From IMG/VR virus record IMGVR_UViG_3300017760_000041, positions 1 to 31,686 of that record: 31,686 nucleotides of DNA, one strand, 5' to 3'. The notes under the pieces are model-generated. The model searched no databases and was not told the origin of the DNA. It saw nothing but the letters and a program-made list of their open reading frames with translations. Numbering within the stretch: position 1 is the first letter of the stretch; the number at the start of each line of letters is the position of its first letter. A program made the position numbers and the translations under genes. The DNA is from a virus. This document shows positions 1 through 31,686 of this stretch, one piece after another.

Positions 1-1
1 A

Positions 2-67
2 AAAAAAGTTAATGGGTATTATATAAATAATGAAAGGATAGAAATATTATATGAAAGAAAATTTTGA
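2..67 (+). CDS. C-terminal end of a truncated upstream gene
   Basis: Reading from base 2, one frame stays open to a TGA at 65-67 and gives 21 residues ending ILYERKF. The other two forward frames stop within the first 30 bases. The stop would overlap the exonuclease start by 17 bases, like the many short overlaps elsewhere in this genome. The stretch is too short to assign a function, and it may simply be untranslated leader. Confidence 0.35.
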   Translation, partial: KKVNGYYINNERIEILYERKF

Positions 68-674
68 TCGTAAACAAGGTATTGGTGGTAGTGACGCTAC
101 CAGATTATACAATGGTGATTGGTACGATCTGTATCTAGAAAAAATTGGAGAGAAAGAATCAGATGATCTCTCCAGAGTTTTACCAGTACAGATGGGAGTA
201 TATACCGAAGACTTTAATATTCGCTGGTTTGAACAAGAAACAGGAATAAAAGTAGTAAGCGAACAAGTATTTATTAAATCAAAAGAATATCCATTTATGT
301 ATTGTAATATAGATGGAGTACTTCAAGAGAAGAAAGCATTATTAGAATGTAAACACACTAATGCTTTTACTAATGAAGTAAAGACAGCTGAGAAATACAA
401 AGCACAAATACAACATTATCTTATGATATATGGTGCAGATAAAATGTATCTATCAATGTTCTTTGGTAATATGAAATGGGGACTCGTTGAAGTATTACCA
501 GATAAGAAATTTCAAGAACAATTATTAGCTGCAGAAGTATTGTTCTGGCATATGGTACAAACAAAATCACCACCACCAGATTTTGTAGATTTTAATAATT
601 TTGATGAACAAATAAAGGAGCATAACAATGGACGACAAATCATACCCATACTCACCAGGAAGTCAGAAAGTTGA
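51..674 (+). CDS. YqaJ/lambda-type recombination exonuclease
   Basis: Likely a 5'-3' double-strand DNA exonuclease that makes single-stranded tails for annealing recombination. The 207 residues show the features of the YqaJ/lambda Exo family (PD-(D/E)XK fold): IGGSDA at residues 11-16, a glycine followed by glutamate near residue 53, the IDG motif with Asp88, the LLECKH motif (Glu99, Lys101) and QIQHYL at 119-124. These match the expected metal-binding and catalytic positions. GAAAGGA about 12 bases before the ATG serves as ribosome site. The product is of usual length and intact. It leads a run with a winged-helix protein, an annealing protein and SSB, which is the classic phage recombination set. 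The family is clear; substrate polarity is inferred from relatives. Confidence 0.85.
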   Translation: MKENFDRKQGIGGSDATRLYNGDWYDLYLEKIGEKESDDLSRVLPVQMGVYTEDFNIRWFEQETGIKVVSEQVFIKSKEYPFMYCNIDGVLQEKKALLECKHTNAFTNEVKTAEKYKAQIQHYLMIYGADKMYLSMFFGNMKWGLVEVLPDKKFQEQLLAAEVLFWHMVQTKSPPPDFVDFNNFDEQIKEHNNGRQIIPILTRKSES

Positions 675-960
675 TACATCAATAGAAGCTGCTGAACTTA
701 TTAAAGCTGGTGCAGATACAATACGTAAAAAAGTATTTGATGTTATTATTAACAAAGGATCTTTTGGAGCAACTGCAGATGAAGTTGCAGATCTGTTGGC
801 GTTAAGCTCGTTTACAGTTAGACCAAGAGTAACAGAACTATATAAACAGAATAAAATAGAAAGAAAAGATAAACGTAAAAATGCTAGTCAAAGATTAGCT
901 TATGTTTATGTAGTTAGTAAAGATCACGTTAATAATCAATATACACAGAAAGGAACGTAA
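628..960 (+). CDS. Winged-helix DNA-binding protein
   Basis: A 110-residue protein whose centre (about residues 30-95) reads as a winged helix-turn-helix: a first helix RKKVFDVII, then GATADEVADLL and a recognition-helix-like SFTVRPRVTELYKQNKIE, followed by a basic wing (RKDKRKNASQR). GATADEVA..L.L....VRPRVTEL is typical of phage proteins related to MarR/replication-type wHTH domains. It overlaps the exonuclease end by 47 bases, and AAAGGAG lies just before its ATG. Lying between exonuclease and annealing protein, it could regulate the module or load proteins on DNA; neither role can be read from sequence. Confidence 0.7.
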   Translation: MDDKSYPYSPGSQKVDTSIEAAELIKAGADTIRKKVFDVIINKGSFGATADEVADLLALSSFTVRPRVTELYKQNKIERKDKRKNASQRLAYVYVVSKDHVNNQYTQKGT

Positions 961-961
961 T

Positions 962-1516
962 ATGAGAACAGGTAAAGAAGAACATTTTTGGATATGGGAT
1001 CAAGTAAAAAATACTAATCCTAAATATACAAAAGCATTTACAAAGTTTGGTGGTAAAGAACTTACTACTATAGATCCAATGTACCAGATACAAGTTATGA
1101 CTGGTATGTTTGGTCCAGTAGGAATAGGTTGGTCTTATCATGTAGAGTACACTTATACAGATAAAAATGTATTTGCAGAAGTTACTATAAGATACAGAAA
1201 AGAACCTAGGTTAGATTGGAATCAATATGGTCCAGTATCATCTGTACAAGCATTGTACAAAAAGAATGGTGGACTAGATGATGAAGCACCTAAGAAAGCA
1301 ATGACTGACGCTATGACAAAAGGGTTTAGTCATCTTGGTATTAGTGCTGATGTCTTTCTTGGATTATTTGACAACAACAAATATGTTCAAGAAATGAAAG
1401 CTAAGTTCGAAGCACCAAGTAATATTAAAGTCATTAATACAAAGGAGTTAAATAATGATAAACAAAGTAATGTTAATAGGAAGACTGGGAGCAGATCCAG
1501 AGATAAAACAAACTAA
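962..1516 (+). CDS. Rad52-like single-strand annealing protein
   Basis: Probable phage recombinase that anneals complementary single strands produced by the exonuclease. The 184 residues match the pattern of Rad52-superfamily phage annealing proteins: an N-terminal YQIQVMTGMFGPVGIGWSY, a beta-rich FAEVTIRY stretch, then the highly typical block of about residues 108-142 with KKAMTDAMTKGFSHLG, ADVFLGLFD and NNKYV. The tail after residue 150 is polar and likely disordered. It starts two bases after the winged-helix gene stops, with GGAACG upstream. Its last 62 bases overlap the SSB gene. Which subgroup (Sak, Sak3 or Erf-like) it belongs to is not certain, but an annealing protein beside exonuclease and SSB is well supported. 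Confidence 0.75.
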   Translation: MRTGKEEHFWIWDQVKNTNPKYTKAFTKFGGKELTTIDPMYQIQVMTGMFGPVGIGWSYHVEYTYTDKNVFAEVTIRYRKEPRLDWNQYGPVSSVQALYKKNGGLDDEAPKKAMTDAMTKGFSHLGISADVFLGLFDNNKYVQEMKAKFEAPSNIKVINTKELNNDKQSNVNRKTGSRSRDKTN

Positions 1517-1853
1517 GAAGGGTGAATCCTTTGCCAACTTGTCTATGGCTACTAATAAAAAGTACAAAGACAAAGAAGGTCAATGGGTAGAAAAAACTAC
1601 ATGGCACAAAATTGTTGTGTGGGATCCAAGACTTGCAGATAATATGCAAAAATATGCAAAGACTGGTACTCAACTATATGTTGAGGGTGAATTAGAAACT
1701 AGACAATTTAAAGATTCTAATGATCAAAACAGAATTGTGACTGAGGTTGTTATACCTCGATACACAGGAAGCATTAGATTAGTTGGAGATAAACCTGCTG
1801 CTAAAGCTGATACATCAGCTAAAGAAGAAGGTGATTTCGACAATCAATTCTAA
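1455..1853 (+). CDS. ssb: Single-stranded DNA-binding protein
   Basis: A 132-residue bacterial-type SSB. It coats single-stranded DNA in replication and recombination. The OB-fold signature is clear: MINKVMLIGRLGADPE at the start, ANLSMATN, the Trp-rich TTWHKIVVW and YVEGELETR. The fold ends near residue 110. A short linker leads to an acidic tip EEGDFDNQF, a variant of the DDDIPF tip that binds partner proteins. The ATG at 1455 is preceded by AAAGGAG and lies inside the annealing-protein gene, so the two are probably translationally coupled. Its length is shorter than host SSB (about 170) but normal for phages. Confidence 0.95.
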   Translation: MINKVMLIGRLGADPEIKQTKKGESFANLSMATNKKYKDKEGQWVEKTTWHKIVVWDPRLADNMQKYAKTGTQLYVEGELETRQFKDSNDQNRIVTEVVIPRYTGSIRLVGDKPAAKADTSAKEEGDFDNQF

Positions 1854-1863
1854 TAGGTTAATG

Positions 1864-1966
1864 TAGCTCACCTAACACCAAGGGTATAACCAATGGTAAA
1901 AAGCAACTACAAGATTAATAGCGTTGCAAGACGTTGTTGGTTTATAAACATCTAGTGTTGTAAGCT
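1864..1966 (+). ncRNA. Candidate structured RNA upstream of terminator
   Basis: No gene fits between the SSB stop and 2062. On the plus strand I see nested complementary blocks: AACAC 1874-1878 with GTGTT 1955-1959; TATAACCAA 1885-1893 with TTGGTTTATA 1937-1946 (one bulged T); GCAAC 1903-1907 with GTTGC 1923-1927. TAGCT 1864-1868 can also pair with AGCTG 1963-1967, which overlaps the terminator arm. This would be one long interrupted hairpin followed at once by an intrinsic terminator, the plan of a small RNA or an attenuating leader. It does not resemble a tRNA. The pairing was found by eye only. Confidence 0.4.
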
Positions 1967-2020
1967 GTAGGCGTACATGAATGCTCTTTGAATTGAGTAC
2001 GCCTACAGTTATTTTTTTAA
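1965..2020 (+). terminator. Strong rho-independent terminator
   Basis: A perfect 12-base-pair stem, CTGTAGGCGTAC at 1965-1976 with GTACGCCTACAG at 1997-2008, encloses a 20-base loop. TTATTTTTTT follows directly. It ends plus-strand transcripts running out of the recombination module. The minus strand lacks a matching U-run, so it is not bidirectional. Confidence 0.88.
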
Positions 2021-2061
2021 TTGTGAGGTGAGAGCTACCGAAATTAATTATAGCTTTAGCT

Positions 2062-2334
2062 ATGAAAAATATTTTATGTTTAAAAGAAATATTTAAGAAG
2101 CGTGAAGTTTCTAGAGATGATGTCATAAATGTGTACGATCACATTGAAGACACAATTACTATTAGATTACTACAAGGATCTAATATAGATGCAACACAAG
2201 TAGCACTTGTATCTAATGTAATGAGTCTAGCTCAATCATACAATAATAAGAAATTTGCAATAAAACTGCTAGAAGGAGCTTTAGCAGAAATGCAATCAGA
2301 TCATTTTAGAGAAACAGGCAATAAGCTGTCTTAG
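2062..2334 (+). CDS. Hypothetical small protein
   Basis: An unrecognised 90-residue protein, mixed charge and mostly helical in appearance, with no membrane segment or known motif. It is the last plus-strand gene before the convergent junction. The nearest purine-rich ribosome site, GAGGTGAG at 2025-2032, is about 30 bases before the ATG. A small inverted repeat, ATAGC 2050-2054 with GCTAT 2059-2063, sits between and covers the first bases of the ATG. Such a hairpin could either shorten the effective spacing or hide the start. Lying just after a terminator, the gene may be expressed only by readthrough. The ATG is the only usual start in the frame after the stop at 2029-2031. Confidence 0.55.
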   Translation: MKNILCLKEIFKKREVSRDDVINVYDHIEDTITIRLLQGSNIDATQVALVSNVMSLAQSYNNKKFAIKLLEGALAEMQSDHFRETGNKLS

Positions 2335-2419
2335 AGCAACGCACACAAGCTTGTATATCCATGCATAGTCTGGGTCGCATTATACCTGTTTTGCTAATCC
2401 TAGAGGCTCTCAGAGGGCT
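2335..2419. other. Convergent intergenic junction
   Basis: Eighty-five bases where the plus-strand module and the minus-strand late block meet tail to tail. It holds one AACGCACA octamer (2338-2345) and an ACAAGCTTGT palindrome. I see no convincing stem plus T-run in either direction, although CTCTCAGAG near 2410 is a weak dyad. Confidence 0.5.
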
Positions 2420-2602
2420 TTATTCGTATGATTTATCATGATTTCTCTCATAATCATCTTTTCTCATACATTCATAGTGAGCTTTAGTTTTATCTGCAAA
2501 AGCTACAAATGAATCTGTATTAATCATATCTTCGCCACAATATCTACAAGGCCCAATATCTATGATAGTTACTTTAGAACGATTCCAAACTTTCTTTTTC
2601 AT
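2420..2602 (-). CDS. Small putative zinc-binding protein
   Basis: A 60-residue protein with CRYCGEDM at about residues 19-26 and HYEC at about 42-45, so a CxxC...HxxC set able to bind one zinc ion. Its N-terminus is basic (MKKKVWNRSK). Small zinc ribbons of this kind are frequent in phages, and no specific function can be assigned. It is the most downstream gene of the minus-strand block, and its start overlaps the previous stop by 4 bases (ATGA). Confidence 0.6.
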   Translation of the reverse strand: MKKKVWNRSKVTIIDIGPCRYCGEDMINTDSFVAFADKTKAHYECMRKDDYERNHDKSYE

Positions 2603-2808
2603 TCTAAAATTAATTTTTTAATTGACTTCTCTCCCATATAGATTTCTGTTTCTGCCATAGAAACAATGCATCTATATTCTATGTTATCACTAACTGTTCT
2701 GTTAGCTATACGTTTACCTTTAAGACATTCAGACATATTAGGTTGTATTCTGTGTTCTTTAATCTCATGATCTACTATCATTAATAAAGCTATAACAGAT
2801 TCTAACAT
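2599..2808 (-). CDS. Hypothetical protein
   Basis: Sixty-nine residues with no recognised family. It starts MLESVIALLMIVDHEIK, a short hydrophobic amphipathic stretch, and continues as a charged soluble sequence with two cysteines. It is packed between neighbours with 1- and 4-base overlaps, which supports it as real, but no ribosome site stands out. Position in the lysis region hints at nothing definite. Confidence 0.5.
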   Translation of the reverse strand: MLESVIALLMIVDHEIKEHRIQPNMSECLKGKRIANRTVSDNIEYRCIVSMAETEIYMGEKSIKKLILE

Positions 2809-3140
2809 TAGTGGTTACCATTCATTTTTTTCTGCAGCATATCTACTTGCTCTTTAAGATGATCTATATTTACTTTGTTATATCTAGAAGCATCAATCTC
2901 TTTTTCAATAGACTCTATCTGTCCAGATAGATGTTCAATAAGCATATACATTTCTAAGTTCTTAGGTTCTTGTTCTGCTTTTTTAAGTAGGTCTGCTTGG
3001 AATAAATGATCTGCAGTTTCTAATTTATTAAGACGTTCAACGATACCGAAGTATGCCCATACTCCAACTGCAACACAAACTACTATACCAATCATATTTC
3101 TGATTGGCATTGATACCGAAGTATTCTCTGAGATCTTCAT
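2808..3140 (-). CDS. Membrane-anchored coiled-coil protein, spanin-like candidate
   Basis: The 110 residues contain one transmembrane segment at about 15-33 (MIGIVVCVAVGVWAYFGIV), then a long charged helix with heptad-like hydrophobic spacing (ERLNKLETADHLF, MYMLIEHLSGQIESIEKEID, HLKEQVDMLQKKM). An N-terminal anchor followed by a coiled coil is the architecture of inner-membrane spanins and of some holin partners. The gene follows the holin candidate with a 4-base overlap and lies two genes after the endolysin, so a lysis role fits. No outer-membrane spanin partner is obvious. Function is inferred from shape and place only. Confidence 0.5.
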   Translation of the reverse strand: MKISENTSVSMPIRNMIGIVVCVAVGVWAYFGIVERLNKLETADHLFQADLLKKAEQEPKNLEMYMLIEHLSGQIESIEKEIDASRYNKVNIDHLKEQVDMLQKKMNGNH

Positions 3141-3514
3141 TTTCGTTTCATTATGTCAGCACCTTTTAATCCATAAATTGCACTGACTACCCCTATAAAA
3201 ATTGCTTGATACCAGTAGGGTAAATTTTTAAAATATTCGAAAAATAAATCTAGCTTAACACGTATTTCTGGATCGTCAGAGAAAACAGACCAACCCAATA
3301 AAACGATAGGCATAGATACCAGAACCAAGACAAATTCATCTTTCCAACCATTATCATTACTCTCAATAACCTTTGCTTTATATTCAAGTTCACCACTACT
3401 CATTTTTTCTGCATGACGCATTTGTGCATCTGCCATCAACATTTTTGTTTGTTGACGTTTTTTATATACATGAGAACCAGCGTTCATTGCAAGTTTAATA
3501 GCACTCAACCACAT
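3137..3514 (-). CDS. Putative holin (3TM-type)
   Basis: A 125-residue protein with a positively charged amphipathic N-terminus, a soluble helix to about residue 58, then two clear membrane segments: about 62-80 (FVLVLVSMPIVLLGWSVF) and about 100-118 (YWYQAIFIGVVSAIYGLKG), ending in a lysine/arginine tail. Layout and GWKDEFVLVLVS...YQAIFIGVVSAIYGLKG resemble the phage holins grouped as Holin_3TMs. A holin would form inner-membrane holes that release the endolysin encoded just upstream, whose stop is 2 bases away. The call rests on topology and context. Confidence 0.6.
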   Translation of the reverse strand: MWLSAIKLAMNAGSHVYKKRQQTKMLMADAQMRHAEKMSSGELEYKAKVIESNDNGWKDEFVLVLVSMPIVLLGWSVFSDDPEIRVKLDLFFEYFKNLPYWYQAIFIGVVSAIYGLKGADIMKRK

Positions 3515-3516
3515 AA

Positions 3517-3933
3517 TTAATATTTCCAGACGTTAGGTCTTACTACATACTTTTGACTTACATCTGGTGTAAGCCAATCAAGATGAGTAAATGTTTTAGC
3601 AATACCTATACCTGTAGGTTTAGGTTCATAGTTCAATGCAAAGTTAAGAAGCTTGTATTGTGATTGTGTATTTGTAGCTATGTCTACTGCAATACCTGTT
3701 GTATGTGGTCCATCTAATCCTGTTGAAGATACCGAATTATTATGCTCTGGACTTCTATATCCAGAGGTAATAGATACTCCTTCACCTACCTCATCTCTAT
3801 AAGCTTGTACAAAATCTAATACTATAGTTGATATTTTTAAATTTCCAGATCCCTGGCATTTAAATTCATCAGCTGTAAAATTAGAATGTTTATCAGAATC
3901 CCATTGATCTGCACTTGTAATAAAATTATCCAT
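3517..3933 (-). CDS. Endolysin, peptidase M15A family
   Basis: Likely a zinc D,D- or L,D-peptidase that cuts peptidoglycan cross-links at lysis. It carries the M15A hallmarks: FKCQG near the N-terminus, ITSGYRSPEHN, then HTTGIAVDIA (zinc ligands His and Asp) and FTHLDW (third ligand His). I chose the ATG at 3933, giving 138 residues beginning MDNFITSADQW. It has GGAAAAAG at ribosome-site distance and overlaps the phosphoesterase stop by only 8 bases. A longer frame to 4005 would overlap it by 80. No signal peptide is seen, so it needs a holin, and candidates flank it. Length is normal for compact M15 endolysins. Confidence 0.85.
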   Translation of the reverse strand: MDNFITSADQWDSDKHSNFTADEFKCQGSGNLKISTIVLDFVQAYRDEVGEGVSITSGYRSPEHNNSVSSTGLDGPHTTGIAVDIATNTQSQYKLLNFALNYEPKPTGIGIAKTFTHLDWLTPDVSQKYVVRPNVWKY

Positions 3934-4690
3934 TTTCTTTTTCCAATCTATCCATAGATATAAATTTACTCTCTTGTATATGATTGTCCCAGATACCGAG
4001 TTCAACTATTCCCCAAGACCAACCAGTCAAGTTAAGTTTAGCATACTCCTCTACATGATTAAAAGGCAACGCACAACCAACGTTGACTATCCTTACATAA
4101 TTTTTATCACCAATTTTAGGAGCCTTCCAATCTCTATACTTATGTGTATGTCCAAATACTATATCGTTAGTTGCATCATTAGCTATTTGTATTTCACAGT
4201 TCTTACCACCATATTCTTTGCCCATTATATTTAATGGACAATGAGTAAAGGACACCCCACCAATATTTTTAAATGCACCATAAGGAGAATGTTTCCAGTT
4301 ACGTTTATCAAAAGAATCATGCAATTCTTTTTTCATCATACCTGCAATTTCTGGAATATTTTCTTCAAATCTAAAAACACGTTGTTCATGATTACCAAAG
4401 GTAACGTGTCTAGGTATTCTATCATTATCAATAGCTTTATCTAATATATCAATAGATGTTCTCATAGATTCTATATCTTGCATATAGGCATCTTTAAGTT
4501 TACCTGCTTGTGAAGAATTTTTTTGAAAAAAACTTAAGCTATCAAATGATGCCCAGTCACCTATTTGTATTATATAATCTGGTTTAGATTCTTTAATGTA
4601 TTTACCAATCCATTTAAATCTATCTTGCTCTATACTTGGACTATCATGAGCATCACCTATAACAATTATTTTATGTCCTTTAAATAACAT
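3926..4690 (-). CDS. Calcineurin-like metallophosphoesterase
   Basis: A 254-residue enzyme with the full motif set of the calcineurin-like phosphoesterase fold: GDAHD (12-16), GDW (44-46), GNHE (99-102), a histidine at about 150 (FTHCPL) and GHTHKY (180-185). These bind two metal ions and hydrolyse phosphomono- or phosphodiesters. The substrate cannot be deduced; nucleic acid, nucleotides or cell-surface phosphates are all possible. The ATG at 4690 has AAAGAAG upstream; an in-frame TTG at 4720 would overlap the preceding gene by 41 bases. The gene sits directly before the endolysin, an unusual place for such an enzyme. No signal peptide is visible, so it should act in the cytoplasm. Confidence 0.85.
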   Translation of the reverse strand: MLFKGHKIIVIGDAHDSPSIEQDRFKWIGKYIKESKPDYIIQIGDWASFDSLSFFQKNSSQAGKLKDAYMQDIESMRTSIDILDKAIDNDRIPRHVTFGNHEQRVFRFEENIPEIAGMMKKELHDSFDKRNWKHSPYGAFKNIGGVSFTHCPLNIMGKEYGGKNCEIQIANDATNDIVFGHTHKYRDWKAPKIGDKNYVRIVNVGCALPFNHVEEYAKLNLTGWSWGIVELGIWDNHIQESKFISMDRLEKENG

Positions 4691-4886
4691 TTTCTTCTTT
4701 ACACATATATTTAGTCGCAAGTCTATGTTTATCTATATCTTCATGTGTTGTAAGAATTTCATAACTTATAATATGAGCTTGTGCTACGCACTCACCCCAA
4801 GTATTAAAATCATCTGGAAACAGTATAGGAGGAGAACATTGTCCATTTAAAAATGAACATAACCATACTACTAATGTAAACTTCAT
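4680..4886 (-). CDS. Small secreted cysteine-containing protein
   Basis: Sixty-eight residues beginning MKFTLVVWLCSFLNGQCSPP, a short signal-peptide-like N-terminus, followed by a polar part with further cysteines (WGECVAQ and KYMCKEE). Four cysteines in an otherwise small product suggest disulfides after export to the periplasm. No canonical lipobox is evident. It lies inside the lysis region, overlaps both neighbours by a few bases, and carries a late-type octamer within its coding sequence. An outer-membrane spanin or a periplasmic lysis helper are possible guesses; the family is not recognised with certainty. Confidence 0.5.
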   Translation of the reverse strand: MKFTLVVWLCSFLNGQCSPPILFPDDFNTWGECVAQAHIISYEILTTHEDIDKHRLATKYMCKEENVI

Positions 4887-5119
4887 TTAAAATTAAAATA
4901 GCCTAAAACTCCTGCTGCTACAGTACCAAGAAATACTAATACAGCTACTATTCCTTTTCCTTTAGAAACATTATCTTGTAATGCATCTACTTTTTTTTCT
5001 AATCTTTCAATTGATGTTATTAAGTTTTTCATTCTTTCTGCACACAATTTTTCGTGAGCTGAAAGTCTTACACCAGCTGCTACTTCTGCGTATTGTTTTG
5101 GTGTAATTTTTTTTCGCAT
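4883..5119 (-). CDS. Holin-like membrane protein (XhlA-like layout)
   Basis: Seventy-eight residues. The N-terminal half is a soluble helix with heptads (KNLITSIERLEKKVDALQDNV). The C-terminal part (about 56-74, IVAVLVFLGTVAAGVLGYF) is one membrane segment ending at NFK. A coiled coil followed by a C-terminal anchor is the plan of XhlA-type hemolysin/holin proteins, which help endolysins reach the wall. It is the first gene after the fibre cluster, 9 bases downstream, and begins the lysis cassette. It could be a holin, an antiholin or a partner of the 3TM protein. Confidence 0.55.
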   Translation of the reverse strand: MRKKITPKQYAEVAAGVRLSAHEKLCAERMKNLITSIERLEKKVDALQDNVSKGKGIVAVLVFLGTVAAGVLGYFNFK

Positions 5120-5128
5120 AGCATAAAA

Positions 5129-6358
5129 TTAGTATTGTAAACTAACTCCTCTAATTCTAGCTTCTTTTGAACCACTAGATTGATTAGCAAAAGATATTTT
5201 GTATTTTAAACTTGTTCCTGCTGTTACCGACAAGTCATTTACTTTTGCCATTTTAATTCCAGTAGCAAAATCTGGTAAAGCTGTCATCGTAGCAGTAGAA
5301 TAATTAGAACCACCATCTGCTGAAAGTTGTAAAACTATATCTGTGTTTAATGCGTTTGTTCCTGCTTGGTCTTGGTAAGTGATTACAGCTCCCATTTTGT
5401 TAGTTGATGACGCTGTAATATTGTTGCCAGTAAATGAGCCAGTTGCACTTAAACTTTCACTAAATGTTTTTCCATAAATTTTAAAACTTCTTAATCCAAC
5501 ATCACAAGGAGTTGGTATATTGTGGTATTTTATTTGATAATATCTATAAACGATAGAATTAGAAAACGAACCACTATCACATCCAGTTTTACCACTATTA
5601 GTTGGTAAATCTACAATGTGTTTTAGTACAGTCCAAGAACCAGTTAAATCATTTGAACCAGATAAACTAAAATCTGGAGTACCATTTGTCCAAATTCTAT
5701 CCCATACGCATTTAGTAAAAACCCAACTAGGAGAAGATGCTCCAGTATCCCAAGCATAAAAAACATCTGCGTTTGATGTATCTGTGTATTGTCCAAAATA
5801 ATTATAAGTAGTGTTCACTCCTTGACCACTTTCTGCTAATATTCCCCATAATTCATTTGTTCTTCTTGCTCCACCACCGTTATAGTGTCCAGTAATACGA
5901 GTATGTGTTGGGTCATCAACTACAGTCCAGTTTTGAGCTGAAACTGTATTAGTGTCAAAAGTACCACCAGCTACACTTGCAGAGCTTTGATTGTCTGCAT
6001 CTACTAATAATGCCTCTGAGCCTAAAGTTTGAACATTTGAATTTATAAATTCTGCACTATTTCTTTCTGTATTAGTTAGATTAGAAATAGCAGAGCTATC
6101 TTGGAATACATCAAAAGACGCAGAGTTAGAATTACTTGCATTAAGATTTTCTTGTGTGTGAACTCTTAATCCTAAAGTAGAAATATCATTAACAATTTTA
6201 TTATCATCAAAACTTGATGCGTGTTGAGATACATTTGATGATGCTATTCTTGCATCTGCAAAAGTACCAGATGTAATTTTAGATGCAGATAAATTTGGTA
6301 TATCTGCTTCTGTAAATCCCCCAGAAATTATATTTGATAGATCTCTCGCTTTTGTCAT
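5129..6358 (-). CDS. Tail fibre/adhesin with discoidin-like domain
   Basis: A 409-residue, Ser/Thr/Asn/Gly-rich structural protein, probably part of the host-recognition apparatus. The N-terminus, MTKARDLSNIISGGFTEADIPNLSASKI, is the short linker motif found at the head of many marine phage fibre proteins. Residues about 145-310 (WTVVDDPTHTRITGHY, then WDRIWTNGTPDFSLSGSND and YRYYQIKYHNIP, SFKIYG) have the beta-sandwich pattern of F5/8-type-C/discoidin galactose-binding domains. The C-terminal about 95 residues form another beta-rich unit. It is last in the fibre cluster. Sugar binding is inferred from the fold resemblance only. Confidence 0.65.
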   Translation of the reverse strand: MTKARDLSNIISGGFTEADIPNLSASKITSGTFADARIASSNVSQHASSFDDNKIVNDISTLGLRVHTQENLNASNSNSASFDVFQDSSAISNLTNTERNSAEFINSNVQTLGSEALLVDADNQSSASVAGGTFDTNTVSAQNWTVVDDPTHTRITGHYNGGGARRTNELWGILAESGQGVNTTYNYFGQYTDTSNADVFYAWDTGASSPSWVFTKCVWDRIWTNGTPDFSLSGSNDLTGSWTVLKHIVDLPTNSGKTGCDSGSFSNSIVYRYYQIKYHNIPTPCDVGLRSFKIYGKTFSESLSATGSFTGNNITASSTNKMGAVITYQDQAGTNALNTDIVLQLSADGGSNYSTATMTALPDFATGIKMAKVNDLSVTAGTSLKYKISFANQSSGSKEARIRGVSLQY

Positions 6359-6375
6359 ATAGAGTACTCATTCAT

Positions 6376-6600
6376 TTATAATACGATTGTATTAGCTTCA
6401 TCTTCAGTTAAAGCCTCTCCAGCAATTAACTTTGCTTTAGCACTAGCTTTAAGAGAAGCTTTATTTTCTTCGTTAGCAATTCTTTGAGCTTCTTGCGTTT
6501 CAAAATCAATAGCATCCGTTTCTCTTTGTGCTATTTCTTCAGCAGTTAAATCAACTTCAGTACCATTTGGATTTTCTATATTGACTAATATTTTTTTCAT
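6376..6600 (-). CDS. Small acidic protein of fibre cluster
   Basis: Seventy-four residues, acidic and alanine-rich: a short beta start (MKKILVNIENPNG), then a long helix (AEEIAQRETDAIDFETQEAQRIANEENK) and a C-terminal ALTEDEANTIVL. AAGGAG precedes the ATG at good distance. Small helical proteins of this composition between fibre genes are common in marine podoviruses and myoviruses and may act as fibre chaperones or connectors, but the function is not shown. The clean ribosome site and its place between two fibre genes make it a firm gene. Confidence 0.6.
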   Translation of the reverse strand: MKKILVNIENPNGTEVDLTAEEIAQRETDAIDFETQEAQRIANEENKASLKASAKAKLIAGEALTEDEANTIVL

Positions 6601-6611
6601 ATAATTACTCC

Positions 6612-7484
6612 TTAACTGTTTTTCATTCCGTATAAGTGATATTTACCACTAGCAATATTTCCTGATTGCGGTAAAAATTGAACTCCACTTAAAGCACTTG
6701 TACTTGTATTTCTTCCAAAGAAATTTGAATGCAATATTTTAGAAGCAGTCATATGATGAACGTATCCTTTAACTGCTTTATAAACTGTTGCGTCTAGTGG
6801 ATTATAAATATCTACTTCACCAACTGCGTGATAATTACCAGTGTTTAAAATACCGTCACCGTTCATTCTTATTTTGGTATCAGTTGATGATGGAAAAGCA
6901 CCAGTCACTCCAGCTGAATTGATACCGCCATCATTATAACCCTCTTGGTTGATATGGAAATAATAACTAGATGAAGTAATGGCAGAACCACTTTGCATAA
7001 ATCTAAAATACATATCTGCAGATGATGATGAGTGAGTGACGTTATGAAAGAATATTTTATATACATCATAGTCACTTGTAAAAAGACCATTAAAATCTAT
7101 TGTACTTGAAGAACTTGCGGTTGCTGATCCTAAATGTACAAAGTCAGAAGATACTGTTCCCCAAGATGGATTAGCACCAGAACCACCAGTTTGTAAAACT
7201 TGACCTGCTGTTCCATATCCTAATCTTGCTAGACCAGAACCATCTCTGTATACGATGTCTCCCTGCGTAGTTAAAGTTGACGTTAAGTCAGTTCCATCAG
7301 TACCTGCTGCTGACATTTGTTGCCAATACGCTGAAGCTGATGCTGGGTTTTGATTAGTACCTGCTTGAATAGAAACATATGAAGATCCAGATAAACTAAC
7401 TACGTCATCTATAACGTATGCAGTTCCAGAGTTCCATGCACCTTTCCAATTAAATTTTATATTTCCGAGTGTAACTGTTGCCAT
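6612..7484 (-). CDS. Tail fibre/adhesin with CBM5/12-like N-terminus
   Basis: A 290-residue structural protein. Residues about 12-56 (WKGAWNSGTAYVIDDVVSLSG, SYVSIQAGTNQNP, YWQQ) follow the aromatic pattern of carbohydrate-binding modules 5/12, a fold widely reused in phage fibres. A linker with GDIVYRDGSGLARLGYGTAGQ, typical of fibre spacers, leads to a beta-rich C-terminal domain (about 115-290). AAGGAG lies upstream of the ATG. The TATAAT-plus-GTGCGT element at 7521-7532 is only 36 bases before the start, so the gene may have its own promoter. The binding target is unknown. Confidence 0.65.
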   Translation of the reverse strand: MATVTLGNIKFNWKGAWNSGTAYVIDDVVSLSGSSYVSIQAGTNQNPASASAYWQQMSAAGTDGTDLTSTLTTQGDIVYRDGSGLARLGYGTAGQVLQTGGSGANPSWGTVSSDFVHLGSATASSSSTIDFNGLFTSDYDVYKIFFHNVTHSSSSADMYFRFMQSGSAITSSSYYFHINQEGYNDGGINSAGVTGAFPSSTDTKIRMNGDGILNTGNYHAVGEVDIYNPLDATVYKAVKGYVHHMTASKILHSNFFGRNTSTSALSGVQFLPQSGNIASGKYHLYGMKNS

Positions 7485-7520
7485 ATCTTCTCCTTTTTAA
7501 ATTAATTTAAATAACATTCT

Positions 7521-7532
7521 ACGCACATTATA
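7521..7532 (-). promoter_or_regulatory. TATAAT + GTGCGT element before fibre gene
   Basis: On the minus strand a perfect TATAAT (7532 to 7527) is followed at once by GTGCGT. It overlaps the stop codon of the long fibre gene and lies 36 bases ahead of the next start at 7484. It is the clearest copy of an octamer that recurs ahead of several late genes. No consistent -35 hexamer is visible, so it may be a sigma-70-like -10, a binding site, or both. Confidence 0.45.
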
Positions 7533-9519
7533 CAGTAGCTGTTAGTTTTCCATTACTAATAGACCAAACAAATCCAGAAGCTGCATATTGTACGTCAATA
7601 AAAGATTCGTATTCTGTTTGTGTAATATTATCAGCACCTTCATTAGTTGTTTGTACTTGTAATGTGTTGTCAGCTGGTGTTACTGTATTAGCAGTTCCAC
7701 CCATATTAGTATGTGATGAACAATAGTAATACAAAGTAGGAGCATTAGCAGCTACTATAATAGTTACCTGTGTAGAGCTGTTATGTGTAACTCCTGTTGT
7801 ATATTCAGATCCTCCTCCATGACTACCATTTGAAGTTGTTGAAAATTTAAATGGGTGTCCAGATGGATAATTAAATATGTAAGTATTACCTTCTTCTAAA
7901 GTTAGTGTGTCTTGTGATACCCCATCAATTACAAATACACCACCAGCTACTGTTACAGTTCTAACTAATGTTGATGCTGTAAAACTTGTTTTAAATCCAT
8001 AGACTTCAGCAGATGATGCATTTGCAAACTCTAATGCATTTGCTGAGCTGTTCATAACAAGAGCTTGTCCTGATGTACCAAAACTTGCAGGAGTATCTGT
8101 TAAATCTTTAATTGAAATATTTGCTAAATTAAAAGTTCCAAACGCAACTATATCTACAACATCAGATGCTGCAAGAGCAGAAGCAAAAACTACAGATGAA
8201 CCAGAAGTTACAGTAACGTCTGTTCCATTTACCTGCTTAACCCCATTTAAATAAACGTCTACAAATCCTGCATCATATGCAAGAGTTTTATTTAAAGCTT
8301 CCGAATAACCAGTTCCAGATGCACCAGATAATGTAGTAGGCGTTCCTGTTATATTGTAAGTAAATCTATTTGATGTACCATTAACTGTAGAACCTGCTGC
8401 TGCCCAACCACCAGATTTATAAACTTTTAATTCATCAGCTGTTGTATCAAAATATAAATCACCAGCATTTAAACTTGATGTTGGTGCTGATGATGCAATC
8501 CTATATACATCAGCAAAATTTTGTACAGATGATAAATTATTATTTACATTTGTAACAGCTGCATGAGCATTAGCTAAATTTGTTAAATTTGTAATTCCAG
8601 CTAATGTTGATATTTCAGATGTTTGTCCAGCTACAGTTCCAATATTATTTGTTGGAGTAATTTGTCCAGCTACAGCAGAAATATTTGAGTTAGCTGCTGA
8701 TACTGTATCAATAGCAGTTTGTTGTGAGGTAGTAGGTACTAATTGTTTCCATTGTGTATTACCTAAGTCATACACTTTCATTACATTGTCTGATGTATTA
8801 AAGTATAAAGCTCCATCTGTAAGTGTATTACCATCATTATCTACTGAAGGATCACTAGACTTAGATCCTAAAAAATCATCATCAAATGTATCAAGTGCTG
8901 CTTCAGCTGCATTCTTTGCATTTTCTGCTGCTGTTGCAGAACCTGCAGCTGCTGTCGCTGATGTTGCTGCTGCTGTTGCTGATGTTGCTGCATTAGATTC
9001 TGCTGTAAGTAATCCAGATGCATCAACACTAAATTCTAATCCTGTACCACCAGAGTTAGCAGATAATATTTTTCCTGCAACCATATCTGGAAAAGTAAGA
9101 TTAAACGAAGAAGAAGTAGTTGCTGAAGCTCTAGGAGAAAATTTTAAATCTCTTTCGAGTTGCTGTGCCATAGCAGTAATTTTATCTAGCTCATCATTAA
9201 GAGATGCTATTTGAAATGCACCAGAAGTAGGAAAGTCTGTAGATCTAGCTATTGCTATATCTCTAGATATAGTAATTACATCATTAACAGTAGCTCCAGG
9301 CGAACCTAAAGTAATAGATCCTCCACCAGTTACACCAGCACCTGTAACAGAATATTCTGTTGCATCACTTGGAGAAGCTGCAAAACTTAATTGTGTAGCA
9401 CCATTAAATACTTTTAAGTCTGCGTTTGTAAAAAACTCAAACCCTACAGTAAAAGATGTTTGTCCAGCAGTTGCTGTATATTGTACTCGTGGTTCTACAT
9501 CTGATATATTAATTGCCAT
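7528..9519 (-). CDS. Tail fibre protein, T7 gp17-like N-terminus
   Basis: The main tail fibre, 663 residues. Residues 1 to about 130 (VEPRVQYTATAGQTSFTVGF, FFTNADLKVFNG, DVITISRDIAIARSTDF, LNDELDKITAMAQQLERDL) match the T7 tail-fibre N-terminal domain that attaches fibres to the tail tube. Then comes an alanine-rich segment with 7-residue repeats (about 177-205), two SDNVMKVYD/ADELKVYKSGGW units typical of fibre shafts, and near the C-terminus (about 515-612) a cupredoxin-like domain with His555, Cys600, His603 and Met606 in a GHPFKF...YYYCSSHTNMGG context. It starts by a TAATG overlap with the internal virion protein gene upstream. This protein probably determines host binding. Confidence 0.85.
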   Translation of the reverse strand: MAINISDVEPRVQYTATAGQTSFTVGFEFFTNADLKVFNGATQLSFAASPSDATEYSVTGAGVTGGGSITLGSPGATVNDVITISRDIAIARSTDFPTSGAFQIASLNDELDKITAMAQQLERDLKFSPRASATTSSSFNLTFPDMVAGKILSANSGGTGLEFSVDASGLLTAESNAATSATAAATSATAAAGSATAAENAKNAAEAALDTFDDDFLGSKSSDPSVDNDGNTLTDGALYFNTSDNVMKVYDLGNTQWKQLVPTTSQQTAIDTVSAANSNISAVAGQITPTNNIGTVAGQTSEISTLAGITNLTNLANAHAAVTNVNNNLSSVQNFADVYRIASSAPTSSLNAGDLYFDTTADELKVYKSGGWAAAGSTVNGTSNRFTYNITGTPTTLSGASGTGYSEALNKTLAYDAGFVDVYLNGVKQVNGTDVTVTSGSSVVFASALAASDVVDIVAFGTFNLANISIKDLTDTPASFGTSGQALVMNSSANALEFANASSAEVYGFKTSFTASTLVRTVTVAGGVFVIDGVSQDTLTLEEGNTYIFNYPSGHPFKFSTTSNGSHGGGSEYTTGVTHNSSTQVTIIVAANAPTLYYYCSSHTNMGGTANTVTPADNTLQVQTTNEGADNITQTEYESFIDVQYAASGFVWSISNGKLTATV
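8927..8989 (-). repeat. Three 21-base tandem units in fibre gene
   Basis: Three adjacent 21-base units (8927-8947, 8948-8968, 8969-8989); the last two differ at one base. They encode the 7-residue pattern AATSATA on the minus strand. Such Ala/Thr/Ser heptads usually form a trimeric helical shaft, and the copy number can vary between relatives by slippage. Confidence 0.75.
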
Positions 9520-12500
9520 TATCGAAGTCCCTTTTCTATGTCGTCAAATAACCAATCCAAGTACCATACGTTCTGAAATGGAATTAATCTACGCACATTA
9601 CGAGCTGTGTAGTGATTATATTTATTTCCACCTACGTCATACATTATGTCAAATATATTATAAATTTGTGATGCCGAAGGACCAATTAAACCAACTTTAG
9701 ATTTCATTGAAGATCCATAAGGTTTACCTTCACCAAGTAAAGGTCTAATACCAATCCTATTATCTGTAAGAGCTTCAATAGATCTATTAACATCTACATA
9801 AATTCCACCAAGTCCAGATCTATCAAAAGCAGATAGTAGTTTATCTGTAAAAGATTTTTTAGAATAATCTTTGCCAAATCTTAATTCAGTATAAACTGCA
9901 TCTACTAACATACCTGTACCCATAAGAAGTAAAGATCCAAATAAAAAATCCATATCTTTTTCTTGCATACCTCTTAACAACATTCTTTGTGTTGCTGCCA
10001 TAGCAAATTTTTTAAACTGTACAATAGTACTAGCTAACTCATAGTTCATAAATAATGGTGTATCTCCTTTACCTGGAGTTACAATTGTAATATTTATATC
10101 TTTGTTAAGAGCTGCACCAAAAGATTGTTTAGCTGCATCATCAGTCCATTCTGCAGTGTTAGCCATAAAATTATATTTTAATTTTGTACCATGCTTATCA
10201 AACTCACTAGCAATCTTTTTAGCCATAGCTTCATCAATACCAGAAGCTGCAAGTTTAGTTTTATTTTTATCTGCTAAAGTTCCTTTACCCCATTTAACTG
10301 AGTCTTCTAAAATTCTAGATCCTATAGTAACTGATGCTGCGCTTTTCATAAACTCAGTCCATCTAGACATTAAGTTAACATACATAAAATTAAAGTTAGC
10401 AGTTTTACCCATCATACCTTCTATTTTAGAAGTCATACCAAACATATCTCCAATATCAGAAAACAACATAGCTCTTTGACCTGTAACCATATCTACTGCT
10501 TCAGCAAATGATTGAGCTTCTTTTTTACCTGCTTTGAATATACCAGTTTTTTTAGATGACAACATATCTGACCACATTTCAAATTGAGTTTTAAAACCTC
10601 TTTGAATACCAGATGTCATTGCAATTCTAGCAACGTCAGCTGTTGCCGCAAAAAATCCTGTAAGCATAGTAAGAGCATTGTAATGTTTCATTGTTCTCAT
10701 AGCTCTAGAAGTCCAAGCATGAGGATCTGCAGGTAAACCATAAGTACCTCTTACAAGTTCTACACCTGCTTCTAGATCTTCTAATACTTGATTTCTTTCT
10801 TTAATAATTTTAGCTTTAGCTTCTTTATTTTTAGCTCTTACTGCTTTTAAATTATATTCATTAGCTACCTGCATAAGACCAGGAAACGTCATAGAGTTAG
10901 CTTCATCAATATATTTATATCCAAGACCATTAGGATCTCCATATTTTAAAGTAAATAAAATATCTGGAGTTACTTGTCTGTAATAAGTTTTCATTAAAGA
11001 AAATATATCACTTACAATAAAACCTTCGTCTATAAGTTTTATTTGTGTTTCTGGTAATAAATTTAATTCTCTAGATCTTGTAGCTCTTGCATATCTAGGT
11101 CTATTAAATGCATATCTTTCATATATAAGATCATTAATATCATCTGTATATTTAGTTTTTTCAAATCTTTGAAATGGAAAATGAGAAGCTAGATCATCTA
11201 CTAATACATTAAGTTTTTTTTCATTAATATACTTACCTTGTTTTATTAGATCTTCTCTAACTATATCTTTAAACAAACCTTTATTTCTATCTATATTAGT
11301 TTTATTATAAATAATATTAATATAGTCTTCTACTAACTTATCAGTTCTTTTAAGTCTTTCTTCTAACTTAGTAATTTTATTCTGTATTTCAGTTCTTGTA
11401 TACTGAGATGTAGTACCATCTACTTTAGATTTAAAAGATTTAGTACCTTCACCTTTTTTAACCATAGTTTCTAAAGTACCTTTCCAAAAAGCAAGTTCTC
11501 TTTCAATAGGTAGTTTTCTAATACCTAGATCTTGTACTTCTTTACCTATAGGTTTATAAACTTTTATATCTGTAATTCTTGCAGCAGCTGCAATCTCTGG
11601 AACATCATGTTGCATTTTATTTAATCTAGTCTTTGTAACTTCTGTTGCAAACTCTTGTAATGACATCTTATCATTAAATCTATTATGTAAGTTAATTCCT
11701 AATTCTGTTTTAGGTGACTTACCCTGTACTCTATTAATATATAAAAGATATTGTTCTTTTATTTCTTTCATAGCTTCTATGCTACCAACTTCTCTCATTC
11801 TTAATTTAGTTTCAATAGAAGCATCAGTAGATTGAAAACCATACTTTTTAGTATTTTTAAGTTTTAATAAAGGTGTATCTAATATATCTGCAATCATAGT
11901 TCTTGCAGTTTTAGATGATGCTTTAGTAGTTCTAAATACATTAGTCCATGGACCATCTTCACCAAACTTACCTAAATTACTTTTAACAAATCTTTCACCA
12001 GTAAACTCATCTATAGGTCTAGGTTGAATCTTAGACTCATTAGCAGCAGCTCCTACTGAACCAACAGTAGTTCTTTCTGTTGGATTTATAAATTTACCAT
12101 CTTCATATATCTGTTGTGTAATTTGTTTAGGTGCTGTGTGATAAGCTTTATCTGCTTCTATAACTTTTTGTTGTGTTGCAGCTCCAACACTACCTCTAGC
12201 CATTTTATTTAAAATGTAAGGTATACCATAACCACCTGCTACTACCCAAGGAACATATGAGTCATCTCTAATAGGATCTAATTGTTGCTTTGCTATTTCT
12301 TCTGCAGCAAATGCAGTACCAAATATTTTAGCTGATTGACCAACTTTAGTAAATAATAATAAAGATGATGGATCTGCAAAAGCTCCTGTTACTCTACCAA
12401 GATGATACCAAGGACTAGAATAATTTGCTTCTGCATTTTTATTTAGTTTATCTATAATAGCTGATGTTTGAGCTACACTTTTACTAAACATAAAATGATC

Positions 12501-12719
12501 ATAAAAATCTTCATAAGGTTGAATTTGTGGATCTTCTTTAGGATTGTAGTTTTCATCTGCAGGAAAATCTTGATTGTTCATTAAATATTCTATTCCAATA
12601 GCAGGTAAGTTTTCGTCCATAAACCCAGTACCAAAATCTGATATATTAAATTGTACTGGCTTCTGTTCTTTTTCAGCTATTTTACGTTCTTGATCTGGTG
12701 TTATTGGATATTGTATCAT
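9519..12719 (-). CDS. Large internal virion protein (core/ejection protein)
   Basis: A 1066-residue, lysine-rich, mostly helical protein. Position after the second giant protein and the gp14-like gene, and before the T7-type fibre, equals that of T7 gp16, the inner-core protein ejected into the cell with the DNA. I see no transglycosylase motif. Helical stretches with internal hydrophobic segments occur near 155-170 (VPWVVAGGYGIPYILNKM) and 690-712 (ALTMLTGFFAATADVARIAM), and near 945-965 (LFGSLLLMGTGMLVDAVY), which could contact the membrane during ejection. Start and stop overlap the neighbours by 4 and 1 bases. Role is inferred from synteny and size. Confidence 0.7.
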   Translation of the reverse strand: MIQYPITPDQERKIAEKEQKPVQFNISDFGTGFMDENLPAIGIEYLMNNQDFPADENYNPKEDPQIQPYEDFYDHFMFSKSVAQTSAIIDKLNKNAEANYSSPWYHLGRVTGAFADPSSLLLFTKVGQSAKIFGTAFAAEEIAKQQLDPIRDDSYVPWVVAGGYGIPYILNKMARGSVGAATQQKVIEADKAYHTAPKQITQQIYEDGKFINPTERTTVGSVGAAANESKIQPRPIDEFTGERFVKSNLGKFGEDGPWTNVFRTTKASSKTARTMIADILDTPLLKLKNTKKYGFQSTDASIETKLRMREVGSIEAMKEIKEQYLLYINRVQGKSPKTELGINLHNRFNDKMSLQEFATEVTKTRLNKMQHDVPEIAAAARITDIKVYKPIGKEVQDLGIRKLPIERELAFWKGTLETMVKKGEGTKSFKSKVDGTTSQYTRTEIQNKITKLEERLKRTDKLVEDYINIIYNKTNIDRNKGLFKDIVREDLIKQGKYINEKKLNVLVDDLASHFPFQRFEKTKYTDDINDLIYERYAFNRPRYARATRSRELNLLPETQIKLIDEGFIVSDIFSLMKTYYRQVTPDILFTLKYGDPNGLGYKYIDEANSMTFPGLMQVANEYNLKAVRAKNKEAKAKIIKERNQVLEDLEAGVELVRGTYGLPADPHAWTSRAMRTMKHYNALTMLTGFFAATADVARIAMTSGIQRGFKTQFEMWSDMLSSKKTGIFKAGKKEAQSFAEAVDMVTGQRAMLFSDIGDMFGMTSKIEGMMGKTANFNFMYVNLMSRWTEFMKSAASVTIGSRILEDSVKWGKGTLADKNKTKLAASGIDEAMAKKIASEFDKHGTKLKYNFMANTAEWTDDAAKQSFGAALNKDINITIVTPGKGDTPLFMNYELASTIVQFKKFAMAATQRMLLRGMQEKDMDFLFGSLLLMGTGMLVDAVYTELRFGKDYSKKSFTDKLLSAFDRSGLGGIYVDVNRSIEALTDNRIGIRPLLGEGKPYGSSMKSKVGLIGPSASQIYNIFDIMYDVGGNKYNHYTARNVRRLIPFQNVWYLDWLFDDIEKGLR
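9590..9600 (-). promoter_or_regulatory. TAATGTGCGTA element upstream of main fibre gene
   Basis: On the minus strand TAATGTGCGTA lies inside the end of the internal virion protein gene, 71 bases ahead of the main fibre start at 9519. It matches the element at 7521-7532 in all but the first bases of the -10-like hexamer (CGTAAT). Codons across it read Asn-Val-Arg-Arg, so protein constraint alone could also account for it. Confidence 0.3.
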
Positions 12720-15700
12720 CTAATTTTACCCAACTTACCACCATAAGAATTGATACCTAATTCATATCCTTCCATAATCATTGAGTCTAAAAACAATTGA
12801 TTACTAGGTGAATAGTAATTGTTAAATGCTTCTGATCCCATTTCATGTTCAATCATAAATTTAACTATCTTATGCATTTGTGTTGAGTCTAAAAAATTAA
12901 CTTGTGTATCTCTAGTCATTTCTGTTTTTTCTTCTAAAGCTTGTAAATATATATCTGAGTTTACAGCATATACAGAAAGTATTTCACCAAGAGTAGGTTG
13001 ATCACCATATCTTTTAGTTGTGTTATTATTAATTAAAGTAGAATTATTTATCATAACTCTAACTCCTGCTCTTATAGAGTCAATTGGACTAGCAAATACT
13101 GCTGCTTGATTACCTGTATTAACATCAGTCATTTCACCTACCCATGCAGAATCAGTTTTCATAACTGCCATATAATTGTTAGTTCTAAAAGTTAATGGCA
13201 AAGATGTATCTTGATAATTATCATATACAAATTGTTTATACTTTAATCCTAAATTAGCATTAGTATATTTCATTTTATGTGGTGGAAATACAGACTCAAT
13301 AAGTTTATCTTTTGGTGTTATTCTAGAATTAGATTGTATTCTAGCATCTAAAGATAACTTATCTTTTATTTCATTATTAATTTTAATACCTTCATCATAA
13401 TAAGGTTTTAAGTCTGCATCTATTCCTAATGTTTTGAATATAAAAGCAAATGGTTTTACTTCTGCAGGTACATCATTTAGTAATGGTATATCTGGATAAA
13501 ACTTATAATCACTTGCTTCTATACCCATTTTAATAGTTTTAAATATTACATTCTTAGCAAAAGCTTCCATACCACCATCACCATCTAAAAGATGACCATG
13601 AGTATCCATAAATTTAGAATATTTTTCTTCAGCTAATGTATTTATTAATTGTTTTCTATTACCAGATTTACCTGTAATTTGATTTACACCTGCAAATCCA
13701 GTTGGATCAAAATAATTATCACCCTCTGTTAAATTAATTAAAGTATTATTATGATTAATTTTTAAATGATAATTAGGTTGTCCATATTTATTATATGTAT
13801 TAGCAAATTCTATAATAGTATTTTGAAATCCATTATCTATTTCTGTTTTAATTATATCATTTATATTGTTAGCTTCTATTGTTGTTTTCCCAATAATAGG
13901 AAAAGCTTTTGATTCTTTAATACCAAATCTTTCTTTTTGCTCTGCATCAGATAATGTATTCATTAAATAATTACCTTGTGCAATAATAGAGTTTTCAAAA
14001 CCTTGTCCTTGAAATCCTATTGTATCTTCATATGCTTTATTAACCATTTTAATAGAACCATTTCCACTAAACTTAGTTCCAGAAAAACCTTGATCTTTTA
14101 AAACATCTAATCCTTTTAATGCTGCGTGTCTAAACAGTTTTTTACCTTCATTAGTAGTAATATCAAAATTTTTAATACCATTAAGATGAGTAAGTTGTGC
14201 AACAGTTGCTTCTAACCATTTAGATTTTACATCTTCTGTAAGAAGTGTACTTGCTCTTGATGGTAAAAGAGTTGTACCACTATTGTGAAACAAATCAGTA
14301 TATTGATTTTTTTCAGACAAAAAAAACTTCTTTGCCCACCAGGAATCTGTATTAATATCCAGATTACTAATAACACTTGAAAAAGCATCTACTACCTCAT
14401 TTGCATTAGTTGATAAATTTTGATCAATAGTAATTTTAGTTTCTTTATATTTATCTGTATCTTTAGCTATGTTATTTAATTTAGCTGCTAAAACTTTATT
14501 ATCACTTACAGCTGTTGCACCCATATTTAAACCTTCTTCATATATAAAAGCATTATCTATAGTCATATTAGGATATAAACCTTGCATATATTTATATAAA
14601 GCTAGATTTTCTCTATATATTTCTACTTGACCTTGTTCATTGTAATCTACATTTACTTTAGTATTTAATCTTTTAATTACAGCGTCTGGTGTAATATTAT
14701 AAGATTTAAGTAAAGACATAGCTTCTGCAAATTTAGGATTAGTAACATCAGTTATATTTTCATCATTAATACCATTGTTAGCTAATATAGCTTTAGCAAA
14801 ATTATCTTTTTGTGTTTCATCAATAAATTTTATTGCTTTACCATTTTTAGCATCACTAACTAATTCTTGTGTTTGTATGTGTGTTTGTATAATACCAACT
14901 GCTTCATTAAATTGAGTAGCTTTAATACCTGGAAAATTATCTGTAACATATTTAGATGGATTAGAATTTTTTGCATCTTCAAAATTAATTACATTTAATA
15001 CTCCACCAGGTTCTTGAAGTCCACTAAGATCATATGTTTTTTTAGCTAACATCATATTTTTAATTTTATCACCATTATAGTTTTCATAAAGATCAAGAGC
15101 TTTTTTAACTATATCTTTTCTATTAAACTCATTACCAATATGAGCTTTATATTTTTGATAGATAGGATTGTTTACATCTTTAGGATTTTCAAATAAATTA
15201 TCTGAAATAGCTTTACTATCTTTATTTGCTGCATAATCATTTAAATATACTAATGCTGTACCTTTATTATTATCATTAGTTAATTGTTTCATAATATTAA
15301 CAACTCTTAATACTTCAACATTTGTTAAATCGTTTTCAAGATTTTTCTTTAATGTTGTACCTTTATATCTATTAGTATTAACTAAATTTTCTTCTGCAGT
15401 ACCATACATTTCATTTATATTTTTCATTGTTGTGTTTGCAAAATAAGTATTCATTGTAAACCAACCTGCATCACCATCATTTAAAATGTTATCCATATTA
15501 GAACTAAATAAATTTTCATGATCTGTTCTACTACTAACAAAACCTTCAATAGCTTTTTGTGTATTTAAATTTTTAAAATTAGTAGAAGCATAATTTAAAT
15601 TAGCTAAATTCTTTTGTGCTAATATATTAGACGTATATTCTCTATACACTAAAGGTGTATTTGCTATTGTAGTTTTAGAATAAGCATCAACAGCATTTTT

Positions 15701-15949
15701 CATACCATCTGGATCAAACTCAAATTTGTTTTTTAAATCTAAGTAATGATTAGTAGATGTTTCGTTAAATGATGTTTTAAATTGTACAGCTGCATCTGAT
15801 TCAGCTACTTTTCTAAAAGCAGTTATAGCTTCTGCTATAGGTGTAGATATTTCTGCTGCAACATTAGTTGTAGGAAATTTAGGTACACCAATATTATCAG
15901 CTACACTTGATTTTAAATTAACTAATTTTTTACCTTCTTTTAATGCCAT
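12716..15949 (-). CDS. Giant internal virion protein
   Basis: A 1077-residue protein, very AT-rich in sequence and rich in Asn, Lys and Ile. It lies just after the gp14-like gene, the place of T7 gp15. The N-terminal 500 residues are helical and polar with no known motif. The C-terminal section (about 930-1015: YMAVMKTDSAWVGEMTD, AVFASPIDSIRAGVRVMINN, RYGDQPTLGEILSVYA) resembles the small conserved domain IRAG..L..Y....G..T...I...YAP seen in many virion-associated proteins of podoviruses. The start is coupled to the previous gene by TAATG. An ejected core protein is the best guess; no enzymatic residues are evident. Confidence 0.65.
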   Translation of the reverse strand: MALKEGKKLVNLKSSVADNIGVPKFPTTNVAAEISTPIAEAITAFRKVAESDAAVQFKTSFNETSTNHYLDLKNKFEFDPDGMKNAVDAYSKTTIANTPLVYREYTSNILAQKNLANLNYASTNFKNLNTQKAIEGFVSSRTDHENLFSSNMDNILNDGDAGWFTMNTYFANTTMKNINEMYGTAEENLVNTNRYKGTTLKKNLENDLTNVEVLRVVNIMKQLTNDNNKGTALVYLNDYAANKDSKAISDNLFENPKDVNNPIYQKYKAHIGNEFNRKDIVKKALDLYENYNGDKIKNMMLAKKTYDLSGLQEPGGVLNVINFEDAKNSNPSKYVTDNFPGIKATQFNEAVGIIQTHIQTQELVSDAKNGKAIKFIDETQKDNFAKAILANNGINDENITDVTNPKFAEAMSLLKSYNITPDAVIKRLNTKVNVDYNEQGQVEIYRENLALYKYMQGLYPNMTIDNAFIYEEGLNMGATAVSDNKVLAAKLNNIAKDTDKYKETKITIDQNLSTNANEVVDAFSSVISNLDINTDSWWAKKFFLSEKNQYTDLFHNSGTTLLPSRASTLLTEDVKSKWLEATVAQLTHLNGIKNFDITTNEGKKLFRHAALKGLDVLKDQGFSGTKFSGNGSIKMVNKAYEDTIGFQGQGFENSIIAQGNYLMNTLSDAEQKERFGIKESKAFPIIGKTTIEANNINDIIKTEIDNGFQNTIIEFANTYNKYGQPNYHLKINHNNTLINLTEGDNYFDPTGFAGVNQITGKSGNRKQLINTLAEEKYSKFMDTHGHLLDGDGGMEAFAKNVIFKTIKMGIEASDYKFYPDIPLLNDVPAEVKPFAFIFKTLGIDADLKPYYDEGIKINNEIKDKLSLDARIQSNSRITPKDKLIESVFPPHKMKYTNANLGLKYKQFVYDNYQDTSLPLTFRTNNYMAVMKTDSAWVGEMTDVNTGNQAAVFASPIDSIRAGVRVMINNSTLINNNTTKRYGDQPTLGEILSVYAVNSDIYLQALEEKTEMTRDTQVNFLDSTQMHKIVKFMIEHEMGSEAFNNYYSPSNQLFLDSMIMEGYELGINSYGGKLGKIR

Positions 15950-16476
15950 TAATTAGATCCTTCAGTTGATGTTCTTATTCCACCAAGTTTTGTCATTTCA
16001 CTATCATAACCATACTGTCCAGTTGGTTGTTTGTATGATTTAGCATATGCTGCTGTTTTAAATCCACTAGCTGCAATACTTGCATAACCACCAAACTCTT
16101 TTGCTTTACCCATAACTTTAGTTGTATAGATTTGTGTGTCTAGTTTATTATTACCACGCAACATATTGATTCTAATATTACCAATATCTTTTTGAGCTAT
16201 TCTATTTATTTCACTTTGAACAGATAAAAAACTTCTACTATCATCATTATATCCAGATCCTGCTACAATGGCTCTATTAATTTTTTGTTTTTTTAGAGCT
16301 TCTTCTCTAACATTGTTTTGGTCTTGTATAGCTTTTAATTCGTTGTATTTTTTTTCATCTTCGTAATATCTTATAGTAGCTTTGTTTGCAGCTTTCTGAG
16401 CTTGTATACCTTGATAAGTTCCTACAGCTTGAACACCAAAACTAATTACAGCTAATGTGACTGGATCAGCACTCAT
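15949..16476 (-). CDS. T7 gp14-like internal virion protein
   Basis: A 175-residue protein with the layout of T7 gp14 and its marine-podovirus counterparts: a small hydrophobic, alanine/glycine-rich N-terminus (DPVTLAVISFGVQAVGTYQGIQAQKAANKA), then a long charged helix (RYYEDEKKYNELKAIQDQNNVREEALKKQKINRAIV), a GSGYNDDSRSFLSVQSEINR segment typical of these proteins, and a small-residue-rich C-terminal part. In T7 this protein crosses the outer membrane during DNA ejection. It lies between tail tubular protein B and the giant internal proteins, exactly as in T7-like order. Confidence 0.75.
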   Translation of the reverse strand: MSADPVTLAVISFGVQAVGTYQGIQAQKAANKATIRYYEDEKKYNELKAIQDQNNVREEALKKQKINRAIVAGSGYNDDSRSFLSVQSEINRIAQKDIGNIRINMLRGNNKLDTQIYTTKVMGKAKEFGGYASIAASGFKTAAYAKSYKQPTGQYGYDSEMTKLGGIRTSTEGSN

Positions 16477-18683
16477 GCAAAAACTACCTCCACACTCATT
16501 CCTAATACTTTAATAGGTAATGGATCATCTTGTGATAATGTTATTGTTGGACTTTTGTTATAGCCTAAGAAATAAAACTCTTTCTTTTCTGTTACAGGTG
16601 TTAAGTCCGAACCACCAGTGAAACTAACTTGTTGGACTACTAAAGATTTGGCAGTCTTATCTGCAGCTTTTACAGTTAAATCTAAAGCAGAATTAATATC
16701 AATGATGGCTCTCGAAATTCTTCTTGGTAATCCAGTTAATGGACCTTCTGGTAATTCTTTATCAATTGGCATAGTTTCTATCACAGGTGTATAATTAAAT
16801 CCTATTTTAACCCCACTTGCTCTAGGGTTATTCAAAGTAATAAAGTTAGTACCACTTACAGTAAACGCACCTAAACTACTATTGCCTTCTACACAATTTA
16901 TACTTTCATTTGTATATATAGAATTTACAGAATGTAAATGTACTTTTACTAATGTAATTACAGCATTATCTCCTGGTGTAGCAGCTAAATTTTGATCTAA
17001 GTTTAATGTATAAGTTCCTCCACCATTATCTGTAATAGCTTGTATTGTATATACTGTAGCATTACCTGCTATACTAAATGTTTCATTTACTTTAGGAGCA
17101 GATGTAAAACCATCAGTAATTAATACAGCTCCACTTTGAGAACCTCCTTTGACTAAAGGTGTACCTCGTTGTGATACTACAGATGTTAAACTACAGTCTA
17201 ATGTAAGACTATCATCATCTGCAAATTTTTCTAATGTATAAACAGTAGAACCATTTAAAACTCTTTTACAAGCTACAACTAAAAACTCATTTAAAGCAAT
17301 AACAGATTGAAATATATCATTTGTTCTTGTAGACCATAAACCCCAACCTGCAATTTTTTCATCTCTTACAGAATGAAATATAGCCATTGCTCCATTGTGT
17401 GTACTACCACTATTTAAAAAGAAAGCATATTGTTCTGGTCTTGTAAAGTTACCTTTAATAATAGCTATTTGTTTAGGACTATCTATAAGATGTTCTGCAA
17501 GTATAGATACTGATGTTGATTTATAACCATCTTCTATATCTGAATAAATAAACTCTCTAACTGCTTTACCATTCTTTTGTACAAATCCTGCTGCTTGATC
17601 AAACATAACAGGAGCTGTTCTTCCTATACCATAAGGTGTTTGTCTAAGTACAGCTATGTTGCCAGGAGTTATAGTATTGTCTGTTGCTCTTGGTACATAG
17701 TATTCACCACCATCTGTAAATACTTGTAAGTCTTTACCAGATAAAAAATGTCTAACTTCATTAACTTCTGCACCTGCAATATCTAAATCAATAGATTCAT
17801 CTGCAGCTCCAGATCCTACATCAAAGTTAAAGTACTCAGATATTCTAGAAGCTAATACCGAAGCTGGTCTATCTTTAACACCACCTAACCATAATCTATT
17901 ATTATGAAATGTAACTGCTTGTGGAAAGCCACGAACAGAAGATATAGTTTGTTCTTTCCAATTAAAATGTGGTCCATTACTTACAGCATCTTCTATTACA
18001 GTTACTGTTAATACAGTTGCACTTGTATATCCTGTTACAAAAACTTGTTTGCCATTAACTTGTAAATATGTGTTTGCATATGCAGATGTAAATGCACTTG
18101 CTGAAGCAGTTAATGTTCTTCCAGTTCCTGTTGCATGAGCTGATAGTGTAACACTAATAGTTCCATCTGCGTATTTATAAAAAGGTTGTTTAGATTTATT
18201 TACTCCACCAACAGTAACAGAATCATCTGTATCAAATGCAAATGTTTGTACTTCAAAATTAGTTGCTGAAGTTCTAAATATTTTTCTAGTAGGATTATCT
18301 CTATGTGTAATAAATACAGTATCACCAAATTGTGCAAAATTTAATTCAAACAATTGTGCTGTTGTCCAATTACAATTAGTTGTAACATTAGAAGATAAAG
18401 CAGTACCACTAATGTTATAAACGTCCATTCTATTATTAGATAAAACAATAATAGCTATTTCATCATCTGAAAATACAAAAGGTATTAATCTACATTCTGC
18501 AGGTAATGTAGCTAAGTAATTAGTTCCAGGTCTTCTCATTACTCCACCTTCTGCTAATAAAGAAAAGTTTCTACATTGTTTAGCACCATTAATATAAGCT
18601 GGTGTATCTGTTCTAGTTGCTAGTAAAGGATTAAGCTCACCTGCTGAAAAGTTTGTAATTACAGTTTTTAGTGATCTTGCCAT
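16473..18683 (-). CDS. Tail tubular protein B (nozzle)
   Basis: A 736-residue homologue of T7 gp12, which forms the tail nozzle below the portal-adaptor ring. The N-terminus has the conserved opening: TVITNFSAGELNPLLATR, then INGAKQCRNFSLLAEGGVMRRPGT. Mid-protein motifs typical of the family include RGFPQAVTFHNNRLWLGG (about 260), GIGRTAPVMFDQAAGFVQKNG (about 360) and a beta-propeller-like body. The C-terminus is beta-rich. Length is close to T7 gp12 (794). It overlaps tail tubular A by one base at its start and the gp14-like gene by 4 bases at its end. Confidence 0.9.
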   Translation of the reverse strand: MARSLKTVITNFSAGELNPLLATRTDTPAYINGAKQCRNFSLLAEGGVMRRPGTNYLATLPAECRLIPFVFSDDEIAIIVLSNNRMDVYNISGTALSSNVTTNCNWTTAQLFELNFAQFGDTVFITHRDNPTRKIFRTSATNFEVQTFAFDTDDSVTVGGVNKSKQPFYKYADGTISVTLSAHATGTGRTLTASASAFTSAYANTYLQVNGKQVFVTGYTSATVLTVTVIEDAVSNGPHFNWKEQTISSVRGFPQAVTFHNNRLWLGGVKDRPASVLASRISEYFNFDVGSGAADESIDLDIAGAEVNEVRHFLSGKDLQVFTDGGEYYVPRATDNTITPGNIAVLRQTPYGIGRTAPVMFDQAAGFVQKNGKAVREFIYSDIEDGYKSTSVSILAEHLIDSPKQIAIIKGNFTRPEQYAFFLNSGSTHNGAMAIFHSVRDEKIAGWGLWSTRTNDIFQSVIALNEFLVVACKRVLNGSTVYTLEKFADDDSLTLDCSLTSVVSQRGTPLVKGGSQSGAVLITDGFTSAPKVNETFSIAGNATVYTIQAITDNGGGTYTLNLDQNLAATPGDNAVITLVKVHLHSVNSIYTNESINCVEGNSSLGAFTVSGTNFITLNNPRASGVKIGFNYTPVIETMPIDKELPEGPLTGLPRRISRAIIDINSALDLTVKAADKTAKSLVVQQVSFTGGSDLTPVTEKKEFYFLGYNKSPTITLSQDDPLPIKVLGMSVEVVFA

Positions 18684-19282
18684 TATACATTTGTTCTCGT
18701 AGTATTTCTTAAGTTAATAAATCTAGATGTATCAAGTTTTTTATTAGTAACTTCAGAAGCGTCTACATTTTTAGAAATTAAAAATTGTCTATCTGCCATT
18801 CCTTTAAATTCTCTAATCATACCAGCATCTCTAGCTACTGAACCTGCAAATAAAGATGCTAGTTCATATTCTAAAGCTAGTCTAAAATGTGCTGGGAAAT
18901 AATCTTCTTCTACTCTGTAAATATAATCTAGTATTAAAGCATGACTAGATCCATATGTATTAACATATAACTTATCTTTATATCTTGTGTATGGAATAAT
19001 ATAATCATTAACTGATAATGAAACTATATGTAAGACTCCTGGACTTGCAGGAAGTTGATATGCATATTCATATCTAGCTTCTGGTTTAGCAGTTAATAAA
19101 GATAATTGTTTTTGATTAGTAGCAAATTTCCATCTGTGTCTAGTTAATGAAGACTCAACTATATCTTCATAAACATTTGAGGCAACTAAAGCTTCTGTGC
19201 TACCATCTGTAAAAGAAGATATAGGTGAAGCTCCTATCATTACTAAAGCTCTTGAACATATATCTACTTTTGTTGTTGCCAT
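18683..19282 (-). CDS. Tail tubular protein A (adaptor)
   Basis: A 199-residue counterpart of T7 gp11, the ring joining portal and nozzle. Family features are the opening DICSRALVMIGASPISSFTDGSTEALVASNVYEDIVESSL, the TRHRWKFATNQKQLS stretch, the YEYAYQLP motif near residue 75 and FRLALEYELASLFAGSVARD near 145. I chose the ATG at 19282 because AAGGAATTT lies directly before it and the family starts here; a frame extending to 19324 would run back through the hairpin at 19303-19320. Length equals that of T7 gp11 (196). Confidence 0.9.
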   Translation of the reverse strand: MATTKVDICSRALVMIGASPISSFTDGSTEALVASNVYEDIVESSLTRHRWKFATNQKQLSLLTAKPEARYEYAYQLPASPGVLHIVSLSVNDYIIPYTRYKDKLYVNTYGSSHALILDYIYRVEEDYFPAHFRLALEYELASLFAGSVARDAGMIREFKGMADRQFLISKNVDASEVTNKKLDTSRFINLRNTTRTNV

Positions 19283-19302
19283 AAATTCCTTGATTAATAT
19301 GA

Positions 19303-19320
19303 GGGCGAGTTGCCTCGCCC
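19303..19320 (-). terminator. Hairpin between head and tail genes
   Basis: A perfect 7-base-pair GC-rich stem, GGGCGAG 19303-19309 with CTCGCCC 19314-19320, encloses a 4-base loop. It sits between the small head gene and tail tubular A, where T7 has its main terminator after gene 10. On the minus strand the sequence after the stem is TCATATTAAT, without a real U-run, so it may be a weak terminator, a processing site or a transcript-stabilising hairpin. Confidence 0.5.
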
Positions 19321-19333
19321 CCAAAGTTTGTTA

Positions 19334-19585
19334 CTAAGCTAATAACACTGTATTTAGATTAGATCCACCATCATTAACAGATACTATTAAAATATCTACT
19401 ACTGCGTTTGAACCACCACTATTTACAATGATAATATCACCAGCTTTTAACTCTGCGTGTGATAAGATGAAGTAATCATCATTATCAATGTCGCCTATTG
19501 CATCTCCATCAGTATAATACCATAGAGAATTACTAGGACCCATCTGCGAAATTTTTTTCACAGGATTGTCTATTGCGTATGCCAT
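19334..19585 (-). CDS. Small head-associated protein
   Basis: Eighty-three residues, acidic and beta-rich: MAYAIDNPVKKISQMGPSNSLWYYTDGDAIGDIDNDDYFILSHAELKAGDIIIV is a pattern I associate with small genes right after the major capsid gene in marine podoviruses and other phages. It could be a capsid decoration or head-fibre protein; no direct evidence shows this. AGGAGG at ideal distance predicts strong translation, in line with a structural product made in quantity. It follows the capsid gene by 19 bases and precedes a hairpin. Confidence 0.65.
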   Translation of the reverse strand: MAYAIDNPVKKISQMGPSNSLWYYTDGDAIGDIDNDDYFILSHAELKAGDIIIVNSGGSNAVVDILIVSVNDGGSNLNTVLLA

Positions 19586-19604
19586 ATTGTTATCCTCCTA
19601 TTTA

Positions 19605-20435
19605 TTATTCTGCACACTTCTGTACTCTAATACCATCAGTATCTACTAAAGTACCACCTATGCTAAGCATAGAAGTAATTAAGTGAGAAACTTTTTCTGG
19701 TATGTAGTTTACTTCAGTTTTTACATCAGTTCCAACTCCTAAACCTAAAGAAGATTTATGGAAAGCTACAGTATGTCTATCAGTAGAACCAGAAGTTTCT
19801 AGTCCACTATGTACAAACCATAAGAATCCTAACCATCTTTTAGCAGTCATACCACCAGCGTAAGGTAATTCACCTTCGCCAACGTATTCTACTCTAGAGA
19901 ATTGATCTAATGCTAGTAGATCAGACCATTGTTTTGGTCCTACTACCCAGTATCTTTGGTTATCATCTGGAACGTCATTAGTATTGAAAAGTTCCATCAT
20001 AGCAGTTGATTTGCCAAGATTCATTCCAGTACCTGTACCTGATGAGTTGTTCGCAAGAGTTGTAGCTCCATTCATAATCCCAGTTAATACACTGTCAGTT
20101 TTTCTACCTAAAGCGTATGCTGCAGATTGTGCAACTACTTGTCTTTCGTCAATGTTTACCTTTAACTCGTCTAGCTTGTCAACGTAATCAGCTGCATAGT
20201 AATCAGTTAAAGTTGCACTCACATTACTGTGAGATAGATCCATTGCTACTACTTCAGCATGTCTTGCTTTAGTGTTAGCAGATCCTTTTGCTACTTTCTG
20301 AAACTTAACAGTGTTACCATTAACGCCATTCACAGTTCTTACAAGGTTCTTTAACTTAGAACCCATTCTTTGATAAGCCATGTGAACTTCTGCTTCAAAC
20401 TGAGTAATAAAGGCATTTGTTATTGATGTTGCCAT
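19605..20435 (-). CDS. Major capsid protein
   Basis: A 276-residue capsid protein; it assembles the head shell. Supporting features: position after scaffold and portal; the opening MATSITNAFITQFEAEVHMAYQ with LKNLVRTVNGVNGNTVKFQKV, typical of this podovirus capsid group; the central DERQVVAQSAAYALGRKTDSVL; and the C-terminal VSHLITSMLSIGGTLVDTDGIRVQKCAE. The HK97 fold is expected from the family but not visible as such. It is shorter than T7 gp10A (345). AAAGGAC precedes the ATG. A 147-base leader with the GTGCGT element precedes it, suggesting a dedicated strong promoter, as with T7 phi10. Confidence 0.85.
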   Translation of the reverse strand: MATSITNAFITQFEAEVHMAYQRMGSKLKNLVRTVNGVNGNTVKFQKVAKGSANTKARHAEVVAMDLSHSNVSATLTDYYAADYVDKLDELKVNIDERQVVAQSAAYALGRKTDSVLTGIMNGATTLANNSSGTGTGMNLGKSTAMMELFNTNDVPDDNQRYWVVGPKQWSDLLALDQFSRVEYVGEGELPYAGGMTAKRWLGFLWFVHSGLETSGSTDRHTVAFHKSSLGLGVGTDVKTEVNYIPEKVSHLITSMLSIGGTLVDTDGIRVQKCAE

Positions 20436-20587
20436 TTTATTGTCCTTTGTTTGTTGTTAAGTTACGTCATTATCCGATTGTCTTACTAATGCAGGGGACT
20501 GTTATCCACTAAGGGCAATCATTGAACATTTTTAAGGTCTTGTTGTGAAAATAAAATTTAGAATGATTATAAGCAACGCACATTAAA
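20436..20587 (-). promoter_or_regulatory. Capsid gene leader with TTTAAT+GTGCGT element
   Basis: One of the longer gaps in the late block. On the minus strand TTTAAT (20587-20582) runs into GTGCGT directly after the stop of the preceding gene, 140 bases before the capsid ATG. A perfect TATAAT (20571-20566) follows a few bases later and could be the true -10. The rest of the leader shows a short complementary pair around GGGGACTGTTATCC but no strong stem. I infer a promoter for capsid expression. Confidence 0.45.
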
Positions 20588-20852
20588 TCCATATTTTAGG
20601 TATAGTTATAACTTCTCCAAATTCTAACTTACCTTTTTCATCATATGAATACGTTCCAAATAATGTGATGTATTTATCTGTTTCTTTATACACCCACATT
20701 TGACTAGATACAGCTTTAGCAGGTTCTTGATTATCCATATCATGTTCAGAAATCCAACCTGTTTCACTAACTGCATCTAACCAATGTAGATCCTTTTTAA
20801 GTCTTTTAAACTTAAAAGGTTTAGCTTTGATTTTTTTGATACGCTTTTTCAT
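20583..20852 (-). CDS. Conserved small phage protein
   Basis: Eighty-nine residues. A very basic start (MKKRIKKIKAKPFKFKRLKK) is followed by the segment LHWLDAVSETGWISEHD, then QMWVYKETDKYITLFGTYSYDEKGKLEFGEVITIPK. The W.DA.S..GW......D pattern with a beta-rich end occurs in short proteins of unknown function in many tailed phages and bacteria. It overlaps the scaffold gene end by 32 bases. Between scaffold and capsid, it might be a minor head-assembly factor; that is only context. Confidence 0.6.
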   Translation of the reverse strand: MKKRIKKIKAKPFKFKRLKKDLHWLDAVSETGWISEHDMDNQEPAKAVSSQMWVYKETDKYITLFGTYSYDEKGKLEFGEVITIPKIWI

Positions 20853-21570
20853 ACAGCTCAGTTACTCTTTTAACATAACCAGGATCACGTTTATTTGAAT
20901 CCCAATATCTAGGATCTTGTAGCATAGCTTTAAGATCATCTTCATTAGGAGTTACTGATACTTGAGTTGGCGTAGTTGGTATTGGACTATCTTTAGTAAG
21001 TTTCATTATTTCTTCAATAGCCTTAACGCCATCTGCAGTAGCTGCAATACTTGAGAAAGTTTCAAATGCTTCTGGAGATAAATGTTTTTTACTCCATAGT
21101 TCACTTGCTTCTATTCTTTCTTTTGCATTATCACCTAGCTTCTGCAACTCTGCATTAGCATCTGGTAATGTTGCCATGGCATTATTAACAAATGCATTAA
21201 CACCTTGATCAAATTGATCTTGTGATAATCCATTTTGTTTTGCTGTTTCCTTCCACCATTGTACTATTTCCATATCATCTGATACAGTTACATCTACATT
21301 TTCTGGAAGCTCTGGAAGATTAACTTTATATTCTTCTGGAGTTTTAGTTAGCTTTTCTTGTTCAATATCTGTTCTGATTTGTTTAGACAAATCTTCAGTT
21401 CTTGATCCAAGTTTTTTTTCAAGAGCATTATAACTAGAAGCTAAGTTTTCTAAATTAACTTCTTTTGTATCTGTGTTCCAGAATTTATCTTGTACATATT
21501 CTGGTTTAGTAACCTCAGTTTGCTCTTGTGCTTCTGTGGTGACTGGTGCTGTAGCATTATCATCTACCAT
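20821..21570 (-). CDS. Capsid scaffolding protein
   Basis: A 249-residue acidic protein that should guide capsid shell assembly and then leave. Evidence is composition and place: an Asp/Glu/Gln/Thr-rich disordered start (MVDDNATAPVTTEAQEQTE), the phrase DKFWNTDTKEVNLENLASSYNALEKKLGS (about 28-56), which recurs in scaffolds of marine podoviruses, long helices, and a C-terminal helix rich in charged residues (RDPGYVKRVTELYEKAYQKNQS) that could touch the coat. It lies between portal and capsid as in T7 (gp9). An AAGGAG box lies before the ATG. Confidence 0.8.
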   Translation of the reverse strand: MVDDNATAPVTTEAQEQTEVTKPEYVQDKFWNTDTKEVNLENLASSYNALEKKLGSRTEDLSKQIRTDIEQEKLTKTPEEYKVNLPELPENVDVTVSDDMEIVQWWKETAKQNGLSQDQFDQGVNAFVNNAMATLPDANAELQKLGDNAKERIEASELWSKKHLSPEAFETFSSIAATADGVKAIEEIMKLTKDSPIPTTPTQVSVTPNEDDLKAMLQDPRYWDSNKRDPGYVKRVTELYEKAYQKNQS

Positions 21571-21841
21571 CTTGTTCTCCTTTTTTTATCCTTGTTTGTA
21601 TTATACCTGCAAGAAATCTCATTCCTTCTAAATGAAATAACTGGTTGCCATCAATGTTAGGACCTGCAACTGCTTCGGTAGTAATTGATTTAATGTAGTC
21701 TAAGATGAGTTTACCATCATCTCCTTTGAATACTGATGCAAATGATTTATTTAAATTAGACTCATCTTGTGGAGTTCTAATATAACCATCAATTGATTTT
21801 GTTTGTATAGGTCTTTTTTCTTTTAGTTTATCCCATGCCAT
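21560..21841 (-). CDS. Bbp19-like structural protein
   Basis: Ninety-three residues. FASVFKGDDGKLILDYIKSIT and IDGNQLFHLEGMRFLAGIIQTRI match the pattern of the phage Bbp19 family (F...F....G..VL..L.......... the H.EG.R.L...I). Members are small helical virion or head-assembly proteins near portal and scaffold genes, with unproven function. Here it sits between portal (1-base overlap) and scaffold (11-base overlap), as expected. Confidence 0.7.
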   Translation of the reverse strand: MAWDKLKEKRPIQTKSIDGYIRTPQDESNLNKSFASVFKGDDGKLILDYIKSITTEAVAGPNIDGNQLFHLEGMRFLAGIIQTRIKKGEQDGR

Positions 21842-23370
21842 TATTGAGGTACTTCTCCTTCACTCGCTGAAGATTGAAGTTGGCTTATTTGTTGTACTAT
21901 CTGTTGTTGTTCTTGTTCATCTCTAATTAATTTTTCTGGAAGATTCATTTTCTCTGCTAAATATTTAGCTGTTTCATTTTGATTCACAATTACATTTATC
22001 ATTTGTGGACCAAATGTTCCAGCTATAATTTCGTTAAATCTATTAACATCAGATATGTCTTGCATATGTTGAGCTTTAGCTAATGGAGATCTAGCAGCTA
22101 CTTTAACTTCTCTACCATTTACTTTAGGTAAATCTATTCTACCTTGTTTAGATAATAATCTAATTATTCTTTTTAGTAATGGGTGTATAAGTTCTGATTG
22201 TAGTCTACCAAAAGAAGAACCAATCTGTCTAGATAGATCTGCCATTCTTTCAGAAACTTCTGTAGCTGTCATTGGAGTTCCTTCTGGTCTACCAAGAGTT
22301 TCCATGTATAAAGCTTTTTTAATATTTTGCCTCATGTCTTGTAATACTAATTGAGCTACATCAAAGTTAGATGCAGCAGGTATAGGATTTAATCCTCTTG
22401 ATCCTGGTGCTACTGGTATTAAAGATCCAGGCACTAATGAAATGTTATCTGGATTAATAACTCCATCATCTTCATAAGTATATACTCCAGATACCGACAT
22501 CTGTGCATTTTGTAATATTAATTCTATTGTTAAGTTACAAGTTTTGATAGCACCCATTGCATTAAATATTGGTCCTCTACCATATACTTCACCAGATGCT
22601 TTGTTCCATCTAAATACTAAATAAGGATTTGCACCTTCACCTGTATATGTTTCTTCAAAGATAACTGCTTTAGCATCTTGCATAACTACACAGTATTTAT
22701 ATTTCTCTACGTTTTCTTCATAGACTTTGTAAATAGCTTCAATAATTGTACAATCTTTTTTCATTCTTAATGGATCAAAGTTTTCTGGTATAATAGCTTT
22801 AGGATATAAAACAGATATGTGTTCTGGTTTAACAACTCTTGTTCTATAGACTGTATCTATTCTACCATCTGGTCCATTCATTAAACAAATTTTTGGTAAT
22901 GGTACTGCTGTAAATTTAATAGGATTTACTGCATCACCTTCTTCAACTAACATACACCCTGTACCTACAGCTAGATCCATAAAGCATTCATGTATCTCTT
23001 GATTGAAGTTTGAGTTTTGTAATACTTCAAATACATAATCTGTTATTGCATCTAATGATTTATTTATTTCTGGTTTTTGTTCTGGTGGTATTTCAACACC
23101 TGCTTGAAAGTCTGCCCATCTTGCAAACGTAGGAACAATACCTGCTTGTAATCTACTAGCAAATTCTTGTACTCCTACTACTGCAGTTTCATCAAATATT
23201 TTATCTGTTCTTTTTTGTCCTGGAGATTCATCATAGAATGATTCTCTGTTTGGAAGACAATACTCATAAGCTTCTTCAAACTTTTCTCTCCAGTGATCTT
23301 TTACAGATACTGCTTCTTGATACTTTTTAAGTATTCCTATTGCTTTATCTTTTGAATCTTCGTATTCCAT
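21841..23370 (-). CDS. Portal (head-tail connector) protein
   Basis: A 509-residue portal of the T7 gp8 type, forming the 12-fold ring for DNA entry and exit. Family signatures: WREKFEEAYEYCLPNRESF with KRTDKIFDETAVVGVQEFASRLQAGIVPTFARWADF (about 27-95), FMDLAVGTGCMLVEEGD (about 130), YLVFRWNKASGEVYGRGPIFNAMGAIKTCN (about 245-275), TPMTATEVSERMADLSRQIGSSFGRLQSELIHPLLKR (about 365-405). Length is that of T7 gp8 (536). The gene lies between the basic-protein genes and the Bbp19-like gene. Confidence 0.92.
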   Translation of the reverse strand: MEYEDSKDKAIGILKKYQEAVSVKDHWREKFEEAYEYCLPNRESFYDESPGQKRTDKIFDETAVVGVQEFASRLQAGIVPTFARWADFQAGVEIPPEQKPEINKSLDAITDYVFEVLQNSNFNQEIHECFMDLAVGTGCMLVEEGDAVNPIKFTAVPLPKICLMNGPDGRIDTVYRTRVVKPEHISVLYPKAIIPENFDPLRMKKDCTIIEAIYKVYEENVEKYKYCVVMQDAKAVIFEETYTGEGANPYLVFRWNKASGEVYGRGPIFNAMGAIKTCNLTIELILQNAQMSVSGVYTYEDDGVINPDNISLVPGSLIPVAPGSRGLNPIPAASNFDVAQLVLQDMRQNIKKALYMETLGRPEGTPMTATEVSERMADLSRQIGSSFGRLQSELIHPLLKRIIRLLSKQGRIDLPKVNGREVKVAARSPLAKAQHMQDISDVNRFNEIIAGTFGPQMINVIVNQNETAKYLAEKMNLPEKLIRDEQEQQQIVQQISQLQSSASEGEVPQ

Positions 23371-23415
23371 TTTCTATTAACCTTTTTATTTTTAATATAA
23401 TTTTATTTATTATTC

Positions 23416-23793
23416 TCATTTTCTATACCTTTTTGTTTTTGCTGCAACACCTTTCGGTTGTTTAACAAATTGTTTACCTTTTTTATAACCTTTTGCTTTA
23501 GCTCTGTTTGTAGCTGCCTTCTCTTTTGCAGAGAGAGCTTTCCATGCTTTTTCTGGAAGGTATCTTCTTTTGCCTTCTGACTTTTTACCACTGCTTGTTT
23601 TCCATTTTTGTTTGCTCCATTTTGATAATTTGTTTGAGCTAGACTTAGCTCCTCTATAGCCTCCACCTGCTTTTTTATAAATTTTGACAGCAAGTTGCAT
23701 AGCCCTAGCACTGTGTTTTCCTCCCATTCTTGCTTTAGCTTGGGCTTTAGCTCTAGCCCATAAAGCAGGTTTTGTTTTTTTTGCAGTAGCCAT
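23416..23793 (-). CDS. DUF5872-like basic protein
   Basis: A 125-residue, extremely basic protein (about a third Lys/Arg). The segment NKLSKWSKQKWKTSSGKKSEGKRRYLPEKAWKALSAKEKAATNRAKAKGYKKGKQFV matches the DUF5872 pattern (SKW..QKW.TSSGK.S.GK.RYLP..AW.ALS..E..ATN.AK..G...GKQFV). The family is found in marine phages and in some bacteria, and its role is unknown; nucleic-acid binding is a natural inference from charge. Its start overlaps the DUF6321-like gene stop by one base. The overlapping frame 23403-23711 is a shadow. Confidence 0.75.
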   Translation of the reverse strand: MATAKKTKPALWARAKAQAKARMGGKHSARAMQLAVKIYKKAGGGYRGAKSSSNKLSKWSKQKWKTSSGKKSEGKRRYLPEKAWKALSAKEKAATNRAKAKGYKKGKQFVKQPKGVAAKTKRYRK

Positions 23794-24083
23794 TATTTTT
23801 TCTTCTTATGTCTATTTGCAAAGTTCCTAGCAGATTCTACACTTCTAAAACCCCAAGCTCTTAAAGCTAATGCTTTTCTTGTTGGTCTTCCTTTAGAATC
23901 CTTCATTGGTCCTTTCATTCCTGCAAACCTTGCAGCAAAACTAACTTTTCTTCTAAACTTCCTTGTACCTTTAGGTGGTGTCTTTTTAACTGGAGGTTTT
24001 AAATTAGCACCTTCTTTACGTTTAAAGTATGCTCTACCTTTAGCAGTTAATCCACCTTTAGGATTTTTATGTTCTTTTCTCAT
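23793..24083 (-). CDS. DUF6321-like basic protein
   Basis: A 96-residue, strongly basic protein with NPKGGLTAKGRAYFKRKEGANLKPPVKK at about 7-34, then RRKVSFAARFAGMKGPMKDSKGRPTRKALALRAWGFRSVESARNFANRHKKKK. This is the DUF6321 pattern (NPKGGLT..GR...K...G..LK.PV....RR..SF..RF.GM.GP..D..G.PTRK.LAL..WGF). It pairs with the DUF5872-like gene in tandem, which recurs in marine phages. Function is unknown; a DNA- or head-associated role is a guess from charge and position next to the portal. Confidence 0.75.
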   Translation of the reverse strand: MRKEHKNPKGGLTAKGRAYFKRKEGANLKPPVKKTPPKGTRKFRRKVSFAARFAGMKGPMKDSKGRPTRKALALRAWGFRSVESARNFANRHKKKK

Positions 24084-24286
24084 TAACCAAAAAAGCCTCT
24101 ACCACCAGCTTTAGCAAATAGAGATCTTACACCAATAACACCTTTTGCTTTTTTTTCAGAATATGTTCTTGCTGCAGTTTCTGCATCTCTTGCAGCTTTT
24201 TCTTCAGCAGCTCTAGAAGCAGCTAATTCTCTTTCAAGCTCCATATTTCTTGGTGGGGCTTTTGGTTTTTTAAAAATGCCACCCAT
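24083..24286 (-). CDS. Small helical phage protein (MGGIFKKPKAPP type)
   Basis: Sixty-seven residues. MGGIFKKPKAPP is followed by an uninterrupted charged helix (ELERELAASRAAEEKAARDAETAARTYSEKK) and a glycine-rich end (VRSLFAKAGGRGFFG). This plan, including the RSLF..G..GF tail, is common in small proteins near the portal in tailed phages. AGGAGG precedes the start, which overlaps the previous small gene's stop by one base (TAATG). Possibly a minor head or neck protein; unproven. Confidence 0.65.
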   Translation of the reverse strand: MGGIFKKPKAPPRNMELERELAASRAAEEKAARDAETAARTYSEKKAKGVIGVRSLFAKAGGRGFFG

Positions 24287-24453
24287 TAGTTGTCCTCCTC
24301 TAATTCATCATCAAAATCCATATCTTCAAGATCATCAGATGTTAATGAACCATATCCTGCTTCCATCTCACGAAGTAAATCATCTTCTTGATCGTGAAGA
24401 TCTCTCATTTCATCTATTATTTCTTGTACTGATTTTTTCTTTGGTTTTGTCAT
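24286..24453 (-). CDS. Small acidic helical protein (55 aa)
   Basis: A short gene with a 55-residue product, starting MTKPKKKSVQEIIDEM and ending in a very acidic run (LTSDDLEDMDFDDELEEDN). GGGAAC lies before the ATG, and the stop is coupled to the following start by TAATG. A late-type octamer sits 36 bases upstream (24489-24496), inside the preceding gene. Highly acidic small proteins next to very basic ones could be partners or a DNA mimic; nothing in the sequence settles that. The gene's last use of AGGAGG is the ribosome site of its neighbour. Confidence 0.65.
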   Translation of the reverse strand: MTKPKKKSVQEIIDEMRDLHDQEDDLLREMEAGYGSLTSDDLEDMDFDDELEEDN

Positions 24454-24853
24454 GTTGTTCCCAAAATGACTTATATCCCTCTTTTATCAACGCACAATAA
24501 AGCTGGTAAGGTGTAAAGATCCACCATTTATAATAGCCTATCAATCTCATAATAAAAGCTACACAGGTTATATCTTTTATACGAAGTAGATGCCATTGGT
24601 CTTTGACTGGGCATCTTAATACTTTAAAATTTTTTAGGTAAGCTAACATATCTTCTAGTTCTTCTTTATCTAGAAATGATAATCTTATACCTGCGTGTGT
24701 AAATTCTAAATGAACCCAAGCATCTTTTTTAGTATTATAAGATAAGGCTCCACAATGTTTATAACCTTTTCTTAAGAAGTATAACCAATCAGAATATGGG
24801 TGGTCTTCTGCTTCATAAAAATATATTAGCCATTCCTTTTGAACAGATCCCAT
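24410..24853 (-). CDS. Putative permuted papain-like (NlpC/P60-type) protein
   Basis: A 147-residue protein, start chosen at ATG 24853 with AAAGGAAAG upstream; it overlaps the terminase end by 28 bases and the next small gene by 44. Near the N-terminus KHCGALSYN carries a His, and near residue 98 DITCVAFIMRLIGYYKWWIFTPYQLYCAL has a Cys at the head of a hydrophobic helix and the TP..L tail. His first and Cys second with this C-terminal phrase is the plan of circularly permuted NlpC/P60 (papain-fold) proteins in phages and bacteria. An amide or thioester hydrolase is thus possible, but the match is by eye and the role is unknown. Confidence 0.55.
   Translation of the reverse strand: MGSVQKEWLIYFYEAEDHPYSDWLYFLRKGYKHCGALSYNTKKDAWVHLEFTHAGIRLSFLDKEELEDMLAYLKNFKVLRCPVKDQWHLLRIKDITCVAFIMRLIGYYKWWIFTPYQLYCALIKEGYKSFWEQHDKTKEKISTRNNR
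24489..24501 (-). promoter_or_regulatory. TTTATTGTGCGTT element
   Basis: On the minus strand TTTATT is followed by GTGCGTT, 36 bases ahead of the 55-residue gene at 24453, at the same spacing as the element ahead of the fibre gene at 7484. It lies in the coding sequence of the papain-like gene (codons Cys-Ala-Leu), so protein constraint is an alternative explanation. Confidence 0.3.
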
Positions 24854-26355
24854 ACTTTCCTTTTACTTGTTTTTCTTGTTTTAAATACATCAAAATCTCT
24901 ATGAGCTATTGTTGGAGTAGATTTAGTTTTACCTGCTAATATAGTTCTACCTTCTCCAGCTCCCATCATAAGATATTGTAATGCATCATGTACGTGAGAG
25001 TATCTATTCTTTAAAGGTTTCTCATCATATCTATCTCCAGATACTTGTAGTCTTCTATAATGATAACCACCATTAAAACCTTTTTTAAGATTAATACATT
25101 TTCTATCCATTAAGAATCCTGGCTTACCATCTAGTAATCTAGATAGAGCTGCATCAACAGCTTCTATTCTAAGAGCTACATCATTAGATGGTGCAGGTAA
25201 TGCATTGAGTCCTTGTTGCCTCATAATTTGAAATGGAGTTCTTTCATCTGTTTGTGATCTAAAATCTCCAGCAGGATCTCCATAGATATGTATTTCATAT
25301 CCTTTATAATTTTTAGCAATCTCACTTCTAAGTAATTCAGAAAATCTAATTACACCCATATCAAAACATACAAGCTCATTTATTAAATGCCATCTACCTG
25401 TAACTAATCTTTGACCAAAGACTGCTGCAGGAGTTAATCCAAAGTCAACTCCAATGTAGATAGGTTGCAATGGACTTAATTGTAATTCTTCTTTTGCACT
25501 ATGTAGTTCTTCTTTAAAGTTTGGATATACAGGTTTACCTTCTTCTATAGATCCAAGCTTGTTTAAAACATAAACATCTATCCAACCTTTTGTTTTACCT
25601 CTAATAATATTAGAATAATATTTTTCTGTTAGATTAGATTTGTTTTCTGCTTTATCACTAGGATCATAACTCTTAATAGAACCATCTACTCTTTTTTCTT
25701 CAAGAGCTGGTGGTTGTGTATAGAAGCTCCAGTTATCTGGTTTGACTAACATCAAAGCTTCATCACGAGATATATGATCTGGTACTGGTACATCTCCAGA
25801 CATTATCGCCCACCAATGATCTTCTTCTGGAGCATTAGTATCTGCTATGACTCCATACCAAGAAGCTCCTCCTTCTCTCATACTAGGAAATCTTCCTACC
25901 CTCATTGTACAAGCATCTATAATTGATTTAGGTATTTCTCTAGCTTCATTAACCCAAACACCTGTAAGCTCTAGAGATAATAGTTTCTTAACATCTTCTG
26001 GTCTATCAAGAGCTAAGAATATAATTTCTATATCTAAATCATTCTTAACTATTCTATGGGTATAAGGAACACTCCAGGCGAAGTTTCCCCAGACATCTTC
26101 TGGAAACCAATCTAACCAAGTTTTAATTGTTGTTGTTCTTAGCTGTGGATTAGTGTTTCTTATTACTGCCCATCTAGATTTACGAATGCCTTGTTCATTC
26201 TTTTTTTGTAATAATGCTCGTCTAAATAATTCAATACAACACGATACCGATTTACCACTACCTACTGGACCTCTTATTCCTCTAAAGAAGTCATTAGACT
26301 TCATAAAGGTTTTTATAGTTTCACCATCTGGTTTGTATTTAAAATTAATCGACAT
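24826..26355 (-). CDS. terL: Terminase large subunit
   Basis: A 509-residue DNA-packaging motor with ATPase and nuclease domains. Walker A is GPVGSGKS (29-36), Walker B is TGVWVNEARE (131-140, catalytic Glu138), and a motif III-like phrase is VIADTNAPEEDHW (169-181). The RNase H-like nuclease has Asp304 (YIGVDFGLTPAA), Asp360 (IYGDPAGDFRSQ) and Asp457 (SHVHDALQYLMMG). All key residues are present. It uses the ATP-driven motor to fill the head through the portal. The start overlaps the 62-residue gene by 11 bases; the usual partner (small terminase) lies further upstream, separated by several tiny genes. Confidence 0.95.
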   Translation of the reverse strand: MSINFKYKPDGETIKTFMKSNDFFRGIRGPVGSGKSVSCCIELFRRALLQKKNEQGIRKSRWAVIRNTNPQLRTTTIKTWLDWFPEDVWGNFAWSVPYTHRIVKNDLDIEIIFLALDRPEDVKKLLSLELTGVWVNEAREIPKSIIDACTMRVGRFPSMREGGASWYGVIADTNAPEEDHWWAIMSGDVPVPDHISRDEALMLVKPDNWSFYTQPPALEEKRVDGSIKSYDPSDKAENKSNLTEKYYSNIIRGKTKGWIDVYVLNKLGSIEEGKPVYPNFKEELHSAKEELQLSPLQPIYIGVDFGLTPAAVFGQRLVTGRWHLINELVCFDMGVIRFSELLRSEIAKNYKGYEIHIYGDPAGDFRSQTDERTPFQIMRQQGLNALPAPSNDVALRIEAVDAALSRLLDGKPGFLMDRKCINLKKGFNGGYHYRRLQVSGDRYDEKPLKNRYSHVHDALQYLMMGAGEGRTILAGKTKSTPTIAHRDFDVFKTRKTSKRKVWDLFKRNG

Positions 26356-26533
26356 TAGTTCCTACATTTGCAGATAGAAGCTTGTATATAGTTTCTTCAC
26401 CAAAAGCTTCTACTAATTTATCTGCTTCATAATCAGTAATCATATGTGTAGGATAATGTTTAAGATGAGTTTGTTTAACTATTACTCTTAGTCTTCTTCT
26501 ATCTTTTAAACTTAAATTATTGAGGAACGACAT
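26345..26533 (-). CDS. Hypothetical small basic protein
   Basis: Sixty-two residues, basic at the N-terminus (LKDRRRLRVIVKQTHLKHYP), then a helical acidic segment (DYEADKLVEAFGEETIYKLLS). No family recognised. AAGGAAGA lies before the ATG. It overlaps the HNH gene by 22 bases and the large terminase by 11. The segment SLKDRRRLRVIVKQTH is reminiscent of small helix-turn-helix-like phage proteins, but I do not assign a role. Confidence 0.5.
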   Translation of the reverse strand: MSFLNNLSLKDRRRLRVIVKQTHLKHYPTHMITDYEADKLVEAFGEETIYKLLSANVGTNVD

Positions 26534-26799
26534 TCTTCTTCCTTAATTCTTTGTAATACTATTTCAAGGATTTCTTTTTCTGTGCCATACTTTTCTTCAA
26601 AAGCTCTTTTAGACATATGTATTGAAAACTTTCCTTGGTGGTGATCTGGGCATAGAGGGATCACCTCAAAGTGTGAAGTTCTTCTTCCTATACCAGTACC
26701 TTTAGGTCTTATATGGTGTAAGGCAGCAGGTCTTTCGCAAACGAAACAACCTAACTGAGCTACCTTATCCATATGTTTTTTTTCTGCTTTTGTTGCCAC
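26512..26799 (-). CDS. HNH nuclease, Ref/DUF968-like
   Basis: A 95-residue protein with CFVCERPAALHHI (Cys18, Cys21, His28-29), RR at 39-40, then VIPLCPDHHQG (Cys50, His53, His54) and IHMSKRAFEEKYG. This matches the compact zinc-binding HNH fold of the phage P1 Ref (RecA-dependent nuclease) and DUF968 group. Such nucleases nick or cut DNA, and in tailed phages HNH proteins near the terminase often support packaging. No separate terminase fusion is seen. The gene starts where the tiny MPYGKG gene ends. Confidence 0.75.
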   Translation of the reverse strand: MATKAEKKHMDKVAQLGCFVCERPAALHHIRPKGTGIGRRTSHFEVIPLCPDHHQGKFSIHMSKRAFEEKYGTEKEILEIVLQRIKEEECRSSII

Positions 26800-26924
26800 T
26801 ACTTTTTTTTCTTAGCAGCCATTATCTTTTTCTTTAATGCAGCTGGTAAGTTTTTTTGTTTACCTTTTAAGCTACTGCTAGGTCTTCCTCGTTTTGAACC
26901 ATAGGTTCCTTTTCCATAAGGCAT
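26799..26924 (-). CDS. Tiny basic protein MPYGKG (41 aa)
   Basis: A 41-residue, Lys/Arg/Ser-rich protein. It begins MPYGKGTYGSKRGRPSSS and ends KIMAAKKKK. AGGAGC lies at ribosome-site distance, and the stop overlaps the next start. It overlaps the preceding gene by 58 bases. The MPYGKGTYGSKRGRP opening recurs in tiny basic proteins of marine phages. It may bind DNA; no function is known. Confidence 0.6.
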   Translation of the reverse strand: MPYGKGTYGSKRGRPSSSLKGKQKNLPAALKKKIMAAKKKK

Positions 26925-27079
26925 GATTTTTGCTCCTCTGTTATTTCTTCATAAGTTGATCTACAACCATCTGGTGTTGCTGCTGATGCCATCTGTATAG
27001 CTTGTATATCATTATCTGCAGTATATACAATCTCTCTTTTGAAAGAATCATCTTTCCATATATTAACTTTGTAATGCAT
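26867..27079 (-). CDS. Small acidic hypothetical protein
   Basis: Seventy residues starting MHYKVNIWKDDSFKRE, beta strand then helix (VYTADNDIQAIQMASAATPDG), with an acidic end. I chose the ATG at 27079 because AAAGGAG stands just before it; an extended frame to 27136 lacks such a site. A late-type octamer copy (27130-27137) is 51 bases upstream of the start. Unknown function. The end overlaps the tiny basic gene. Confidence 0.55.
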   Translation of the reverse strand: MHYKVNIWKDDSFKREIVYTADNDIQAIQMASAATPDGCRSTYEEITEEQKSCLMEKEPMVQNEEDLAVA

Positions 27080-27129
27080 ATTTCTCCTTTGATTAAAGAA
27101 GAACCTTATATTTAGAAAAATATTTTTTA

Positions 27130-27143
27130 AACGCACTTAGACT
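27130..27143 (-). promoter_or_regulatory. GTCTAAGTGCGTT element
   Basis: On the minus strand an AAGTGCGTT octamer variant, preceded by the less T-rich GTCTAA, 51 bases ahead of the gene starting at 27079. It lies in the gap after the 46-residue gene and is one of the weaker copies of the recurring element. Confidence 0.3.
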
Positions 27144-27159
27144 TAAAAAAAAATAATAT

Positions 27160-27300
27160 CTATTTGCCCTGCGAATTGTATTTCTTCCACGAACGCTTTT
27201 TGCTCTTGTTCATTGAAGACTTCTTTGGTCTTCTACCTATGCTAGTCTTCTTAGGTATACGTTCATGTATAACTATATCCTTAAACTTTTGCTTTGCCAT
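27160..27300 (-). CDS. Tiny basic protein (46 aa)
   Basis: A 46-residue protein starting MAKQKFKDIVIHERIPKK, with RRPKKSSMNKSKKRSW and an ending KKYNSQGK. Seventeen Lys/Arg make it strongly positive. The segment RPK.SSMNKSKKR.WKKY...G is shared by tiny proteins I know from marine phages. No good ribosome site is seen before the ATG. Its place next to the small terminase gene suggests a DNA-linked role, unproven. Confidence 0.55.
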   Translation of the reverse strand: MAKQKFKDIVIHERIPKKTSIGRRPKKSSMNKSKKRSWKKYNSQGK

Positions 27301-27417
27301 AATGTACTATTTTGAACCCTGTTGTCTGTGACATACGCCTCGTCAGCTAAAGCTGGTGAGTTTTGCCCCCACCCTCCGACTCTGCGAGTCTTGACTGTGT
27401 GGGTGCATACCAACGCC
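27301..27417. other. GC-rich structured spacer beside small terminase
   Basis: 117 noncoding bases with about 50% GC, against roughly 25-35% for most of the window. It contains a 9-base-pair stem with two G-T pairs, CTCGTCAGC 27339-27347 with GCTGGTGAG 27352-27360, followed by TTTT on the plus strand. A second perfect 5-base-pair stem, GACTC 27378-27382 with GAGTC 27386-27390, is nested inside CACCC 27370-27374 with GGGTG 27401-27405. It could be a regulatory leader, a processing site or part of a packaging signal. Confidence 0.5.
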
Positions 27418-27792
27418 TCACGATAGGTCTATATTAATTTTAATATCGCCCTGTATATTGTGAGAGATACGATCTGGTGCTTTTAATCCCACTCGATCTA
27501 GTATATCTCTGGACGCTTCCAGTTGTACATACTCTGATCTCGCCCCTGTTGAAAGCTCAATCAGTCGTTTACTCGCACTTACTGCACCAAGTCCAAGAGT
27601 TTGTGCCACTCTCTGTTGCATATACTGTTGTACCTTTGGTAAACGTAGTGTGCGAGAAGCACTTACTCTACCTGCCTCTTTACTGCCTTTTGTTGAATAT
27701 CCTGCCTTTTCGGCAGCTTCCTTTATACTACAACCACTTGCTACGATAGTATCAACGAGTTGTCTTTGCTTGTCTGTTAAGTCATCTTTCAT
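27418..27792 (-). CDS. terS: Terminase small subunit
   Basis: A 124-residue protein of Terminase_2-type layout. LTDKQRQLVDTIVASGCSIKEAAEKAGYS (about 5-33) is the DNA-binding helix-turn-helix start of small terminases, followed by GRVSASRTLRLPKVQQYMQQRVAQTLGLGAV and a helical oligomerisation part with SEYVQLEASRDILDRVGLKAPDR, typical of the family. It recognises the phage DNA and feeds it to the large subunit. Its GC (about 37-50% by 60-base lines) is well above the rest of the window. It is the first late gene; TTGACA on the minus strand (27845-27840) upstream could be a -35 box, but no good -10 follows. Confidence 0.8.
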   Translation of the reverse strand: MKDDLTDKQRQLVDTIVASGCSIKEAAEKAGYSTKGSKEAGRVSASRTLRLPKVQQYMQQRVAQTLGLGAVSASKRLIELSTGARSEYVQLEASRDILDRVGLKAPDRISHNIQGDIKINIDLS

Positions 27793-28155
27793 ATCTATTT
27801 ATTCTACCCTTAAAAGTACGTAGATTTAAATTTATCTGCTGTCAAGCAAAATAACAACACTTTAGTTGTTCGTGAAACTCACAATACTAAATGTAGTGGA
27901 GTCGCCAGTGGGCGACACTCTCCACCCCATACGCAATCACAAAAGATGAGATTGCTATGGGTCCCCCCACACACACGTGATTACGCTTAGACTAACAAGG
28001 AATCCCCTCTACCTATCAACAGGACTGATTGTCCACAGGGGACAATGCAGTCGCAGGTGTAAACCCCTGCCATGCTGTTGACAGGTGAGTACTCCCCTTG
28101 TTGTCTGAACAGCGTTCACGCTGATGTGGACGTTAGTCTTAACCAAGGAGGTATT
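27793..28155. other. Divergent intergenic region, GC-rich hairpin cluster
   Basis: This 363-base gap holds no gene. It separates the minus-strand late block from the plus-strand early-type block and should hold promoters for both. A minus-strand TTGACA (27845-27840) points at the small terminase. From about 27890 the GC content rises to 50-55%, and the plus strand carries stem after stem: GTGGAG/CTCCAC with TCGCC/GGCGA (27896-27925); CCCATA and GCAATC with GATTGC and TATGGG (27926-27961); CTG and ATTGTCC with GGACAAT and CAG (28025-28050); GCAGG/CCTGC (28053-28070); and two competing ones at 28074-28123. This could be a noncoding RNA, a packaging or replication site, or a structured leader. 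Confidence 0.7.
27926..27961 (+). other. 12-base-pair hairpin in divergent region
   Basis: CCCATA 27926-27931 and GCAATC 27933-27938 pair with GATTGC 27950-27955 and TATGGG 27956-27961, with one unpaired C and an 11-base loop. There is no U-run after it (GTCCCCCC follows), so it is not a terminator. It is the most stable element of the cluster. Confidence 0.6.
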
Positions 28156-28332
28156 ATGGACTATGTAAAATACTATGAGTTGATAGTTGATGACTCTAAT
28201 AAGATGAGAGTTAATGAGCTATATAGCTTAAAAGAAGAAGCTGTTGTTAAAGGTGATCAAGATAAGATTACTGAGATAAACAGCGAGTTAAATACATTAA
28301 CCAAAGGAGGTATATATGACACAAGTAAGTGA
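28156..28332 (+). CDS. Small hypothetical early protein
   Basis: Fifty-eight residues, acidic, helical (MRVNELYSLKEEAVVKGDQDKITEINSELNTL), starting MDYVKYYELIVDDSNK. I chose the ATG at 28156 because AAGGAGG lies at ideal distance. It overlaps the next gene by 17 bases. It heads the plus-strand block right after the structured region. Unrecognised; small acidic helical proteins at such sites are often host-takeover or inhibitor proteins, but nothing specific supports it here. Confidence 0.6.
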   Translation: MDYVKYYELIVDDSNKMRVNELYSLKEEAVVKGDQDKITEINSELNTLTKGGIYDTSK

Positions 28333-28819
28333 AGTACAATCTGCTGACTATTCAGATAACAGGTTAGAATCTATGCATGATGTATTAGATTCTGTTGATG
28401 TGAGAGCAGGTGTTAAAGCATTATTCAATAATGTAATTACACCATTTGCTGAACACAAAGACTGGACTATGTTAGCTGAATGGAATGCTAATAGTATCAT
28501 TGGTTGTTTCACAAGACATCTAGAACAATGCGTTGCTAGTTCTGATAAGACAAGAGATCTTATGCAGAATGCATTGAGAGAAGATGTTGGTAATGAAATA
28601 TCTATGCTAAATGTAGATAAGCTTATATTTAGACGTGATGCACAAGAGTTAAACATTAAACGTGCAGAGATGATAGTTAATGAATTACATCTAGCTTATG
28701 AAGTTGCATTTGGTAAGAAGTTTGTACCAAAAGCTAAAGCTTCAGCTAAAGATGTAACTAAACAAGCACAGATGAAAGAGTATAATCTAGCTAGATTAAA
28801 AGATGCTATGAAGAAGTAA
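28316..28819 (+). CDS. Hypothetical early protein
   Basis: A 167-residue, mostly helical protein without membrane segments. It starts MTQVSEVQSADYSDNR after AAAGGAGG, which also lies in the end of the previous gene. Centre: VKALFNNVITPFAEHKDWTMLAEWNANSIIGCFTRHLEQC. C-terminus: basic (VPKAKASAKDVTKQAQMKEYN). It ends 12 bases before a strong terminator, so these two genes form a short unit. No family is recognised; position and expression signals suggest an early function. Confidence 0.65.
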   Translation: MTQVSEVQSADYSDNRLESMHDVLDSVDVRAGVKALFNNVITPFAEHKDWTMLAEWNANSIIGCFTRHLEQCVASSDKTRDLMQNALREDVGNEISMLNVDKLIFRRDAQELNIKRAEMIVNELHLAYEVAFGKKFVPKAKASAKDVTKQAQMKEYNLARLKDAMKK

Positions 28820-28831
28820 TCTGTAAGAAAT

Positions 28832-28864
28832 CCAGCGATCTTAATTGGTCGCTGGGTTTTTTTT
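28832..28864 (+). terminator. Rho-independent terminator
   Basis: CCAGCGATC 28832-28840 pairs with GGTCGCTGG 28847-28855 (one G-T wobble, 6-base loop TTAATT), followed by GTTTTTTTT. It ends the two-gene unit 28156-28819. Confidence 0.93.
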
Positions 28865-28884
28865 ATCGTTAAAGCCAAAGTCGG

Positions 28885-28918
28885 TTCGGCGTTGAAACTC
28901 ACTGGCGTTGCTGCCGAA
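28885..28918 (+). other. Leader inverted repeat before ParB-like gene
   Basis: TTCGGC 28885-28890 and GCCGAA 28913-28918 form a 6-base-pair dyad with a 22-base loop, ending 27 bases before the ParB-like start and ahead of its AAAGGAGGA site. It may be an operator or RNA stem in the leader of that gene; the ParB-like protein itself could be its ligand, which is speculation. Confidence 0.35.
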
Positions 28919-28944
28919 ATCCATAACCTAAAAGGAGGAATACA

Positions 28945-29685
28945 ATGGATAAAAACAAAGTGTATAAAACAAAAGAATACAGTCTATTTAAATACTTAAA
29001 AGGTAATAGAGCTGTTAATGAGCTTCATGTAAGAAGATTAGTTGAAGCTATTAAAGAGAAAGATCTACAAGTACCAATTATTGTAGATGATAAAATGAAT
29101 GTTGTTGAAGGACAACACAGATTGGAAGCATACAAAATAGTAGGACTACCAATATGTTATATCATGAAAGACAATATAGGTCTTGAAGATGTACGTAAGT
29201 TAAATTCGGTAGCTCGTAAGTGGACATTGACAGAATATCTTATGTCATATGTTAAGCTTGGAAACCATGATTATGAGTTATTAGAATGGTTTCATAGAAC
29301 TTATGAGTTTGGATTATCTGAATGTATAGCCATGTTAAATGACAAAGGTTATACAGCAAGTAAAGAAATCAAAGAGTTTAAAGAAGGTAAGTTTGTTATC
29401 AAGGATCTTGAACAAGGTAAGACTTGGGCAAGAAGTGTTAACAAAGTTGGCGAATACTTTCAATACTACAAGAAAAGATCTTTCGTGTTAGCATTAGTAG
29501 TTGCTATGAAAGATCCTAAGTTTAAGTGGAAAACATTTGAAACTAAGCTTAAGAATTTTTCTAGTAAGTTGAAAAATCAAGGTAGTCGTAATGACTTTAT
29601 AGTTAATATAGAAAGACTATACAATCATATGACACCTGCAGATAAACGAATAAGATTGGAGTTGTATGACTACACAAGAAACTAA
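28945..29685 (+). CDS. ParB-like nuclease-domain protein
   Basis: A 246-residue protein with a ParB/sulfiredoxin-fold domain in the first about 85 residues: NRAVNELHVRRLVEAIKEKDLQVPIIVDDKMNVVEGQHRLEAYK, including the GQHR box (56-59) that binds CTP or phosphate in such proteins. The rest is helical and basic (KDPKFKWKTFETKLKNFSSKLK). Phage ParB-like proteins can act in DNA binding, nicking or host interference; partition is unlikely without a ParA. AAAGGAGGA gives a good ribosome site. The stop lies 10 bases before the next start, with AAAGGAGG serving that one. Confidence 0.8.
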   Translation: MDKNKVYKTKEYSLFKYLKGNRAVNELHVRRLVEAIKEKDLQVPIIVDDKMNVVEGQHRLEAYKIVGLPICYIMKDNIGLEDVRKLNSVARKWTLTEYLMSYVKLGNHDYELLEWFHRTYEFGLSECIAMLNDKGYTASKEIKEFKEGKFVIKDLEQGKTWARSVNKVGEYFQYYKKRSFVLALVVAMKDPKFKWKTFETKLKNFSSKLKNQGSRNDFIVNIERLYNHMTPADKRIRLELYDYTRN

Positions 29686-29695
29686 AGGAGGTTAT

Positions 29696-29881
29696 ATGTT
29701 AAATAAAATACAAAATTGGTTAATGAATGTTGCTGCCAAATGGATTTGGTTTGCAATCATGTTGCCAATTAGAATCGTTCTAGGTATGTGTTTTGCTATT
29801 GCAAAGTATATGCCAAAGACTGTTCAACTACCATACAAGGTAGTTAAAAGAGATCAAGAAGAAAGGAGATGGTTTAATTAA
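29696..29881 (+). CDS. Small membrane protein
   Basis: Sixty-one residues with a central hydrophobic segment (WIWFAIMLPIRIVLGMCFAIAKYM, about 17-40) that can form one transmembrane helix, and a basic end (YKVVKRDQEERRWFN). I chose the ATG at 29696 because AAAGGAGG lies just before it. Possibly an early membrane-acting protein. No family seen. Confidence 0.6.
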   Translation: MLNKIQNWLMNVAAKWIWFAIMLPIRIVLGMCFAIAKYMPKTVQLPYKVVKRDQEERRWFN

Positions 29882-29882
29882 T

Positions 29883-30053
29883 ATGACATTTATTATGTTG
29901 GTTATAATTGCAGTAATCATAGGCTATGGTATTGTACTTGCTAAAGAGAACATTGAATATGTAGAATCTATTAATCGTATGATTAGAGAAGAAAGAGAAT
30001 ACATTCAAATGGAAAGGAAGCAAAGATGGGAAGATACAAACAAGAAATCCTAG
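29883..30053 (+). CDS. Small membrane-anchored protein (56 aa)
   Basis: A short gene with a 56-residue product: MTFIMLVIIAVIIGYGIVLA, a strong N-terminal membrane segment, then a charged helix (NIEYVESINRMIREEREYIQMERKQRW). AAAGGAG is about 16 bases before the ATG, a little far. It overlaps the following gene by 28 bases. Its start follows the previous stop by one base. The N-terminal anchor plus charged tail is a common early-phage design; no role assigned. Confidence 0.5.
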   Translation: MTFIMLVIIAVIIGYGIVLAKENIEYVESINRMIREEREYIQMERKQRWEDTNKKS

Positions 30054-30229
30054 ATCAATTAGCACAAGCTGAGTTTGATTATGCAGAATGTAAAATAGAT
30101 AAGCAGGAATTTTTAGCTAAAATAACTGCTTGTGGTGTATCATTACCACAAGATATACAGGAGCATATGGATAATGCCGAAGAAGCAAGATACGAATACA
30201 AAGTATCTAAGCATGAAGATAAATTCTGA
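30026..30229 (+). CDS. Hypothetical small protein
   Basis: Sixty-seven residues, acidic and helical (MGRYKQEILDQLAQAEFDYAECKIDKQEFLAKI), with AAAGGAAG near the ATG. No family recognised. It overlaps both neighbours and ends inside the next start region (17 bases). Confidence 0.55.
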   Translation: MGRYKQEILDQLAQAEFDYAECKIDKQEFLAKITACGVSLPQDIQEHMDNAEEARYEYKVSKHEDKF

Positions 30230-30392
30230 AGAAATATTTATATTAAAAAAAGTATTGAAGCAGTATTTATTAGAACAAGAATGTTTAGCTTATAAAGATA
30301 CTCGTACAATAGATGCTTATCCTATTTACGAAAGATTAAAACATATCATTGCTTTGTATGAATTAAAGAATCCTAGCGATCTAGGTAAGTAG
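30213..30392 (+). CDS. Hypothetical small protein
   Basis: Fifty-nine residues starting MKINSEEIFILKKVLKQY, helical and charged. The ATG at 30213 overlaps the previous stop by 17 bases and has only a weak ribosome site (GTATCTAAGC). A longer frame to 30132 would overlap more. The gene ends before the spacer with a terminator. No function assigned. Confidence 0.45.
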   Translation: MKINSEEIFILKKVLKQYLLEQECLAYKDTRTIDAYPIYERLKHIIALYELKNPSDLGK

Positions 30393-30457
30393 CGTCTTAC
30401 CTCTCCCTCGCAGTTAGCAGGTTGCGTTGCACCTGTATGGGTAAAAGCAACGCACAA

Positions 30458-30485
30458 AGCTCTCCTATGAAAAGAGAGCTGTTTT
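30458..30485 (+). terminator. Short rho-independent terminator
   Basis: AGCTCTC 30458-30464 pairs with GAGAGCT 30474-30480 (9-base loop), followed by GTTTT. It ends the unit running from the ParB-like gene. Just upstream lie CAGGT/ACCTG (a small dyad) and an AACGCACA octamer (30449-30456). The T-run is short, so readthrough is likely. Confidence 0.7.
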
Positions 30486-30522
30486 AAGAAAGAAAGAAAT
30501 ATAATCCGAAAGAGGTATATAT

Positions 30523-30732
30523 ATGCTTGGCGTTATCAAACAAAAATCAAAAGATCTACGCACAAATTTAAAACAAGTATTGCCGAAATTTATGAAGTTT
30601 TGGAAGTACTTATTTATTGCAGTAATATCAGGACTTATATGGAGTTTGTACTTCATAGGTGCTGCTGCCGATATTTGTGAACACTATCTGAAATTTATAA
30701 AACAAGAACTGAAAGGAAAGAAAGATGTATAA
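30523..30732 (+). CDS. Small membrane protein
   Basis: Sixty-nine residues with a basic amphipathic start (MLGVIKQKSKDLRTNLKQVLPK) and one transmembrane segment (about 30-48: LFIAVISGLIWSLYFIGAA), ending in charged KFIKQELKGKKDV. GAAAGAGG precedes the ATG. It carries an octamer copy at 30557-30564 in its coding sequence. Role unknown. Confidence 0.55.
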   Translation: MLGVIKQKSKDLRTNLKQVLPKFMKFWKYLFIAVISGLIWSLYFIGAAADICEHYLKFIKQELKGKKDV

Positions 30733-31066
30733 TGTAATATTATGGAAAGATAATGGTAATGAAGATTTCCATGTTTTTGAAACTAAACCTACGTTTCAAG
30801 ATTTATATAAATTAATAAATTGTAGCACAATTGAAATAACACAGGGCTATGATCAAAATGTTTCTAACAAAACATTTGATATGTACCTAGATGAAGAAGG
30901 TAAGTTTAATTCAAATAATACTACAAACAAAAGAGCTACTAACGCTTGGTATGCATGGCAGTTAAGAACTGGTCATCAATCAATGCCAGGAGATAGTATT
31001 GTAGGAAATGTAGCAATAATTAGAAAGGTAAAAAATGCAAGTAAACAAAATACTAAAGCTGCTTAA
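30725..31066 (+). CDS. DUF3846-like protein
   Basis: A 113-residue protein with DLYKLINCSTIEITQGYDQ, then FDMYLDEEGKFNSNNTTNKRATNAW and a closing GDSIVGNVAIIRKV. This resembles the DUF3846 pattern of phage and plasmid proteins (beginning with a viE..  region, then YVDEEGKL...N..AT and D.IVG.V.V). Function is unknown, with hints of antirestriction linkage in some relatives. AAAGGAAAG lies before the ATG. It overlaps the next gene by 32 bases. Confidence 0.6.
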   Translation: MYNVILWKDNGNEDFHVFETKPTFQDLYKLINCSTIEITQGYDQNVSNKTFDMYLDEEGKFNSNNTTNKRATNAWYAWQLRTGHQSMPGDSIVGNVAIIRKVKNASKQNTKAA

Positions 31067-31283
31067 TCTCACAGGTAAAACAATACCATGTGATATGCAA
31101 GATCAATTAAGTGTAACTTATTTTTCGGAATCAAGACAAGAACCAATATCTATTGGTGATATGGATATAGTACATTTGATTAGAGCTTTTAATAAAATAA
31201 ACGAAAAGAAAGAAGCAATTGATAAATTAGTTTTTGAATATATTCAAGAACAGAAAGGAAACAATGGAACCAGTAAAAGATAA
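31035..31283 (+). CDS. Hypothetical protein
   Basis: Eighty-two residues, charged, helical in the C-terminal half (VHLIRAFNKINEKKEAIDKLVFEYIQEQK). GAAAGGTAAAA before the ATG serves as ribosome site. The start overlaps the DUF3846-like gene and the end overlaps the next by 20 bases. No family recognised. Confidence 0.5.
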   Translation: MQVNKILKLLNLTGKTIPCDMQDQLSVTYFSESRQEPISIGDMDIVHLIRAFNKINEKKEAIDKLVFEYIQEQKGNNGTSKR

Positions 31284-31458
31284 TGTTTGGGAATTGTTAA
31301 AGATACAGCAAGATACATATAGATCTGCATCTTTACAGTCTGAGTTGCTTACTTTACAAAAATTAGTTTTGCATCTCAAAGTAGAAATCGATCGAGTACA
31401 AAAGTTGATTGATGAAACGCCAGTAGGCAAAATAATGAAAAAAGCAGGAGTAAAATAA
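31264..31458 (+). CDS. Small coiled-coil protein
   Basis: Sixty-four residues that form one predicted coiled coil (SLQSELLTLQKLVLHLKVEIDRVQKLIDE). I chose the ATG at 31264 because GAAAGGAAAC is just before it. A longer frame begins at 31234. Unknown function. Confidence 0.5.
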   Translation: MEPVKDNVWELLKIQQDTYRSASLQSELLTLQKLVLHLKVEIDRVQKLIDETPVGKIMKKAGVK

Positions 31459-31459
31459 T

Positions 31460-31686
31460 ATGGGACTAGATCAATTTGCAGGAAGACATTGCTGGAGAAA
31501 ACACGCAAGACTTCAAAAGTTTATGGCAACAATGTGGGAACAACAAAACCCAGATGTTGAACCAGATGGATCATTTAATCTTGGGTTTAATGCAGGTGAT
31601 GTACCAGTTGAAATGACACAAGAGATTGTATCTAAATTAGAAGAAGCTATTAAAAATAATTATAAAGATTATGTAGCTTCAGATGG
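31460..31686 (+). CDS. MGLDQ-type phage protein, truncated at window end
   Basis: Open to the last base: 75 whole codons, starting MGLDQFAGRHCWRKHARLQKFMATMWEQQNPD, with FNAGDVPVEM and a helical end (EIVSKLEEAIKNNY). The family MGLDQ...WRKH..LQ..M..LW....... E.D...LE.AI occurs in marine phages and is sometimes misnamed phosphoglycerate kinase; real function is unknown. The start follows the previous stop by one base, with GCAGGAG nearby. The missing C-terminus lies beyond the window. Confidence 0.65.
   Translation, partial: MGLDQFAGRHCWRKHARLQKFMATMWEQQNPDVEPDGSFNLGFNAGDVPVEMTQEIVSKLEEAIKNNYKDYVASD

Follow-up and report, generated by a model that had tools for sequence, protein, structure and literature searches.

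In a marine phage, the noncoding gap that separates terS, which encodes the terminase small subunit, from the first early gene holds a real, conserved and unannotated element, whose sequence evolves fast while its shape does not. We show here its folded structure, the covariation that maintains it, its fixed position and the exchange of its cassettes among related phages. The pairing appears to be a property of the DNA, and we tentatively propose that rightward early expression, replication or both start at the element. No paper describing the element was found in the literature.

The element was studied in a virus record of 31,686 bp, the whole of which was analysed and is called the window below. 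Late genes occupy the minus strand (2420-27792) and early genes the plus strand from 28156, and the two blocks diverge from a single gap (27793-28155) flanked by terS and early gene 1. Three zones make up this gap, namely an AT-rich stretch (27793-27894), the hairpin element (27895-28138) and then the ribosome-binding site of gene 1. The G+C content of the element is 52.5% versus 32.3% for the window, and 24-27 nt lie between its end and the start codon of gene 1 (27 nt in the window). The features are as follows.

27418-27792, minus strand: terS (PF03592, E 8e-11; PHROG 51)
27817-27845, minus strand: putative leftward (late) promoter of terS, outside the hairpins, with TTGACA (27845-27840), a 17-nt spacer and TACGTA (27822-27817)
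27853-27870, unstranded: inverted repeat AACAAC-ACTTTA-GTTGTT, read from the sequence, in a block conserved in relatives and upstream of the putative late promoter
27897-27924, unstranded: hairpin 1 of the left module, from the fold; other hairpins take its place in relatives
27926-27961, unstranded: hairpin 2 of the left module, from the fold and alignments of relatives
27957-27977, plus strand: conserved core ATGGGTCCCCCCACACACACG joining the left and right modules; its pattern ATGGGNCCCN{3,7}ACACACG occurs in at least 119 stretches of viral contigs
27967-28129, unstranded: right module, a branched hairpin of about 160 nt, from the fold and covariation
28156-28332, plus strand: early gene 1, 58 aa, function unassigned, an ORF with tblastn homologues in 143 loci, many overlapping
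28316-28819, plus strand: early gene 2, 167 aa, predicted all-alpha, with 41 distinct homologues at identities down to 29%
28832-28864, plus strand: intrinsic terminator closing the gene 1-gene 2 unit, recognised from its sequence and used in the set of 27 RNA-hairpin controls

TerS is distantly related to the TerS proteins of the staphylococcal phages 80alpha and phi11, which are pac-type phages, and an HNH gene lies between terS and terL. The AlphaFold2 model of gene 2 is all-alpha (pLDDT 86); the gene received no Pfam or PHROG name, and its predicted structure gave no informative fold match. Across relatives the gene 2 family is 28-100% identical and a conserved neighbour of gene 1. A tRNA/tmRNA search found none. 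A second conserved structured block was seen just 3' of terS (27340-27425, reading ...CACCCACACAGTCAAGACTCGCAGAGTCGGAGGGTGGGGGCAAAA... on the minus strand), with stems that change among relatives from GACTC/GAGTC to GAATC/GATTC; it could be an RNA element of the late message ahead of HNH and terL.

An earlier note on this DNA had pointed to a cluster of stable hairpins in the divergent gap and, if anything, understated it. Positions 27897-28129 form two hairpins and one branched hairpin of about 160 nt, which together are the strongest fold in the window. The exceptional density of folding was confirmed by a 150-nt scan of the whole window, in which the top four pieces all fell here (-5.6 to -3.8 SD). 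When 27800-28160 was compared with dinucleotide shuffles, z was -7.6 for either strand folded as RNA, and -10.4 (plus) and -8.4 (minus) for DNA, with no shuffle equal to the native sequence. Hairpin 2 has the 12 pairs ascribed to it (CCCATA/TATGGG and GCAATC/GATTGC) and one bulged C; its foot, CCCATA/TATGGG, is nearly constant among relatives, while the loop and upper stem vary and loop inserts range from 0 to about 160 nt. A second named helix, given as 10 pairs at 28025-28050, was found to extend over 28024-28051 with 12 pairs and one bulge. The separate stems of the note are real, but not all are independent hairpins: those between 27967 and 28129 belong to a single long stem with a three-way junction. 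This right module comprises the long stem, a conserved 6x6 bubble (AATCCC/TACTCC), the junction at the tip and two terminal hairpins. None of the stems is followed by a U-run, as had been stated, and the G+C stem with U-run of an intrinsic terminator is thus not found in the element.

Relatives were collected with two protein searches and a pattern search of public viral contigs, giving more than 200 loci, many of them overlapping. The core pattern yielded 49 sequence clusters; ten were judged to be chance hits and dropped, and the other 39 represent distinct right modules (<93% identical). Such an element is present in more than 100 related marine contigs, solely in the gap between terS and early gene 1, and the folding pattern is always similar while the letters differ. 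In nearly all of 16 long loci scanned, the strongest or second-strongest fold lay in the gap upstream of terS; the exceptions were Hodr and locus L075, with top pieces inside or at the end of terS. Hodr (Pelagibacter phage EXVC031P, OQ414635, locus L260) is a cultured relative with a TerS 56% identical and carries an imperfect palindrome of about 450 nt over the same gap (DNA z -18.1), which extends into coding sequence. This giant palindrome lies at 11942-12635 of L260, where it covers the gap between terS and gene 22 together with portions of the two genes. Locus tags in the Hodr GenBank record read 'EXVC032PBaldr', probably through a labelling mix-up. In a test for a mobile (REP-like) repeat, motif matches elsewhere lacked the core and the fold as well as the terS/gene 1 context. 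The gap of a more distant terminase relative, Vibrio phage VA-RY-3, folds like shuffles (z -1.2), and the element is therefore not general to this terminase lineage. A TerS query returned at least 567 relatives. A search for the host was uninformative, giving no more than four MAG contigs, with TerS identities of 54-61% and mixed labels.

Covariation, which had been named as the check on the hairpin cluster, favoured a conserved structure, since the relatives do show compensatory changes. In an alignment of nine type-A sequences (A1), 96.3% of cells were paired, compared with 36-45% when partners were slid by 1-3 columns, and the covariation score was 0.265 against 0.084 ± 0.014 for shuffled and 0.013-0.082 for slid alignments. 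Both sides had changed in 14 of 48 pairs, and one-side-only variation was seen in none. A more diverse second set (A2), whose alignment is less certain, gave double changes in 12 of 39 pairs and one-sided changes in four. The element thus shows the compensatory changes preserving pairing that are looked for in a functional RNA.

The patterns of identity indicate that the element is a cassette swapped between phages. Among 310 locus pairs with terS/promoter DNA at least 90% identical, 50 share the right module (>90%) but not the left (<65%), and the reverse pattern, left shared and right differing, occurs in six. The window and locus L004 are identical over 455 nt of terS and promoter and 99% identical in gene 1, yet their modules are only 47% and 57% identical, values from plain global alignments that approximate those of unrelated sequences. 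Module exchange takes place around the conserved core.

The composition of the helices bears on whether this pairing acts in RNA or in DNA. G-U pairs account for 3.6% (plus) and 6.3% (minus) of the pairs inside element helices, and for 0 of 51 on the plus strand of the window. Internal controls came from the same phages: 27 non-redundant hairpin-plus-T-run sites lying downstream of the element, terminators in nearly every case, gave 45 of 245 (18.4%). The share was 12-16% in mononucleotide-shuffled elements and 17.6% in pieces of E. coli 6S, RNase P and rRNA, the latter a rough yardstick from fragments folded by energy alone. The difference between element and terminators (Fisher p 1e-16 for the plus and 9e-10 for the minus strand; 1.5e-4 for the plus strand of the window) is plain in size, though the p-values are too small because the element counts stem from related, non-independent sequences.

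The loops were compared in non-redundant perfect hairpins. On the minus strand, C(GNA)G accounted for 9 of 24 C-closed triloops, whereas the plus strand had none (asymmetry p 0.004), and RNA tetraloops showed no enrichment, with no UNCG and one GNRA per strand. GNA and GNNA loops with G-C closing pairs are known as hyper-stable DNA mini-hairpins (PMC4686876). A strand test based on A-C versus G-T mismatches leaned to the minus strand (21 against 3 contexts), with base composition accounting for much of this, and its pairwise version was blurred by module exchange. Rfam 15 gave no match at the gathering cut-off for the window and 18 relatives; a permissive search gave none with E <= 0.1 in six relatives and a best E of 3.8 for the element of the window. 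The earlier note had suggested a noncoding RNA as one possibility. The pairing is conserved, while RNA identity was not established, as both strands have almost no G-U pairs, few or no RNA tetraloops occur and Rfam holds no match; the tolerance of G-U pairs and one-sided changes that marks functional RNAs was not observed, apart from the four one-sided pairs of A2. From the scarcity of G-U pairs and the minus-strand GNA loops, we therefore take the pairing to be made or kept at the DNA level, probably as a cruciform or a single-strand hairpin. Pairing at this level does not by itself prove that the element works as DNA, since the trace left by template switching would be the same. Summed, the DNA-level readings are favoured as somewhat more likely than not, ahead of an RNA leader.

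Promoter signals in the gap differ between the two directions. For leftward transcription, TTGAC[AC] is present in 62 of 69 distinct relatives, with TACGTA, TACGAA or CACTAA at 17 nt, and TTGACA-17-TACGTA is probably the late promoter; the inverted repeat at 27853-27870 may be an operator, possibly for a late activator. For rightward transcription, sigma70-like plus-strand sites are not enriched in the interval between element and gene 1 (where -10 boxes show no enrichment), inside the big hairpin or left of the element, and left of the core they number 3 of 39 against 8 expected.

Expression of gene 1 requires a start site, sigma70 sites show no enrichment, and the minus strand, which bears the GNA loops, is the template, a geometry that matches the early promoters of phage N4; for these reasons a structure-dependent start site is proposed. 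Under this hypothesis, which we hold as the leading single reading though with less than even confidence, 27895-28138 would be a cis-acting DNA structure element that is extruded by supercoiling and starts rightward early expression and/or replication. The inverted repeats would be kept complementary at the DNA level, and negative supercoiling or exposure of one strand would extrude them as hairpins or cruciforms, with C(GNA)G loops stabilising the minus-strand hairpins. The extruded minus strand, which is the template for the rightward genes, would then present its bubble, junction and C-rich core as a structure-specific site at which gene 1 expression, and perhaps replication as well, begins; the TTGACA promoter beside terS would separately serve late transcription to the left. 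Against a DNA start site, the hairpins far exceed those of N4 promoters in size, a plus-strand gene 1 transcript starting further left would include the hairpins, and correction of the repeats by template switching could yield the scarcity of G-U pairs whatever form works. A reader of the structure, N4-like virion RNA polymerase or other, was not identified among the large virion proteins scanned in the window, which is part of a genome. More speculatively, and rather doubtfully, the element may belong to a new class of phage control site in which selection acts solely on a large branched DNA shape. This would be a GNA-stabilised extruded cruciform that starts early transcription and/or replication, with its sequence free and its cassettes swapped, and that is read by a yet-unrecognised structure-specific factor.

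The most serious competitor, possible but less likely, is that the gene 1-gene 2 transcript carries a structured RNA leader at its 5' end, or that an ncRNA is cut from this leader. Its transcription, along the plus strand, would start at a promoter immediately left of hairpin 1, and the RNA would act, for example, as an antiterminator, stabiliser or regulator. Such a leader fits the strong covariation and an element that stops about 27 nt before the start codon, with no promoter signal in the interval, as well as the terminator closing gene 1-gene 2. A conserved block, TTTAGT-18 nt-TACTAA, also ends where the hairpins start, but as a promoter it is far from consensus, in a place where sigma70-like sites are below chance. 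The near absence of G-U pairs, in contrast to 18% in these phages' own terminators, also argues against the leader, as do the lack of one-sided variation in A1, the RNA tetraloops at no enrichment and the empty Rfam search.

A purely mutational origin would dispense with most function: at a hot spot of replication or recombination, the hairpins would be made and perfected again by snap-back synthesis or template switching. Both the scarcity of G-U pairs and the pure double changes are what template switching yields, the Hodr palindrome enters coding sequence, modules are exchanged frequently, and inverted repeats are known to undergo conversion between their arms (PMC1803023). We consider this explanation improbable, as nearly all inspected relatives have the element with its constant core and the fixed foot of hairpin 2, the conserved unpaired bubbles should have been erased by correction, and the element occurs at this place alone.

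A packaging site (cos or pac) recognised by terminase was also weighed, since the element lies directly upstream of terS, in the position of cos in lambda, and the HNH gene sits between terS and terL. Contigs run through the gap and share no end there, contig ends being scattered (an indirect measure), so a cos-type cut, one form of the packaging site raised earlier, is not supported. Near full-length contigs break at many different positions relative to terS, which suggests permuted, headful-type DNA, and identical terS genes are paired with different elements. A cos site at the element is thus unlikely, and a packaging role in general has little probability. A conventional replication origin, with iterons and an AT-rich unwinding region, is the least probable reading: iterons are absent and the element is GC-rich, and although the divergence point coincides with the cumulative GC-skew minimum, skew follows gene direction and the two are not separable. 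In favour of such an origin, the window has no recognised polymerase gene and the early region of Hodr has no gene long enough to be one.

Two further candidates were dropped. A cruciform cut by RusA at the C-rich core was rejected, RusA being present in Hodr but not found in nine related records or the window. An attC-like GTTAGGC near the foot occurs in only some relatives with no matching partner box, and was discarded by inspection.

Marine metagenomes contain many phages of this kind, and no description of how their early genes and replication start was found in the literature. An element that keeps its shape while letters and modules change, and that belongs to no annotated family, would be a rare natural example of selection acting on DNA secondary structure. 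Comparing G-U content with that of nearby terminators offers a general means to separate DNA-level from RNA-level hairpins in sequence data.

Several known systems can be set beside the element. The cos site of lambda is a noncoding site upstream of the small terminase gene; our element resembles it in position and, unlike it, has no fixed DNA end. GOLLD and ROOL are large branched conserved folds in marine phages, and unlike these Rfam families the element has no match at any useful score and hardly any G-U pairs. In N4 early promoters, extrusion driven by gyrase exposes a hairpin of the template strand, whose 3-nt loop is stabilised by a sheared G-A pair (PMC4496689). As in these vRNAP promoters, inverted repeats lie upstream of early genes. 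The C(GNA)G triloop, enriched on the template (minus) strand across relatives, could correspond to that loop. In contrast to the short N4 stem around -11, the hairpins here are long, branched and much larger, with no conserved sequence, and no RNA polymerase family was found in the large virion proteins scanned in this partial genome. Frpo of the F plasmid is a long stable stem-loop in noncoding DNA directly ahead of early genes that acts as a single-strand promoter (PMC9849209). The element shares this form and placement, but it belongs to a dsDNA phage, and -35/-10 boxes rebuilt in its stems are not above chance (2 on the plus and 0 on the minus strand of 39 units, versus about 3 in shuffles). 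At the hairpin/cruciform of the BPP-1 DGR target, the stem matters by structure and not by sequence, and a GRNA loop is conserved (PMC3240598). The present element is larger and branched, with no variable repeat or reverse transcriptase noted, and it would share with that target a DNA hairpin whose structure is kept while its letters are free.
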